A stretch of 64,000 nucleotides of DNA from Clostridium sp. CMCC3677 (GTDB lineage: Bacteria; Bacillota; Clostridia; Clostridiales; Clostridiaceae). The translations under genes and the position numbers were made by a program. Of this stretch, positions 1-64,000 are shown piece by piece. The DNA lies in assembly GCF_023845585.1 (NCBI RefSeq), contig NZ_JAMQHS010000004.1:124001-188000 (forward strand), given 5' to 3'. Below the pieces are notes generated by a model, which was not told the DNA's origin, made no database searches, and was given only the letters and a program-made list of their open reading frames with translations. Every line of letters starts with the position of its first letter. The first letter of the stretch is position 1.

Positions 1-953
1 CTAGCTGCTATTTCATTCTCTTCATCTTCATTAGATATTCTAATGGCTCTAGCAAGATCTGCAAATTTAATATAAGCCCCATCTAATACAAAATTAAAAC
101 ATTCCTTTAATAACATAGCATTTGATATTCCATGAGGTACATGGAATAATGCTCCTATTGGTCTACTCATACCATGTACTATTGTTACTGATGAGTTATT
201 AAAAGCGATTCCTGCTTCTAATGCTGCAATTGTCATTTGAGTTCTAGCTTCTTCATTCTTTCCCTCATTAAATGCTATTGGCAAATATTTAAATATCTTC
301 TTTATTGCTGATAGTGCAAATGTGTCAGAAAGTGGTTGAGACTTTTTAGATGTATAAGCTTCTATAGCATGTGTTAATGCATCTAATCCTGTTGCAGCTG
401 TTATTTTAGGTGGTGCTGTCATAGTAAATCTTGAATCTATAATTGCTAATGTTGGCATTAATGAACTTCCCTTTATTAACATCTTTACATCAGTTTTAGT
501 ATCAGAAATTATAGTAAACTTTGTTGCCTCAGATCCTGTTCCAGCAGTTGTTGGTATTGCAACTATTGGTGGTAATTTGTTTTCTATTTGTTTTCCCATA
601 TAATCAGATATTTTGCCTTCATTATTTACCATCATTGCTATTGCTTTAGCTGAATCTATTGAACTTCCCCCTCCAACAGCTACTAAGTAATCACAATTTT
701 CTTTTTTATATAAATCTACACCTCTGTCTATCATCACATCTGTTGGTTCACCATTTATTTCGTCATATATAAAATAATTAATTTTTTCTTTATCTAAAAT
801 ATCAATTACAGCTTGTACATTACCTAACTTAACCATAATGTTATCTGTAACTATTAAAACTTTTCCACCAAATAATTTTAAATCTTCTACACTATCTTCT
901 AATGAATTTTTCCCTGTTAAAATTTTATTTGGAATTATGAATTCATTTGACAT
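1..953 (-). CDS. Iron-dependent alcohol dehydrogenase (3' end cut by window edge)
   Basis: Group III iron-containing alcohol dehydrogenase, an NAD(P)H-linked cytoplasmic enzyme interconverting alcohols and aldehydes. 317 residues are visible from ATG at 953, preceded by AAAGGAGA. The C-terminal part (usual length about 380-390) lies off the left edge. Visible motifs are the nucleotide-binding GGGSSID near residue 94, the TTAGTGSE block near 135, and a full set of Fe ligands: D191 and H195 in GLDALTHAIE, H260 in HGMSRP, and H274 in HVPHG. Substrate cannot be fixed from sequence; 1,3-propanediol, butanol and 4-hydroxybutyrate dehydrogenases all belong here. It is transcribed divergently from a DeoR-type regulator and has its own consensus promoter, which suggests local control by that regulator (inference). 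Confidence 0.93.
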   Translation of the reverse strand, partial: MSNEFIIPNKILTGKNSLEDSVEDLKLFGGKVLIVTDNIMVKLGNVQAVIDILDKEKINYFIYDEINGEPTDVMIDRGVDLYKKENCDYLVAVGGGSSIDSAKAIAMMVNNEGKISDYMGKQIENKLPPIVAIPTTAGTGSEATKFTIISDTKTDVKMLIKGSSLMPTLAIIDSRFTMTAPPKITAATGLDALTHAIEAYTSKKSQPLSDTFALSAIKKIFKYLPIAFNEGKNEEARTQMTIAALEAGIAFNNSSVTIVHGMSRPIGALFHVPHGISNAMLLKECFNFVLDGAYIKFADLARAIRISNEDEENEIAA

Positions 954-1008
954 TTTACCGTCTCCTTTCAGGTATATTATGATTAACTTCTTGTTATCTT
1001 ATGGTTAT

Positions 1009-1037
1009 ATTATAAGTACCTGTTTTCTGATTGTCAA
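1009..1037 (-). promoter_or_regulatory. Consensus sigma-A promoter of the alcohol dehydrogenase gene
   Basis: On the minus strand the -35 is TTGACA (1037-1032) and the -10 is TATAAT (1014-1009), 17 bp apart, a perfect match to the vegetative consensus. The -10 is flanked by the inverted pair CAGGTA (969-974) and TACCTG (1017-1022), a possible operator. Confidence 0.8.
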
Positions 1038-1088
1038 TATTTTCCTTGTATATTTTTTACTTTTTTTAAATTTTAAGGATATTTATGG

Positions 1089-1178
1089 TATAATGATGAT
1101 AATGTCTTTTACTTTATAATTTCATAGTTTATAATTAATATTAGATTCCATATTTTTGAAATAAAATAAAAAGGGGGT
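1089..1178 (+). promoter_or_regulatory. Probable promoter and leader of the DeoR-type gene
   Basis: A plus-strand TATAAT lies near 1091, about 90 nt before the regulator's ATG, with a weak TTAAAT-like -35 upstream. The start codon is preceded by an AAAAGGGGG ribosome binding site. The assignment is tentative because the -35 is poor. Confidence 0.4.
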
Positions 1179-1184
1179 ATTTAG

Positions 1185-1946
1185 ATGCGTTTAAAAAGAC
1201 TTGATTTATTAGAAGAATTTATTTATAAACATAGAACCGTATCAATAGATAAACTTTGCGAAGAATTTAAGATGTCAAAAAATACAATTCGTAGAGATAT
1301 AGATGCCTTAGTTGATAAAGGCGTAATAAAAAAAGTATATGGGGGCGTTACAGTAAATACTCAAAGTAATGAGCTGCTTCCATTTGAAGAAAGAACAATA
1401 AAAAATAACAGTGCTAAAATAGATATTGCTAAAAAAGCTGCTGAATTTATTGAAGATGGGGATTCTATATTCATAGATTCTGGTACTACCACATTAAATA
1501 TAATTGATTATTTAAATGATAAAGATAATATAACGTTATTTACCAATAGTATTAATGTTATTTTAAAAGCAATTCCTCATGATAATATTGATATAATATG
1601 TTTATCTGGTAGGTTTAATAGAACTACTTTTTCTTTTACTGGGCTAACTTCTAGTGATGTCTTATCAACTTATAATATAAATAAATCTTTTATGGCTTGT
1701 ACTGGAATTTCATTAGAAAATGGCCTTACTCACACCTCACCTAATGAATTTAAAATAAAGAAAGTAGCTGTTTCTAAAAGTCATAAAACATTTTTACTTG
1801 CAGATAGTTCAAAATTTAATATAGTCTCTTTAATGACCTTTTGTGATGTAAAAGATCTAGATTATCTAATTACAGATAAGTGTCCTTCAGCCAAATATAT
1901 TGATTATTTTAATAATTATAATGTTGAACTTATAGTTCCTAATTAA
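1185..1946 (+). CDS. DeoR/GlpR family transcriptional regulator
   Basis: DNA-binding repressor of the DeoR family, 253 aa, the normal length. The N-terminal winged helix-turn-helix spans about residues 5-55 (VSIDKLCEEFKMSKNTIRRD is the recognition region, followed by the KKVYGGV wing). The rest is the DeoRC sensor domain, a ribose-5-phosphate-isomerase-like fold that binds sugar phosphates, including IFIDSGTTT near residue 96 and the conserved SF-TG stretch around residue 145. It starts at ATG after an AAAGGGGG site and is transcribed away from the alcohol dehydrogenase. In this family divergent neighbours are often targets, so control of that gene by a phosphorylated sugar or polyol is likely but unproven. 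Confidence 0.9.
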   Translation: MRLKRLDLLEEFIYKHRTVSIDKLCEEFKMSKNTIRRDIDALVDKGVIKKVYGGVTVNTQSNELLPFEERTIKNNSAKIDIAKKAAEFIEDGDSIFIDSGTTTLNIIDYLNDKDNITLFTNSINVILKAIPHDNIDIICLSGRFNRTTFSFTGLTSSDVLSTYNINKSFMACTGISLENGLTHTSPNEFKIKKVAVSKSHKTFLLADSSKFNIVSLMTFCDVKDLDYLITDKCPSAKYIDYFNNYNVELIVPN

Positions 1947-1967
1947 ATTAAAGAATATTATTAGATA

Positions 1968-2048
1968 TGGTTAATAAAAAATAACAAAAAATCACCTCGT
2001 TAAATATATTAAGCTTTTTATTTTTAGCTTGTATATATTTAACGAGGT
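1968..2048 (-). terminator. Terminator of the rib operon, possibly bidirectional
   Basis: A 16-bp perfect stem (arms 1994-2009 and 2033-2048), extended inside by an AAGCT/AGCTT pair, lies just past the ribH stop. On the minus strand it is followed by a T-rich tract (1993-1968). On the plus strand the downstream tract is weak, so it probably serves the rib operon mainly while also insulating the DeoR-type gene. Confidence 0.85.
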
Positions 2049-2087
2049 TGAATTATTCTATTCTGTATATATTAATTTGTCATCTCA

Positions 2088-2549
2088 TTATAGTTCTTTT
2101 ATTAAATTAGCCATTTCAATTGCACCAACTGCACATTCATAGCCTTTATTTCCTGCTTTAGTTCCGGCTCTTTCTATGGCTTGTTCTATATTATTTGTTG
2201 TAAGCACTCCAAACATTACTGGTTTTCCAGTTTCTAATGATACATTTGCAATTCCTTTAGAAACTTCTGAACAAACATAATCGTAATGTGATGTTGATCC
2301 TTTTATTACTGCACCTAAACATATAACTGCATCGTATTTAGGACTTTTTGCCATTTTCTTTGCTATTAATGGCATTTCAAATGCTCCTGGTACCCAAGCT
2401 ACGTCTATATCTTCTACATTTACTCCATGTCTCTTAAGTCCATCTATAGCTCCATCCAAAAGCTTACTACCTATAAATTCATTGAATCTTCCTACTATTA
2501 TTCCAACTTTTAATCCTTCTGCAACTAATTGTCCTTCAAAAATATTCAT
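2088..2549 (-). CDS. ribH: 6,7-dimethyl-8-ribityllumazine synthase
   Basis: Lumazine synthase (riboflavin synthase beta chain), 153 aa. It condenses 5-amino-6-ribitylamino-uracil with 3,4-dihydroxy-2-butanone 4-phosphate to form the lumazine used by RibE. Family motifs are GRFNEFI near the N-terminus, [26 protein letters not shown] with the catalytic His, and [11 protein letters not shown]. Members assemble as 60-mers or pentamers in the cytoplasm. It is the last gene of the rib operon, 91 nt after ribBA, with an AGGAGGAAT binding site before its ATG. Part of a repeated element found upstream of ribBA occupies the ribBA-ribH spacer. Confidence 0.97.
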
Positions 2550-2579
2550 TATTAATTCCTCCTAATTTTTTACTTTTTT

Positions 2580-2634
2580 AATTACTTCGCCCACTTTACT
2601 TATGCATATATCAACGCTCTGCTAAAACATAGCC
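2580..2634. repeat. Half copy of the rib-operon palindromic element
   Basis: The ribBA-ribH spacer contains a stretch closely related to one arm of the ribE-ribBA hairpin. 2580-2614 matches about 4035-4069 at roughly 28 of 35 positions, including the identical core CTTATGCATATATCAA, with weaker similarity continuing to about 2634. Only one arm is present, so this copy cannot fold into the long hairpin. Confidence 0.7.
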
Positions 2635-2640
2635 TAATAA

Positions 2641-3834
2641 TTATATATTTAATAAATGATTCATTTTTTCTTTTTTAATCTTTAAATAAAATTCATCATT
2701 TTTGTTTAATGGCATTTCTATAGAAATTCTTTTTACTACATCAATATCATTTTCTCTAAGTCCATCTATTTTTTCCGGGTTATTTGTTATTAATTTAATT
2801 CTATTTATCCCTAAGTTTTTTAACATATCTGCACTAGATTTATATTCTCTTAAATCTGGTGCAAATCCTAAAGCTAAGTTAGCTTCAACTGTATCTAATC
2901 CTTCATCTTGAAGTGAATATGCTTTTAATTTGTTTAAAAGACCAATACCTCTTCCTTCTTGTTTCATATACAGTAAAATACCTCTTCCTTCTTGTGCGAT
3001 CATTTTCATAGCTGCATCATATTGTTCTCCACAATCACATTTTTTTGATCCTAAACTATCCCCGGTTAAGCATTCTGAATGAACTCTAACAAGTACTGGT
3101 TCTTCTCCTGAAATATCTCCCTTTATTAAAGCTAAATGACATTTTTCACTATCATTTTCTTTAAATCCTATAACCTTAAAGTCTCCATATTTTGTTGGAA
3201 GTTTTGCTTCCACTTCTTTAGTAACACTTCTTTCATTTCTTAGTCTATATCTTATTAATTCTTCTATAGTTAATATTTTCAAATCATGTTCCTTAGCAAA
3301 TTTTATTAAATCATCTCTTCTTGCCATACTTCCATCATCTTTTATTATTTCACATATTGCAGCAGCTCCTTTAAAGCCTGCAATTTTCGCTAAATCTACT
3401 GAAGCTTCTGTATGTCCTGTTCTTTCTAATACACCTTTTTTCTTTGCTATAAGAGGAAATACATGTCCAGGTCTTCTAAAGTCCTGTGGTCTTTCACTTT
3501 GTACTAACATTTTTATAGTGTCAGATCTTTCGAATGCTGAAATTCCAGTAGTTGTATCTATGTAGTCAACAGCTACTGTAAATGCTGTTTCATGATTGTC
3601 TGTATTTTTTTCAACCATAGGATTTAATCCTAATTTTAATGCTATTTCTTCTTCTACAGGTGCACACAACAGTCCTCTTGCATATTTAATCATAAAATTC
3701 ACATTTTCAGGAGTTGCTTTCTCTGCTGGAATAACTAAATCACCTTCATTTTCTCTTCCCTCATCATCAACAATAATAATCATTTTTCCATTTCTTATAT
3801 CTTTTACACATTCTTCAACAGTACTAAATTTCAT
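2641..3834 (-). CDS. ribBA: Bifunctional DHBP synthase / GTP cyclohydrolase II
   Basis: Fused enzyme of 397 aa that supplies both riboflavin precursors. Residues about 1-200 are 3,4-dihydroxy-2-butanone-4-phosphate synthase: VDDEGRENEGD holds the acidic metal/substrate residues, and RRPGHVFPL and RTGHTEASVDL follow. Residues about 205-397 are GTP cyclohydrolase II: the VRVHSECLTGDSLGSKKCDCG zinc-binding block with three Cys, then the EGRGI repeats and the C-terminal ITNNPEKI. It starts with ATG after a GAGGTGA site. It sits third in the rib operon, separated from ribE by a 261-nt spacer that folds into a long imperfect hairpin, which could lower expression relative to ribD-ribE (inference). 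Confidence 0.97.
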   Translation of the reverse strand: MKFSTVEECVKDIRNGKMIIIVDDEGRENEGDLVIPAEKATPENVNFMIKYARGLLCAPVEEEIALKLGLNPMVEKNTDNHETAFTVAVDYIDTTTGISAFERSDTIKMLVQSERPQDFRRPGHVFPLIAKKKGVLERTGHTEASVDLAKIAGFKGAAAICEIIKDDGSMARRDDLIKFAKEHDLKILTIEELIRYRLRNERSVTKEVEAKLPTKYGDFKVIGFKENDSEKCHLALIKGDISGEEPVLVRVHSECLTGDSLGSKKCDCGEQYDAAMKMIAQEGRGILLYMKQEGRGIGLLNKLKAYSLQDEGLDTVEANLALGFAPDLREYKSSADMLKNLGINRIKLITNNPEKIDGLRENDIDVVKRISIEMPLNKNDEFYLKIKKEKMNHLLNI

Positions 3835-3879
3835 CTTCTCTCACCTCATACATAATTTTATTTTAGGATTTGTTTTAAA

Positions 3880-4084
3880 GTTTTAAATATGTATTGATAT
3901 CTGCAATAGGCAAAATGGCGTTGTAATTGGACTTTGAGAATTCTTAATGAGTATTGTCACATTTACTGCTTGTCTCAATTTTATATTGGGAGCAAGCTAA
4001 AATGGGACTATAGTCATTTTAGTATTCCTAAGTTCAATTGCTCTGTCCAGTTTGCTTATGCATATATCAATACCCCCTTAAAAC
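3880..4084. repeat. Long imperfect inverted repeat between ribE and ribBA
   Basis: Two arms of about 99 nt (3880-3978 and 3986-4084) are imperfect reverse complements around a 7-nt centre. Identity is about 60% without gaps and clearly higher with a few gaps. The outer parts match best: GTATTGATAT/CTGCA at 3891-3905 against its partner around 4058-4073, and both ends carry GTTTTAA/TTAAAAC. One arm recurs in the ribBA-ribH spacer. It may be a decayed MITE-like element or an intercistronic RNA hairpin. The short open frames seen here on the plus strand have no family resemblance and are not called. Confidence 0.75.
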
Positions 4085-4095
4085 GCATTTTATTA

Positions 4096-4746
4096 TTAAA
4101 AACCATTTTCTCTTAAAAACTCCATGGTTACATTGCTTTCATTTTTTATTTCTTCATCCTTGTTATTTACTAATTTTTCAATATATTTTCCAACCACATC
4201 ACATTCTAAATTTACAACTGACTGAACTTTTTTCTCATATAAAATTGTATTTTCTAAAGTATGCGGTATAACAGATACTTTAAACTTTTCATCATCAACA
4301 TATGCAACTGTTAGACTTATGCCATCAATGGCTATTGAACCTTTGTATATAATATATTTCAAAATCTCTTTTGATGCAGATATAGTAACCCATGTACCAT
4401 CGACCTTTTTTTCTATATCGGTTATTTTACCTACTCCATCTATATGACCACTTACTATATGTCCACCAAATCTATCTTCTAATTTCATTGCTCTTTCAAG
4501 ATTAATTTTATTTCCTGATTTCAAACTTCCCAGTGAACTTTTTTCTAAGGTTTCTCCCATTACATTAGCTTTAAATGAAGATTTAGTCATTTCCAAAACT
4601 GTTAAACATACACCATTTGATGCAATACTATCTCCTATTTTAGTATTTTCCAGTACCTTATTGGCTCTTATTTCTATTACTCCAAAGCCTCCCCCTAATG
4701 TAAGTTTCTCTAAACTACCTACTTCTTCAACAATTCCAGTAAACAA
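4096..4746 (-). CDS. ribE: Riboflavin synthase, alpha chain
   Basis: Riboflavin synthase, 216 aa, dismutates two 6,7-dimethyl-8-ribityllumazine molecules into riboflavin plus the pyrimidine that re-enters the pathway. It has two tandem lumazine-binding (Lum) barrels, about residues 1-97 and 98-200. The N-terminal MFTGIVEEVG, the SIASNGVCLTV block (active-site Cys) and its second-barrel counterpart SIAIDGISLTV are all present. The start is TTG at 4746, supported by AAAGGATGTGA 6-9 nt upstream and by the invariant MFTG N-terminus. It lies 14 nt after ribD in the rib operon. In Bacillus literature this gene is sometimes called ribB or ribC. Confidence 0.96.
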   Translation of the reverse strand: MFTGIVEEVGSLEKLTLGGGFGVIEIRANKVLENTKIGDSIASNGVCLTVLEMTKSSFKANVMGETLEKSSLGSLKSGNKINLERAMKLEDRFGGHIVSGHIDGVGKITDIEKKVDGTWVTISASKEILKYIIYKGSIAIDGISLTVAYVDDEKFKVSVIPHTLENTILYEKKVQSVVNLECDVVGKYIEKLVNNKDEEIKNESNVTMEFLRENGF

Positions 4747-4760
4747 TTAATCACATCCTT

Positions 4761-5852
4761 TTACTTCAATTTATTTATATATCCTTCTATAACTATCTCC
4801 TCTGATAATTTTTCATAAGTTAAATCTCTAAGTTTTACAGCATCACTTAATTTAGAAAATCCCTGTCCACCTATACTACTTTTACTTGTTTCACCACCTA
4901 ATATTTTAGGTGCTATATAAAATCTTACCTTATCAACTATATTTTCTTCTAATGCAGAAAAGTTTAATGTTCCTCCACCTTCAATTAATATAGAATCTAT
5001 TTTTAAATTACCTAAATATATCATCAATTCTTTTAAATCAACTTTTTTATTTTTATCAATTATTTCTATTACTCTTGCACCTTTATTAACTAATTTTTGT
5101 TTTTTTAATTTGTCAGCATATTTAGTTGTTGCTACTATGGTTAATCTATCAGAGTTATTTACTATCTTTGAATCTAATGGAATTCTTAAGGTGCTATCAA
5201 CAATAATTCTTATTGGATTTCTCCCATTTTCTATTCTGCATGTAAGTTCTGGATTATCCTTAATAACAGTATTTACCCCTACCATAATAGCTGACAATTT
5301 ATTTCTTAATAAATGCCCATCTCTCCTTGCTTCTTTTGATGTAATCCACTTTGACTCTCCTATAGCTGTAGCTATTTTCCCATCTAATGATATTGCACTT
5401 TTTAAAATAACAAATGGTAAATTTGATGTTATATATTTAATAAATGATTCATTTAATTTTTTACATTTCTCTTCTTCTATACCAACTATAACTTCTATAT
5501 CATTCTCTTTTAGTTTTTTTACACTTTTTCCTGATACCATTGGATTTGGATCCAACATTCCTATTACTACTTTTTTTATTTTTTTCTCTATTATTAAATT
5601 TACACATGGAGGAGTTTTTCCATAATGTGCACATGGCTCTAATGTTATGTATATCGTACTTCCTTCTAATAACTTAGTAGCGTTGTTAATGGCATTTACT
5701 TCTGCATGTGGTCCTCCATACTGCTCATGATATCCTATTCCAATTATCTCATCGTCCTTTACAATTACTGCACCCACTAAAGGGTTTGGATTAACCTTTC
5801 CTATTCCTTTTTTAGCCAATTCTAATGCTAACCCCATATACTTCTCATTCAC
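4761..5852 (-). CDS. ribD: Bifunctional pyrimidine deaminase / reductase RibD
   Basis: Catalyses the second and third steps of riboflavin synthesis: deamination of the GTP cyclohydrolase II product, then NADPH reduction of its ribosyl side chain. The N-terminal cytidine-deaminase-like domain (residues about 1-145) has HAEVNA and PCAHYGKTPPC zinc ligands. The C-terminal RibD reductase domain follows (SLDGKIAT, SKWITSKEAR, IEGGGTLN). I prefer GTG at 5852, giving 363 aa that begin VNEKYMGLAL, because AGAAGGTG lies 6 nt upstream and the family N-terminus aligns there. The frame stays open to an ATG at 5903 with a weak ribosome site. It is the first gene after the FMN riboswitch. Confidence 0.95.
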   Translation of the reverse strand: MNEKYMGLALELAKKGIGKVNPNPLVGAVIVKDDEIIGIGYHEQYGGPHAEVNAINNATKLLEGSTIYITLEPCAHYGKTPPCVNLIIEKKIKKVVIGMLDPNPMVSGKSVKKLKENDIEVIVGIEEEKCKKLNESFIKYITSNLPFVILKSAISLDGKIATAIGESKWITSKEARRDGHLLRNKLSAIMVGVNTVIKDNPELTCRIENGRNPIRIIVDSTLRIPLDSKIVNNSDRLTIVATTKYADKLKKQKLVNKGARVIEIIDKNKKVDLKELMIYLGNLKIDSILIEGGGTLNFSALEENIVDKVRFYIAPKILGGETSKSSIGGQGFSKLSDAVKLRDLTYEKLSEEIVIEGYINKLK

Positions 5853-5980
5853 TAAATTCACCTTCTTCTTAATATAAAAATCATAGCAACCACTTATAGG
5901 CATGAGTTATTTATTTTCATTTGCCTAAATTAATTATGATTTGAATTTTTATGAAATTTTCCTTTTTTACAATGTTCTAA

Positions 5981-6015
5981 AGAAAAAAATCCCTGAAGTG
6001 TAATACTTCAGGGAT
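5981..6015 (-). terminator. Second leader terminator of the rib operon
   Basis: An 11-bp perfect stem (arms 5989-5999 and 6005-6015, 5-nt loop) is followed on the minus strand by TTTTTTCT. It lies between the first leader terminator and ribD. The 5' arm as transcribed contains CCCUGAAG, an exact 8-nt complement of CUUCAGGG at the 5' side of the FMN aptamer (6323-6316). Confidence 0.85.
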
Positions 6016-6120
6016 TAATAATAATCTTATTTATAATGAATTATGATTTTAACGTATCAAAATAAAGATATATGATTTTAATATTATTTAGATATAATTA
6101 AAAATCATATTTTATCTTAT
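6016..6120 (-). other. AT-rich spacer between the two rib leader terminators
   Basis: No coding potential. A possible AT-only hairpin pairs ATATGATTTT near 6069-6078 with AAAAATCATAT near 6102-6112. Nothing else recognisable was found. Confidence 0.4.
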
Positions 6121-6158
6121 AAATTAAAAAACCCTGAACTAAAATATAAGTTCAGGGT
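6121..6158 (-). terminator. First leader terminator controlled by the FMN riboswitch
   Basis: A 10-bp perfect stem (arms 6131-6140 and 6149-6158, 8-nt loop) is followed on the minus strand by TTTTTAATTT. It lies about 60 nt downstream of the aptamer. Its 5' arm contains CCCUGAA, complementary to 7 nt of the aptamer's 5' strand, so the usual antiterminator exchange is possible. Confidence 0.9.
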
Positions 6159-6217
6159 AAAAATCAATTTAAATAATACGAATTAAAACCTAATAATCAT
6201 TAGATCAAATAAGTAAT

Positions 6218-6326
6218 TTCTTCTTTCATCCAGACTTTACTGTCGGCTTCGGAATTTAACCGAATCTGCTATTTCTAGCTCGCGGGCTTTACCGCCGGTA
6301 GGGAATTTCACCCTGCCCTGAAGATT
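6218..6326 (-). promoter_or_regulatory. FMN riboswitch (RFN element)
   Basis: The minus strand carries the conserved RFN core in order: CTTCAGGGCAGGGTGAAATT, then CCCTACCGGCGGTAAAGCCC, the GCGAGC turn, AGATTCGGTTAAATTCCGA, GCCGACAGT, and AGTCTGGATG closing with the GAAAGAAG P1 strand. In this class FMN binding to the nascent leader favours termination and shuts off riboflavin genes. It is followed by two terminators before ribD. Confidence 0.97.
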
Positions 6327-6351
6327 AATATTTAATTTATATTTTTATATT

Positions 6352-6381
6352 ATCATATTCTTCTAATTATGTAAAGGTCAA
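6352..6381 (-). promoter_or_regulatory. Promoter of the rib operon
   Basis: On the minus strand the -35 is TTGACC (6381-6376) and the -10 is TATGAT (6357-6352), with 18 bp spacing. It sits just upstream of the FMN aptamer and just past the stop of the DUF6398/TPR gene, so transcription should start about 20 nt before the RFN element. Confidence 0.75.
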
Positions 6382-6415
6382 CACGTAATCTTTTTTCATA
6401 TTTTACAATAATCTA

Positions 6416-7606
6416 TTAATTTGATTTTTGAATTTTAAAATTTATATTCATTTCCTTTATCCAGTTAATAGTTTCTTTAGATTCATTCCATGCTTCTAAA
6501 CTATATTTTATATAATGCATAGCTTCTGCATCACTTCCAAATCTAGATATTCTAGGTAATACTTTAGGAATTTTCTTTTGTTTCAATATATATGGTATTA
6601 CAAATGAATTTTTCTTGTATGCTTTTCTTATAGCATCTTCTGCTTCTTTTATTTTTCCTGTTTTATAACGTAATAAAGCCTTATTATATGATACTGCTGC
6701 TAAATAATCATTATCATATTTTTTAAATAACTTTTCTGCATCATCATATCTTTTTTCAATTAATAACCAACTAGACAATATTCCTCTTACCATTAAGTTG
6801 TCTTTTTCATTAAATTCTAATATTTCAAATGCATTATCTATAGCATCATTTTTTTTACCCATTTTCCATAATTGAATAGCCAAAGTATATTTAGCTCCAA
6901 AAAATGGTTGAGCTTCTTTTTTATTAAAACATTCTTTAGATGCAGTTTTTAAACTGTCAATGCCCAATATGTATTTACCTGAATCAACTGCTTTTTCTAA
7001 TAACTCTTTCTTATCATTATGAGTTAAACTTACATCTTTAGATAAAATTATATATGCATCTGAGCAATACTCACAAACACTTAAAGCCTCTTTTGCAAGT
7101 TTTACCTTCTTATTAAAATTCTTTTCAGACCATGCTTTTCTCATTATTTTTTGAGCTTTTATAAATTCTTCAGTAATTCTAATATTTTCTTCTTTCTCAG
7201 CTTCTACTTCTTTTTTATCATTTAAAGAATCGCTCTTATCATTAGAATTTACTATCCATATTTCATCATCTTTTGATATATTTAATAAGTTTCTTATTTC
7301 TTTTGATTTCATAGAGCCCGTACTATTACTTACTCCAAATTCTTTATATAAATCAAGAGCTTTAATATATGGCTCCTCTTTAACATCAAATAAATTATTT
7401 ACTGTTCCAATTGCATGAACAACTCCTGCTGCCCATGAAGAGCTTTTCCCTTTTTTCAATGAATCTTCATGGCTCATTCCTAAGTCATGTAACGCTTTTA
7501 TACAAACTTTTTCATATTGTTCATTAAGATATTGATTTGAAAAGACTTTTATCTTTCCAAGAATTTCTTCATATTTTTCAACTATTGAGTTAGGTAAATT
7601 TTGCAT
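6416..7606 (-). CDS. DUF6398 domain protein with C-terminal TPR-like repeats
   Basis: 396 aa, function unknown. Residues about 15-100 match my recollection of the DUF6398 domain: YLNEQYEKVCIKAL, SSSWAAGVVHAIGTVNNLFD, then a helix-turn-helix-like EFGVSNSTGSMKSKEIRNLL that could bind nucleic acid. A charged linker rich in Glu and Lys follows (about 105-140). The rest is alpha-helical with TPR-like units, such as AKEALSVCEYCSDAYIILS, YTLAIQLWKMGKKNDAIDNA and YNKALLRYKTGKIKEAEDAI. It has no signal peptide or membrane segment and is probably cytoplasmic. The frame extends to ATG 7639, but AAAAGGAG lies inside that extension, 11 nt before ATG 7606, so 7606 is preferred. It is a single gene between the rib operon and a divergent amidase gene. 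Confidence 0.8.
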   Translation of the reverse strand: MQNLPNSIVEKYEEILGKIKVFSNQYLNEQYEKVCIKALHDLGMSHEDSLKKGKSSSWAAGVVHAIGTVNNLFDVKEEPYIKALDLYKEFGVSNSTGSMKSKEIRNLLNISKDDEIWIVNSNDKSDSLNDKKEVEAEKEENIRITEEFIKAQKIMRKAWSEKNFNKKVKLAKEALSVCEYCSDAYIILSKDVSLTHNDKKELLEKAVDSGKYILGIDSLKTASKECFNKKEAQPFFGAKYTLAIQLWKMGKKNDAIDNAFEILEFNEKDNLMVRGILSSWLLIEKRYDDAEKLFKKYDNDYLAAVSYNKALLRYKTGKIKEAEDAIRKAYKKNSFVIPYILKQKKIPKVLPRISRFGSDAEAMHYIKYSLEAWNESKETINWIKEMNINFKIQKSN

Positions 7607-7908
7607 TATTTCTATAACTCCTTTTTTTAAATCTCTCATAAGGTTTCATTATTCACTAATATAATTAAAATATCTTATAATTAAAATATTATTCTTTATT
7701 TTTTAATACCTTTATATTATATATTTTAATTATATTATCAGCAAGTGTTATACGTAATAGAACCACTTAATTATATCACATTATATGAGAATATATATTT
7801 TAATACTTTTTAGCAATATATATAAACTTTGTTCATATATATCTGTAAACGTATTTTTATAAATTAATTATAATTTATAAAAAACTACTTTCTTTAGGCG
7901 GTGATATA
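7607..7908. other. AT-rich divergent intergenic region
   Basis: About 300 nt between the start of the DUF6398/TPR gene and the divergent amidase-domain gene, which must contain both promoters. A TATAAT lies near 7869-7876 on the plus strand without a convincing -35. No hairpin, repeat or small gene could be supported. Confidence 0.4.
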
Positions 7909-8892
7909 TTGTTATCAATAGATTTATATTATTTTCATAAAATTTTATCTACTACATATGATAAATTCAATTTAATTCAAAAAGAAAAATGTAATGTAAA
8001 CGACAATATTTTTGAAGATTTATATTTAAAAAAATGCTTTAATTCTTTATGGCTAAAAAAATTGAACTTACAAATAAACAATATAAAAACTAAATATAAA
8101 TTTAACATACTTGAAAAAAATCACAATTTACTCAAAATAAAATTTAACTACCTACAATCCTTCACTTTAAATAATTCACCCAAAGGTATAATATCATATT
8201 CATTAGATGAATATATACTTATATCAAATAAAAGTAATCACAAATTAAAAATAATGTTTTTAGTTAATAAAGAGGAAGATCCTAATTTATATGAAGATAT
8301 ACTAAAAAAAGATTTACTACAAATAATGAATATTATTTCATCTAATAAAATAGGTATTTGGAGTTCTAAAATAAAGGTTTTAGATCGTCTATATAAAAAA
8401 TATCTTGAAAGTAATAATTGTTACAGAACACCTTATACTTCTGATAGAAGTTTTTCTTATGATCCATTAAAAGCTTGTGAATACGCCGAAAAATTTGCTT
8501 TGACTCCTAATAAAGATTATACATCCTTTGATGGTATAGGTGGAGATTGTACAAATTTTATTTCTCAATCAATTCATTTTGGTGGGTTAAAGACTTCAAA
8601 TTCATGGAAACCCTATAGTAATGCTTGGGTTAGAGTTGAAGAGCTACATTCATATATTATAAAAAATAAACTTGGATTTGAAATTAATAAAAATTCTCCT
8701 TTAAAGAAGGGTACTATAATACAATTTTATACACCTAAAATAGGTCGATTCTTCCACTCAGGTTTAATAACTCATATTCTTCCAGATGGAGATTACTTAT
8801 ACTGCTGTCATAGCTATAACAAATTAAACTATCCTTTAAGTTTAACCTACCCTATATTATATCCTAGAATAAGAAACTTAGAAATATATTAA
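7909..8892 (+). CDS. Amidase-domain protein (Amidase_6-like), putative peptidoglycan hydrolase
   Basis: 327 aa. Residues about 185-325 resemble the Amidase_6 family, a papain/NlpC-like fold: YDPLKACEYAEKFAL, then GGDCTNFISQSIHFGG with the probable nucleophile C214, GRFFHSGLITHI with H283, and CCHSYN with H301. Residues 1-180 are Lys/Asn-rich with no recognised domain. Family members are often secreted cell-wall enzymes or spore proteins, but no signal peptide is visible here, so an intracellular or sporulation-compartment role is possible (inference). The start is TTG at 7909 with AGGCGGTGAT just upstream. It is transcribed alone, divergent from the DUF6398/TPR gene and convergent with purB. 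Confidence 0.8.
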   Translation: MLSIDLYYFHKILSTTYDKFNLIQKEKCNVNDNIFEDLYLKKCFNSLWLKKLNLQINNIKTKYKFNILEKNHNLLKIKFNYLQSFTLNNSPKGIISYSLDEYILISNKSNHKLKIMFLVNKEEDPNLYEDILKKDLLQIMNIISSNKIGIWSSKIKVLDRLYKKYLESNNCYRTPYTSDRSFSYDPLKACEYAEKFALTPNKDYTSFDGIGGDCTNFISQSIHFGGLKTSNSWKPYSNAWVRVEELHSYIIKNKLGFEINKNSPLKKGTIIQFYTPKIGRFFHSGLITHILPDGDYLYCCHSYNKLNYPLSLTYPILYPRIRNLEIY

Positions 8893-8967
8893 AATTTGTT
8901 CTTAATTTTGCACTTTGTTTTAAGTATAACTTTATGTATGTACTAGGTTAAATAGACTTCTCAATAA

Positions 8968-9008
8968 TATAGGATACCTTAGAATGATTCAAACTAAGAT
9001 ATCCTATA
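8968..9008. terminator. Hairpin between the amidase gene and purB
   Basis: 15-nt arms (8968-8982 and 8994-9008) pair with one mismatch, which becomes a G-U pair in the minus-strand RNA. It lies between two convergent stops, so it probably ends transcription both ways. Flanking T runs are weak. Confidence 0.6.
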
Positions 9009-9020
9009 TATTTAAATTAT

Positions 9021-10451
9021 TTAAACTGTTATTTCACTCTTAATTTTTAAAGCTTTTTCATTACTTTCTATAATAGGATTTACATATTCATCAATAAATT
9101 CTACTACTTGACTTGGTGCTCTACCAACAAATTTTTTAGCATCTATTATTGATAATATTTCATCCTTAGTAAGTCCAAAAGAATTATCATTTATTATTCT
9201 TTCTATTAAATCATTATCTAATCCTTCACCTTTAACTCTTTGAGCTGCTGCCATAGAATGAACTCGTATTTTTTCATGTAATTCTTGTCTATCTTTTCCT
9301 CTTTTTACTGCTTCCATCATTATATTTTCAGTAGCCATAAATGGCAGTTCACTAGCTACATGTGATGCTATGACTTTATCATATACTACCATGTTTTCAG
9401 CTATGTTCATATAAAGATTTAATACTCCATCTAAAGCCAAGAATCCTTCTGCAACTGATAATCTCTTATTAGCTGAATCATCTAACGTTCTTTCAAACCA
9501 TTGAGTTCCTGCTGTTATTGCTGGATTTAAAGCATCTACTATTACGTATCTAGCTAGTGCACTAATTCTTTCACTTCTCATAGGATTTCTCTTATAAGCC
9601 ATTGCTGATGATCCTATTTGATTTTTTTCAAAAGGTTCTTCCATCTCTTTCATACTTTGAAGTAATCTTAAGTCATTACTAAATTTATAAGCACTTTGTG
9701 CAATTTCTGATAATGTATTTAAAACTATTGAATCAAGTTTTCTTGGATAAGTTTGACCTGTAACGCCAAAACTCTTATCAAATCCCATTTTTTCTGCTAT
9801 CATTTTATCTAATTTTTTAACTTTTTCTTCATCACCATCAAATAATTCCATAAAACTAGCTTGAGTTCCAGTTGTTCCTTTTACTCCTCTTAGTTTTAAA
9901 CTATGTATTACAAAATCTATATTTTCAATGTCCATAACTAAATCTTGCATCCATAAAGTCGCTCTTTTTCCTACTGTAGTTAATTGAGCTGGTTGATAAT
10001 GTGTAAATCCTAATGTAGGTAAATCTTTATATTCAATGGCAAAATTCTTTAAGTGATTTAATACTGTTACTATCTTATCTTTTATTAATAAAAGTGCATC
10101 TCTCATTATTATTACATCTGTGTTATCGCCTACGTAACAAGAAGTAGCTCCAAGATGAATTATACCCTTAGCAGCTGGACATTGTAACCCATATGCGTAC
10201 ACATGACTCATTACATCGTGTCTTACTTCTTTTTCTTTTTTTATAGCTTCTTCATAATTTATATTATTAATATTTGATTTTAATTCATTTACTTGTTCCT
10301 CTGTTATATTTAAGCCTAGTTCTCTTTCACCTTCAGCAAGAGCTACCCATAGCTTTCTCCAAGTTGTAAATTTCATATCATCTGAAAAAATAAAACTCAT
10401 TTCTTTAGATGCATATCTTGAATTTAATGGTGTGCTATATAAATTTCTCAT
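9021..10451 (-). CDS. purB: Adenylosuccinate lyase
   Basis: 476 aa, fumarase/aspartase superfamily. It acts twice in purine synthesis: it splits SAICAR to AICAR, and adenylosuccinate to AMP, each releasing fumarate. Visible features are the RYAS N-terminal substrate segment, HLGATSCYVGDNTD (T/S and catalytic His block), GFTHYQPAQ, KRATLW, and the superfamily signature GSSAMAYKRNPMRSE near residue 282 with the catalytic Ser loop. It starts at ATG with GGAGG 7 nt upstream. It stands alone here rather than in a pur cluster. An inverted ACGAAT pair (10466-10471 and 10496-10502) lies in its promoter/leader and could bind a purine regulator. Confidence 0.96.
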   Translation of the reverse strand: MRNLYSTPLNSRYASKEMSFIFSDDMKFTTWRKLWVALAEGERELGLNITEEQVNELKSNINNINYEEAIKKEKEVRHDVMSHVYAYGLQCPAAKGIIHLGATSCYVGDNTDVIIMRDALLLIKDKIVTVLNHLKNFAIEYKDLPTLGFTHYQPAQLTTVGKRATLWMQDLVMDIENIDFVIHSLKLRGVKGTTGTQASFMELFDGDEEKVKKLDKMIAEKMGFDKSFGVTGQTYPRKLDSIVLNTLSEIAQSAYKFSNDLRLLQSMKEMEEPFEKNQIGSSAMAYKRNPMRSERISALARYVIVDALNPAITAGTQWFERTLDDSANKRLSVAEGFLALDGVLNLYMNIAENMVVYDKVIASHVASELPFMATENIMMEAVKRGKDRQELHEKIRVHSMAAAQRVKGEGLDNDLIERIINDNSFGLTKDEILSIIDAKKFVGRAPSQVVEFIDEYVNPIIESNEKALKIKSEITV

Positions 10452-10621
10452 ACAAAAACCTCCACACGAATATATTTTATTTTTTTTATTTCAACATTCG
10501 TATTATAACATATTTTTTATATTTTCATAGTATTTTATTGAAAAATTTACTTAATGTTATTATTTTTTATTTTAAATCATATATATAAACATAATGTATT
10601 CTAAAGTTAGGAGTGAATAAA

Positions 10622-10846
10622 ATGTATAAATTAAATATATTCGATAAAATTTCTTTTATTTTAGTTATTCTAGGTGCCTTTAATTGGGGATTAATAGGTT
10701 TACTAAATATTAATTTAGTAACTATATTTTCTTTTGGAATACCTATAATTCAAAGAATAATATATATAATAATTTTTTTATCATCATTAAATTTACTGTC
10801 ATTGCTATTTAAATGCAATAATAATTTAAATAAAAAAATTAATTAA
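10622..10846 (+). CDS. DUF378 small membrane protein
   Basis: 74 aa with two hydrophobic segments (about residues 7-27 and 43-62). The first contains ILGAFNWGLIGL, the signature of the DUF378/YuzA family of small inner-membrane proteins of unknown function. ATG at 10622 is chosen because AGGAG lies 8 nt upstream; an upstream GTG at 10613 would overlap that site. The C-terminus is basic and hydrophilic, probably cytoplasmic. It is a lone plus-strand gene between divergent purB and convergent ptsH. Confidence 0.8.
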   Translation: MYKLNIFDKISFILVILGAFNWGLIGLLNINLVTIFSFGIPIIQRIIYIIIFLSSLNLLSLLFKCNNNLNKKIN

Positions 10847-10862
10847 AATACCTATTATAATA

Positions 10863-10912
10863 TTTTCCCAATAAGTAAATAATATTATTCTTCTATTTGC
10901 TTATGGGGAAAA
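10863..10912 (+). terminator. Terminator-like hairpin after the DUF378 gene
   Basis: 19-nt arms (10863-10881 and 10894-10912) pair with two mismatches; the stem includes TTTTCCC opposite GGGGAAAA. The following tract is TTATATTTTAATT, only moderately T-rich. Confidence 0.6.
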
Positions 10913-10942
10913 TTATATTTTAATTAGAATATTATACATAAC

Positions 10943-10991
10943 AAAAGAGATGTCTCCTAAATTTATATACTTTTTAGGGACATCTCTTTTT
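10943..10991. terminator. Bidirectional terminator between DUF378 gene and ptsH
   Basis: Arms AAAAGAGATGTCTCCTAAA (from 10943) and TTTTAGGGACATCTCTTTT (to about 10990) form a long stem with one bulge. T runs follow on both strands (TTTTTAAT on plus, TTTTGTTATG on minus). It lies 9 nt past the ptsH stop. Confidence 0.85.
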
Positions 10992-10999
10992 AATAAATA

Positions 11000-11260
11000 T
11001 TAATCGTCTAAAGATTGAACTAAACTTACTAATTCTTCAACTGCTAGAGCTTCATCATCTCCAGATGCTGAAATTTTTATTGCAGCATCTTTAGTTACAG
11101 CTAAAGATAAAACTCCTATTAAGCTCTTAACGTTTGCTTTCTTACCATTGTATTCTATGCTAACGTCTGACTTAAATCCTGAAGCTTTCTTAACTAATAA
11201 TGTTGCTGGTCTAGCATGAAGACCTGATGAACTTTTTACTATAACTTCTTTTGATACCAT
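11000..11260 (-). CDS. ptsH: Phosphocarrier protein HPr
   Basis: 86 aa, the usual HPr length. It carries phosphate from PEP via enzyme I to sugar-specific EIIA domains of the PTS in the cytoplasm. H15 in SSGLHARPA is the active-site His, which makes this HPr rather than Crh. The regulatory Ser of the HPr kinase/CcpA loop is present in KSLIGVLSL near residue 46. ATG at 11260 is chosen because GAGGTGG lies just upstream and this start places the His at 15; an upstream in-frame GTG is unlikely. Enzyme I is not adjacent. The gene is followed directly by a strong terminator. Confidence 0.95.
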   Translation of the reverse strand: MVSKEVIVKSSSGLHARPATLLVKKASGFKSDVSIEYNGKKANVKSLIGVLSLAVTKDAAIKISASGDDEALAVEELVSLVQSLDD

Positions 11261-11386
11261 TATATCCACCTCTTTACAAAAAATTAATTAATAAATATAG
11301 CATCCAACCATTTTAGTATATACTGTTTTGTAATTAATTTCAACTTAAAAATAATTAAGATGCCCATTACCAAGCTCTTCTTTATC

Positions 11387-11647
11387 TTATCTAGGTTGTA
11401 CTATAAGTTTTATTGCTGTTCTCTCTTCTCCATCTATTTGTATATCCGTAAAAGCTGGTACACAAATAATATCCTTTCCACTTGGTGCCACAAATCCTCT
11501 AGCTATTGCTATAGCTTTAACTGCTTGATTTATTGCTCCAGCTCCCACTGCTTGTATTTCCGCTATGTTCTTTTCTTTTATTATTGCCGCTAATGCGCCT
11601 GCTACCGAATTAGGATTTGATTTACTTGATACCTTTAATACTTCCAT
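11387..11647 (-). CDS. spoVS: Stage V sporulation protein S
   Basis: 86 aa, SpoVS/Alba-like family, with the highly conserved N-terminus MEVLKVSSKSNPNSVAGALA and the central AVGAGAINQAVKAIAIARG. SpoVS is needed for coat assembly and progress past stage V in Bacillus subtilis; it is widespread in spore formers and is thought to bind nucleic acid. ATG at 11647 follows AGGAGGAATAATAAA; an upstream ATG at 11671 would include the ribosome binding site in coding sequence. It sits between rny and ptsH, as a separate gene downstream of the rny terminator. Confidence 0.95.
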   Translation of the reverse strand: MEVLKVSSKSNPNSVAGALAAIIKEKNIAEIQAVGAGAINQAVKAIAIARGFVAPSGKDIICVPAFTDIQIDGEERTAIKLIVQPR

Positions 11648-11752
11648 TTTTATTATTCCTCCTAGAATCATTATACAAAATCGTTTACATTAATATATAT
11701 TCTATACAATCTATTAAATTCCTTTTATTTAGTATAATATTTTATAAAGAAA

Positions 11753-11790
11753 AAAGATAAAATGTATAATAATTATACATTTTATCTTTT
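11753..11790. terminator. Terminator of rny
   Basis: Perfect 16-bp stem (11753-11768 and 11775-11790, 6-nt loop) 4 nt past the rny stop. On the minus strand it is followed by TTTCTTTATAAA, and on the plus strand by TTAATTTTATTT. Confidence 0.85.
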
Positions 11791-11794
11791 AATT

Positions 11795-13339
11795 TTATTT
11801 AGCAAAGTCTACTGTTCTAGTTTCTCTTATTACATTAATCTTAATTTGTCCTGGATATTCAAGTTGTTCTTCTACGCTCTTCACTAAATTTCTAGCTAAT
11901 TCAGCAGTACCAGCATCGTCAACTTTATCTGGTTTAACAATAATTCTTATTTCTCTTCCAGCTTGAATGGCATATGACTTTTCTACACCCTCATAAGAAT
12001 TTGCGATTTCTTCTAATTTTTCCAATCTCTTAATATATGCTTCTAATGTTTCTCTTCTTGCCCCCGGTCTAGCTGCTGATATAGCATCTGCCGCTTGAAC
12101 CAATACTGCTTCTAAAGATTGCATTTCCACATCTCCATGATGGGCTGCTACAGCATTTATCACCAATGGTTGCTCATGATATTTCTTAGCAAGGTCTCCT
12201 CCAATTAGTGCATGAGGACCTTCTTGCTCCTGATCTACAGCTTTACCGATATCATGTAGTAATCCTGCTCTTTTAGCTAGAGTAACATCTAAACCTAATT
12301 CTGAAGCCATTAAACCAGCTAAATATGAAACTTCTATGGAATGTTTTAATACATTTTGACCATAACTAGTTCTATACTTTAATCTGCCAAGTAGTCTTAT
12401 AAGTTCTGGATGTAATCCATTTATTCCAGTTTCTAGGGTCGCTTGTTCCCCTTCTTCTTTTATATCATTTTCTACATCTTTAACTGCTCTTTCGACCATC
12501 TCTTCGATTCTTGCTGGATGTATTCTACCATCCACTATCAACTTTTCAAGTGCTATTCTTGCAACTTCTCTCCTTATTGGATCAAAGCTTGAAAGAATAA
12601 CTGCTTCTGGAGTATCATCTATTATTAAATCTACTCCGGTTAATGTTTCTAGAGTTCTAATGTTTCTTCCTTCTCTACCTATTATTCTACCCTTCATTTC
12701 ATCATTTGGTAGCGCAACAACATGCACAGTAGTTTCAGACACATGATCCGCAGCACATCTTTGAATAGCAGTCGTGATTATTTCTCTTGATCTTTTGTCT
12801 GCTTCTTCTTTTGCTTTGCTTTCGATTTCTTTTATCATCAATGCAGCATCATGTGAAATTTCTCTTTTAATTTCGTCTAAAAGAATTTTACGAGCTTCTT
12901 CACTAGAAAGAGATGAAATTCTTTCCAATTCTTCTCTTCTTTGAGTATATATTTCTTTTACATTGGCTTCTACTTGATCTATATCAAGCATTCTTTGATT
13001 AATTTTTTCTTCTCTTTTTTCTAGCGTATCACTCTTTTTATCAAGTGATTCTTCTTTTTGAATAACTCTTCTTTCAAGTCTTTGAATCTCATTTCTTCTT
13101 TCACGAGATTCTTTTTCAAAATCATTTCTTAACTTATGAACCTCTTCCTTAGCTTCAAGTATTGTTTCTTTTTGAAGAGCTTCTGCTTCTCTTTTAGCTC
13201 TTTCTAAAACATCTTGTGCCTCATTTTCAAGAGATTCAATTTTATCCTTCGATACTTTTTGTATCATTTTATAAAGTAGTATTCCTAATACTAATAATAT
13301 AATTAAATTTACTATTATTATTAAAATCCAAAATTTCAT
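11795..13339 (-). CDS. rny: Ribonuclease Y
   Basis: Membrane-anchored endoribonuclease that initiates bulk mRNA decay, 514 aa. Residues about 2-24 are a single transmembrane helix. About 28-195 is a long Glu/Lys/Arg-rich coiled coil. A KH RNA-binding domain follows near 205-265 ([17 protein letters not shown]). The HD hydrolase domain is near 330-425 with [10 protein letters not shown] and HHGDVE metal ligands. It starts at ATG with AGGAGGTGTTTAT upstream. It has its own promoter (13450-13478) and a leader of about 100 nt in which a small hairpin directly abuts the ribosome binding site. Confidence 0.97.
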
Positions 13340-13449
13340 ATAAACACCTCCTAGCTTGTTAAGCTATCTATTTTTGTAAACAAGAAATCATAGTAGGTGT
13401 CATATTATTCTCACTGTATTGGGAATATGATAAACCAGTATTCCTTTTT

Positions 13450-13478
13450 ATTCTATATTAAAAATAAAATTATGTCAA
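13450..13478 (-). promoter_or_regulatory. Promoter of rny
   Basis: On the minus strand the -35 is TTGACA (13478-13473) and the -10 is TAGAAT (13455-13450), with 17 bp spacing. It predicts a leader of about 100 nt. Confidence 0.75.
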
Positions 13479-13632
13479 GCTTGCTATGATATTGTTATCA
13501 TGCTCATATTTACTGAGTTACAAGAGTTTTTTTTATTTGTATTTGCTATAAAATTTTAGTAATAACAACATATATAATCATAAAAATATTTTCATATAAC
13601 AATATTTATATATATCATCCTTTTTATTGTAA

Positions 13633-13664
13633 AAAAAGCAAAAGAAATAATCCTTTTGCTTTTT
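13633..13664 (-). terminator. Terminator of recA
   Basis: A 12-bp stem (13633-13644 and 13653-13664) made of AAAAAGCAAAAG and its complement lies 13 nt past the recA stop and ends in a T run on the minus strand. Confidence 0.85.
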
Positions 13665-13676
13665 ATAATTATCTAT

Positions 13677-14747
13677 TTATTTATCTGATTGTTCCTTATT
13701 TTCTTTATTTTTAACTTCAGATGATGTTTCATTTATAACAGCATCCATCAATGGAAGATTATGTTTTTCTCTTATTTGATTTTCTACATCTAATGCAACT
13801 TCTGGATTTTCTTTTAAGTATTGTTTAGCATTTTCTCTACCTTGACCCAACCTTATGTCTCCATATGAGAACCATGCCCCACTCTTTTGTACTATTTCTT
13901 CCTTAACTCCAACATCTAATATGTTTCCTTCTCTTGAAATACCTTCGTTATACATTATGTCAAATTCTGCTTGTTTAAAAGGTGGTGCTACTTTATTCTT
14001 TGTTACTTTTATTCTTGTTCTATTACCAACAATACCATCACCTTGTTTTATAGAGTCTATTCTCCTTACATCAAGTCTTACTGATGCATAGAACTTTAAT
14101 GCTCTTCCTCCTGTTGTTGTTTCAGGTGAACCAAACATTACTCCAACTTTTTCTCTCAATTGGTTAATGAAAATTGCTATGCAATTTGTTTTACTAATTG
14201 TACCTGCTAGTTTTCTTAATGCTTGTGACATTAGTCTTGCTTGAAGTCCAATATGAGAATCTCCCATTTCTCCTTCAATTTCAGCTTTAGGAACCAATGC
14301 TGCAACAGAGTCAACTATAATTACATCAATTGCACCTGAACGAACTAATGCTTCTGCTATTTCAAGACCTTGTTCTCCTGTATCTGGCTGAGAAACTATA
14401 AGATTTTCTGTATCTACCCCTAAGTTTCTTGCATAAGATGGATCTAATGCATGTTCTGCATCTATAAATCCTACTGCTCCACCTTTTTTCTGTGCTTCTG
14501 CAGCTATATGAAGAGCTATTGTTGTTTTACCTGAACTTTCAGGACCATAAATTTCAATAATTCTTCCCTTTGGAACTCCACCAATTCCAAGTGCTATATC
14601 TAAATCTAAACATCCAGTAGAAATTGAATCAATATTTAAAACACTGTCTTCACCTAATTTCATAACTGAACCTTTACCAAATTGCTTTTCTATTTGTCCC
14701 ATTGCATTTTCAATTGCTTTTAATTTATTTACATCTATATTAGCCAT
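13677..14747 (-). CDS. recA: Recombinase RecA
   Basis: 356 aa, the usual length. It forms ATP-dependent filaments on single-stranded DNA for homologous recombination and activates LexA self-cleavage. It has Walker [10 protein letters not shown] near residue 69, Walker [13 protein letters not shown], the L2 loop region [21 protein letters not shown], and a variable acidic/basic C-terminal tail (residues about 330-356). The start is ATG after GAGGAAGG. Its promoter carries a canonical SOS box just after the -10, so induction by DNA damage is expected. It is monocistronic, with a terminator downstream. Confidence 0.98.
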
Positions 14748-14766
14748 AATGTTACCTTCCTCTCAT

Positions 14767-14780
14767 CGAACTTATGTTCT
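14767..14780. promoter_or_regulatory. SOS (LexA/DinR) box of recA
   Basis: CGAACTTATGTTCT has the palindromic GAAC-N4-GTTC core of Gram-positive LexA boxes. It lies 7 bp downstream of the recA -10, over the predicted start site, where bound LexA would block initiation. Confidence 0.85.
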
Positions 14781-14787
14781 GTATATA

Positions 14788-14816
14788 ATTATAATTTAAC
14801 TATTATTATTAGTCAA
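14788..14816 (-). promoter_or_regulatory. Promoter of recA
   Basis: On the minus strand the -35 is TTGACT (14816-14811) and the -10 is TATAAT (14793-14788), with 17 bp spacing. Confidence 0.85.
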
Positions 14817-14828
14817 CAGTATTGATAA

Positions 14829-14866
14829 AAATTCCCCCTTTAAAATACATCTTAAAGAAGGAATTT
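14829..14866 (-). terminator. Terminator after pgsA
   Basis: Arms 14829-14844 and 14852-14866 pair around AAATTCC/GGAATTT and TTTAA/TTAAA, with an internal loop. The minus strand continues with TTTTT. It separates pgsA from the recA promoter. Confidence 0.75.
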
Positions 14867-14904
14867 ATTATAATTATATCCATGTTATATTATTTTAAAC
14901 TTAT

Positions 14905-15495
14905 CTATTTATTAGTAGATATTGAATCTTTGTTTTTCTTAAAATATTCATATCCTGAAATTATAGTTATTATAACAGCTGCTATTAGCATTATATTTGG
15001 AACTGTACTAAAGAATCCTTTCCAAAATTCACTATTAATAACTAAATTAGTTAAATACTTTGAGTCACCTATACTAACTTGTAATAGCAATAATACTATA
15101 GCTATTATTTGTATTACTGTTTTTATCTTTCCCCACCAACTTGCTGCTATAACTCTTCCCTCAGAAGCAGCCAATGTTCTTAAGCCTGATACTGCAAATT
15201 CACGTGCTATTATTATAACAGCAGCCCAACTTGGAACTATATGCATTTCAACTAATGTAATTAGTGCAGTTGTCACTAATAGTTTATCAGCTAAAGGATC
15301 CATAAATTTTCCAAAGTTAGTAACTTGGTTTCTACTTCTTGCAATATATCCATCAAGCTTATCTGTTAAAGCAGCTAAAACAAATATTATAGTAGCTATA
15401 AAACTACCATATGGTATTCCTTTAACAACTATAAATATCAGAAAAATAGGTACCAAAAATATTCTAATTAAAGTCAACTTATTTGCAAGATTCAT
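14905..15495 (-). CDS. pgsA: CDP-diacylglycerol-glycerol-3-phosphate 3-phosphatidyltransferase
   Basis: 196 aa integral membrane enzyme that makes phosphatidylglycerol phosphate, the committed step to phosphatidylglycerol and cardiolipin. The CDP-alcohol phosphotransferase signature [27 protein letters not shown] (residues about 44-70; DG-AR-G-D-D pattern) is complete. There are about four to five hydrophobic segments. ATG at 15495 is chosen because TAGGAG lies about 10 nt upstream and translation from [12 protein letters not shown] matches the family. The start overlaps the end of rimO by 17 nt, indicating translational coupling. Confidence 0.95.
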
Positions 15496-16819
15496 CTTCA
15501 ACAACTCCTATTAAATCGTAATCCATATTTTTGATTATTTTTACTTTAACGAATTCACCTATCTCCAATGGCTTAGGAGATTCAAAAAATACATTTCCAT
15601 CTATATCAGGTGCCATCTCAAAATTTCTACCTTTATAGCATTCACCATCATATTCTTCAATTAGAATATCATATTTTTTGCCAACTTTCAATTTATTTAT
15701 ATTATTAGAAATCTTTTCTTGAGATAACATTAACTTTTCTTCTCTTTCGCTCTTTATCTCTTCATCTATTTGTCCATCCATTCTTGAAGCCGGTGTATCT
15801 TCTTCTCTTGAATATTTAAAAACTCCTACTTTATCTAATTTATATTCTTGTAAGAATTCTAAAATTTCTTGAAAGTCTTCTTGTGTTTCTTGTGGAAATC
15901 CTACTATGAATGTTGTTCTAATTGTAATATTTGGTGTATTCTTTCTAAGTTTTTCTATTTTATCAGTTATGTCTTTCTTGCTTGTTTTTCTTCCCATAAG
16001 CTTTAATACATGATCACTTATGTGTTGTATAGGTATATCTAAATATTTTACTACTTTATCATTAGATGCGATTTCTTCTATTAATTCATCATATATGGCT
16101 TCGGGATAGCAATATAATACTCTAATCCACTTTATTCCTTCTATTTTAGATAACTCTTTTAATAATACATGAAGATTTTTCTTACCATAAATATCACTAC
16201 CATATTGTGTTGTATCTTGAGCTATTAATATTAACTCTTTAACACCTTTACTTGCTAAGTCTGTAGCTTCACTAATTATATTTTCCATCCTTCTACTTCT
16301 AAATTTTCCCCTTATTTTAGGAATTATACAATATGTGCAAAAATTATTACAACCTTCTGCAATTCTTATATATGCACTTTCCTTTTGTGTTGTAAGAATT
16401 CTGTCTCCTTCATTTATGTTTTCATCAGAATAATTTAATAATTGAGAAGCTTCTTTATCTCCTTCAATAAGTTCTGTAATAACTTTATCTATTTTATTAT
16501 AATCATTAACTCCTAACATTATGTCTATTTCAGGTATAAGATTTTTTAATTCATCACCATATCTTTGTATTAAACATCCTGTTGCTATAAGAAGCTTACA
16601 CTTGTAATTATTTTTATATTCAGCCATTTCTAAAATAGTATCTATTGATTCTTGTTTAGCCGACTCTATAAACCCACATGTATTTACAATTATAACATCT
16701 GCTTCTTTTGCATTATTAGTTATTTCATATTCATTACTCATTTTTCCAAGGATGATTTCAGAATCCACTCTATTTTTATCGCATCCTAAACTCACCATTC
16801 CAACTTTGTACTTAGTCAA
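15479..16819 (-). CDS. rimO: Ribosomal protein S12 methylthiotransferase
   Basis: Radical-SAM enzyme, 446 aa, that adds a methylthio group to the conserved Asp of ribosomal protein S12. The N-terminal MTTase (UPF0004) domain has the three cluster-binding Cys in [18 protein letters not shown] and ATGCLIQRY. The radical-SAM domain has [11 protein letters not shown] near residue 158, and the C-terminal TRAM domain begins around residue 375. RimO rather than MiaB is inferred from the overall length and these segments. It starts with TTG at 16819, supported by AGGAGGACAAAAAC just upstream. It is coupled to pgsA. Confidence 0.95.
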
Positions 16820-16920
16820 GTTTTTGTCCTCCTGTATTTTAATGTTTTTAATTATACCAAATTAATTATAATATTTATAGCTATATTATCAACTATAATT
16901 AATTATTTAAGTTTTCTTTT

Positions 16921-19275
16921 TTAATTCTCATCTTTATCATCATATAATTCTTCTTTGGTAATCAATATCTTTCTTGGTCTACTTCCATCTTTTTCAGATA
17001 TTATACCTCTTTCTTCTAACTGATCCATTATTCTAGAAGCCCTATTAAATCCTATCCTAAGTTTCCTTTGAAGAAAAGAAGTTGATGCTTGCTCGTATTC
17101 AATTACCGCATTTATGGCATCATTAAGTAGTTCATCAACATCATCACCATTTTCTGATATTGATGATTGAGCTTCATTATTTATATGCTCTATTATTTCT
17201 TCTTCATAATTACTAGTACCTTGACTTGATTTTACAAAGGATATAACTTGTTCTACCTCTTCTTCTGATATAAAGCAACCTTGTACTCTAAGTGGTTTAC
17301 TTTCACCAACTGGATAATATAACATATCTCCTTTACCAAGAAGTTTTTCTGCACCAGAACTATCAAGTATTGTTCTAGAATCTATTTGAGACGAAACTGC
17401 AAATGATATTCTAGATGGTATATTAGCTTTAATTACACCTGTTATTACATCTACTGATGGTCTTTGAGTTGCTATGACTAAATGCATACCTGCTGCTCTA
17501 GCCATTTGTGCTAATCTACCTATATAATCTTCTACATCATTAGGGCAAACCATCATTAAATCTGCCAATTCATCTACTATGATTACTATATAAGGAAGTT
17601 TTTCTTCTATTACTCCTTTATTAAATAATTCATTGTATGATTCCATATTTCTAACACCCATTTCAGCAAAAAGCTTATATCTTTTTGTCATTTCATTTAC
17701 TGCCCAATTAAGTGCTGCTGCTGCCTTTTTAGGATCAGTAACTACTGGAATTAAAAGATGTGGTATTCCATTATAAACATTGAGTTCAACAACCTTAGGA
17801 TCTACCATAAGCAATTTAACTTCATTTGGACTATATTTATATAATAGACTTATTATTAAAGAATTTATACATACACTTTTTCCTGAGCCCGTTGCCCCTG
17901 CAATTAATGTATGTGGCATCTTACTTAAGTCTCCTACAACACATTTCCCTGAAATATCTTTTCCAAGAGCAAAAGCTAATTTTTTACTTGAATTAATAAA
18001 TTCTTTTGATTCTAAAACTTCTCTTAAAAATACTGCTACTTGATGTGAATTAGGAACTTCTATTCCTATAGCTGCCTTTCCTGGAATAGGTGCTTCTATT
18101 CTAATTCCTGACGCTGCTAATCCAAGAGCTATATCATCTGATAAATTAACTATTTTACTAACTTTAACCCCAGGGCTTGGTTGTAATTCAAATCTTGTAA
18201 CTGATGGACCTTTTGTTACTTGAGTCACTTTTGCATCCACCCCAAAATTTGATAATATTTCTTCAAGCTTACTAGCATTTTCTATCAATTCTTTTTTATC
18301 AGAACCCTTAAGTTTTTTGTTAATCTTTAAAAGTTCTAAACCTGGATAAAAATACGGCATATCCTCTTTATTTTGTTCGTGATAAAGGTTTTCTTCTATT
18401 TCACTGCTCATATTTTGTTTTTCTTCACTATTTAATTTTATTTTTTTATGAGTGGCTTTCTTCTCTTCTACAATATTTTCAGTAATTTGATTTTCTATAT
18501 CAGACGAGAATTCACCTTCTACATCATCTTTAATATTATCATTTTTCATAAAATCTAAAATCTTTATTTTTTTATCTACAGTTGATAAAAATGCATCTTT
18601 TTCTTTACTAATTATTGGAACGTCTTCATCTTTTTCAACCACGTTTACAAATGTATTATCTAAAACTTTAACATCTTTTTTAGATTTAGATTTTACATTT
18701 CTCTCGCTTTTTATTTTTTTTCCTTTGTCTTTGGCTACAATCACTAAATCATATAAATTGATATCAAATATTAATATAAGTGAAATAACAGATAAAGTAA
18801 AAAATAATATATAAGTCCCTATTGCCCCCATAAACCTATATAAAGGGTAACATATAAAATAAGCTATTAATCCACCATGTAAACTTCCCTTATTATCAAT
18901 AATAAATCTAATGTTATCTCCAAAACTATCTGTATCATTCATCATTTGAATATTTATAACTGAACAAGTTAATATTAATATTAATATTAACATTAATATC
19001 CCTAAAAATCTTTTCCCGAACTTTACATTGCCTCTAGTTTTGATATATTGAAAACCAAAATATATTAGATATATAGGTATTGCATAAGAGCCTACACCTA
19101 TTAATAAATAAGAAAAATTTTGTGCTAAAGAAGATAGTAATCCTGCTAAAGAAGTGTATATAGCTATGGCAAGTATTACGCCTATTGCCATATATATTAT
19201 TCCTAATATATCATTATTTATATTGCTTTCTTTTTTAGTTTTTTTATTACTTCTTTTAGTTCCACTTCTGCTCAC
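16921..19275 (-). CDS. ftsK: DNA translocase FtsK/SpoIIIE
   Basis: 784 aa septum-located DNA pump that moves chromosome DNA during division or into the forespore. The N-terminus (about 22-170) holds four transmembrane helices. A charged linker covers about 175-310. The motor domain has Walker A GATGSGKS near residue 470 and Walker B IIVDELADLMM. The C-terminal winged-helix gamma domain (about 712-775, EQASTSFLQRKLRIGFNRAS) reads the SRS/KOPS DNA polarity signals. The start is GTG with GAGGTGATTAAAT upstream. Whether it acts as vegetative FtsK or sporulation SpoIIIE cannot be told from sequence alone. Confidence 0.95.
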   Translation of the reverse strand: MSRSGTKRSNKKTKKESNINNDILGIIYMAIGVILAIAIYTSLAGLLSSLAQNFSYLLIGVGSYAIPIYLIYFGFQYIKTRGNVKFGKRFLGILMLILILILTCSVINIQMMNDTDSFGDNIRFIIDNKGSLHGGLIAYFICYPLYRFMGAIGTYILFFTLSVISLILIFDINLYDLVIVAKDKGKKIKSERNVKSKSKKDVKVLDNTFVNVVEKDEDVPIISKEKDAFLSTVDKKIKILDFMKNDNIKDDVEGEFSSDIENQITENIVEEKKATHKKIKLNSEEKQNMSSEIEENLYHEQNKEDMPYFYPGLELLKINKKLKGSDKKELIENASKLEEILSNFGVDAKVTQVTKGPSVTRFELQPSPGVKVSKIVNLSDDIALGLAASGIRIEAPIPGKAAIGIEVPNSHQVAVFLREVLESKEFINSSKKLAFALGKDISGKCVVGDLSKMPHTLIAGATGSGKSVCINSLIISLLYKYSPNEVKLLMVDPKVVELNVYNGIPHLLIPVVTDPKKAAAALNWAVNEMTKRYKLFAEMGVRNMESYNELFNKGVIEEKLPYIVIIVDELADLMMVCPNDVEDYIGRLAQMARAAGMHLVIATQRPSVDVITGVIKANIPSRISFAVSSQIDSRTILDSSGAEKLLGKGDMLYYPVGESKPLRVQGCFISEEEVEQVISFVKSSQGTSNYEEEIIEHINNEAQSSISENGDDVDELLNDAINAVIEYEQASTSFLQRKLRIGFNRASRIMDQLEERGIISEKDGSRPRKILITKEELYDDKDEN

Positions 19276-19340
19276 ATTTAATCACCTCATTGTTAATTAT
19301 TTCTACATAGATAAAACTTCTCCTTTAATAAGATACCACT

Positions 19341-19379
19341 AAAAATAAAAAACAGCTATAATTTTTTTCTATAGCTGTT
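19341..19379 (-). terminator. Terminator of the tepA-like gene
   Basis: A perfect 10-bp stem AACAGCTATA (19351-19360) with TATAGCTGTT (19370-19379) is followed on the minus strand by TTTTTTATTTTT. Confidence 0.9.
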
Positions 19380-19393
19380 TAAATACTTAATTA

Positions 19394-20092
19394 TTATTCA
19401 GTTAATTCTTTTAATTTTGCTAAGGCTTCTTTTATTCCTCCAACTTCATCTATAAGTCCACAATCAACTGCTTGCTTACCAATAAGTATTGTTCCCACAT
19501 CATTTAATAATTCATTTGTTTGTAGCATGAATTTTTCCAATTCTTCTTCTTTAATATGTGATGTCCTTGTAATAAATTCATTTATTCTTTCTTGCATCTT
19601 TTTAAAGTATTCAAAAGTTTGTGCTACTCCTATTATAAATCCATTCATTCTAACTGGATGAACTATCATTGTTGCAGATGGAGTGATAAAAGAATAATCT
19701 GAAGCTGTTGCAAGAGGTACTCCTATTGAATGACCTCCGCCTGTTACTATTGATACAGTTGGCTTAGATATACTTCTTATCATTTCTGCAATAGCAAGAC
19801 CTGCCTCTACATCTCCACCAACAGTATTTAATACAATTAGAATACCTTTAACATTATCGTTTTGTTCTAGATCTATCAATTGAGGTATAATATGCTCATA
19901 TCTTGTTGCTTTAGTCTGAGGTGGTAATACCATATGACCCTCTATTTGACCTATTATAGACAAAACTTGTATACTTTTATTTGGCGTTACAGGGGCTGTA
20001 TTTCCAAATTCCCTTATAGATTGCATTTTATTTTCGGCTTCACTGTTGTAATTTTTTTCATTATTATTTTCACCATTGAATATATTGTTCAT
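19394..20092 (-). CDS. tepA: ClpP-family serine protease, TepA-like
   Basis: 232 aa, ClpP/crotonase fold, matching the TepA (YmfB) subgroup found next to ftsK/spoIIIE in Bacillus and Clostridium. The nucleophile is Ser in VTGGGHSIGVPLA, and the base is His in MIVHPVRMNG; the NTVGGDVEAGLAIAEMI segment forms the substrate groove. Bacillus TepA has been linked to protein translocation and peptide degradation, but its substrate here is unknown. ATG at 20092 is used because GGGAGG lies 10 nt upstream; the longer frame to 20113 would swallow that site. The N-terminal 30 residues are Asn-rich and probably disordered. Confidence 0.85.
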   Translation of the reverse strand: MNNIFNGENNNEKNYNSEAENKMQSIREFGNTAPVTPNKSIQVLSIIGQIEGHMVLPPQTKATRYEHIIPQLIDLEQNDNVKGILIVLNTVGGDVEAGLAIAEMIRSISKPTVSIVTGGGHSIGVPLATASDYSFITPSATMIVHPVRMNGFIIGVAQTFEYFKKMQERINEFITRTSHIKEEELEKFMLQTNELLNDVGTILIGKQAVDCGLIDEVGGIKEALAKLKELTE

Positions 20093-20156
20093 AAAAACAT
20101 TCCTCCCATACAATTATTTTGTACGGAAGGAATTATTATATACCTACTTATTTCAT

Positions 20157-21356
20157 CTAAGATAAATTAAAAGTTTTATGAAGTACATTTATAGCTTTTT
20201 TAGTATTTTTTGAATGGATTAAACACCAAATTGTCATATTAGAATCAGCTGTCTGTAATACTTCTATATTGGCTGTAACTAAAGATTTAATTATTTTAGC
20301 CATAACACCTGGTCTTCCATTCATTCTAGAGCCTATAACTGCTATAGTGCTGCACTCTTCTATTAAATGATATTTTAAATTAAAATTAGTCAATATATTT
20401 TCTACAGTTTCTTTAACTTTAGAATTTATTGTAAATACTTGTCTATCAGGAAATATATTTATTAGATCCAGACTTATTTTATTTGCAGCTAATAAGTCCA
20501 ATACATCTTGATATTTCATGTTTCCTTCATTTTCAACAAGCTTAATTAAAACTTGAATTCTATCTTTTTGATGTGTTATTCCTGTTATAATTCTTTCATT
20601 TTCTTTATCACCAAAGTTATTTATTAATGTTCCTTTGCAATTACTCATTGTATTCTTAATAATTAAAGGAATATTAGCTTTCATTGCTAGTTCTATTGCC
20701 CTTGGATGAATAACACTAGCACCTTGATCAGCTAATTGAAAAACTTCATTATAGCTTATTACATCTATTAAACTAGCGTCTTCTACAAGTCTTGGATCAG
20801 CTGTCATAATACCATCTACATCAGTGTAAATCTCTATACTTTCTGCTTGAAGTGCAACTCCAAGTATTGATGCTGTTGTATCACTTCCACCTCTTCCTAG
20901 TGTTGTAAAATATCCATCTTCACACATTCCTTGGAAACCTGTAACTACAGGAACTCTACCTTGAGATATTAAGTCTAATATTTTCTTTGGATTAGTATCT
21001 ATACATTTTGCATCAGTAAAATTGTTATTAGTTATAATTCCAGCTTGCCCACCTGTTAATGGAACTGCATCTATTCCTGCAGCATATAAATCATTACTCA
21101 TTACAACCGAGCTAATAAACTCACCACAACACATAAGTAAATCTTGAGCTAGTTTATTGGATATTTTAAAATCTTCATTTACTAAAGATAATAATGTATC
21201 AGTTGCATAAGGCTCACCTTTTCTTCCCATTGCAGAAACAACTACAACTGGATTATATCCTTCTTTTTTTGCTTGTTTTACTTTTTCAATTACTCTTTGT
21301 CTTTTTTCTGGTGTTGAAACCGAAGTTCCTCCAAATTTTTGAACAACTATCTTCAT
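20157..21356 (-). CDS. Aspartate kinase
   Basis: 399 aa aspartokinase catalysing the first step to lysine, threonine, methionine and diaminopimelate (needed for cell wall and spore dipicolinate). The amino-acid kinase domain begins KFGGTSVSTPEKR, with GRGGSDTTAS and YTDVDGIMTADPR. Two C-terminal ACT domains (about 265-399) would bind an effector amino acid. Length and position near ymxH and ftsK resemble DapG-type enzymes of Bacillus, but the isozyme is not certain. The ATG has no Shine-Dalgarno sequence: an in-frame stop lies 15 nt upstream, and the nearest strong site (GGGAGG) is 64 nt away. Confidence 0.93.
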   Translation of the reverse strand: MKIVVQKFGGTSVSTPEKRQRVIEKVKQAKKEGYNPVVVVSAMGRKGEPYATDTLLSLVNEDFKISNKLAQDLLMCCGEFISSVVMSNDLYAAGIDAVPLTGGQAGIITNNNFTDAKCIDTNPKKILDLISQGRVPVVTGFQGMCEDGYFTTLGRGGSDTTASILGVALQAESIEIYTDVDGIMTADPRLVEDASLIDVISYNEVFQLADQGASVIHPRAIELAMKANIPLIIKNTMSNCKGTLINNFGDKENERIITGITHQKDRIQVLIKLVENEGNMKYQDVLDLLAANKISLDLINIFPDRQVFTINSKVKETVENILTNFNLKYHLIEECSTIAVIGSRMNGRPGVMAKIIKSLVTANIEVLQTADSNMTIWCLIHSKNTKKAINVLHKTFNLS

Positions 21357-21495
21357 GTGTTTAATTATTTATCAAAATAGTTAAATATAAGTCTTTATAC
21401 TTAATTTATTTTAATAAATATCCTCCCTTCATGATTACAAATATTACATCCTTAATAATATAATATTTGCATACCATTTTAAAGTTTAACTTTTT

Positions 21496-21777
21496 TTAAA
21501 GTTTAATTTTTTTTACTATTTCATCATCTGCATCAAGTATTATTGTTTTAGACCCTATTTTTTTTACACATTCCCAAGGAATTTCTAAAAACTCTTTGCT
21601 ACCAAACATGCTAAATTTGCTAGTACTTGTATTAATAATTAAAAATTTAAAGTTTCCATCATCATCTATTATTAAATCATTATTTGCCAAATAATCGTAT
21701 TTTTCACCATCATTTATATTTATCAACTCATATTTCTCTATATCACTTAAATATTTTATATTATTTAATTCTCCCAT
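21496..21777 (-). CDS. ymxH: YlmC/YmxH family PRC-barrel sporulation protein
   Basis: 93 aa with a single PRC-barrel domain, beginning LNNIKYLSDIEKYELININDG and containing the conserved FLEIPWECVKKIGSKTIILD. The family is universal in endospore formers and commonly annotated as YlmC/YmxH sporulation protein, but its molecular role is unknown. It starts at ATG after AGGAGGATATATATT. It lies just downstream of the M16 peptidase gene (68 nt), an arrangement also found in Bacillus (ymxG-ymxH). Confidence 0.9.
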   Translation of the reverse strand: MGELNNIKYLSDIEKYELININDGEKYDYLANNDLIIDDDGNFKFLIINTSTSKFSMFGSKEFLEIPWECVKKIGSKTIILDADDEIVKKIKL

Positions 21778-21845
21778 AATATATATCCTCCTTATTTGCT
21801 CATAACATAATATGATTAAAGAAGTATATTTATTACAAAATAAAT

Positions 21846-23153
21846 TTATATGTTAACTTTATCTCTATTTGAAGAATTATTATATGCTTTTGTATCTGCC
21901 AATATTATTCTACTTAACTCATTGTAATTTACCTCTTGACCTACATAGCCAGCATTTAATATTCCTGGTTTAAAACATTCATCTAAAACGTTTTGTATGT
22001 CATTTTGGTTTATAGCATCTATTCTTCTTATAACTTCCTCTTCTGTAAATACCTCATTAGTAAAAAGATAACTTTTAGCATTTGCAAACATTCTTGAACT
22101 CGTACTTTCTAGTCCTAAAATATACGTAGCTTTTATTTTCTCTTTACTAATTTCTAATTGATTCTTTGTTATTCCATTATTTGAGAATTCTATTACTTCT
22201 TTATTTATAACTTCAAGTGCTTTATGTGCATAATTTTTGCTCAGACCTGTATATATATTTATAGTTCCTATACCTTGAAACGGTTGCAAATAAGAACAAA
22301 TTGTGTAACATAGTCCTAATTCCTCTCTTACTTTTTGAAAAAGTATAGAAGAAGCTCCTCCCCCCAAAACATTGTTTAAAAGTACTAATGGATAACTATT
22401 TTTATCTCTATATGGTAACCCCTTTAACCCTAAAGAAATATGTAATTGCTCTATTTCTTTATTCACATATCCTGATTTACAATGTATTATTGGTGTATTA
22501 TACTCAGGTATGTATTTTTCTTTACTTTTCCAACTACCAAAACAATCTTCTATTAATTTTTTCAATTCATTCTCATCAAATTTTCCACAAACTGATATTA
22601 CTGAATTGTAAGGAGTATATTTTTCTGATATGAAATTTAAAATTTTTTCTCTAGTAAAAGATTTTATTTTAGGTATAGTTCCAAGTATAGGATATGATAA
22701 TGGATTCTCTCTAAAAACAGCCCTTGAATGTTCATCATCTAATACATCTTCTGGCGAATCCTGACTCATATTAATTTCTTCTATTACTACACCTTTTTCC
22801 TTTTCTATTTCTTCTTCATCAAAATTTGAATTTAATATCATATCTGAAAGTACATCTAAACTTAAATCTAAATGAGTATTTAACGCTTTTATATAATAGC
22901 AAGTTGCTTCTTTACTAGTAAATGCATTTATTTGTCCACCTACATTTTCTATTTCTTCTACTATTTGTTTTGCACTTCTTTTTTTAGTTCCTTTAAAAAA
23001 CATGTGTTCAATAAAATGAGATATTCCATTTACTTCCTCAACCTCATTTCTAGAACCATTTTGTATCATTATTCCAACACTTACTGAATTTAAGTGATCT
23101 ATCTTTTCTGTTATAACTCTAAGTCCATTATCTAAAGTATACGTATTATACAT
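21846..23153 (-). CDS. M16 family zinc peptidase
   Basis: 435 aa, YmxG/mitochondrial-processing-peptidase-like. The inverted zinc motif HFIEHMFFKGT (HxxEH) is near residue 46, with the distal Glu ligand in EKEGVVIEEINM around residue 120. The second, inactive M16 domain (about 175-430) contains the conserved GLPYRDKNSYPL and NNVLGGGASSILFQKVREELGLCY. It is cytoplasmic with no signal peptide; physiological substrates in Firmicutes are unknown. It is located between pnp and ymxH as in Bacillus. ATG is preceded by GGAAGGAGAG. Confidence 0.93.
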   Translation of the reverse strand: MYNTYTLDNGLRVITEKIDHLNSVSVGIMIQNGSRNEVEEVNGISHFIEHMFFKGTKKRSAKQIVEEIENVGGQINAFTSKEATCYYIKALNTHLDLSLDVLSDMILNSNFDEEEIEKEKGVVIEEINMSQDSPEDVLDDEHSRAVFRENPLSYPILGTIPKIKSFTREKILNFISEKYTPYNSVISVCGKFDENELKKLIEDCFGSWKSKEKYIPEYNTPIIHCKSGYVNKEIEQLHISLGLKGLPYRDKNSYPLVLLNNVLGGGASSILFQKVREELGLCYTICSYLQPFQGIGTINIYTGLSKNYAHKALEVINKEVIEFSNNGITKNQLEISKEKIKATYILGLESTSSRMFANAKSYLFTNEVFTEEEVIRRIDAINQNDIQNVLDECFKPGILNAGYVGQEVNYNELSRIILADTKAYNNSSNRDKVNI

Positions 23154-23320
23154 AATTATTGCTCTCCTTCCATCTATGAATTACTTAAAATCATGCAGGT
23201 ATAAAAATATTTTTCCCATAATAAATTTTAATATGAAATTTTTTTATTATTATATTTATATACTAACAATTACAATCCATGCTATATGTTAAGGGGAAAT
23301 TTTAAATGATTATAATAAAA

Positions 23321-23344
23321 AAATCGCCAAAGCGATTTTAAAGT
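23321..23344 (-). terminator. Second terminator downstream of pnp
   Basis: AAAATCGC and GCGATTTT form an 8-bp stem around a 4-nt loop. On the minus strand it is followed by a run of seven T. It backs up the first pnp terminator. Confidence 0.8.
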
Positions 23345-23384
23345 CATTAATTTATATATATTTATATAAAAAACATATGAAAAA

Positions 23385-23412
23385 AGAATAAAAAGGCAAT
23401 TTAATTGCCCTT
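23385..23412 (-). terminator. First terminator downstream of pnp
   Basis: A short stem GGCAA/TTGCC, extended by AAAG/CTTT with one bulge, lies directly at the pnp stop and is followed by TTTTTATTCTTTTTT on the minus strand. Confidence 0.75.
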
Positions 23413-25517
23413 TATTTTTCTTCTTTGTTTTCTTGATCTAAAAGAACATCTTTTCTTGAAAGATTTATTCTACCTTGTGAATCAATTTCAGTAACTTTTA
23501 CTAAGATTTCATCTCCTACAGAAACAACATCTTCTACTTTATTAACTCTTTCTTTATCTAATTTAGATATATGAACTAAGCCTTCTTTATTTGGAAGAAT
23601 TTCAACAAAAGCTCCAAATGTAGTTATTTTAGTTACTTTACCTAAATAAATTTCTCCAGCCTTAACATCTTTAGTTAATCCTTCGATTATCTTTATTGCT
23701 TCTTTAACACCTTCGTGATCACTTGAACTTACAAATACAGATCCATCTTCTTTTATATCAATTTTAACGCCTGTATCTTGAATTATCTTATTGATAACTT
23801 TACCACCTGCGCCTATTACAGATCTTATCTTGTCTGGATCTATTTGAATTGTTTCTGTCTTTGGAGCATATAAAGAAACATCTTCTCTATGTTCTGATAT
23901 ACATTCATTAATTTTATCTATTATAGTTAATCTAGCTTTTCTAGCATCGCGAATTGCATTTTCTACTACATTAAAACTAAATCCTTTAAGCTTAGTATCA
24001 ACTTGGATTGATGTAATTCCTTCAGTAGTACCTGCTACCTTAAAGTCCATATCTCCGAAGAAATCTTCTATTCCTTGAATATCAGTTAATACTTGTTCTT
24101 CTGATAAGTCTTCTGAAGTAATTAATCCCATAGCAATACCTGCTGCTGGTCTTTTTATTGGAACACCTGCATCTAATAATGCTAATGTTGAACCACAAAC
24201 TGATGCTTGTGAAGTAGATCCATTTGAACTTAATACTTCTGATACTAATCTAATTGTATATGGGAATTCTTCTTCAGATGGGATTAATGGTTCAAGTGCT
24301 CTTTCTGCTAAAGCTCCATGACCTATTTCTCTTCTACCTGGTCCTCTTAAAGGTTTTACTTCTCCTACACTATATCCTGGGAAGTTATAGTGATGCATAT
24401 ATCTCTTTGATTGAGCCTCATCTATTCCATCTAAGATTTGTATATCTCCTACAGCACCTAATGTTGCTACTGTCATTACTTGAGTTAATCCTCTTGTAAA
24501 TAATCCTGTTCCATGAGTTCTTGGAAGTAATCCAACTTCACAGCCTAAAGGTCTCACCTCATCAAAAGCTCTTCCATCAGGTCTTCTCTTGTCTTTTAAT
24601 AACATATGTCTTACGACTTTCTTTTGCATGTTATAAAGTACTTCTTTTATATCTCCAAATTTATCTTCATATTTTTCGCCAAATTCTTCTTTAACTTTTT
24701 GATTAACAGCATCTATAGCTGCATTTCTTTCATCTTTATCAGTTATATACATGGCTTCTTTTATCATATCTGAAGCAAATTCTTTTATATCTTTTTCTAC
24801 TTCTTCATCAACAGTAAATAATGTTGGAACATCTTTTTCCTTACCAAATTTACTAACTGCTTCTTCTTGGAAGTTAATTATTTTTTGACATTCATCAAAT
24901 CCAAATTTAATAGCAGCAATCATAGTATCTTCAGGAATTTCATTTCCACCTGCTTCTATCATCATTACTCTTTCTTTAGTTGCACAAACTGTTAAATGAA
25001 GAGTACTTTCTTCACGTTCAGTTGCATTTGGATTAACAATAAAATTATCATCTATAAGTCCGACTTGAACAGCTGCAACTGGGATTGTAAAAGGTATGCT
25101 TGATAAGCATAATGCCATTGATGCTGCATTAATAGCTAATATTTCTGGTAAATTATCCTTTTCTACAGAAACAACAGTACAAACTACTTGAACATCATTT
25201 CTATATCCTTTTGGGAATAAAGGTCTTAGAGTTCTATCTACAGCTCTACCATTTAATATAGCTTTTTCTGACGGTCTTCCTTCTCTCTTTATAAAACCAC
25301 CTGGTATTTTACCTACCGCATATAATCTTTCTTCATATTCAACACTTAGAGGGAAAAAATCAATTCCTACTCTTGGCTCACTTGATGCATTAACATTAGT
25401 TAAAATAACAGTATCTCCGTAGCTCATGAATGTAGCTGCATTTGATAGCATACCTATTTTCCCGAATTCAACTTTCATTTCTTTTCCAGCAATGTTAGTT
25501 GATAAAACGTTATTCAT
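23412..25517 (-). CDS. pnp: Polynucleotide phosphorylase
   Basis: 701 aa, 3'-5' phosphorolytic exoribonuclease of the RNA degradosome. It has two RNase PH domains (about 1-215 and 300-535), an alpha-helical linker between them, then KH (about 550-610, [15 protein letters not shown]) and S1 (about 620-690, [20 protein letters not shown]) RNA-binding domains. The catalytic block FRRPGH-type signature appears as [22 protein letters not shown] and [17 protein letters not shown]. The start is ATG after AAAGGAGGG. It follows rpsO with an 8-bp hairpin in the spacer, as in most bacteria, so cotranscription with processing is likely. Confidence 0.98.
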
Positions 25518-25572
25518 CTTTGAAACCCTCCTTTCAAACTCTCTTTATATTTTTTATAATTTTTTTAAAATA

Positions 25573-25594
25573 ATAGAGCGGAAGATCCGCTCTA
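25573..25594 (-). terminator. Hairpin between rpsO and pnp
   Basis: An 8-bp GC-containing stem AGAGCGGA/TCCGCTCT with a 3-nt loop is followed on the minus strand by ATTATTTTAAAAAAATT. It is either a partial terminator or an RNase III processing site of the rpsO-pnp transcript. Confidence 0.75.
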
Positions 25595-25598
25595 AAAA

Positions 25599-25862
25599 TT
25601 ATCTTCTTAAACCTAATTGTTTTACTATTGTTCTGTATCTTTCGATATCTTGATCAGCTAAATAGTTTAGAAGACCTCTTCTATGTCCAACCATCATTAA
25701 AAGACCTCTTCTTGAATGATGATCTTTTTTGTGAACTTTTAAATGTCCTGTTAATGAGTTAATTCTTTCTGTTAATAAAGCGATTTGAACTTCTGGTGAA
25801 CCAGTGTCTCCTTCACTTCTTCCGTATTGTTTAATAATTTCTAATTTTCTTGCCTTATCCAT
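25599..25862 (-). CDS. rpsO: 30S ribosomal protein S15
   Basis: 87 aa primary 16S rRNA-binding protein that nucleates the platform of the 30S subunit. The conserved [53 protein letters not shown] sequence is complete. ATG follows CGGAGGTG. It has its own strong promoter and a leader of about 70 nt that includes a small hairpin around 25905-25935; S15 often represses its own translation through such leaders, though no specific class is recognised here. Confidence 0.98.
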
Positions 25863-25943
25863 AAGTGCACCTCCGTGTATTTTATCCCCTTATTTCCAAG
25901 TAAAAAGATGGCACCTTCAAACTTAGAAGTAGGTTCAATGTGT

Positions 25944-25972
25944 ATTATATCAAAACTAATGATTATTGTAAA
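25944..25972 (-). promoter_or_regulatory. Promoter of rpsO-pnp
   Basis: On the minus strand the -35 is TTTACA (25972-25967) and the -10 is TATAAT (25949-25944), with 17 bp spacing. It sits just past the ribF stop. Confidence 0.85.
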
Positions 25973-25978
25973 TAAATA

Positions 25979-26905
25979 TTATTTAACAACTATTTCTTCT
26001 TTCTCTGCAAATAATTTATTGTTTTTAAGTTCATTTACTAAATCATCTACAGAATCAAATTTCTTTTGATCTCTTATTTTTTTTATAAAATTAACTTCCA
26101 TAATCTTTCCATAAATGTCATCATCAAAATTTAAAATATTAGTTTCTAAAGTAATCTCTTTGCCATTAACTGTTGGATTATTTCCTATGTTAGTGATTCC
26201 TCTATATATTTTATTATTGACTCTAACATTAGTATAATATACACCTATTTTAGGTAAAATAATGTCTTTATTATACTTTAAATTAGCCGTCGGAAATCCC
26301 ATCATTCTTCCAATTTCTCGACCATGTACAATTTCGCCTTTTATAATATATGGTCTATTTAACATGATACTAGCTTCTGAAACATTACCAGCTTCTAATT
26401 CTTTTCTAATTCGAGTACTACTTATAACTTCATCTTTATATGTACATGAATCCATAACATGTAATTCGTATTCATATTTTTTTTCAAGTTCTTTTAAAAG
26501 TTTAGTATCACCTGAATTTTTATATCCAAATTTATAATTAAAGCCTACTACTATTCCTTTTATATTTAAATTAATACATAGAAATTTTATAAATTCTTCT
26601 GGTGTTATTTTCATAAATTCTTCATTAAAATTTGCAAAATATGCTATATCAATACCCTTATCTTCTAACATCTTTATCTTGTCATCATTTTCCATCAAAA
26701 GTTTAAGAGTATTACTTGGATTTATAAATTTTCTTGGATGATTTTTGAATGTAAAGACCATACTTTTACCATTATTTTTTTTTGCTATCCTGGTAACTTC
26801 ATCTATTAATGATAAATGTCCTATATGTAATCCATCAAAACTTCCAAGAGCAACATAATTATCATAAGTTTGTACATCTTCAAAGTTGTTTTCTATAATA
26901 ATCAT
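25979..26905 (-). CDS. ribF: Bifunctional riboflavin kinase / FAD synthetase
   Basis: 308 aa. It phosphorylates riboflavin to FMN and adenylylates FMN to FAD. The N-terminal nucleotidyltransferase domain (about 1-165) has GSFDGLHIGHLSLI and STRIRKELEAG. The C-terminal flavokinase domain (about 175-300) has GRMMGFPTANL and GITNIGNNPTV. ATG at 26905 is chosen, with GGGAG 8 nt upstream; a GTG at 26920 is also in frame. It is the last gene of the nusA operon, 16 nt after truB. It links to the FMN-regulated riboflavin operon 20 kb away by making the riboswitch ligand. Confidence 0.96.
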   Translation of the reverse strand: MIIIENNFEDVQTYDNYVALGSFDGLHIGHLSLIDEVTRIAKKNNGKSMVFTFKNHPRKFINPSNTLKLLMENDDKIKMLEDKGIDIAYFANFNEEFMKITPEEFIKFLCINLNIKGIVVGFNYKFGYKNSGDTKLLKELEKKYEYELHVMDSCTYKDEVISSTRIRKELEAGNVSEASIMLNRPYIIKGEIVHGREIGRMMGFPTANLKYNKDIILPKIGVYYTNVRVNNKIYRGITNIGNNPTVNGKEITLETNILNFDDDIYGKIMEVNFIKKIRDQKKFDSVDDLVNELKNNKLFAEKEEIVVK

Positions 26906-26921
26906 CTTTATTACTCCCACT

Positions 26922-27797
26922 TTAAAATAATAACTTTTGTATCTTAAATCCTTTGCTATCTTTCATGCCAAGTCCTATAAAAGTATTTTCTTTATCATAT
27001 ACTCTATACAAAATATTATTTTCTATAACTTCATCGCTTAATCTTTTATCATATACCTTTACTCCATTGACTAATAATTTTGTAAATGAAGTATTCACTG
27101 TCAATTTAGGATAAGATGAAAGTGCCTCTTCTATACTTATTATATAGCTTTCAATATTTTCTGGTGTTAAATCTTCAATATTAATACTATCTTCTTCTTT
27201 AAATACAGAAGTTTCAGTTCTTATTAAATTAACCATGGTTGCTCCTACATTTAGTTTTTCACCAATGTCATAACATAAGCTTCTTATATATGTACCTTTT
27301 GAACATGTAACTTTAAAAGACACATACGGTAAATCATAATCAATCTCACAAATATCATAAATAGTAATACGTCTTGCTTCTCTTTCAACTTCAATTCCTT
27401 GTCTTGCAAGTTGATAAAGTCTTACTCCATTTTGTTTCAATGCACAATACATTGGTGGGACTTGATCATATTCCCCCATAAAAGAAAGTATACTTTCTTT
27501 TACATCATTTTCTTTTATATGAGAAGTGTCTCTTTCTTTTACAACTTCACCTTCCAAATCATAGGTAGTTGTATTTTTACCTAGCAACAATTTTACCTTA
27601 TATACTTTTCTAGAATTCATTATATAATCTATAATCTTAGTTGCTTTTCCTAGACAAACTGGTAAAACACCTTCAGCTTCTGGATCAAGAGTTCCTGTAT
27701 GTCCAACTTTTTTTTCTTTTGCTGTAAATCTTATTTTTCTAACTACATCAAAAGAAGACATTCCCTTATTTTTAAATACGTTTAGTACACCATTCAT
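26922..27797 (-). CDS. truB: tRNA pseudouridine(55) synthase
   Basis: 291 aa enzyme making the universal pseudouridine 55 of the tRNA T-loop. The catalytic Asp lies in GHTGTLDPEAEGVLPVCLG near residue 39; KVYKVKLLLG, YDLPYVSFKVTCSKGTYIRSL and the C-terminal PUA-like extension follow. The start ATG overlaps the nrnA stop by 4 nt (ATGA), and ribF follows after 16 nt. Confidence 0.97.
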   Translation of the reverse strand: MNGVLNVFKNKGMSSFDVVRKIRFTAKEKKVGHTGTLDPEAEGVLPVCLGKATKIIDYIMNSRKVYKVKLLLGKNTTTYDLEGEVVKERDTSHIKENDVKESILSFMGEYDQVPPMYCALKQNGVRLYQLARQGIEVEREARRITIYDICEIDYDLPYVSFKVTCSKGTYIRSLCYDIGEKLNVGATMVNLIRTETSVFKEEDSINIEDLTPENIESYIISIEEALSSYPKLTVNTSFTKLLVNGVKVYDKRLSDEVIENNILYRVYDKENTFIGLGMKDSKGFKIQKLLF

Positions 27798-28771
27798 AAC
27801 TTCATCTCTTCTTTTATTGTTTTTAGTAAATTATTTTTAGCTTCTTCTAAATTTACACCTTTTTGAAGGGCACCTGCTGCTTTAATGTGTCCACCACCAC
27901 CGTATATTTCTGCTACTTTTCTTACATCAACATTGTTTTTTGATCTTAAACTAGTTTTAATTCCTTTTTCTGATTCTTTTAATAATATAGCAACTTCTAT
28001 GCCCTTTATTCCAAGACCAAAAGAAATTATATCTGAAGTATCTGTTGTTAATAAATCAAATTTTTCTAGTATATGATACGGTATTTCCATTACTGCTACT
28101 TTATTATTTAATGCTAATTCTAAATTTGATAACACATAACCCATTAATTTTATTTTATTAAATTCCCTATTATCAAAAAGACTGCTGTGTACTTTACTAT
28201 TGTCTAATCCTAACCCTATAAGTTCTGAAGCTATTGCGTGTGTTCTCTTTGTAACATTAGAATGCCTAAAAGACCCCGTATCTGTAACTAAAGATGTATA
28301 AATTGCTTTTGCCATCTCTAAATTATTCTCGTCTTTTTTACTAAGATCAATACCTAATTCTTTTATAAGTAAATATGATATTTCTGCTGTGGCTGCTGCT
28401 TTAGGATCTACATAATTTATATATCCATATTGTTCATTTGATAAATGATGATCAATATTTATAATTTTTCCATTATAATTATCTAAATTTGCAGAAATTC
28501 TCTCTACATTACCACAATCCATTACTATAACTAAATCAGTGTATTGGTCTGGTTCTAGTGTATTTCCATCAACTTCTTCAGATAAAGAAAGGAAAGAGAG
28601 GTTATCTTGGATAACATCTCTTGAAATAATATAAGCATCTTTTCCTATAGTTCTAAGTGCTTTAAGAAGTGATAAAGTACTTCCTATAGCATCTCCATCA
28701 GGAGATGTATGAAAAGATAATCCAATCTTTTTAGCTTTTAATATCTCTTCCTTTATACTTTGTAAAGACAT
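27794..28771 (-). CDS. nrnA: DHH-family oligoribonuclease / pAp phosphatase
   Basis: 325 aa DHH/DHHA1 phosphoesterase resembling NrnA, which degrades short RNA oligonucleotides and 3'-phosphoadenosine 5'-phosphate. Metal ligands are visible in LSFHTSPDGDAIGSTLS, VIVMDCG and INIDHHLSN, and the DHHA1 motif GGGGHIKAAGA is near residue 298. It shares one base with rbfA (TAATG) and overlaps truB by 4 nt, so the three are translationally coupled in the nusA-infB operon. Confidence 0.93.
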   Translation of the reverse strand: MSLQSIKEEILKAKKIGLSFHTSPDGDAIGSTLSLLKALRTIGKDAYIISRDVIQDNLSFLSLSEEVDGNTLEPDQYTDLVIVMDCGNVERISANLDNYNGKIINIDHHLSNEQYGYINYVDPKAAATAEISYLLIKELGIDLSKKDENNLEMAKAIYTSLVTDTGSFRHSNVTKRTHAIASELIGLGLDNSKVHSSLFDNREFNKIKLMGYVLSNLELALNNKVAVMEIPYHILEKFDLLTTDTSDIISFGLGIKGIEVAILLKESEKGIKTSLRSKNNVDVRKVAEIYGGGGHIKAAGALQKGVNLEEAKNNLLKTIKEEMKL

Positions 28772-29121
28772 TATTTATCTTTTACCTTTTGAATTAACTC
28801 ATCAATATGCATTGCATAATTTATTGAGTCATCTAATTCAAATAATATTTCTGGGTTGTGTCTTACATTTATTCTTTGACCTAGGATTTTTCTTATAAAT
28901 CCACTAGCACTCTTTAAAGCCGTAAAGTTATCCTTTTTTTCTTCCTCTTTTGTTGAGAATATACTTACATATACCTTAGCATATCTTAAGTCTTTAGTAA
29001 CCTTAACGTCTGTAACAGAAATCATAGCAGTAAGTCTAGGGTCTTTAATTTCATTTTGAATAATGTTACTTATTTCTCTTTTAAATTCTTCGTTAATTCT
29101 GCCGCCTCTATAGTTTGGCAT
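28771..29121 (-). CDS. rbfA: 30S ribosome-binding factor A
   Basis: 116 aa single KH-like domain protein that helps mature the 5' end of 16S rRNA and is needed for cold adaptation. Conserved segments are INEEFKREISNIIQNEIKDPRL, SVTDVKVTKDLRYAKVYVSI and RHNPEILFELDDSI. It starts at ATG after AGAGGTGATGT, 13 nt downstream of infB. Confidence 0.97.
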   Translation of the reverse strand: MPNYRGGRINEEFKREISNIIQNEIKDPRLTAMISVTDVKVTKDLRYAKVYVSIFSTKEEEKKDNFTALKSASGFIRKILGQRINVRHNPEILFELDDSINYAMHIDELIQKVKDK

Positions 29122-29134
29122 TTACATCACCTCT

Positions 29135-31198
29135 TTATAGCTCTTTTCTCTTGATTGCCTCCATCATAAAGCATTCAAGGATATCGCCTTCTTTAACGTC
29201 ATTGAATTTTTCTACTGTCAATCCACATTCATATCCAGTATTAACTTCTTTAACGTCATCTTTAAATCTCTTTAATGATGATAAGCTTGATTCAAAAATA
29301 ACTATACCATCTCTTATAACTCTTGTTTCAGCATTTCTTTGAAGCTTACCATTTAGTACATAACAACCAGCAATTGTTCCAACATTTGAAATCTTATAAG
29401 TTTCTCTTACTTCTGCTGATCCTAAAATAACTTCTTTATATTCTGGTTCAAGCATTCCTATCATAGCTGATTTAACATCTTCTATAGCATCATAAATTAT
29501 TCTATAAGTTTTTATCTCTACATTTTCTTTATCAGCTTGTGCTACTGCATTATTATCAGGTCTTACATTAAATCCAATAACTATTGCATTTGAAGCAGTT
29601 GCTAAAGTTATGTCAGTTTCTGTTATTGCACCAACACCACCATGAATTACTCTTACTTTAACATCATCTGTTGAAAGTTTTTCTAGTGATTGATTAATAG
29701 CTTGAACTGATCCTTGAACATCGGCTTTTACTATTATACCAAGTTCTTTAACTTTTCCTTCTTTAATTTGACTATATAAATCTTCTAAAGAAACTCTATT
29801 ACCACTCATTAATGAGTCAGATTTTTCTTTATCTTTTCTCTTATCTGCCATTATTCTAGCTGTTTTTTCATCTTTTACTTGATTAAATCTATCTCCAGCT
29901 TCTGGAACTTCTGAAAGACCTAAAACTTCAACTGGAATTGATGGACCAGCAGATTTGATTTTTTTACCTGTATCATCAAACATTGCTCTTATTCTACCAT
30001 ATGTAGATCCTACAATAATTGCGTCACCAACATGTAAAGTACCATTTTGAACTAATAATGTAGCAACTGGACCTCTACCTTTATCAAGCTTAGCTTCGAT
30101 TACTGTTCCTTTTGCTTTTCTTTCTTTGTTAGCTTTAAGTTCAAGCATTTCAGCTGTAAGTAATACCATTTCAAGTAGTTTATCAATATTTAAATTACTC
30201 TTTGCAGATACTTCTTCACATATAACGTCTCCGCCCCACTCTTCTACTACTAATCCATGTTCTGTTAATTCTTGTTTAACTCTATCTGGATTTGCACCTG
30301 GTTTATCAATTTTATTTATAGCAACAACCATAGGTACGCCAGCAGCTTTACAGTGATTAATTGCTTCTTTAGTTTGAGGCATAATTCCATCATCAGCTGC
30401 AACAACTAATATAACTACATCTGTTACTTGTGCTCCACGTGCTCTCATTGCTGTAAAAGCTTCATGGCCTGGAGTATCTAAGAATGTAATTTCTTCACCA
30501 TTTATATTTATAGTATAAGCTCCTATATGTTGAGTTATACCACCTGCTTCTGTATCAGTAACTTTTGCTTTTCTTATAGCATCAAGTAACGATGTTTTAC
30601 CGTGGTCAACATGACCCATAACAGTTACTATTGGTGGTCTTTTTGCAAGATTTTCTTCATCATCTTCTTCAACTTCTACTGCTTCAAGTTCTTCTGTAAC
30701 TTCTAACTTTTCTAGTATTACACCATAGCTTTCACATACTTTTTCAGCTGTTGCGAAATCTATTTCTTGATTTATTGCTGCCATAACTCCTGAGAAAATT
30801 AATGTTCTGATAACATCATTTGAAGGTTTATTTAATTTTTCAGCTAATTCCTTAACTGTAATAGTTTCTCCAATTTCAATTACTTCAGTCTCAAGTTCTT
30901 CATTTTCATCGTCTTTATCTTCTCTTTTATTCTTTTTCTTTTTCTTTTTAGCTTTGTTAAGCTCGTTTTGTAGAATTTCTTCATATTCATCAACTAAACT
31001 TTTTGCTTCTTCTGAACTTCCTTCAGCATATTCTGGTTTAGTTGCTAATAATTCTTTTATTAATTGAGCTTCTTCATCCTCAATAGCACTCATATGATTT
31101 TTAACTTCCACACCAAACTCATCCATTAATAATGTTATTAAATCTTTTGAACTTACATTAAGTTCTTTTGCTAATTCGTATACTCTTATTTTTGACAT
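29135..31198 (-). CDS. infB: Translation initiation factor IF-2
   Basis: 687 aa GTPase that places initiator tRNA on the 30S subunit. Two IF2-N domains appear (about 1-55 and 105-160) around a Lys/Glu-rich linker (about 80-100). The G domain has G1 GHVDHGKTS near residue 195, G3 DTPGHEAF and G4 NKIDKP. Domains II, III and C follow, ending with the fMet-tRNA-binding C2 barrel ([11 protein letters not shown]). The protein is at the short end of the family because the N-terminal linker is brief, as in other Clostridium. ATG follows GGGGGTGACTTT. Confidence 0.98.
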
Positions 31199-31217
31199 AA
31201 AGTCACCCCCGTTATTA

Positions 31218-31538
31218 TTATCTACTCATATATTGTTTCTCCTCCTCATATATTTCAAGCAATTTTTTTGCCATATTTTTATCTAGGATTCCTAGTATCA
31301 TAATTTGATCACGACCAATAGGACTTCCTAATTCTTCTTTGGAGAAACTATTAATATATGGTATATTTCTTTGAACACAATGTTTTATAAATTTTTCTTT
31401 TGAAGACTGTGATAAATCATTAGATATTATAAACAAATAAATATCAAGTTTATTTCTTAAATCGTCACATTTACTATAACCCTCTAACAAATTTCCTGAT
31501 TTTTTGGCAATACCTAAAAAATTATAGAACTTATTCAT
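31218..31538 (-). CDS. ylxQ: L7Ae-family ribosomal protein YlxQ
   Basis: 106 aa L7Ae/L30e/S12e/Gadd45-type RNA-binding protein ([20 protein letters not shown]-like start; [15 protein letters not shown]). In Bacillus the homologue is annotated YlxQ; L7Ae relatives bind kink-turn RNA, but the precise role is unproven. It overlaps ylxR by 8 nt and precedes infB in the nusA operon. Confidence 0.9.
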
Positions 31539-31797
31539 TTTCTATTTCATCCTTTAGTCTTTCATATATTTGTTCACTTATAGAGCTATCTAAGTTTCTA
31601 CTTAATCTTTTAGCTTTAAATGCTTTTTCAAAACATTCTATATCTCTACAAATGTAAGCACCTCTTCCTGATTTTTTACCAGTTAGATCAACTGATATAT
31701 CACCTTCTGGGCTTTTAACTATTCTTATTAGTTCTTTCTTAGGTTTCATTTCCATGCAACCAGTGCACATTCTTAGAGGAATTTTCTTAACTTTCAT
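31531..31797 (-). CDS. ylxR: YlxR/RnpM family RNA-binding protein
   Basis: 88 aa. The family signature PLRMCTGCMEMKPKKELIRIV and GRGAYICRDIECFEKA are intact, with four Cys. The Bacillus homologue was recently described as an RNase P modulator (RnpM). ATG at 31797 is chosen with GAGAGGTG upstream; the longer frame from 31806 would overlap that site. It lies between nusA and ylxQ, as is usual. Confidence 0.93.
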   Translation of the reverse strand: MKVKKIPLRMCTGCMEMKPKKELIRIVKSPEGDISVDLTGKKSGRGAYICRDIECFEKAFKAKRLSRNLDSSISEQIYERLKDEIENE

Positions 31798-31811
31798 TAA
31801 AAACACCTCTC

Positions 31812-32966
31812 CTATTCTTCTATATCTTCACATTTAAGATCTAATCCAGCCACATTTTCTATAGTTTCTTCTGACATATCTACATCTTGATCTATAGCCT
31901 TTTCTTCTTCTGCTTCTAAAGCTTCTTGTTGTGACTTGCTTTTTATATCTATTTTCCAATTAGTAAGTTTTGCTGCAAGTCTTACATTTTGGCCTTCTTT
32001 ACCAATAGCCAATGAAAGTTGATCATCAGCAACTACTATTTTAGCTGATTTGCTATCTTCATTTATTTCTGAACTTATTACTTTTGCTGGACTTAATGCA
32101 TTAGAAATAAATTCTGCTGGATCTTTACTCCATTTTATTATATCTATTTTTTCATTTTTAAGTTCATTTACTATATTTTGAACTCTAACACCTTTAGGAC
32201 CTACACAAGCTCCCATTGCATCTACTTCTTCATCGTTAGAATACACTGCTATCTTACTTCTTGATCCTGCTTCTCTTGAAATACTCTTAATTTCAACTAC
32301 ACCATTAAATATTTCTGGAACTTCTAATTCAAATAATCTCTTAACTAAACCTGGATGTGTTCTTGAGACATGAACTTGAGCTCCTTTTGAAGTATTTTTA
32401 ACTTCAACTATATATAGTTTTAATTTTTCATTAAATCTATAGTCTTCATTTGACATTTGTTCATTAGGACCTATTATACCTTCAATCTTGCCCAAACTAA
32501 CAAAAACCATACCTTTATCTTTTCTTAATATAGTACCTGTTATTATATCAAATTCTTTTTCTTTATATTCACTATAAATTATATTTCTTTCAGCTTCTTT
32601 AATTCTTTGTGTAACTACTTGTTTAGCAAGTTGAGCTGCTACTCTTCCAAAGTTTTTAGGAGTTACTTCTAAATCCACAATATCATCAACTTCATACTTA
32701 GGGTTAATTGCTTTGGCTTCTTCTAATGAAATTTCTGTTACTTCATCATAAACCTCATCAACAACCATTTTTTGAGCATATACGTGAATTTCCCCATTTT
32801 CTCTATTTATACTTATCTTAACATTTTGTGCTGATGTATTTAAATTTGCATAATTCTTTTTATACGCAGCAACCATTGCATCTTCAATAGTAGTAAAAAG
32901 TAAATCTTCTGATATTCCTTTTTCCTTTACTATCTCTTTAAGAGCCCCTACAAACTCTTCATTCAT
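31812..32966 (-). CDS. nusA: Transcription termination/antitermination factor NusA
   Basis: 384 aa RNA polymerase-binding factor that affects pausing, termination and rRNA antitermination. It has an N-terminal polymerase-binding domain (about 1-125), an S1 domain (about 130-200), and KH1 and KH2 (about 205-345; GACVGPKGVRVQNIV and AIGKEGQNVRLAAKLTNWKI). The C-terminal tail is short and acidic without the gamma-proteobacterial acidic repeats, as usual in Firmicutes. It lies 17 nt after rimP. Confidence 0.98.
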   Translation of the reverse strand: MNEEFVGALKEIVKEKGISEDLLFTTIEDAMVAAYKKNYANLNTSAQNVKISINRENGEIHVYAQKMVVDEVYDEVTEISLEEAKAINPKYEVDDIVDLEVTPKNFGRVAAQLAKQVVTQRIKEAERNIIYSEYKEKEFDIITGTILRKDKGMVFVSLGKIEGIIGPNEQMSNEDYRFNEKLKLYIVEVKNTSKGAQVHVSRTHPGLVKRLFELEVPEIFNGVVEIKSISREAGSRSKIAVYSNDEEVDAMGACVGPKGVRVQNIVNELKNEKIDIIKWSKDPAEFISNALSPAKVISSEINEDSKSAKIVVADDQLSLAIGKEGQNVRLAAKLTNWKIDIKSKSQQEALEAEEEKAIDQDVDMSEETIENVAGLDLKCEDIEE

Positions 32967-32983
32967 TTTAATCTCCTCCTTAT

Positions 32984-33445
32984 TTATATTTCTCCCTCTA
33001 AGTTTGCACCTTTTATTTTTTCAGTTGGAATTTTTAATTCTTTTTCTCCCTGAACTGTTATAAACTCATTGTCAGCTTCTTTTAATATACCTTGTATTTT
33101 CTTCATACCTTCTAAAGATCCATTAAATCTTACTAAAACTTCTCTTCCAATAAACTTTTTAAAATGTTCTTCTTTATAAAGTCCTCTATTTAATCCTGGT
33201 GAAGAAACTTCTAAATAGTATGAATCTTCAATTGGATCTTCAACGTCTAGTATTTCACTAACTCTTCTTGAAACTTTTTCGCAATCGTTTAGTGATATAC
33301 TATCTTCTTCTTTATCAATATAAATTCTTAAATAATATTCGCCATTTTCTTTTACATATTCCAAATAGTATAACTCATATGATAATTCTTCTACTATTGG
33401 TTTAACTAATTCTTCTACTTTTTCAAGTAACATATCTTTTCTCAA
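32984..33445 (-). CDS. rimP: Ribosome maturation factor RimP
   Basis: 153 aa 30S assembly factor. The N-terminal alpha/beta domain contains [24 protein letters not shown] and the central [19 protein letters not shown], then [14 protein letters not shown], followed by an SH3-like C-terminal barrel. The start is TTG at 33445 with GGAGG 10 nt upstream; no better codon fits. It is the first gene of the nusA-infB operon and is preceded by a structured leader of about 165 nt. Confidence 0.95.
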
Positions 33446-33510
33446 ATTTATGAAACCTCCTCTGCTATATTCAGTTTTAAAATTAATGCATTCGTTTTTA
33501 ATTATAAAAT

Positions 33511-33548
33511 CATAATCAAAAACGCAACTATATTAAAGTAGTTGCGTT
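33511..33548 (-). terminator. Attenuator-like terminator in the rimP leader
   Basis: A perfect 10-bp stem AACGCAACTA (33521-33530) with TAGTTGCGTT (33539-33548) is followed on the minus strand by a T run (TTTTTGATTA). It lies between promoter and rimP start, so it must be read through to express the operon. Confidence 0.8.
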
Positions 33549-33559
33549 ACAAATAGAAA

Positions 33560-33579
33560 GAGCGGGTAATTTCCCACTC
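33560..33579 (-). promoter_or_regulatory. GC-rich hairpin in the rimP leader
   Basis: On the minus strand GAGTGGG (33579-33573) pairs with CCCGCTC (33566-33560), one pair being G-U, across a 6-nt loop. It is followed by TTTCTATTTG. With the next hairpin it forms a two-stem leader for the nusA operon. I do not assign it to a named RNA family. Confidence 0.65.
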
Positions 33580-33615
33580 CACTTTTATAGCCTATTGACA
33601 TTAAAAACTAAGTAC

Positions 33616-33644
33616 ATAATATCATAAATAATAGATAAATACAA
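33616..33644 (-). promoter_or_regulatory. Promoter of the rimP-nusA-infB operon
   Basis: On the minus strand the -35 is TTGTAT (33644-33639) and the -10 is TATTAT (33621-33616), with 17 bp spacing. The predicted start is about 165 nt upstream of rimP. Confidence 0.7.
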
Positions 33645-33656
33645 GAGTTATAAATA

Positions 33657-33689
33657 AAAGCTTGAATTTAGATATTAATTCATTCTTTT
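33657..33689 (-). terminator. Possible weak terminator of polC
   Basis: AAAG and TGAATT pair with AATTCA and CTTT across a 2x2 internal loop, followed by TTTATTTA on the minus strand. This is the only candidate terminator between polC and the rimP promoter. Confidence 0.4.
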
Positions 33690-33727
33690 GTTTTATGCTA
33701 AAGGTATATTTTTAAGTCTTAGTATTT

Positions 33728-36700
33728 CTAGAATAAAGATAATTGATTCGTTTCTGATAAACCATCTAAGCATCCATGACTGCTTAAACTTTCTATAACA
33801 GTTTTTGAAACCCCTGCTCTTATTCTTAAATCTTCTTTAGATATAAATTCACCTTTTACTCTTGCTTCAACTATATTTTTGGCTGCATTATCCGCAACTC
33901 CAGGCAAAGAATTCAATGGTAAACGAAGTGCTCCATCTTCAATTTTAAATTTTATTCCTTCTGATTTATATAAATCTACTCGTAAGAATTTCACGCCTCT
34001 TTTATAAGCCTCAAAACATAATTCTAATACAGTTATTAATCCTTTGTCTTTTACACTTGCATTATTTCCAAGCTCATATAATTCTTGAAGTTTTGTATGC
34101 ACAGCACCGTCTCCAAGACACACTAAGTTCGCATCAAAATCATCAGCTCTAACTGTAAAATACGTTGCATAATATGCTTCTGGATAATATACCTTGTAAT
34201 ATGCTATTCTAACAGCCATCATTACATATGCAACAGCATGACCTTTAGGGAACATATATTTTATCTTTTTACATGATCCAATATACCATTCTGGTACTTC
34301 ATGTTCTTTCATAAGTTTTTCATCATCTTCTGAAAGACCTTTTCCTTTTCTTACTTTTTCCATTATTGTAAATGCATTCTTTGGTGGTAGTCCTTTATAC
34401 ATTAAGTAAACCATAATATCATCTCTTGTTGCTATACAATCTCTTAATGTAGTAAAGCCTTCTTTTATATAATATTGAGCATTATTAAGCCAAACATCTG
34501 TACCATGGGAAAGTCCTGATATTCTTACTAAATCTGCAAAAGTCTTAGGCTGTGTATCAACAAGCATCCCTCTTACAAATTTGGTACCAAATTCAGGTAG
34601 TCCATAACTTCCAACTTCACATTCTAGTTCCTCTTTTGTAACGCCTAATGCTTCTGGTGATGTAAAAAGACTAAGAACTTTTTCATCATTTAAAGGTATT
34701 GTTTTCGGATCAAGTCCTGTTAAATCTTGTAACATTCTAAGAACAGTAGGATCATCATGTCCAAGTATATCTAATTTTAATAATCTACCACTTATTGAAT
34801 GATAATCAAAATGTGTTGTTACAACATCTGTATCATTATCATCAGCTGGATGTTGTATAGGACAAAAATTATAAATTTCATTATCAGCTGGTACAACCAT
34901 TATTCCACCTGGATGTTGTCCTGTAGTTCTTTTTATTCCTGTACAACCAAGTGTAAGTCTTTCTATTTCAGCTGAAGAGGTTATAATTTCTCTTTCATCT
35001 AAATATTTTTTTACATATCCATAAGCTGTTTTTTCTGCTATTGTTCCAATTGTTCCTGCTTTAAATGTATGACCCTTACCAAATAGTACTTCTGTATACC
35101 TATGTACTACCCCTTGATACTCTCCTGAAAAGTTAAGGTCAATATCAGGTTCTTTATCTCCTTCAAACCCTAAGAAGGTTTCAAACGGTATATCATGACC
35201 ATCTTTTATATATGGTACATCACAATCAGGACAATTTTTATCTGGTAAATCTGCCCCTGAACTTATTGAACCATCTAAAAAGAATTCTGATTTCTTACAC
35301 TTAGGACATACATAATGCGGTGGCAATCCATTAACTTCAGTGATATCAGACATAGTTGCTACAAATGAAGACCCAACGGATCCTCTTGAACCAACCAAAT
35401 AACCATCTTCCGTAGATTTAGCAACTAGTTTTTGAGCTATTAGATATAATACGGCATATCCATTGTTTATTATAGAGTTAAGTTCTTTATCTAGTCTTTT
35501 TTGAACTACCTCTGGAAGAACTTCTCCATAAATAGCATGAGCTTTATTCAATGTCATATTCTTTATATCTTCTTCTGCACCTTCAATTTTAGGTGGATAT
35601 GTTTCATCTGGTATTGGCTTTAACACATCTATACTATCAGATATTTTTTTAGGATTATCAATAACAACTTCTTTTGCGATATCTTTTCCTAAATAAGAAA
35701 ATTCTTTTAACATTTCTTCTGTTGTTTTTAAATAAAGTGGTGGCTGATTATCTGCGTCAGAAAAGCCTTGCCCTGCCATAATTATTCTTCTAAAAGCTTC
35801 ATCATTAGGATTTAAGAAATGTACATCTCCCGTAGCAACAGTAGGTTTATTGCATTCCTTACCCAATCTATATATTTTTCTATTAATCTCTCTTAATTCT
35901 TCTTCATCTTTAACTGACCCTTTTGCAATAAGGAAATTATTATTAGCTATAGGTTGAATTTCAACGTAATCATAAAATTCTATAATTTCTTTTATTTCAT
36001 CATCACTTCGTCCTTCTAATACAGCTTTATATACTTCTCCTGCTTCACATGCAGACCCTATAATTAAGCCTTCTCTAAATTCAGAAAGTAGAGTCTTTGG
36101 TGTTCTTGGCCTTCTAAAGAAATTATCTATATGAGATTTAGATACTAATTTATATAAATTTTTTAATCCTGCTTGCGTCTTAGCTAAAATAATAATATGA
36201 TAAGTTGGTTGCTTTCTTATATCCACTTTTGATAAAAACAAATCATTTAAAGATTTCAAATCATTTATTTCAAAATCCTCTTCTATTTTCTCAAAAGATT
36301 TTAAAAGTATATCTGCTGTTGCTTTTGCATCATCTACTGCTCTATGATGATTTTCAAGAGAAATTCCCAAGAATTTAGCAACTATATTTAGTTTAACCTT
36401 TTTTAATTCAGGATATAAAAATCTACATAATGTAACTGTATCCAATATTGGAAGATCAAACCTTATATTTAAATCTCTGCAATTCTTTTTTATAAAACCC
36501 GTATCAAATGCTGCATTATGTGCAACTACTACAGTATCTTCACAAAACTCCATAAATTTCGGAAGTATATTTTCTATTATGTCTGCATCTTTAACCATAT
36601 TATTATCAATGCTTGTAAGTTGTGTGATTTTATATGGAATATCTCTTTTTGGATTAACAAAACAGCTAAATTTATCTATAATTTCACCATTTTTAATCTT

Positions 36701-38086
36701 AACTGCTCCAATTTCTATTATTTTATCATTAACAGGAGAAAATCCGGTTGTTTCTAAATCAAAAACAACAAATGTATCATCCAATGTATAACCTTTTTCA
36801 TTTATTACAAGAGGAACCCCATTATTAACTAAATAACCTTCAACTCCATACAATATCTTTATTTTATTTTTTTTAGAAGCAAGTTGTGCTTCTGGATATG
36901 CCTGAACTACACCATGATCCGTTATTGCAATTGCTTCATGCCCCCATTTTGCAGCAGTCTCTATTATTTTAGATGCAGATGTAATACCGTCCATACTACT
37001 CATATTAGTATGAAGATGAAGTTCTATTCTCTTTTCCTGAGCTCCATCCATTCTATCAATTTTTTTCATTCTAGCTATATCTCTACCCATTATTACTACT
37101 TCTCTTGCATAAGTATCAAATACAGCTTCACCTCTAACTTTACAATAAAGTCCTTTTTTGACTTCATCCAATACCGCTTCTTTTTCTTGAGGTTTTAAGA
37201 AACACTTTACAGTGATAGAACTTGTATAGTCTGTAATATAAAAAGTTAATATTGTTTTTCCTGTTTTAGTTTCTATAATATCTGTTTTGAAAATTTCACC
37301 TATAATAGCTACATATCCAGTTGTTTCATCTATATCTTTTATAGGTGTAGATTCCATCCTTATACCTCTTCCAAGAATAGTATTTTCATCCTTTGGTTCT
37401 TTCTTGTAAGAAGCATAATTTGGCTTATTATCATTTTTTCTATAATTATTTTCACCGGATTTTTGTGATTTAGATACTTTTGAACTAGAACCATCTGAAC
37501 TTATAGTTCTATTACTCATAACTTCTTTTATTATTTTAATATTTTCTTCTTTTTTACTTGCTTCATATTCTTCACCAATCATTAATTTTGAATCAAAACT
37601 AAAATTAACTTTTGTTGAAATACTAAAAATATCTTTTATATTATTCTGAAGTAATTTATCTATTTTCTTATTTAAAGCATGATTTATTAAAGTTTCATTT
37701 CCTGAATATATATTTATAACTTTTTCATCAACTTTTCTGTTCTTGGAATATAATATAGAACGACATAGAGGGTATTTTTTTGCTATTTCTTCTGCAATAT
37801 TAATCCAATATTTTGAATTAATTTCTTCTAATGATGTATTACTAACATCTAGATAACACAAAAATTCTATATCTATATTAAATCCTAAATTATCTATAAT
37901 TAACTTTTTCAAATATTCTTCTTCTTGACTTGTAAGTGATTCTAATGATTTCAGCACTATTTTTAATATTTGACTTTTTTTATAAAACTGAAATCTTAAT
38001 AGTCTTATTTCTTTATTTTCTAAAATTTCATTCTTATTAATTTCTTTTGTTAATTGTTTTATAAAGTCTTGACTAATAAGAACCAC
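33728..38086 (-). CDS. polC: DNA polymerase III alpha subunit, PolC type
   Basis: 1452 aa leading-strand replicative polymerase of Firmicutes. In order there is an N-terminal domain (about 1-230), an OB fold (about 235-340), a PHP domain ([14 protein letters not shown] near 350), an inserted DnaQ-like 3'-5' exonuclease ([11 protein letters not shown] near 417; DAKAT Asp near 570), a zinc motif ([10 protein letters not shown] and CPDC, about 900-935) and the palm with catalytic acids in [10 protein letters not shown]. It ends with the sliding-clamp motif NQLSLF. The start is uncertain: the GTG at 38086 overlaps the GAGGAGAG ribosome site, and an ATT four codons in would have better spacing. 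A hairpin (38108-38127) lies just upstream. Confidence 0.97.
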
Positions 38087-38103
38087 TCTCCTCTCTAAAG
38101 AAT

Positions 38104-38127
38104 AAATAGAGGGATTTTCATCCCCCT
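38104..38127 (-). terminator. Hairpin between ispG and polC
   Basis: On the minus strand AGGGGGAT and ATCCCTCT pair across a 4-nt loop, followed by ATTTATTCTTT. It is probably a partial terminator of the ispG operon, since polC shows no clear promoter of its own in the 105-nt spacer. Confidence 0.6.
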
Positions 38128-38191
38128 ATACTTATTCTTATATTATAATGCTTAATTTATAAATCACAAAATATCCTTTTTATCTTCTAAA

Positions 38192-39241
38192 CTAAATATT
38201 ATTTATTTCTTCCATCAAAGCATTTATTAACTCTTCTTCTTTAACTTTTTTAATTATTTCGCCTTTTTTAAAGATGATTCCTTCACCTTTACCTCCAGCA
38301 ATTCCAATATCTGCTTCTCTTGCTTCTCCAGGACCATTTACAACGCATCCCATAACAGCAACTTTAATATCTTTATTGCAATTTTCTAATCTTTTTTCAA
38401 CTTCATTTGCTATCTTAATAAGATTAATTTGAGTTCTTCCACATGTAGGACAAGATACAAAGTTTACTCCACCTTTTTTTAATCCTAATGACTTAAGTAT
38501 TTCTATTGCAACTTTAATTTCATCAACAGGATCACTAGTTAAAGACACTCTTATAGTATCACCTATTCCCTCAGCTAAAAGAGTTCCTATACCTATGCTT
38601 GATTTAATTGTACCTTTAGTTACAGTTCCTGATTCTGTAACCCCTAAATGAAGAGGATAATCACATTTATCTCCTATTAATCTATAACAATCTATCATCA
38701 TCCTTACATCTGATGATTTTATTGAAATAACTATATCGTTAAAATCTAATTTTTCTAAAATCTTAACATGTCTTAGAGCACTTTCAACTAAACCTTGTGC
38801 TGTAGGTTTTCCATCTCTTTCTAATATATCTTTTTCTAAAGATCCAGAGTTAACACCTATTCTTATAGGTATGTTTTTTTCTTTACATTTTTCTGCAACT
38901 ATCTTTACTTTTTCTTCACTTCCAATATTGCCTGGATTAATTCTTAAAGCAGATACACCACTTTCTATTGATTCAACTGCTAATCTATAATCAAAATGTA
39001 TATCTGCAACTACTGGTATCGGTGATTTAGTTGTTATTTCCTTTAGTGCTTTTGCTGCATCCATATCTAATACTGCACATCTCACTATATCACAGCCAAC
39101 TTTGTACAGTTCATTTATTTGATTTAATGTATCTTCCACATTTCTTGTATCAGTAGTAGTCATTGATTGAATAGTTATTGGTGCATCTCCACCAACATAA
39201 GTATTTCCGACTTTAACTTTCTTTGAAATTCTTCTTTCCAT
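38192..39241 (-). CDS. ispG: 4-hydroxy-3-methylbut-2-enyl diphosphate synthase
   Basis: 349 aa [4Fe-4S] enzyme of the MEP isoprenoid pathway (GcpE), converting MEcPP to HMBPP. The TIM-barrel N-terminus has PITIQSMTTTDT and RINPGNIG. The C-terminal cluster domain has SCPTCGRT and MGCVVNGPGEA, giving the three Cys plus the following Glu that bind the cluster. ATG follows AGGAGATG. It is 11 nt after rseP and operonic with dxr. Confidence 0.98.
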   Translation of the reverse strand: MERRISKKVKVGNTYVGGDAPITIQSMTTTDTRNVEDTLNQINELYKVGCDIVRCAVLDMDAAKALKEITTKSPIPVVADIHFDYRLAVESIESGVSALRINPGNIGSEEKVKIVAEKCKEKNIPIRIGVNSGSLEKDILERDGKPTAQGLVESALRHVKILEKLDFNDIVISIKSSDVRMMIDCYRLIGDKCDYPLHLGVTESGTVTKGTIKSSIGIGTLLAEGIGDTIRVSLTSDPVDEIKVAIEILKSLGLKKGGVNFVSCPTCGRTQINLIKIANEVEKRLENCNKDIKVAVMGCVVNGPGEAREADIGIAGGKGEGIIFKKGEIIKKVKEEELINALMEEINNI

Positions 39242-39252
39242 ATTTTCATCTC

Positions 39253-40272
39253 CTAAAACTTAACAGGGAATATGATATCTTTAATAGTTACTAAAATCAT
39301 AAGACCTATAAGTAACATAAATCCTACATAATTTAAATTTTCAACTATCTTATTTGGAACTTTTCTTCTTGTTATTAATTCAATTAATAGTATTACTGTC
39401 CAACCTCCATCTAAAGCTGGGAATGGTAACATATTAAACACAGCTAAACTAACACTTATAAAACCAACAAAATACATTAGATCCCAAATACCACTTTCAG
39501 CAGTTTTAGCTGACATTTTAATTATTGTAAGTGGACCTCCCACATCTGTCTTTAAATTTGATTTTCCTGTAAATATCATTTTAAGACCTTTAAATGTTTG
39601 AGACACTAAAGAAGCTGTTTGATTAACACTATGTTTCAAGCTAGCACCTATACTTGGATTAGTTTCTACTCCAAAACCTATACCTACGATATATTCATTT
39701 TCTTTATTTAATTTTGGCGTTATAGTTAAATTTTTAATTTCTTCTCCTCTTTTTACTGTAAGATCAACAGGCTCACCTTTTGCCATAATTATTCCAACTC
39801 TAATATCATCCGCTGTAAAAACTCGTGAACCATCTATTTTTAAAAATTTATCGCCTTCTTGTAAGCCTGCTTCTATTGCTGGATGATCCGGAAGAACAGT
39901 TGCTATCTCTGGCACTTTGTATCCAAATTTTCCTGCAATACACGCAAATATTACTATTGCCAATATATAATTCATTGCAGCTCCAGCTATTATAATACTT
40001 ATCCTTCTAAGAGGCGATTTTTCTGAAAAACTCCTCTCATCTTGAACTGCCTCTTCTTCACCCATCATATTTACAAAACCACCAATAGGAAATAGACGTA
40101 ATGAATATGTTGTTTCTTTTCCTTTTTTAGAAATCACCTTAGGGCCCATTCCTATAGCAAATTCCTCTACTCTTACTCCATTTAATTTTGCTAATGTAAA
40201 ATGGCCAAGTTCATGTACAATTATTAAAACACTAAACGCTAAAATAGCCCCTAATATAGCTACTAGATTCAT
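39253..40272 (-). CDS. rseP: Site-2 zinc metalloprotease RseP/RasP
   Basis: 339 aa M50 intramembrane protease that cleaves transmembrane segments such as anti-sigma factors and remnant signal peptides. The first transmembrane helix carries VHELGHF (HExxH) near residue 19. A PDZ domain spans about 115-195. The second metal motif is LPFPALDGG near residue 283, followed by a last transmembrane helix. It lies between dxr and ispG, spaced 16 and 11 nt, as in many Firmicutes. Confidence 0.95.
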   Translation of the reverse strand: MNLVAILGAILAFSVLIIVHELGHFTLAKLNGVRVEEFAIGMGPKVISKKGKETTYSLRLFPIGGFVNMMGEEEAVQDERSFSEKSPLRRISIIIAGAAMNYILAIVIFACIAGKFGYKVPEIATVLPDHPAIEAGLQEGDKFLKIDGSRVFTADDIRVGIIMAKGEPVDLTVKRGEEIKNLTITPKLNKENEYIVGIGFGVETNPSIGASLKHSVNQTASLVSQTFKGLKMIFTGKSNLKTDVGGPLTIIKMSAKTAESGIWDLMYFVGFISVSLAVFNMLPFPALDGGWTVILLIELITRRKVPNKIVENLNYVGFMLLIGLMILVTIKDIIFPVKF

Positions 40273-40288
40273 ATTTTTTCATCCTTTC

Positions 40289-41446
40289 CTATTTCATATC
40301 TACTACATATTTTTTAACTTTTCTATCTATTTTAATTATATTCTCTAAAGTTAAAGGCTTTTTACTTTCTTCTTCAAATGCATTCATACAATTTTCTATA
40401 ATATTAAAAATATCTAAAAACTCAATTTTTTCGTCTAAAAATAATGCTACTGCCGCTTCATTAGCACCATTTAATATAGTTGGCATAAGTCCACCTTGTT
40501 TACCTGCTTTAAACGCTAATTTTAATGGCTTAAAAGTTTCTAAATCCGGTTTTTCAAAAGTTAACTGTGATACTTCATAAAAATCTAATGTTTTTGCTAT
40601 TAAATTTTTTCTTTCTGTATAATTAAGAGCATATTGTATTGGCAGTCTCATATCTGCTGCTCCAAGTTGTGCTATTATACTTCCATCACAATATTCAACC
40701 ATAGAATGTACTATGCTTTGAGGATGAATAACAACTTGTATATTATCATAATCACACTCAAAAAGCCAATGTGCCTCTATTACTTCAAGACCTTTGTTCA
40801 TTAAAGTAGCTGAGTCAATAGAAATCTTTCTTCCCATATTCCACTTAGGATGATTTAAAGCATCATCGACACTTATATCATTTAAATCACATAATTTCTT
40901 ACCTCTGAAAGGTCCACCTGATGCTGTAAGTATTATTTTATTTAAAGTATTTAAATCATTTCCTCTTAAAGATTGATAAATAGCACTGTGCTCTGAATCA
41001 ACAGGAAGTATTTTAACATTATTTTTTTTAGCTTCACTCATAACAAGTTCACCTGCAACAACTAATGTCTCTTTATTTGCAAGTGCTATATCTTTTTTTG
41101 CCTTTATCGCTTCTAATGTTGGCTCTAAGCCTATCATACCAACTAAAGATGTCAAAACTATGTCAATTTCTTCTAGAGATGCTATTTTATTAAGACCCTT
41201 CATTTGAGATAAAACTATTGTTGGCTTATTTCTTTCTTTGCAGTATTTTTCTAATTTCTCTGCAGAAGTCTTATCCATCATACCTACATATTTAGGATTA
41301 AATTCTTCAATAATTTCAATCATTTTATTTACTGAAGAATTAGCGGTTGCTCCAATTAATTTTAATTCTCCATTTGATTTTTTTATTACATCTAAGGCTT
41401 GAGTTCCTATTGAACCTGTAACCCCTAATATAGATAGCTTTTTCAT
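40289..41446 (-). CDS. dxr: 1-deoxy-D-xylulose 5-phosphate reductoisomerase
   Basis: 385 aa NADPH enzyme, the committed step of the MEP pathway (IspC). It has the nucleotide loop GVTGSIGTQALDVI at the N-terminus, ALANKETLVVAGELV, PVDSEHSAIYQ with the metal Asp/Glu, GGPFRG, and HPKWNMGRKISIDSATLMNKGLEVIEAHWLF. ATG at 41446 is chosen because AGGAGG lies 6 nt before it; the frame extends without support to 41467. Confidence 0.97.
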   Translation of the reverse strand: MKKLSILGVTGSIGTQALDVIKKSNGELKLIGATANSSVNKMIEIIEEFNPKYVGMMDKTSAEKLEKYCKERNKPTIVLSQMKGLNKIASLEEIDIVLTSLVGMIGLEPTLEAIKAKKDIALANKETLVVAGELVMSEAKKNNVKILPVDSEHSAIYQSLRGNDLNTLNKIILTASGGPFRGKKLCDLNDISVDDALNHPKWNMGRKISIDSATLMNKGLEVIEAHWLFECDYDNIQVVIHPQSIVHSMVEYCDGSIIAQLGAADMRLPIQYALNYTERKNLIAKTLDFYEVSQLTFEKPDLETFKPLKLAFKAGKQGGLMPTILNGANEAAVALFLDEKIEFLDIFNIIENCMNAFEEESKKPLTLENIIKIDRKVKKYVVDMK

Positions 41447-41497
41447 TTCTTTCCTCCTAAAGTACATTATAAAATGCTACTAATTTTTATAAATTGT

Positions 41498-42508
41498 TTA
41501 ACTAGAACTATATACTATTTCTTTTGCCAAAATACTGTACATAGGTCCAACTAGTATTCCTAAAATCCCAAATACTTCTACCCCAATATATATAGAAATT
41601 AATACAATTAAAGGATGTATATCTAGTTTATCACTTAAAAATTTTGCTTCTAAAATTTCTCTTATGACTTGAACTAATATATATAAACACATAAGTCCAA
41701 ATGCAGTAAGATAATCTTTCATTACAATATTGTATATTATAATTGGAATAAATACAATTATAGTTCCTACATAAGGTAACACATCTAAAATACCACAAAG
41801 TATTCCTAATATAAAATAATTAGATACATTTAATATAAAGAATCCTCCTATAATCTCAAGTGTTGATATCAAAACTAAACTTATTTCTATCAAACACATT
41901 TGACTAAAATTTTCTTTTTGTTTTTTTATTTTTTTAATCATTTCACTTGGAAATAACATTAAAACTAAACTTTTTATTTTTTCCCCATCTACTAATATAA
42001 AGAAAGCACATATATTTCCTATAAAATAAGCTATTATTCCTTCACCTGTAGTTAGTGCCCCTCTTCTTATACTTTCTTGATTTATTATGGATATTACACT
42101 CTTACCCAAATCAAGCTTTTTTAATTGCAAATCAAGTTCTAATGAAATATCTTGTATAATTCTATTTATTGTGTTTACATTACTCAAATATATCTTTTGA
42201 AATACATTGAATATTTCATTTCCTAAATATAATATAATCAATATTAAAAGTATATTAACTAAAACAATACTTAGAGCTCCTGAAATCTTATATGGAATAT
42301 TTAATTTTATCATAAGCTTATATAGTGGAGCAGCTATTATGGATATAAATATCATTGCTAAAAAAGGTTTAAAATAATATTTTATAATATATGTAATTAT
42401 AACTATTATAAAAAGTAATACTGTTAAAGATATTATTTTTTTATATTTCTCAAAAATACTATACACCACCCTAAAATCACTTTTTATAATATATGCCCTA
42501 AGTAACAA
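41498..42508 (-). CDS. AI-2E family membrane protein
   Basis: 336 aa integral membrane protein with about seven to eight hydrophobic helices and the late segment GILCGILDVLPYVGTIIVFIPIII characteristic of the AI-2E/PerM/YtvI family. Members are implicated variously in autoinducer export, Na+/H+ exchange or sporulation, so the substrate is not known. The start is uncertain: the frame begins at a TTG (42508) without a ribosome site; GTG codons at 42469 and 42466 beside AGGGTGG are alternatives. It sits between cdsA and dxr, which are usually adjacent in Clostridium (from memory), and after a strong terminator, so it may have its own promoter. Confidence 0.8.
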   Translation of the reverse strand: MLLRAYIIKSDFRVVYSIFEKYKKIISLTVLLFIIVIITYIIKYYFKPFLAMIFISIIAAPLYKLMIKLNIPYKISGALSIVLVNILLILIILYLGNEIFNVFQKIYLSNVNTINRIIQDISLELDLQLKKLDLGKSVISIINQESIRRGALTTGEGIIAYFIGNICAFFILVDGEKIKSLVLMLFPSEMIKKIKKQKENFSQMCLIEISLVLISTLEIIGGFFILNVSNYFILGILCGILDVLPYVGTIIVFIPIIIYNIVMKDYLTAFGLMCLYILVQVIREILEAKFLSDKLDIHPLIVLISIYIGVEVFGILGILVGPMYSILAKEIVYSSS

Positions 42509-42554
42509 TTTAATTATTATTTATCTTTAACAAAATCTATATTTTTAAATTTTA

Positions 42555-42600
42555 CAACAAAAAAAATCTGCAGACTTAAATTTAAATCTACAGATTTTTT
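42555..42600 (-). terminator. Terminator of cdsA
   Basis: Two 20-nt arms (42561-42580 and 42581-42600) pair completely if two G-U pairs are allowed, with AAAAAATCTG at the base, and the minus strand continues with T8. It lies 8 nt past the cdsA stop. Confidence 0.85.
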
Positions 42601-42608
42601 AATAAATA

Positions 42609-43403
42609 TTAAATTCCAACTATAAAATTTAAGTAATAAAATACAACTGTTGATGAAAAAATTATACTATCAAATCTGTCTAATATTCCACCATGACCAG
42701 GTATTAAATTGCTGTAATCTTTTATTCCTACATATCTTTTTATTGAAGAGGCTACTAAGTCTCCAAACTGGCTAAACACACCACACAAAGCTCCTATAAT
42801 AAAATAATGATATAAAGGCATGACATATACATATTTATTAACTATAATTCCAAATATACCACAACATAAAATTGCGCCTAAAAGACCTCCGATAGATCCT
42901 TCAATTGTTTTCTTTGGAGAAACCTTTGGACAAAGTTTATGTTTACCTAAAAATTTTCCTGAGTAATATGCACTTGTATCTGTCATCCATGATCCTATAA
43001 ATATAAGCCAAACTAAAAATTCTCCATGATGTTTTGCATTAACTAAATATACAAAGCTAAATAAAATACCAGCATATATAAAACCTAAAAATGTTAAAGA
43101 AACATCTATAAATGTATAATCTAAATTTATTACTGGAATAATCAACAATATAAACATGGCAAGAACTACTACATACATCATTATATTAAAATCATTATTT
43201 AAAAAATAATACATAATTAATAATGCATATCCAAAAACTGATATTGGATTAAAGTCCTTCTTTTTTAAAGCATTGTAGAATTCCCAAAGTCCCATTGCTG
43301 ATAATAAAATAACAAATGATTTAAGATAAATTCCTCCAAGAAAAATAAATATTATAAATGGAGCAATCATAAGTGCACCTAAGTATCTATTATTAGATTT
43401 CAA
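42609..43403 (-). CDS. cdsA: Phosphatidate cytidylyltransferase
   Basis: 264 aa membrane enzyme making CDP-diacylglycerol from phosphatidate and CTP, the precursor used by PgsA elsewhere in this window. It has about seven transmembrane helices and the C-terminal signature SSIKRYVGIKDYSNLIPGHGG followed by ILDRFDS, complete with the metal-binding Asp residues. It lies 14 nt after uppS. Confidence 0.96.
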   Translation of the reverse strand: MKSNNRYLGALMIAPFIIFIFLGGIYLKSFVILLSAMGLWEFYNALKKKDFNPISVFGYALLIMYYFLNNDFNIMMYVVVLAMFILLIIPVINLDYTFIDVSLTFLGFIYAGILFSFVYLVNAKHHGEFLVWLIFIGSWMTDTSAYYSGKFLGKHKLCPKVSPKKTIEGSIGGLLGAILCCGIFGIIVNKYVYVMPLYHYFIIGALCGVFSQFGDLVASSIKRYVGIKDYSNLIPGHGGILDRFDSIIFSSTVVFYYLNFIVGI

Positions 43404-43417
43404 AAACAGTCACCCCT

Positions 43418-44185
43418 TTACTTTACTCCACCAAATCTTCTATCTCTATTTTGATAGTCCAATATGGCTTTTTGTAAATCTTCTTCTTTAAAATCTGGCC
43501 AAGCTATATCTGAATACCAAAATTCTGAATAAGCACATTGCCATAATAAAAAGTTACTAATTCTTTGTTCACCAGAAGGTCTAATAATCAAATCTGGGTC
43601 AGGCATTCCTTTAGTATATATGTAATTTGATATCAAATCTTCACTAATATCTTCTTTTTTTATTTTATCGTCTTCTAAATCATCTATAATTAATTTCATA
43701 GCTCTAACTAATTCATCTCTACCACCATAATTTAGTGCCAGATTTAAATTTATTTCAGTATTATTATTTGTTATTTCTATAGCTTTATTTAATTCTTCCT
43801 TACATTCTGCTGGGAATTTTAACATATCACCCAATACATTGATTTTAACACCATTTTTGTTAAGTTCTGCAACTTCTCGCTTAAGATAAACTACTAGTAG
43901 CTGCATTAATGCACCTACTTCTTCTTTAGGTCTTTTCCAATTTTCAGTTGAGAAAGCATATAAAGTTAAATATTTTATTCCTAATCTTTTAGACTCTTTT
44001 ACAATTTTTCTTATTGTTTCAACGCCTGCTTTATGTCCCATACTTCTTGGTAATTTTCTTTTTTTAGCCCAACGACCGTTTCCATCCATTATTATTGCAA
44101 TGTGCTGCGGTATTTTATTCATATCTAGTACAACTTCATTTGTCGAATCTTTTTTTGACTTAAATATACTTAACAAATTTCCCAT
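43418..44185 (-). CDS. uppS: Isoprenyl (undecaprenyl) diphosphate synthase
   Basis: 255 aa cis-prenyltransferase making the C55 lipid carrier for cell-wall synthesis from MEP-pathway isoprenoids. The diagnostic IAIMDGNGRWAKKRKLPR block with catalytic Asp is near residue 33, with TLYAFSTENWKRP and the C-terminal LIIRPSGEQRISNFLLWQ and the usual WPDF. The Shine-Dalgarno AGAGAGGGG abuts the ATG closely; a TTG at codon 4 is a possible alternative. An N-terminal 30-residue extension is Lys/Asp-rich. Confidence 0.97.
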   Translation of the reverse strand: MGNLLSIFKSKKDSTNEVVLDMNKIPQHIAIIMDGNGRWAKKRKLPRSMGHKAGVETIRKIVKESKRLGIKYLTLYAFSTENWKRPKEEVGALMQLLVVYLKREVAELNKNGVKINVLGDMLKFPAECKEELNKAIEITNNNTEINLNLALNYGGRDELVRAMKLIIDDLEDDKIKKEDISEDLISNYIYTKGMPDPDLIIRPSGEQRISNFLLWQCAYSEFWYSDIAWPDFKEEDLQKAILDYQNRDRRFGGVK

Positions 44186-44244
44186 CCCCTCTCTCTGTTT
44201 ATAATATAAATCAGCTTAAATATCAATTAAATGAACAAATTAAG

Positions 44245-44270
44245 GAAAAAAACCTGCTAAATAGCAGGTT
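44245..44270 (-). terminator. Terminator of frr
   Basis: A perfect 9-bp stem AACCTGCTA (44251-44259) with TAGCAGGTT (44262-44270) is followed on the minus strand by TTTTTCC. Confidence 0.9.
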
Positions 44271-44276
44271 TTGAGA

Positions 44277-44834
44277 TTAAATAGCTAGAATCTCTTTTTC
44301 TTTATCAACTATTATCTTGTCTATATCTTTTATAATAGCATCTGTCTTCTTTTGAACATCATCTTCGCCTTTTTTAATTTGGTCTTCAGATACGTCTCCA
44401 TCTTTCTTTAATGCTTTAATTTTATCATTAGCATCTCTTCTAATTGATCTAATTGCTACTTTAGATTCTTCCCCAGTTTTTTTAACTTTTTTAACAAGAT
44501 CCTTTCTTGTTTCTTCTGTTAATTCTGGAATAACTAATCTTATTATTGAACCATCATTTGAAGGATTTAAACCTAAGTCCGATTTTAAAATCGCTTTTTC
44601 AATTTCTTTTAATAATTGCTTTTCCCAAGGTGTTATCATTAATACTCTTGGTTCAGGTGAAGAAATATTTGCTGCTTGTGATAATGGGCACATGCTTCCA
44701 TAATAATCGATTTGAATTTTATCAAGCATACTTGGATTAGCTCTTCCTGCTTTCATAGTTCCTAACTCTGATTTTAATACAGTTACAGTTTTTTGCATTT
44801 TTTCTTCTGCATTCTTAATGATGTCCTTAATCAT
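44277..44834 (-). CDS. frr: Ribosome recycling factor
   Basis: 185 aa protein that, with EF-G, splits post-termination ribosomes. It has the three-helix-bundle signature MQKTVTVLKSELGTMKAGRANPSMLD and LVIPELTEETRKDLVKKVKK, plus the RSIRRDAND segment. ATG follows AGGAGG, 10 nt after pyrH. A terminator follows directly. Confidence 0.98.
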   Translation of the reverse strand: MIKDIIKNAEEKMQKTVTVLKSELGTMKAGRANPSMLDKIQIDYYGSMCPLSQAANISSPEPRVLMITPWEKQLLKEIEKAILKSDLGLNPSNDGSIIRLVIPELTEETRKDLVKKVKKTGEESKVAIRSIRRDANDKIKALKKDGDVSEDQIKKGEDDVQKKTDAIIKDIDKIIVDKEKEILAI

Positions 44835-44844
44835 GATTATCCTC

Positions 44845-45558
<714 letters not shown>

Positions 45559-45626
45559 TTAAAACTACCTCCTAAATGTGGCATTAGAAGAAAACAATGC
45601 CTTATATTCTATTATTTTCTTTAAAA

Positions 45627-45651
45627 AAAGAGAACACAGAGTGTCCTCTTT
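45627..45651 (-). terminator. Terminator of tsf
   Basis: 11-nt arms AAAGAGAACAC and GTGTCCTCTTT pair with one mismatch and a 3-nt loop. A TTTTTTT run follows on the minus strand. It divides tsf from pyrH. Confidence 0.85.
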
Positions 45652-45667
45652 AGTTTTTTATATTTTA

Positions 45668-46579
45668 CTATTTTCCTAATTGTTTAGCAACTTCTTCTGC
45701 AAAGTTTTCTTCAACTTTTTCGATTCCTTCGCCTCTTTCGAATCTTACGAATCTATTTACTTTGATTGCAGAACCAGCTTCTTTAGCTTTTTCATCTATA
45801 AACTTAGTTATAGTCTTATCGCCATCTTTAACCCAAAGTTGTTCAAGAAGACAAACTTCTTTGTAGTACTTTTGGATTCTTCCCATAACCATCTTTTCAA
45901 CTATCTTTTCTGGCTTTCCTTCATTTAAAGCTTGAACTCTATAGATTTCTTTTTCTTTTTCTATAGAATCTTGATCAACTTCTTCTTTAGATAAGAATAA
46001 TGGGTTTGCAGCAGCTATTTGCATACAAAGTTCTTTTGCAACTTCTTCAACAGCTGGTGACTCTACATCACAAGCTACTTCTACTAAAACACCAATTCTT
46101 CCACCACCATGGATATAGCTTTTAACTACTCCATTATCTACTGCAAATTTAACAAATCTTCTAACAGTCATGTTTTCACCAAGTCTAGCGATTAATCCTG
46201 TTAAAGCTTCTTGTATTGTAGCTTCTCCGTCAAATTTTTCATTAACAAATTCTTCTACTGTTGTAACATTTGTTGATGTTGCTATTTTAGCTAAAGCTTC
46301 AGCAAAAGCAATGAAATCTTCATTTGCTGCAACGAAATCTGTTTCACAGTTAAGTTCAACGATAGCTCCGCTCTTTTTATCTTCTGAAATATATGTTTTA
46401 ACTAAACCTTCAGCAGCAACTCTTCCTGATTTCTTAGCTGCAGCCGCAAGTCCTTTTTCTCTTAATACTTCAACAGCTTTTTCGATGTCACCATCTGTTT
46501 CTGTTAATGCTTTTTTGCAGTCCATCATTCCTGCGCCAGTTCTTTCTCTTAATTCTTTAACTGATTTTGCAGATATCAT
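45668..46579 (-). CDS. tsf: Elongation factor Ts
   Basis: 303 aa nucleotide-exchange factor for EF-Tu. The N-terminal UBA-like domain ([24 protein letters not shown]), the core [12 protein letters not shown] and [12 protein letters not shown] with the coiled-coil region are all present. ATG follows GAGGAGGAAT. It is 181 nt downstream of rpsB, with a hairpin in between. Confidence 0.98.
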
Positions 46580-46710
46580 TATTAAATTCCTCCTCGATTA
46601 TATATTGCATTTTATTAATCTATTATATTCATAATAAATTAACTATTTAGAAGAATTATTAAAAACTTAATATAAAGTATTAAATTTTTAATAATTATGG
46701 CTTCTAAGTT

Positions 46711-46740
46711 AGAAGACAAAACAAAATTGTTTTGTCTTCT
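46711..46740. repeat. Hairpin between rpsB and tsf without a T tract
   Basis: A perfect 13-bp stem AGAAGACAAAACA (46711-46723) with TGTTTTGTCTTCT (46728-46740) is not followed by a T tract on either strand. Its minus-strand 3' arm also could pair with AGAAG in the adjoining CTTCTAAGTTAGAAG palindrome (46701-46715), so two structures compete. It may be an attenuator or processing signal. Confidence 0.6.
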
Positions 46741-46760
46741 ATTAAAATAGTATATATAAA

Positions 46761-47462
46761 CTATTCAGCTAATTCTTCGCCTTGTCTTCCTTCCATGATA
46801 GCATCAGCCATTTTAGCAGTTATTAATTTAACAGCTCTTATAGCATCATCATTACCAGGAATTACGTAATCAACTTCTTCTGGATCACAGTTAGTATCTA
46901 CTATAGCAACTACAGGGATTCCAAGAATCTTAGCTTCTGATATAGCATTCTTTTCTTTTCTTGGATCAACTACGAACATAGCACCTATGTTGTCACAATC
47001 TAAGTTTTTGATACCACCAAGATTTTTTTCTAATTTTTCTAATTCACCCTTTAATTTGATAACTTCCTTCTTTGGAAGAACATCAAATGTTCCATCTTCT
47101 TGCATTGTTTCTATTTCAGAAAGTCTTCTTATTCTTTTCTTGATAGTAGAGAAGTTTGTTAACATTCCACCTAACCATCTATTGTTTACAAAGTGCATGC
47201 TGCTTCTTATTGCTTCATCTTTGATAGCTTCTTGAGCTTGTTTCTTTGTTCCAACGAATAATATATCTTTTCCTTCTGTAGCTACTTCTTTAATGAAGTT
47301 ATAAGCTTCTTCAGCTTTTCTAACTGTTTTTTGAAGGTCTATGATATATATACCATTTCTTTCTGTGAAAATGTAAGGAGCCATCTTAGGGTTCCATCTT
47401 CTTGTTTGGTGTCCAAAGTGTACACCTGCTTCTAATAATTGTTTCATTGATATTACTGACAT
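46761..47462 (-). CDS. rpsB: 30S ribosomal protein S2
   Basis: 233 aa protein at the 30S head-body junction, needed for S1 binding in other bacteria. [49 protein letters not shown] and [24 protein letters not shown] are fully conserved. ATG at 47462 is chosen because AAGGAGGTAAC precedes it; the extension to 47507 is not conserved. It has its own promoter and a leader of about 100 nt. Confidence 0.98.
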
Positions 47463-47571
47463 TTTGTTACCTCCTTGGTTTTTACCTCCATCATCTTCTT
47501 CTTGCAAATAATCCCTTAATAGGGCACCTAATTTACAAATTGGATGATGTGTGTATTTTGTTACCTTAAAC

Positions 47572-47600
47572 AGTATAACATAAGGTATTTAACCTATCAA
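47572..47600 (-). promoter_or_regulatory. Promoter of rpsB-tsf
   Basis: On the minus strand the -35 is TTGATA (47600-47595) and the -10 is TATACT (47577-47572), with 17 bp spacing, giving a leader of roughly 100 nt before rpsB. Confidence 0.75.
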
Positions 47601-47627
47601 CAAAAAAATTACTTTTTCTCTAAAAAT

Positions 47628-47664
47628 AAATAGAAGAAACCAAATTTCTTGGTTTCTTCTATTT
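47628..47664 (-). terminator. Terminator of codY
   Basis: A perfect 16-bp stem (47628-47643 and 47649-47664, 5-nt loop) containing AGAAGAAACC is followed on the minus strand by ATTTTTAG. Confidence 0.9.
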
Positions 47665-47693
47665 ATAGCTCGTCTAATTTTGAAATAAAACTA

Positions 47694-48470
47694 CTATTTT
47701 ATTTTTTTTAATTCATCTAATAATTTTTCGTTTAATACTCTAATATAAGTACCTTTCATGCCTAACGATCTAGATTCAATAACACCAGCACTTTCAAATT
47801 TCCTTAAAGCATTTACTATAACACTTCTGGTTATTCCTACTTTATCAGCAATTTTAGAAGCAACTAATAAGCCTTCATTTCCATTTAATTCTTCAAAAAT
47901 ATGTTCTACTGCTTCTAATTCAGAATAAGAAAGAGTTCCTATAGCTAATTGAACAACAGCTTTTTTCCTAGTTTGCTCTGCTAAATCTTCTTGCATTGCT
48001 CTAAGCATTTCCATTCCAACTATTGTTGCACTATACTCAACTAAAACTAAATCATCATCAGTAAATTCTTTTCCAAATCTAGCTAATATTAATGTACCTA
48101 ATCTTTCTCTACTACCTATTATTGGAATTATAGTTGAAATTTTATCTTTTGCCTTACAATCACCAATTTCTGCAAATACACATCTACCTTGATTATATAA
48201 GTTTGCTAATGTTTCATTACTTTCTAAAAGGGTAAGATTATAATCTTCCGGAAATTTTTTATCTTCTATAACTTTCTTTTTCATAGCTTCACATTCAAAG
48301 CCTGGAGAAAAAGTATATCCTAAAACTTTACCTCTTTTGCTTACTATATAAGCATTACATTCAAGAACTTCGCTTAAAAGTGTACATATATCTTGAAAAG
48401 CAACTGGCTCAGTCCCTGTCTTTTGCAAGATTTTATTTAGTCTTCTTGTTTTATTTAATAGAGATGACAT
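47694..48470 (-). CDS. codY: Global regulator CodY
   Basis: 258 aa. It is a GTP- and branched-chain-amino-acid-sensing repressor of stationary-phase, transport and virulence genes. The N-terminal GAF domain (about 1-155) has the [30 protein letters not shown] ligand pocket. The C-terminal winged helix (about 170-258) has [26 protein letters not shown] and [19 protein letters not shown] follows AAGGAGGATAAG. It lies next to topA, its usual position in Clostridium. A possible CodY box (48529-48543) in its leader suggests autoregulation. Confidence 0.98.
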
Positions 48471-48528
48471 TTCTTATCCTCCTTGTTAACCTCACAATAA
48501 TCTCTGATTATACAAACAGAATATAATC

Positions 48529-48543
48529 TTTTTTTAGAAAATT
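48529..48543. promoter_or_regulatory. Possible CodY box upstream of codY
   Basis: AATTTTCTAAAAAAA on the minus strand matches the CodY consensus AATTTTCWGAAAATT with three mismatches. It is part of the larger inverted repeat AGAAAATTC / GAATTTTCT (about 48535-48561). Confidence 0.4.
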
Positions 48544-48663
48544 CTTAATTTAATGAATTTTCTCTCATGTCTTGTTGATTTTAGTCTAACATATAAACTA
48601 GTGCTTTACAACAGTATTTTTTTTATTTCGACACAATAGAACTGTTAAAATTCATAATTAAAA

Positions 48664-50751
48664 TTATTCGCTTTTATCTTCTTTAAGTTCTTTAGTATAA
48701 TCACACTCTCCATTAGAACACTTGATATATTTTCCTTTAGTTTTTGAATATTTAAGTACCATATAAGAATCACACTTGGGACATTTTTCCTTTACTGGTT
48801 CATACCAACTAACAAAAGTACATTCTGGATATCCTGAACATCCAAAGAATTTCTTTCCTCTTTTGCTTTTCTTAACAACTATAGTTTTTCCGCATTCAGG
48901 ACATGGTACATCTAATTCTTCTACTATAGGTTTAGCATTCTTACATTCTGGGTATCCAGGGCATGCTAAGAACTCACCATATCGTCCTCTTTTTATTACC
49001 ATCATGCGACCACATTTATCACACTTAACATCACTAACTTTATCTTCTATTACAACCTTTGATATTTCTTTTTCGGCTTTTTCTATTGCTACCTTTAGAG
49101 GTGTGAAGAATTCTTCTACTATTTTAGTCCAACTTTCACTTCCTTCTTCAACATTATCAAGCTTTTTCTCCATATCAGCTGTAAAATCTGCATCCACTAT
49201 TTGAGTAAAGTATTCACTAACTATATTGTTTACTATAAATCCTAGTTCTGTTGGAATTAAGTTTTTCTTTTCACGAATAACATATGACCTGCCAACTAAT
49301 GTAGATATTGTTGGTACATACGTACTAGGTCTTCCTATTCCTTTTTCTTCTAGCAATTTAACAAAAGATGCTTCTGTATATCTTGGTTGAGGCTGTGTAA
49401 AATGTTGTTTTTCATCTATAGATACAACTTTTAATTCTTCCCCTTCTTCTAAAACAGGTAATGTAACAGACTTTTCATCATCTTCATTTAAATACTCGTA
49501 TATTTTCATGAATCCATCAAAATTTATTGTTGATCCTGATGCTTTAAATTTATATTCTCCATTTAGTATATCTATAGAATTTGTATTAAGTACACATGAT
49601 GACATTTGACTTGCTACAAATCTATTCCAAATTAATGAATATAGTTTATATTGTTCTGAAGTTAAATTTTCTTTTGCTACTTCTGGTGTAATTTCTACGT
49701 ATGTAGGTCTAATAGCTTCATGCGCATCTTGAATATTTTTCTTTCCTTTATATATTCTAGGAGCACTTGGCAAATACTCTTTACCATAAGTATTTTCAAT
49801 AAATGTTTTTGCATTTTCTTGAGCTTCTTGAGATATTCTCATAGAATCTGTTCTCATATAAGTAATTAAACCAACAGTTCCATATCCCTTAATTTCTATA
49901 CCTTCATAAAGAGCCTGTGCAATTGACATAGTTCTCTTAGTCATAAAATTCAACTTTTTGCTAGCATCTTGTTGAAGTGTACTTGTTGTAAATGGTGGTA
50001 ATGGATTTTTAACCTTATTACCTTTTTTTATAGCCTTTATAATAAACTTATCATTTTCAAGTTCTTGTTTTATTTTATTAGCTTCTTCTTCTGTGTTAAC
50101 TTCAATTTTTTTACTCTTATAAGTTGAAAGTCTTATTGGGAATTTCTTTCTATCTTTTCTTAATACACAATCAACAGACCAATATTCTTTAGGTATGAAT
50201 GCTTTTATTTCTTCTTCTCTATCACAAATTAATTTTAATGCTGCTGATTGAACTCTACCTGCACTAAGACCCCATTTTACATTTTTCCATAAAATTGGGC
50301 TTATCTCATATCCAACAAGTCTATCTAATATTCTTCTAGCCTGCTGAGCATCAACTAAATCTAAATCTATACTTCTAGCTTGTTTTATAGCACCCTTTAC
50401 TGCAGTTTTAGTAATTTCATTAAAAACTATTCTGCATTTTTCATTTTCAGGTATCTTTAAAATATTAGCTAAATGCCATGATATAGCTTCTCCCTCACGG
50501 TCGGGGTCAGTTGCCAAATATATTTTATCAGATTTTTTAGCTGCTTTTTTTAACTTATCTAATAATTCACCCTTACCTCTGATTGTTATATACTTGGGTG
50601 TATAATTATTCTCTATATCAACACCTAATTTGCTTTTAGGTAAATCTCTTACATGACCCATAGAAGCTTCTACAATGTAATTTTTCCCTAAATATTTACC
50701 AATTGTTTTTGCTTTTGCTGGCGACTCAACGATTACAAGTTTTTGACCCAT
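48664..50751 (-). CDS. topA: DNA topoisomerase I
   Basis: 695 aa type IA topoisomerase that relaxes negative supercoils. The Toprim domain (about 1-115) begins LVIVESPAKAKTIGKYLGKNYIV and has DPDREGEAISWHL acidic metal ligands. The catalytic Tyr lies in LITYMRTDSMRIS near residue 300. Three C-terminal C4 zinc ribbons run from about 580 to 690 (CDKCGRMMVIKRGRYGEFLACPGYP, CPECGKTIVVKKSKRGKKFFGC, CPKCDSYMVLKYSKTKGKYIKC). An unusual initiation region has the ribosome site separated from the ATG by a perfect 10-bp hairpin. It lies 51 nt after dprA. Confidence 0.97.
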   Translation of the reverse strand: MGQKLVIVESPAKAKTIGKYLGKNYIVEASMGHVRDLPKSKLGVDIENNYTPKYITIRGKGELLDKLKKAAKKSDKIYLATDPDREGEAISWHLANILKIPENEKCRIVFNEITKTAVKGAIKQARSIDLDLVDAQQARRILDRLVGYEISPILWKNVKWGLSAGRVQSAALKLICDREEEIKAFIPKEYWSVDCVLRKDRKKFPIRLSTYKSKKIEVNTEEEANKIKQELENDKFIIKAIKKGNKVKNPLPPFTTSTLQQDASKKLNFMTKRTMSIAQALYEGIEIKGYGTVGLITYMRTDSMRISQEAQENAKTFIENTYGKEYLPSAPRIYKGKKNIQDAHEAIRPTYVEITPEVAKENLTSEQYKLYSLIWNRFVASQMSSCVLNTNSIDILNGEYKFKASGSTINFDGFMKIYEYLNEDDEKSVTLPVLEEGEELKVVSIDEKQHFTQPQPRYTEASFVKLLEEKGIGRPSTYVPTISTLVGRSYVIREKKNLIPTELGFIVNNIVSEYFTQIVDADFTADMEKKLDNVEEGSESWTKIVEEFFTPLKVAIEKAEKEISKVVIEDKVSDVKCDKCGRMMVIKRGRYGEFLACPGYPECKNAKPIVEELDVPCPECGKTIVVKKSKRGKKFFGCSGYPECTFVSWYEPVKEKCPKCDSYMVLKYSKTKGKYIKCSNGECDYTKELKEDKSE

Positions 50752-50758
50752 ATTTATA

Positions 50759-50793
50759 ACTTCATAAAAAATTTTATGAAGTACTCACCCCCT
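50759..50793 (-). promoter_or_regulatory. topA initiation region with hairpin between Shine-Dalgarno and ATG
   Basis: The only good ribosome site, AGGGGGTGAG, is at 50793-50784, over 30 nt before the ATG at 50751. A perfect 10-bp stem (arms 50759-50768 and 50773-50782, 4-nt loop) fills the gap and would bring the two close together. An in-frame stop in GGGTGA rules out a longer reading frame. Confidence 0.7.
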
Positions 50794-50802
50794 AAATTTG
50801 TT

Positions 50803-51861
50803 TTAAATTATTTTTATATAGTAATTACCAGGAAGGCAAATTATCTCATTCTTTATTTGCATTTCAAATAATAACGCATATAAAGCCCCTCTGTCAACAC
50901 AACTATTCTTAAATATGTCATCTATATGAATTGGTGCATCTGTAATCATATCTAATATTTCTCTTTTTTCTGGTCTAATTTTCATCGTTTCAATATTTAT
51001 GTGATTTGTATTAAAGAATTTATTTAAATCCTCTTTACTACTTAAAACATCACATCCATCTTTGATCAACATATTAGAACCTTTTGCTCCTTCATATAAA
51101 ATAGAACCAGGCACAACCAATACATCTTTGTTTTGTTCTTGAGCTATTCTAGCAGTTATTAATGATCCACTTTTTTCACTTGCTTCTGCAACTATAACAA
51201 CATCACTTAAACCACTTATTATTCTATTTCTTAATGGAAAATTATGCTTTAGAGGTTTAGTTCCTAATGGAAATTCTGAAATAATCAACCCATCTTCAAT
51301 GGCTTTTGAAAATAGACCTTTATTTTCTGATGGATATACAACATCTATACCACATCCTAAAACTATAATAGTTTTTCCTCCATTTTCTAAAGCACATTTA
51401 TGAGCTATGGAATCCACACCTCTTGCACCACCACTTATAAGCGTTATATTATTAGTAATAATCTCCTTTGTCAAGAGCTTTGTTACTGCTAATGCATAAT
51501 TTGAACATTTTCTTGCTCCTACAATAGCTATAGATTTACCATTTATCAAATCAATATTTCCTTTATAAAATAAATAACATGGTGCTGGTGAAAGTTGCTT
51601 CAATCTCTCTTTGTATAAAGGATTAGAGTATGTTATATATCCTATACCTTCTTTATTTAATTTATTGTTTACAGATATAATTTCATAAACCAAATCATTC
51701 TTTTCAAAATTTCCAAGTTTTTTTTGTAATTTTTTATTTCTTTTTAATATATTTTCAAAATTGTTATATATATTTTCTTCTGTTTCATACTCATCTATCA
51801 AATTCATTTTTTCCTTATTGCTTATATCTAATAATATAAACCATAATTCATAGTTTAACAT
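50803..51861 (-). CDS. dprA: DNA-processing protein DprA
   Basis: 352 aa protein that loads RecA on incoming single-stranded DNA during natural transformation and is widespread in non-competent bacteria. The Rossmann-like core has SIAIVGARKCSNYAL, ISGGARGVDSIAHKCAL and VLGCGIDVVYPSENKGL, SEFPLGTKPLKHNFPLRNRIISGLSDVVIVAEA. A C-terminal winged helix (about 290-352) follows. The N-terminal about 80 residues are divergent. ATG follows AAGGAGAATC. It lies between comM and topA, the standard clostridial order. Confidence 0.95.
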   Translation of the reverse strand: MLNYELWFILLDISNKEKMNLIDEYETEENIYNNFENILKRNKKLQKKLGNFEKNDLVYEIISVNNKLNKEGIGYITYSNPLYKERLKQLSPAPCYLFYKGNIDLINGKSIAIVGARKCSNYALAVTKLLTKEIITNNITLISGGARGVDSIAHKCALENGGKTIIVLGCGIDVVYPSENKGLFSKAIEDGLIISEFPLGTKPLKHNFPLRNRIISGLSDVVIVAEASEKSGSLITARIAQEQNKDVLVVPGSILYEGAKGSNMLIKDGCDVLSSKEDLNKFFNTNHINIETMKIRPEKREILDMITDAPIHIDDIFKNSCVDRGALYALLFEMQIKNEIICLPGNYYIKII

Positions 51862-51881
51862 TTAGATTCTCCTTATATTTA

Positions 51882-53402
51882 CTATATAATCTCTCCATCT
51901 ATATTTCTTCTATAATTAAACGCTTCAATTATATGTTGCTCTAAAATTTCCTTACTGCAATCTATATCTGCTATTGTTTGTGCTAATTTAATAACTTTAC
52001 TATATCCTCTCATTGATACACTAGATGTATTATAATAATGCTTTAAAATATCACTACATCCTTTACTCATCTTGCATATGTCAAATATATCTTTTCCTTT
52101 TATATCTGAATTATATTTATATCTTGTATTTTTAAATCTTTCTTCTTGAATCTCTCTAGCTTTAAGAACTTTTTCTTTCATAACTTTAGAATTGTATGAA
52201 TCCTTTCTCTTTTCAATATCATCATATTTAAGTCTTGGAACAAAATTTAAGATATCCATTCTATCTAATAAAGCAGTAGAAAATTTTCTGAAATATTTTT
52301 TTGCATTATACCTAGAATATAAACCACCTTCTAATATGCTTTCATCTTTTTCTTCAATAGGATTAAATGCTCCAATAAGTAAAAAGTTGGCTGGCATTGT
52401 ATAGTTCCCACTGATTCTGTCTATATTTATTTCTTTTTCTTCTAATGGCTCTCTTAATGATTCTAAAGCATCCTTTTTGAACTCTAATACCTCATCAAGA
52501 AAAAGCACTCCATTATGCGCTAAAGTTACTTCTCCAGCCTTTACTTCTTTTCCTCCTCCAATCAAAGCACTTTTAGTTGTAGTATGATGTGGAGATCTAA
52601 AAGGACGATTTATTAAAGTATTTTTTTCCATAAGACCAGATGCACTATATATTTTAGCTATTTCTAATAATTCCTTTTTAGATAGTGGTGGTAATATTGA
52701 TGTTATAGCTTTAGCAAGCATTGTTTTACCACATCCTGGTTCTCCATATAATAAAATATTATGTTTCCCTGCCGCTGAAATCTCCAGGGCTCTCTTTGAT
52801 GAGTATTGTCCTATTATTTCACCAAAATCCAAACTCTCTAAAATATCTTTTCTTTCAATATCACTTTTAGAAATTCTGCACGGTAATAAGTCTTTGTATG
52901 TGACATATGATATTACTTCTTTCAAATTTCTAAATGGATAATATTCGCCTTCATCGAAATAATAACTCTCTTCTAAATTTTCATAAGGAAATATAAATTT
53001 ATTTTTTCTTTCTTTTATTCCTTCAATTATTATAGGTATACTTCCCTTTACTGCTTTTAATTCTCCTGATAACGATAATTCTCCAAAAATTATATAATCG
53101 TTTACTTTATTGCATTCTATTTGATTAGATGCCATAAGTATTCCTAATGCTATAGGCAAATCTAAAAGAGATCCTATCTTTCTTGTATCTGCTGGTGCTA
53201 GATTAATAGTTATTCTTCCTAGCGGAAAATCATATCCGCTATTTAAAATTGCTGATCTCACACGCTCTTTAGATTCTTTAACAGAAGTATCTGCAAGACC
53301 AACAATCGAAAATGATGGTAAGCCTTTTGATATATCAACTTCTACTTCTATTAATAACCCTTCTAAACCATTTTGTGTGGCACTTATTATTTTTATAGAC
53401 AT
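51882..53402 (-). CDS. comM: Mg-chelatase-like AAA+ helicase ComM/YifB
   Basis: 506 aa. The N-terminal Lon-type substrate domain (about 1-165) contains VEVDISKGLPSFSIVGLADTSVKESKERVRSA. The AAA+ domain (about 185-390) has Walker A LLYGEPGCGKTMLAKA, HHTTTKSALIGGG and Walker B GVLFLDEVLEF. The C-terminal lid has RGYSKVIKLAQTIADI. ComM promotes branch migration during transformation in Gram-negative bacteria; its role in Clostridium is not established. It lies 20 nt upstream of dprA. ATG follows GGGTGATTTA. Confidence 0.93.
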   Translation of the reverse strand: MSIKIISATQNGLEGLLIEVEVDISKGLPSFSIVGLADTSVKESKERVRSAILNSGYDFPLGRITINLAPADTRKIGSLLDLPIALGILMASNQIECNKVNDYIIFGELSLSGELKAVKGSIPIIIEGIKERKNKFIFPYENLEESYYFDEGEYYPFRNLKEVISYVTYKDLLPCRISKSDIERKDILESLDFGEIIGQYSSKRALEISAAGKHNILLYGEPGCGKTMLAKAITSILPPLSKKELLEIAKIYSASGLMEKNTLINRPFRSPHHTTTKSALIGGGKEVKAGEVTLAHNGVLFLDEVLEFKKDALESLREPLEEKEINIDRISGNYTMPANFLLIGAFNPIEEKDESILEGGLYSRYNAKKYFRKFSTALLDRMDILNFVPRLKYDDIEKRKDSYNSKVMKEKVLKAREIQEERFKNTRYKYNSDIKGKDIFDICKMSKGCSDILKHYYNTSSVSMRGYSKVIKLAQTIADIDCSKEILEQHIIEAFNYRRNIDGEII

Positions 53403-53578
53403 ATTAAATCACCCATTAACATTATAGACATATAAACTTTTATTAATCCTTTTAATAAAAATGATTTATTTTTTTAATTCATGTCAATAATCTTTACTAT
53501 ATTTTGTATATTATTATTCTTAACATAATTTTTATATTACATTTAATAAAAATTTATATATTTAAGGAGCTTATATTA

Positions 53579-53947
53579 ATGAAAAAATTTAATAAAGACA
53601 TCGGAACTTATTGTGAAAAATTATCATGTAATTACCTAATAAAGAATAATTTTAAAATACTTGAATGTAACTTTAAAAATTTTCTAGGAGAAATAGATAT
53701 TATATGCATAAAAAATTCTATATTAATAATAATAGAAGTTAAAGGTAGATATAATTATGAATTTGGAGTTCCAAGAGAATCCGTATCTATAAACAAACAA
53801 AAAAACATTATAAAAGTTACAAAATCCTATATAAATTATAAAAAACTTTACAATTTTAATGTACGTTTTGATGTTATAGAAGTATATCTTAATAAACTTG
53901 ATTCATCTTATAAGATTAATCATATAAAAGATGCTTTTAGAACTTAA
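53579..53947 (+). CDS. yraN: UPF0102 (YraN family) nuclease-like protein
   Basis: 122 aa, restriction-endonuclease-like fold. KDIGTYCEKLSCNYLIKNNFKILECN is followed by FLGEIDIICIKNSILIIIEVKGR, giving the D-(x)n-ExK metal-site pattern. Its function is unproven; it usually lies beside rnhB. ATG at 53579 is used, with AAGGAG about 10 nt upstream; the longer frame to 53504 is a hydrophobic AT-rich artefact. It is on the plus strand while all neighbours from comM to ylqF are on minus, so the gene is inverted relative to the usual operon. Confidence 0.87.
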   Translation: MKKFNKDIGTYCEKLSCNYLIKNNFKILECNFKNFLGEIDIICIKNSILIIIEVKGRYNYEFGVPRESVSINKQKNIIKVTKSYINYKKLYNFNVRFDVIEVYLNKLDSSYKINHIKDAFRT

Positions 53948-53991
53948 AAATACCTTGTAAAATAATTGCCCCATTATTTTACAAGGTATTT
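53948..53991. terminator. Bidirectional terminator between yraN and rnhB
   Basis: A perfect 18-bp stem (53948-53965 and 53974-53991) with an 8-nt loop. A T run follows on the minus strand (TTTTTAAG), and a weak TTTGTC on the plus strand. It lies between two convergent stops. Confidence 0.9.
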
Positions 53992-53992
53992 G

Positions 53993-54808
53993 TCATAATA
54001 TATTATTTAAAAAACTATTTCTATGTATTTCACATTTTCCATATTTTTTTAATCCATTTATATGTTTTTGAGTTCCATAACCCATATTATTTTCAAAATC
54101 ATAATGTGGATATTTAATTGAATATTCCTTCATCATATTATCTCTGTATACTTTTGCCAATATAGATGCAGCTGCAATACTTGCACTTTTAGTATCGCCC
54201 TTTATTACAAATTTATTAGCTATAGCTATATTCTTTACTAAGTATCCATCTGATAATACTAATTCTGGTCTTACGCTTAAATTATTGCACGAATCTAAAA
54301 AAACATTATTATTAGCAAATGCTATTCCTCTTTCATCTATTTCTTTGTTTGATGAAAGAGATATATGATATGCCAATGCTTTTTCTTTAATTATTTCTGA
54401 TAATTCTTCTCTTTTTGTATAATTTAATTTTTTAGAATCATTTAAATATAATATTAAATCTTCATCAATAACATTTAGATCTAAAATCACTGCACACGCT
54501 ACAATAGGTCCTGCTAATGGTCCTCTTCCAACTTCATCAACACCTGCTATATATTTGAACTTTCCAAAAGATTTATCAAAGTCATACATAGATTTTACTC
54601 TATACATTTCTTTTATATATGAATCCAAGTGTTTTTGCATGCTCTTTCCTAAAGATGATACATTTTTTCTTTTATCATCTAATAATTTATTAATTATCAT
54701 CTTTAATTCTTCAGACTTATAGCTATCTGAAATTGATATTTCTGAAGTTTTTTCTTTTATAATTTTATATGATAATTTATCTATTTCTAAATCAAGTAAA
54801 CTATTCAT
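53993..54808 (-). CDS. rnhB: Ribonuclease HII
   Basis: 271 aa enzyme removing ribonucleotides and RNA primers from RNA-DNA hybrids. The DEDD active site is visible in YIAGVDEVGRGPLAGPIVACAV near residue 92, ILNDSKKL-type LYLNDSKKLN, and SIAAASILAKVYRDNMM. An N-terminal 80-residue helical extension is typical of Firmicute RNase HII. The start overlaps the end of ylqF by 8 nt. Confidence 0.96.
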   Translation of the reverse strand: MNSLLDLEIDKLSYKIIKEKTSEISISDSYKSEELKMIINKLLDDKRKNVSSLGKSMQKHLDSYIKEMYRVKSMYDFDKSFGKFKYIAGVDEVGRGPLAGPIVACAVILDLNVIDEDLILYLNDSKKLNYTKREELSEIIKEKALAYHISLSSNKEIDERGIAFANNNVFLDSCNNLSVRPELVLSDGYLVKNIAIANKFVIKGDTKSASIAAASILAKVYRDNMMKEYSIKYPHYDFENNMGYGTQKHINGLKKYGKCEIHRNSFLNNIL

Positions 54809-55658
54809 TTATTTTACCTGGACGTTCTAATGAAATTTTTCCTATTCTTCCAGCTCTAAATTCATCTAATAGTATAACAGCTATTCTATTGTAATTAATT
54901 TCTCCTCCTGAAACTAATGTACCTCTTTTTTTAGCTATTGCATTTAAAGTTTCTAATGGATCTTCAGAAACTTCATCTATTTTATATCTTTCCTTTAAAT
55001 TATCTTTATAAAAGCTTTGTAATCTTTCAACAAGCTTATATGAAAGTTCTTCTATATCCATTATTTCATCTTTTATAGCACCTGTAAAAGCTAAATTTAA
55101 TGCTGTTTCTTCATCTTCAAATCTAGGCCATAATACACCTGGTGTATCTAAAAGTTCTATGCCTATTGATGTTTTTATCCATTGCTTGCTTTTAGTAACT
55201 CCTGGTTTATCTCCTGTTTTAGCAATACTATTTCTAGCCATTTTATTTATAAATGTAGACTTACCAACATTAGGAATTCCAACAACCATAACTCTAGTTG
55301 TTATATTTACCATGCCCTTTGCTCTTAATCTATCATGTTTTTCTTTAAGTAAAGATAATAGCATTGGTTTTATTGCTTTTAATCCGTCTCCTTTTAAACA
55401 ATTCACCTCTAATACTTTAACATCATCTTTAGTTAAATGTTTAATCCATTCTTTTGTTACTTTGCCTTCTGTTAAATCACTTTTATTTAAAAGTATTATT
55501 CTTGGCTTACCTTGTAATAAACTATCTATATCCGGATTAGCAGAACTTCTTGGTATTCTAGCATCTCTTATTTCAATAACCGCATCTACTAATTTTAAAT
55601 TTTCTTTTATTTCTCTTTGAGTTTTTTTCATATGTCCTGGAAACCAGTTAATTGCCAT
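54801..55658 (-). CDS. ylqF: Ribosome biogenesis GTPase YlqF/RbgA
   Basis: 285 aa circularly permuted GTPase needed for late 50S assembly. The motif order is G4 NKSDL near residue 58, then G1 GIPNVGKST near 128, then G3 DTPGVL near 174. INWFPGHMKKTQREIKENL at the N-terminus is characteristic. A C-terminal ANTAR-like RNA-binding region follows. ATG follows AAGGAGGAAATG. It is coupled to rnhB. Confidence 0.96.
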   Translation of the reverse strand: MAINWFPGHMKKTQREIKENLKLVDAVIEIRDARIPRSSANPDIDSLLQGKPRIILLNKSDLTEGKVTKEWIKHLTKDDVKVLEVNCLKGDGLKAIKPMLLSLLKEKHDRLRAKGMVNITTRVMVVGIPNVGKSTFINKMARNSIAKTGDKPGVTKSKQWIKTSIGIELLDTPGVLWPRFEDEETALNLAFTGAIKDEIMDIEELSYKLVERLQSFYKDNLKERYKIDEVSEDPLETLNAIAKKRGTLVSGGEINYNRIAVILLDEFRAGRIGKISLERPGKINE

Positions 55659-55701
55659 TTCATTTCCTCCTTATGCTTATTTTTTTCTATATTAAAAGAA
55701 A

Positions 55702-55759
55702 AGAAGCTTAAGCTTCTAATTAATTTATTATAGAAAAAAAGAGGACTGAATCAGTCCAC
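55702..55759 (-). terminator. Tandem terminators after rplS
   Basis: Two hairpins in series on the minus strand. GGACTGA (55743-55749) pairs with TCAGTCC (55751-55757) and is followed by T7. AGAAGC pairs with GCTTCT in the palindrome 55702-55717 and is followed by TTTTCTTTTAAT. They separate rplS from ylqF. Confidence 0.75.
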
Positions 55760-55771
55760 CTTTTAATCTAA

Positions 55772-56122
55772 TTATCTAGTTAATAATTCTTTAACCTTTG
55801 CAGCCTTACCAACTCTATCTCTTAAGTAGTAAAGTTTAGCTCTTCTTACTTTACCTCTTCTTGAGATTTCAATCTTTTCGATTATTGGTGCATGCATTGG
55901 GAATGTTCTTTCAACACCGCATCCATAAGCAACTCTTCTTACAGTGAAAGTTTCTCTTAATCCACCGTTTTGTTTCTTAATTACAGTACCTTCAAACATT
56001 TGTACTCTTTCTCTTGTACCTTCTGTAACCTTAACATAAACTTTTACATTGTCACCAATTTTAAAGTTTGGTAGGTCAGTTCTTAATTGTTCAGCTTCAA
56101 TAGCTCTTATTATTTCGTTCAT
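55772..56122 (-). CDS. rplS: 50S ribosomal protein L19
   Basis: 116 aa protein at the 30S-50S interface. The conserved [33 protein letters not shown] and [25 protein letters not shown] are complete, with a basic C-terminus. ATG at 56122 follows AAGGAGGGAATGC; the frame's longer form to 56176 lacks conservation. The leader upstream resembles the L19 leader of Firmicutes. Confidence 0.97.
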
Positions 56123-56124
56123 TG

Positions 56125-56215
56125 TGCATTCCCTCCTTAAAGATAATTTGACGTTCTTAACAAAATATATATGCATGACAGAGGAACGCCCGTACTAGCA
56201 CGTTTTTAATCATAA
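56125..56215 (-). promoter_or_regulatory. Candidate L19 leader RNA
   Basis: The minus-strand leader contains GGGCGTTCCTCTGTCATGC, followed by a helix pairing GGCGTTC with GAACGTC. The GTTCCTCTGTCAT stretch and its position before rplS resemble the Firmicute L19 leader as I recall it. No covariance model could be run. Confidence 0.55.
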
Positions 56216-56243
56216 CATATTTTTTTATTTGTTTCAATAAATT

Positions 56244-56960
56244 TTATTTGTTTTTTCTTCCCAAAAGTTTTTTATCTTCTTTTGTTAAAATAACATTTTT
56301 ATATAAATCAGGTCTTCTCTTTTTAGTTAGGTCCAAAGATTGTAGTCTTCTCCATTTTCTTATGTTCTCATGATGGCCTGATAAAAGTATTTCTGGAACA
56401 TGCTCCCCCTCAAACTCATATGGCCTAGTATATTGAGGATATTCTAATAAATCATCAGAAAAAGATTCATCCATAAAACTTTCTTCTTTTCCCAGTACCC
56501 CTGGTATCAATCGTAAAATAGCATCTATCACTGGAATTGCCGCCATTTCTCCTCCTGTAAGAATAAAATCACCTAATGATACTTCCATATCAATATGCTT
56601 ATATACACGTTCATCTATTCCTTCATAATGCCCGCATAAAAATATCAAATTTTCTTCTTTTGAAAGATTCATTGCCATTTTTTGATTAAATGTTTTCCCT
56701 CTAGGTCCTAAGAAAACTACTTTACCATTATTACTTTCCTTAGCTTTTCTTATAGTATCTATAATTGGTTGAGGTGCCATGACCATTCCAGCGCCTCCAC
56801 CATAAGGATAATCATCTACCTTTTTATGTTTATCTAACGTATAATCACGTATATTAAATAATTCTAATTCTACTATATTATTTTCCTGAGCTCTACCAAT
56901 TATACTATGATTAAAAATTGAAAACATTTCCGGAAAAAGAGTAAGTATACTAATCTTCAT
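56244..56960 (-). CDS. trmD: tRNA (guanine37-N1)-methyltransferase
   Basis: 238 aa SPOUT methyltransferase making m1G37, which prevents frameshifting. ILTLFPEMF at the N-terminus, [26 protein letters not shown], and the trefoil-knot segment [10 protein letters not shown] are present. The start overlaps rimM by 11 nt. Confidence 0.98.
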
Positions 56961-57447
56961 CTTGCCACTGCCTAACTGGTTTTATTACTATTTTTTTATT
57001 ATCTATATCAATATTTAAAACAATATCTTTTAAAACAGGAATTAATAATTCTTTAGGTTCCTTTATCCAATATACATCATTGCTTGGCGTACTAATAACA
57101 TCAAATATTTTTCCAAGTTCCATATTATCAGTGTCATATACCATACAACCTACTAAATCAACAACATAATGAGTGTCTGCCTCTAATGCAGGAGCACTGC
57201 TTCTAAATATCTCAATATATTTTTGTTTATAAGTTTCAGCATCATTCATAGTGTCTATTCCTTCTATTTTTAAAATAACTCTATCTTTTTGGAATTTAAC
57301 ACTTTGTATATTTCTTTCTTTTCCATCAATTAAAACGTTTTTTAATTTTTTAAACTTATTAACATCCTCAGTTAATGGATATACTTTTACTTCACCTTTA
57401 ATTCCATGAGTATTTATGATCTGCCCTACTTTAAATATCTCTTCCAA
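56950..57447 (-). CDS. rimM: 16S rRNA processing protein RimM
   Basis: 165 aa 30S maturation factor that binds S19. The N-terminal RimM domain has [24 protein letters not shown]; the C-terminal PRC barrel follows ([20 protein letters not shown]-like). TTG at 57447 has AAAGGATGTGA at reasonable spacing. A GTG at 57456 is also in frame but would lie almost on the ribosome site. It lies after a terminator that follows khpA. Confidence 0.93.
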
Positions 57448-57489
57448 AAAATTCACATCCTTTACATAATATTTTATTTTAAATATTTA

Positions 57490-57519
57490 AAAAGAGTTAG
57501 GTGTAACCCTAACTCTTTT
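57490..57519. terminator. Terminator between khpA and rimM
   Basis: A perfect 12-bp stem AAAAGAGTTAGG (57490-57501) with its complement (57508-57519) is followed on the minus strand by TTTTTAAAT and on the plus strand by T8. It suggests partial termination before rimM. Confidence 0.85.
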
Positions 57520-57522
57520 TTT

Positions 57523-57750
57523 TTAAATGATTTCTACTATAACTCGTTTATTTTGTTTAATGGCTACGGCTTTTACAACAGTTCTAATTGCTTTGGCTAT
57601 TCTCCCTTGTTTGCCGATAACTCTACCCATATCTTCAGGAGCTACTTTTAGCTCTAAGATTATTGATTGTTCCCCAATTATCTCATTGATACTAACGGCT
57701 TCTGGATTATCAACTAGAGATTTAGCTATAAACTCAACTAATTCTTTCAT
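57523..57750 (-). CDS. khpA: KH-domain RNA-binding protein KhpA
   Basis: 75 aa, one KH domain with the GRVIGKQGRIAKAIRTVVKA GxxG loop. It forms KhpA/KhpB complexes linked to cell division and elongation control and sRNA binding in Firmicutes. It lies between rpsP and rimM in the conserved ffh-rpsP-khpA-rimM order. Confidence 0.95.
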   Translation of the reverse strand: MKELVEFIAKSLVDNPEAVSINEIIGEQSIILELKVAPEDMGRVIGKQGRIAKAIRTVVKAVAIKQNKRVIVEII

Positions 57751-57799
57751 AAACCTCTATAATTAATATGTACTAATTATAGAACTCACCTCCACAAAA

Positions 57800-58045
57800 T
57801 TACTTGCTAAGACCTGCTTGAGTGAAAAGCTTCTTAACTACATCTGTTGGTTGTGCACCATCTTGTAACCATTTATTAGCTTTTTCTTCATTGATTTTAA
57901 CTTCAGCTGGTTCAGTTATTGGATTGTAGTAACCAATTTCTTCGATGAATCTACCATCTCTTGGGCTTCTTGAATCAGCAACAACTATTCTATAGAAAGG
58001 TGCTTTTTTAGCTCCCATTCTTCTTAATCTAATTTTAACTGCCAT
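57800..58045 (-). CDS. rpsP: 30S ribosomal protein S16
   Basis: 81 aa. [25 protein letters not shown] and [12 protein letters not shown] are intact. ATG follows GGAGGTGAAAT. It lies 34 nt after ffh. Confidence 0.98.
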
Positions 58046-58079
58046 TTTAATTTCACCTCCTTCAAAAGATATTATTTAT

Positions 58080-59438
58080 TTAAAAAGGTAGTTTTCCAAA
58101 CAAACCTTTTTTAGACTGCTTTTGAAGCGACTTCATTTGCTTCATATTTTTCTTCATCATATCATAACTTTTTACAAGTTTATTAACTTCTTGTATTGTT
58201 GTACCTGCTCCTCTTGCAATTCTTTTTTTTCTTGAGCTTGCAGTATTACCTGATGTAAGTAAATGAGGATTATTTCTTTCTTTTTCTGTCATAGAATGAA
58301 TAACAGATTTTGTTTTGTTAATTGCATCTTCACCTTTAGATAAATCTACATTTTGAAATTCTTTAGAATTCATTCCTGGAATCATTTCTAAAATTTTATT
58401 TAGAGGTCCAAGTTTTTTCATTTGCTCTATAGCTGTTAAATAATCATTAAAATTAAATTCTTGATTTAACATTCTTTTACCTAAATCAGCTGCTTCTTTT
58501 TCATCAATAGCTGATTGAGCTTTTTCTATAAGAGACAATACATCTCCCATACCAAGAATTCTTGATGACATTCTATCAGGATGGAATACTTCAAAATCAC
58601 TTAGTTTTTCGCCAGTACCTATATACTTTATTGGCTTTTCAGTGATGCTTCTTATTGAAAGAGCTGCTCCACCTCTTGTATCACCATCTAGTTTGGTAAG
58701 TATTACACCTGTTACATCTAAGTCCTTATTAAAACTTTCTGCAACATTTACTGCATCTTGACCTGTCATTGAGTCAACAACTAAAAGTATTTCAGATGGA
58801 TTAACATTTTCTTTTATATCTTGAAGTTCTTGCATTAAAGCTTCATCAATATGAAGTCTTCCTGCTGTATCTATTATTATAATATTATTCCCATTATCTT
58901 TTCCATGAGCTATTCCAGCCTTTGCAATATCAACAGGATTAACTTTATCTCCCATTGAAAATACCGGAATTTCAATTTGCTTTCCAACAATCTCTAATTG
59001 TTTTATAGCTGCTGGTCTGTAAACATCACATGCAACTAATAATGGTTTCTTATTGTTTTTCCTAAGTTCAAGTGCAAGTTTACCACACATTGTAGTTTTA
59101 CCGGCTCCTTGCAGACCTACTAACATAATTACTGTTGTTCCTGAGCTAGAGTAATTTATTTTACTCTCACTTCCACCCATAAGATTAGTAAGTTCTTCGT
59201 TAACTATTTTTATAACTTGTTGTCCTGGCGTTAAGCTTTCAAGAACTTCATTCCCAACACATTTTGAACTAACAGTTGAGATAAATCCTTTAACAACTTT
59301 ATAGTTAACATCTGCTTCTAATAAGGCAAGCTTTACTTCTCTCATGGCTTCCTTTATATCTTTTTCAGTTAACTTTCCTTTACCTTTTAACTTTCTGAAA
59401 GTCTCCTGTAATTTTTCGCCTAAACCTTCAAAAGCCAT
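58080..59438 (-). CDS. ffh: Signal recognition particle protein Ffh
   Basis: 452 aa SRP54-type GTPase binding signal sequences of nascent membrane proteins. The N domain (about 1-90) is followed by the G domain with G1 GLQGAGKTTMCGK near residue 107, G3 DTAGRLH, and G4 TKLDGDTRGG. The methionine-rich M domain (about 300-452) carries MKKLGPLNKILEMIPGM and the RNA-binding SRKKRIARGAGTTIQEVN. It is 14 nt after ylxM. ATG follows GGAGGTAATTAAAC. Confidence 0.98.
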   Translation of the reverse strand: MAFEGLGEKLQETFRKLKGKGKLTEKDIKEAMREVKLALLEADVNYKVVKGFISTVSSKCVGNEVLESLTPGQQVIKIVNEELTNLMGGSESKINYSSSGTTVIMLVGLQGAGKTTMCGKLALELRKNNKKPLLVACDVYRPAAIKQLEIVGKQIEIPVFSMGDKVNPVDIAKAGIAHGKDNGNNIIIIDTAGRLHIDEALMQELQDIKENVNPSEILLVVDSMTGQDAVNVAESFNKDLDVTGVILTKLDGDTRGGAALSIRSITEKPIKYIGTGEKLSDFEVFHPDRMSSRILGMGDVLSLIEKAQSAIDEKEAADLGKRMLNQEFNFNDYLTAIEQMKKLGPLNKILEMIPGMNSKEFQNVDLSKGEDAINKTKSVIHSMTEKERNNPHLLTSGNTASSRKKRIARGAGTTIQEVNKLVKSYDMMKKNMKQMKSLQKQSKKGLFGKLPF

Positions 59439-59452
59439 GTTTAATTACCTCC

Positions 59453-59782
59453 CTATAAACTTTCTAGTTTTTCTTTAAACATTAAGTAATCTTTATCACT
59501 AACAGAATACTTCTCTTTTAGTTCTTCTAAAAAATTCATAATATATTTTTCTCTTCTCATACTCTTTTGAAGTAAGTTAAGCTTACTTTCATATGATAGA
59601 AGCTGTTTATCGCATCTTTTTATTAAATCATGAATTGCTTGACGACTTGTTTTGTTTAATTCTGCTATTTCAGCTAATGACAAATCATCATCATAATATA
59701 ATGCCATAACGCTACGTTGTTTCTCTGTTAATAATGAACTGTATAAATCCATTAACATTGAAATTTCAACTCGGTCTTCCAT
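59453..59782 (-). CDS. ylxM: YlxM/p13-like helix-turn-helix protein
   Basis: 109 aa UPF0122 protein with a sigma-70 region-4-like helix-turn-helix, LSLAEIAELNKTSRQAIHDLIKRCDKQL, and the EKQRSVMALYYDDD lead-in. It is found beside ffh across Firmicutes and is linked to SRP assembly or activity; the mechanism is not settled. It is the first gene of the ffh transcript, with its own promoter. Confidence 0.92.
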   Translation of the reverse strand: MEDRVEISMLMDLYSSLLTEKQRSVMALYYDDDLSLAEIAELNKTSRQAIHDLIKRCDKQLLSYESKLNLLQKSMRREKYIMNFLEELKEKYSVSDKDYLMFKEKLESL

Positions 59783-59806
59783 AAGATCACCTTACCCACA
59801 AAAGAG

Positions 59807-59835
59807 ATTTTAACAGGATTTTATATAGCTGTCAA
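59807..59835 (-). promoter_or_regulatory. Promoter of ylxM-ffh-rpsP
   Basis: On the minus strand the -35 is TTGACA (59835-59830) and the -10 is TAAAAT (59812-59807), with 17 bp spacing. A stem CTGTTAAGTA/TACTTGACAG (59829-59852) overlaps the -35 but is not followed by a T tract. Confidence 0.75.
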
Positions 59836-59874
59836 GTATTTTTACTTAACAGTCATATTTTTTTTATTTTATTA

Positions 59875-60783
59875 TTAAATTATTGCCTCTGCAAAACTTT
59901 CAGCATCAAATTCTTGAAGATCATCAATACCTTCTCCAACACCTATATATCTAACAGGTATATTTAAACTTTGTTTTATTGAAATTACAACTCCCCCCTT
60001 TGCAGTACCATCTAATTTAGTTAGGATTATTCCATCAATAGGACATACCTCCATAAATTGCTTTGCTTGTATTACTGCATTTTGACCTGTTGTAGCATCT
60101 AATACTAATAAAGTTTCTTTTTTAACTCCATCTAACTCTCTGTCAATAATTCTATTAATTTTTTCTAATTCATTCATTAAATTTTTCTTATTATGAAGTC
60201 TTCCTGCTGTATCACATATTAATAAGTCAGTATTTCTTGCCTTAGATGCTTCTATAGCATCAAATACAACCGCTGCGGGATCTGATCCTTCTTGATGTTT
60301 TATCAAATCAACCTCTGCTCTTCTACTCCACACTTCTAATTGATCTATTGCTGCTGCTCTAAATGTATCTGCAGCAATAAGTAATACTTTTTTGCCATCT
60401 CTCTTATTTTTTGCTGCAAGCTTACCAATAGATGTAGTTTTTCCAACTCCATTAACTCCAATTACAAGCATTACTTTCTTTTCATCATCATTATCTTCAT
60501 AATTGCCTTCTAATAATATTTCTTTTATGACTTCTTTTAATGCAGGTTTCACTTCTTGAGGATCATTAATCTTTTCTTTACGAATTTTTTTTCTTAATCT
60601 CTCAATAATATCCATTGTAGTATCCATACCTATATCAGATGTTATTAATATTTCTTCTAATTCCTCATATAAATCTTCATCTATTGTTATAGCTATTTTT
60701 AAAGCTTCATTTATTTTATCAGTTAGTCCATCTCTTGTCTTAGTTAATCCATCTTTTAGTTTATTAAATAAATTTCCAAACAA
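59875..60783 (-). CDS. ftsY: Signal recognition particle receptor FtsY
   Basis: 302 aa GTPase that receives SRP-ribosome complexes at the membrane. It has an N domain (about 1-80), then G1 GVNGVGKTTSIGKLA near residue 108, DTAGRLHNK and TKLDGTAKGG. The acidic A domain of enterobacterial FtsY is missing, as in other Clostridium. The start is TTG at 60783 with AGGAGGAATTAAA upstream. It follows smc by 193 nt. Confidence 0.97.
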   Translation of the reverse strand: MFGNLFNKLKDGLTKTRDGLTDKINEALKIAITIDEDLYEELEEILITSDIGMDTTMDIIERLRKKIRKEKINDPQEVKPALKEVIKEILLEGNYEDNDDEKKVMLVIGVNGVGKTTSIGKLAAKNKRDGKKVLLIAADTFRAAAIDQLEVWSRRAEVDLIKHQEGSDPAAVVFDAIEASKARNTDLLICDTAGRLHNKKNLMNELEKINRIIDRELDGVKKETLLVLDATTGQNAVIQAKQFMEVCPIDGIILTKLDGTAKGGVVISIKQSLNIPVRYIGVGEGIDDLQEFDAESFAEAII

Positions 60784-60976
60784 ATTTAATTCCTCCTAAA
60801 ATTTTAAGTTTATATATTTCTATTATCTAATAACATCTGTAACATTTCCACCCTTATAATTATAAATTAATCACTTCTTAAGTATATAATAATGATTTAA
60901 ATTTATAAATAATAAGTTTAAAGTTTTATATAAAAACATTCTTTTAAGCAAAAACACTATCTTTTATTAAGCGACC
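60784..60976 (-). other. smc-ftsY spacer
   Basis: 193 nt, strongly AT-rich. A TATATA-rich segment near 60885 could be a -10. No terminator with good stem is visible after smc. A 12-codon open frame near 60840 lacks a ribosome site and is not called. Confidence 0.3.
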
Positions 60977-63900
60977 TTAGCTGGCAGTTAAATCTACTGA
61001 TACAACTTTAGATACACCTTTTTCCTCCATAGTAACACCATAAATTACATCACTTACTTCCATGGTACCCTTTCTATGAGTTATAACTATGAATTGAGTG
61101 TTTTTAGAAAATTTAGTTAAGAATTCTGCATATCTATATACATTTGCATCATCTAATGCAGCTTCTATTTCATCTAATATACAAAATGGTGTTGGCTTCA
61201 TCTTTAATATTGAGAATAGTAATGCTATAGCAGATAAAACTTTTTCTCCTCCTGATAGCAAGTTTATGTTTTGAAGCTTTTTACCTGGTGGTTCAACATT
61301 TATATCAATATTAGCAGTTAATTCATCACCATCACACAAAATCAATTCAGCACTACCACCCTTAAATAACTCTCTAAAAGTTTCATTAAAAGTTACATTT
61401 AACATTTTAAAATTTTCTTTAAATAGATCTTTTATTTTAATAGTCATTTCGTAAATTACAGAATTTAATTCTTCTTTAGCACATTCTAAATCTTTTTCTT
61501 GAGAAGACATAAAATCAAATTTTTCTTTAACTTCTTCATATTCTTGAATAGATGCTAAATTTACTGTCCCAAGTGCTGTTATTTGCATCTTTAATTTCTT
61601 AGTTAATTCTTTAATTTTTTCTTCATTTTCAATTTCTTCTGCTATATCTAAAGCTTCTACATATGTCAATTCTAATTCTTCATTTAATTTTTTATAATAA
61701 TTATCTTTTTCAATCTCTTTTTTAGCTTTAATAACTTCTTGTTTATTTATATCTCGTTCCTTTAAATTTATCATCTCAAACATATTAGTTATTAAGTTAT
61801 CTTGTTTTAAAGAACTTTCTTTTAATTTTTCTTTTTCTAATTCCTTATATTTTAACTGTTTTTCTAGCGCCTCTATTTTAACATTATTTTCATTAGTAGC
61901 AGTCAATTTACTTTTTATATCATTTTCTAAATTTATAAGATTTTCATTACTATTATTATTTTCAATTAAAAGCGCTTTTTCTTTCACTCTTAATTCATTT
62001 AATTCTTTTTCTAATCTAATAAATTGATTTTTTTCATTTTGAATAGTTTCATCTAATGTTGCCTTATTAATTTTTATTTCCGTAATCTTATTTGTATTCT
62101 CATCTATCTCGTTATTCTTTTCTTTAATAGATTTTTCTAATTTTAAATATCTATCTTTATTGAATGTATTTTTATCTTCGATAACTTTAATTTCAGACTT
62201 TTTGTTTTCAAGATCAGAATTTAATTTATCTATATCTTTTTCAACTCTTTGGAATTCGTTTTTAGTTATCTCTAGATTATCTTTAAATTTATTAGTATCA
62301 TTTTTTAATCTCTCAGCTTCACCTTGTTTTTTAGTTATTTCAATATTTTTATAGTGAACCTCATCTCTTTTATTTAATATTTCCTCATCTAATTTTTTTA
62401 CGTCTTCTCTTACTTTTAAAATTTCTTTTTCTACAATAACACAACTTTTTTTAGTTGTATCAATTTTTAATAATATCTCTTCAATTTCCCTTTTTCTTCC
62501 TAATACATTACTGTGTTTAGTATATATACTTCCTCCAGTAAGTGCACCTCCAGGGCTTATAACTTCTCCCTCTAATGTAACTATTTTATACCTGTAATTC
62601 CCATTTTTAGCTATCTGCAATGCTGAATTCATATCTTTTGCTATTATTGTTCTACCTAGTACATGATCCAATATATTTGTATATGTTGATTCATAAGAAA
62701 CAATTTCACTAGCAATACCAAGATATCCTTCAATTTTAGTAATACTATTATCTAAAATCAGCTTTTTACCTTTTATTATATTTAAAGGTAAAAATGTTGC
62801 TCTACCTAAATGATGTTCTTTTAAATATTTTATTAATTTTTTAGCATTTTCTTCATTTTCAGTAATAATATTAGAAATTATTGAACCTAACGATATCTCT
62901 ATTGCTATCTCGTATTTCTTATCAACTTTAAAAACTTCACCAAGAATTTTAGTATTTTTAACACTATTAATTAATCCTTTATTAATAGCTTCCATTAAAT
63001 ACTTAACAGATTTATTATAACCCTCATATTGTTTTTCTAAATTTTCTAATATGTTTTTATTAGCCTCTAACTTAGTTACCAAATTATTCAAATTAGTTAA
63101 TTCTTTTTGCTTATTAGTTAATTTAGTCATCAATGAAGTCATAGAACTTTTATCTTTACTTATTTCTTCTTCTAATAAACCTATCTCTTTTTTATCATTA
63201 ATTATCTTATTTAATAAGTTTTGATAAGTAACTCCATTTATAGCTACGTTATGCTTTATAAATTCATATGATTTTTCTAATTCAGATTTTTTCTCTTCTT
63301 TTAATAAAATTTCTTTATTTATTAAAGTTATAGAGTTCTTTGTTTCAGAATTACTTCTTAATAATTCAAATTCATCTTCTTTAAGTTTAGAAAGCTCTTT
63401 TTCCATATCATCTTGTTTTTTTGAAAGAGTTAATTTTATTTTTTCTAGACTAATAATAGCTTCATTTTTTTCCTTTTGATCTTTTAAATAATTTTCCAAA
63501 TAACTATTTAAATTAGTTTTAGCTTCTTCTAATTCTTTAATCTTTAATATTACAATTTCTATTTCTTCATCGTTCTTTGAAATTTTTTCTTTCAAATTTT
63601 TAATTCTTTCCTTATTTAATTCTATATCCTTAGAATTTTCACTAATTAATTCTTTTAATTTATAATAAGCAGTTTTATCTTGTTCTGTTTCTTTTTCTAA
63701 TAAATTAATGTTCTCTTCTAAAAATTTCAATTCTTCCTTAAGTAAATTTAATTCTCTTTTTTTTTCATTAATAAACGTAGTCTTATTTTCTAATTCATTA
63801 TCAAATTCTTTTAACTCTTCTTCTTTTATTTTTATATACTTAACTAATAATGAAACTTCGTTCTTCCTTAAATCTTCAGAAATTAAATTAAATTTCAAAG

Positions 63901-64000
63901 CCTTTTCTCTATCTATTCTCAATGGTTCTATACGATCACTATATGTAGATATTATGTCTCGTATTCTAACCAAATTACTATCTGTATTAGCTAACTTTTT
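60977..64000 (-). CDS. smc: Chromosome segregation protein SMC (5' end outside window)
   Basis: 1008 codons are visible and the frame runs open off the right edge; about 180 N-terminal residues, including the Walker A head, are missing. The visible order is coiled coil, hinge (near residues 335-490, LGEVFKVDKKYEIAIEISLGS and GGALTGGSIYTKHS), the returning coiled coil, then the C-terminal head with signature LLSGGEKVLSAIALLFSILK and Walker B TPFCILDEIEAALDD. A TTG at 63973 can look like a start but lies inside the ANTDSNLVRIRDI conserved block, so it is internal. SMC forms the condensin ring with ScpAB. Confidence 0.97.
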   Translation of the reverse strand, partial: KKLANTDSNLVRIRDIISTYSDRIEPLRIDREKALKFNLISEDLRKNEVSLLVKYIKIKEEELKEFDNELENKTTFINEKKRELNLLKEELKFLEENINLLEKETEQDKTAYYKLKELISENSKDIELNKERIKNLKEKISKNDEEIEIVILKIKELEEAKTNLNSYLENYLKDQKEKNEAIISLEKIKLTLSKKQDDMEKELSKLKEDEFELLRSNSETKNSITLINKEILLKEEKKSELEKSYEFIKHNVAINGVTYQNLLNKIINDKKEIGLLEEEISKDKSSMTSLMTKLTNKQKELTNLNNLVTKLEANKNILENLEKQYEGYNKSVKYLMEAINKGLINSVKNTKILGEVFKVDKKYEIAIEISLGSIISNIITENEENAKKLIKYLKEHHLGRATFLPLNIIKGKKLILDNSITKIEGYLGIASEIVSYESTYTNILDHVLGRTIIAKDMNSALQIAKNGNYRYKIVTLEGEVISPGGALTGGSIYTKHSNVLGRKREIEEILLKIDTTKKSCVIVEKEILKVREDVKKLDEEILNKRDEVHYKNIEITKKQGEAERLKNDTNKFKDNLEITKNEFQRVEKDIDKLNSDLENKKSEIKVIEDKNTFNKDRYLKLEKSIKEKNNEIDENTNKITEIKINKATLDETIQNEKNQFIRLEKELNELRVKEKALLIENNNSNENLINLENDIKSKLTATNENNVKIEALEKQLKYKELEKEKLKESSLKQDNLITNMFEMINLKERDINKQEVIKAKKEIEKDNYYKKLNEELELTYVEALDIAEEIENEEKIKELTKKLKMQITALGTVNLASIQEYEEVKEKFDFMSSQEKDLECAKEELNSVIYEMTIKIKDLFKENFKMLNVTFNETFRELFKGGSAELILCDGDELTANIDINVEPPGKKLQNINLLSGGEKVLSAIALLFSILKMKPTPFCILDEIEAALDDANVYRYAEFLTKFSKNTQFIVITHRKGTMEVSDVIYGVTMEEKGVSKVVSVDLTAS

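Follow-up and report, generated by a model that had tools for sequence, protein, structure and literature searches.

Among the described systems closest to the locus studied here, the Correia elements of Neisseria (CREE/NEMIS) are short repeats with inverted ends, present in more than 100 copies, which lie within mRNA at some sites, where RNase III acts on the hairpin (PMC2649163). The Chunjie MITE of Geobacter uraniireducens sits in an operon without disturbing it (PMC10969869). Elements of the IS1595 family usually produce target duplications of 8 bp (PMC8101967; PMC12561309), and these two papers credit the zinc-ribbon subgroups of the family to Siguier et al. 2009. Template switching during replication is reported both to give rise to hairpins and to repair them (PMC8794818), and in quasipalindromes, whose symmetry it maintains, the arms change in step, whole pairs are replaced and single changes accumulate without constraint (PMC8794818; PMC7202029).

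The repeat described here, found in a spacer of the rib operon of Clostridium sp. CMCC3677, resembles each of these systems in part. Like the Correia elements, it is a short, many-copy element with inverted ends; unlike them, it is nearly all stem rather than inverted ends around a core. The likeness to Chunjie is one of description, drawn across different organisms. The repeat shares the in-step change of arms with quasipalindromes but is also mobile, so that transposition of variant masters adds to the pattern. MITEs as an element class are already known, and the family in this spacer is an added example.

The window analysed, a stretch of 64,000 nucleotides, contains ribD, ribE, ribBA and ribH on the minus strand (Table 1). 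The preliminary description of this DNA placed an imperfect palindrome between ribE and ribBA, and both the palindrome and its setting in the rib operon proved correct. On the plus strand, the 3880-4084 region folds into a single long hairpin (81 pairs, -80.6 kcal/mol, z -8.5, with no shuffle out of 200 folding equally well). The two arms of 99 nt, for which about 60% ungapped identity had been claimed, pair as reverse complements at 61 of the 99 positions without gaps, and allowing gaps raises this number. The limits given for the palindrome were slightly short, as the repeat copy extends beyond them on both sides. The minus strand, which corresponds to the operon transcript, folds at -61.8 kcal/mol (z -4.5); this stability gap between the strands is not a G.U signature, because the pairs common to both strand folds of the window copy include one G.U and one A.C. 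An Rfam search returned no family at the element, and the plasmid and phage collections held no match to it.

Table 1. Features of the rib operon and of the repeat copy in its ribE-ribBA spacer (window positions)
Feature	Coordinates	Strand	Basis
FMN riboswitch, upstream of ribD	6214..6329	-	Rfam RF00050, 121 bits
ribD	5903-4761	-	ORF; name from sequences and the preliminary description
ribE (riboflavin synthase)	4096..4746	-	ORF; conserved in 49/69 genomes of the genus
Candidate right target duplication TTATTATTA, includes ribE stop codon (4096-4098)	4090..4098	.	suggestive only
Worn copy of the MITE, 225 bp long (217 bp in the family unit)	3866..4090	+	aligned with 30-38 other host-genome copies
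Right hairpin arm	3986..4084	+	complementarity with left arm; fold
Left hairpin arm	3880..3978	+	61/99 ungapped complementarity with right arm; fold
8-nt tandem duplication GTTTTAAA x2, private to window copy, beside left end	3872..3887	+	sequence compared with consensus
Candidate left target duplication TTATTTTA, worn	3858..3865	.	one indel from TTATTATTA; suggestive only
ribBA ribosome-binding site GAGGTGAG	3840..3847	-	sequence; outside the element, intact
ribBA	2641..3834	-	ORF; name from sequences and the preliminary description
ribH	2549-2088	-	ORF; name from sequences and the preliminary description

A search of the host genome (3.64 Mb, 150 contigs) revealed that the palindrome is one copy of a dispersed repeat, which recurs there at least 40 times with 86-94% identity. 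Once aligned and oriented, these copies define a family unit of 217 bp that is almost wholly palindrome and carries terminal inverted repeats of the form GGCT(A/C)TGTTTTA..TGTTGATATATG at both ends; the family ends read GGCT(A/C)TGTTTTA...TGTTGATA, and their inner part is GTGTTGATATATG. Allowing up to two mismatches, the terminal pattern matched the host genome 164 times, against 0 matches for a reversed-pattern control. Perfect 8-bp target duplications flank 11 of the 30 copies examined, two more copies match at 7 of 8 positions, and the targets are AT-rich. The repeat copies, their termini and these duplications together meet the definition of a MITE, and the 217-bp family, short, non-coding and dispersed, with an empty site in relatives at the ribE-ribBA junction, is therefore assigned to that class. 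Many contigs of the host genome begin or end in or near repeat copies (for example, the first bases of C10, C21, C72 and C98 and the last bases of C67 and C129), so the assembly was probably broken by the repeat and the copy counts are underestimates.

The genomic distribution of the family is consistent with insertions tolerated as harmless, since none of the 59 copies examined in two genomes, the host and its relative G083, lies inside an ORF of at least 90 aa. Of these copies, 18 have convergent and 8 have divergent flanking genes, 30 lie in tandem settings, and 3 were not assigned. The host genome also holds two shortened derivatives that look like the products of deletions at the hairpin tip: one of 60 bp (L112 72-131; G000:C87:198471-198530) is made up solely of a head-to-head pair of terminal repeats, and one of 141 bp (L113 99-239; G000:C108:86398-86538) is flanked by a perfect 8-bp duplication. 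Older relatives of the family occur in the same genome at 71-74% identity (L032 2148-2366, L014 1773-1912, L121 439-574), which suggests several waves of spread.

The copy in the rib spacer was delimited by alignment to the consensus ends, with the plus strand taken as the orientation of the family consensus used. Its left end reads GGATTTGTTTTA and is followed by the private tandem duplication, which accounts for its length of 225 bp; at the right terminus, most of the outermost 6 bases are gone. The insertion lies ~5 nt past the ribE stop and ~31 nt ahead of the ribBA start, a position that disrupts neither reading frame and spares the ribBA ribosome-binding site. The same ribosome-binding motif precedes ribBA in the two closest relatives, G083 and G005.

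To place the insertion in its evolutionary context, 69 genomes of the genus were searched for ribE, and 30 loci, with that of the window among them, were read. The ribE-ribBA gap measures 261 nt here, compared with 36 nt in G083 (ribE 79% identical) and 29 nt in G005 (81%), and it does not exceed 150 nt in any other relative with a readable gap. The MITE insertion is absent from every relative in which this gap could be read. As far as comparison of these genomes goes, the insertion is lineage-specific, and the odd spacer of the rib operon is explained as a transposon scar.

The question of which transposase moved the family was addressed with IS1595-family elements of the genus. Their ends, GGCTNTGTTTTA..TGTTGA, match the outer motif of the MITE in five transposase-bearing loci, and perfect 8-bp duplications flank all four of the elements checked in other genomes of the genus. 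These transposase-bearing elements measure ~1.6-2.2 kb. One full-length transposase, scored directly, reached 46 bits for PF12762, over the cut-off, and 24.5 bits for the zinc ribbon, just under the cut-off; the remaining full-length transposases are 66-92% identical to it. Because the terminal motif and the 8-bp duplications are common to the MITE and to intact IS1595-family elements in other genomes of the genus, the most likely agent of its movement is a transposase of the IS1595 family.

The resemblance is incomplete. Common to the MITE and the IS1595 family are ends that start with GG, AT-rich target duplications of 8 bp and the GGCTNTGTTTTA..TGTTGA motif; unlike the family, the MITE has no transposase, measures only 217 bp and is nearly all palindrome. 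No intact transposase with exactly the MITE ends was found, and the inner part GTGTTGATATATG differs from that of every element with a transposase that was examined, so the exact parent was not found among them. The host genome contains no IS1595-family transposase domain (PF12762) and no intact transposase of this kind; it keeps one 53-codon transposase relic, with a worn sequence resembling the terminal repeat ~660 bp away. Several elements with matching terminal repeats carry passenger genes (L064/L065, G070:C85; L044, G041:C2; L046, G047:C1). In one intact IS1595-family element the passenger is an M24 peptidase gene, and in a broken one it is a GNAT acetyltransferase gene; a further unit of ~757 bp, bounded by matching terminal repeats, lacks a transposase and contains a GNAT gene only.

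We consider it highly probable that a MITE of ~217 bp, mobilised in trans by an IS1595-family transposase, landed past the ribE stop and decayed at its ends. In such a history, the transposase would recognise the GGCT(A/C)TGTTTTA...TGTTGATA ends in trans and generate 8-bp duplications of AT-rich targets; one copy would have inserted just past the ribE stop in this lineage, sparing ribE and the ribBA ribosome-binding site, and would then have worn at its termini. The hairpin would be transcribed within the operon mRNA, with an effect on ribBA and ribH that is presumably small or neutral. The preliminary description had offered two readings, a degenerate MITE-like insertion and a maintained intercistronic hairpin. 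The former is borne out by the copies, the termini, the 8-bp duplications, the empty site in relatives and the transposase-bearing elements with matching ends. The latter finds no specific support, given the absence of the insertion from the relatives with a readable gap and the equal mutation of paired and unpaired sites in the host copies. The two are not mutually exclusive, because a MITE of such shape forms a long hairpin whenever it is transcribed.

A MITE in this position could have been co-opted as an intercistronic RNA element, with RNase III cutting the transcript, or with the transcript being stabilised or attenuated, so as to set ribBA-ribH relative to ribD-ribE. The element does lie inside a co-directional operon and would be part of its transcript, the strand of that transcript retains a hairpin fold, and by analogy RNase III acts on transcribed Correia elements of Neisseria (PMC2649163). 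Set against this, the insertion is lineage-specific and worn, mutations in the host copies fall on paired and unpaired sites without distinction, and the operon is transcribed as the less stable of the two strands. Nor is there a terminator-like site: intrinsic terminators, sought as a G+C-rich stem followed by a U run, numbered 0 on both strands of 3800-4150. Such co-option is in our view unlikely, and a regulatory effect of the window copy kept by selection is equally improbable; tuning of the operon by the spacer hairpin and RNase III cleavage of that hairpin are unsupported. Promoter-like matches in 3800-4150 (6, compared with 1.8 in shuffles) were set aside as weak 9-of-12 sites in AT-rich DNA. 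Away from this spacer, a 36-nt inverted repeat (window 1974-2068; 75% complementary, 23-nt spacer) immediately follows ribH, in the interval up to a DeoR-like regulator gene, and may be the end structure of the rib operon.

Comparison with a second species extends the analysis from this copy to the family. The relative G083 harbors a related repeat in at least 40 copies, with 75-83% identity across the matched part; the 224-bp consensus of that repeat is a near-perfect hairpin of -115 kcal/mol, compared with -104 for the host consensus. When compensatory changes were sought between the two species, as the preliminary description had proposed, 66 pairs could be aligned between the consensuses: 60 were unchanged, 5 differed on both sides with pairing kept, and 1 differed on one side. 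In a scan of named genomes, the terminal pattern was found in Clostridium akagii DSM 12554 only. The family adds to the known MITEs a near-perfect palindrome in Clostridium-like genomes that appears to be IS1595-derived, and with dozens of copies in each of two related species, the upkeep of a long hairpin, by template switching or by RNA selection, becomes countable.

Within each species the arms co-vary. The inner pairs of the host copies show 21 two-sided Watson-Crick changes compared with a shuffled-column mean of 3.5 (maximum 9), and those of G083 show 68 compared with a mean of 28.8 (maximum 40), although these counts are not independent events, because many derive from subfamilies of related copies. 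Rare substitutions occur at paired and unpaired sites at rates of 0.0137 and 0.0144, respectively, in the host copies, and of 0.0124 and 0.0084 in the G083 copies. Equal mutation at paired and unpaired sites of the host copies together with co-varying arms fits template switching from arm to arm during replication.

Selection on the plus-strand RNA of the family, independent of the rib operon, could likewise keep the inner hairpin. The co-variation beyond shuffles in both species and the five two-sided changes between the consensuses are in keeping with it, as is the inner stem, where 38 distinct G.U states were counted against 16 A.C states (p 0.004), an excess that is a lead rather than a result, because the copies are related by descent and the data were partitioned in several ways. 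The terminal repeats show no such G.U excess (21 G.U, 29 A.C), and we read the inner-stem excess as a weak hint of RNA-level selection. Against such selection stand the equal mutation of paired and unpaired sites in the host, the origin of many common states in subfamilies and thus their non-independence, and the orientation of the copies in tandem gene settings, 21 antisense and 9 sense to the more stable strand across the two genomes. Template switching, moreover, explains co-varying arms without selection (PMC8794818). RNA selection on the family is accordingly quite unlikely, and there is only a slim chance that the inner hairpin is a structured RNA selected in one orientation and travelling with an IS1595-type transposase, rather than a DNA palindrome whose symmetry replication errors maintain.

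Further long intergenic palindromes of ~190-220 bp (L035, L036, L039; G008, G021) resemble the MITE family in one arm only (77-78%) and are possibly further MITE families of the genus.

Parentage by the ISL3 family was considered first and dropped. ISL3 elements also show GG ends and 8-bp duplications, and the host genome contains two ISL3 (PF01610) relics; neither relic, however, is flanked by MITE ends, whereas IS1595-family elements are, which makes derivation of the MITE from ISL3 very improbable. That the palindrome is a chance product of AT-rich DNA, for which low G+C content and nothing further speaks, is refuted by the dispersed copies, their target duplications and the fold z of -8.5, and its probability is practically nil. 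A repetitive ORF beyond the window (L031 2667-2939; G000:C98), which encodes LHSNMVRLK over and over, is probably a CRISPR array beside an ISL3-transposase relic.
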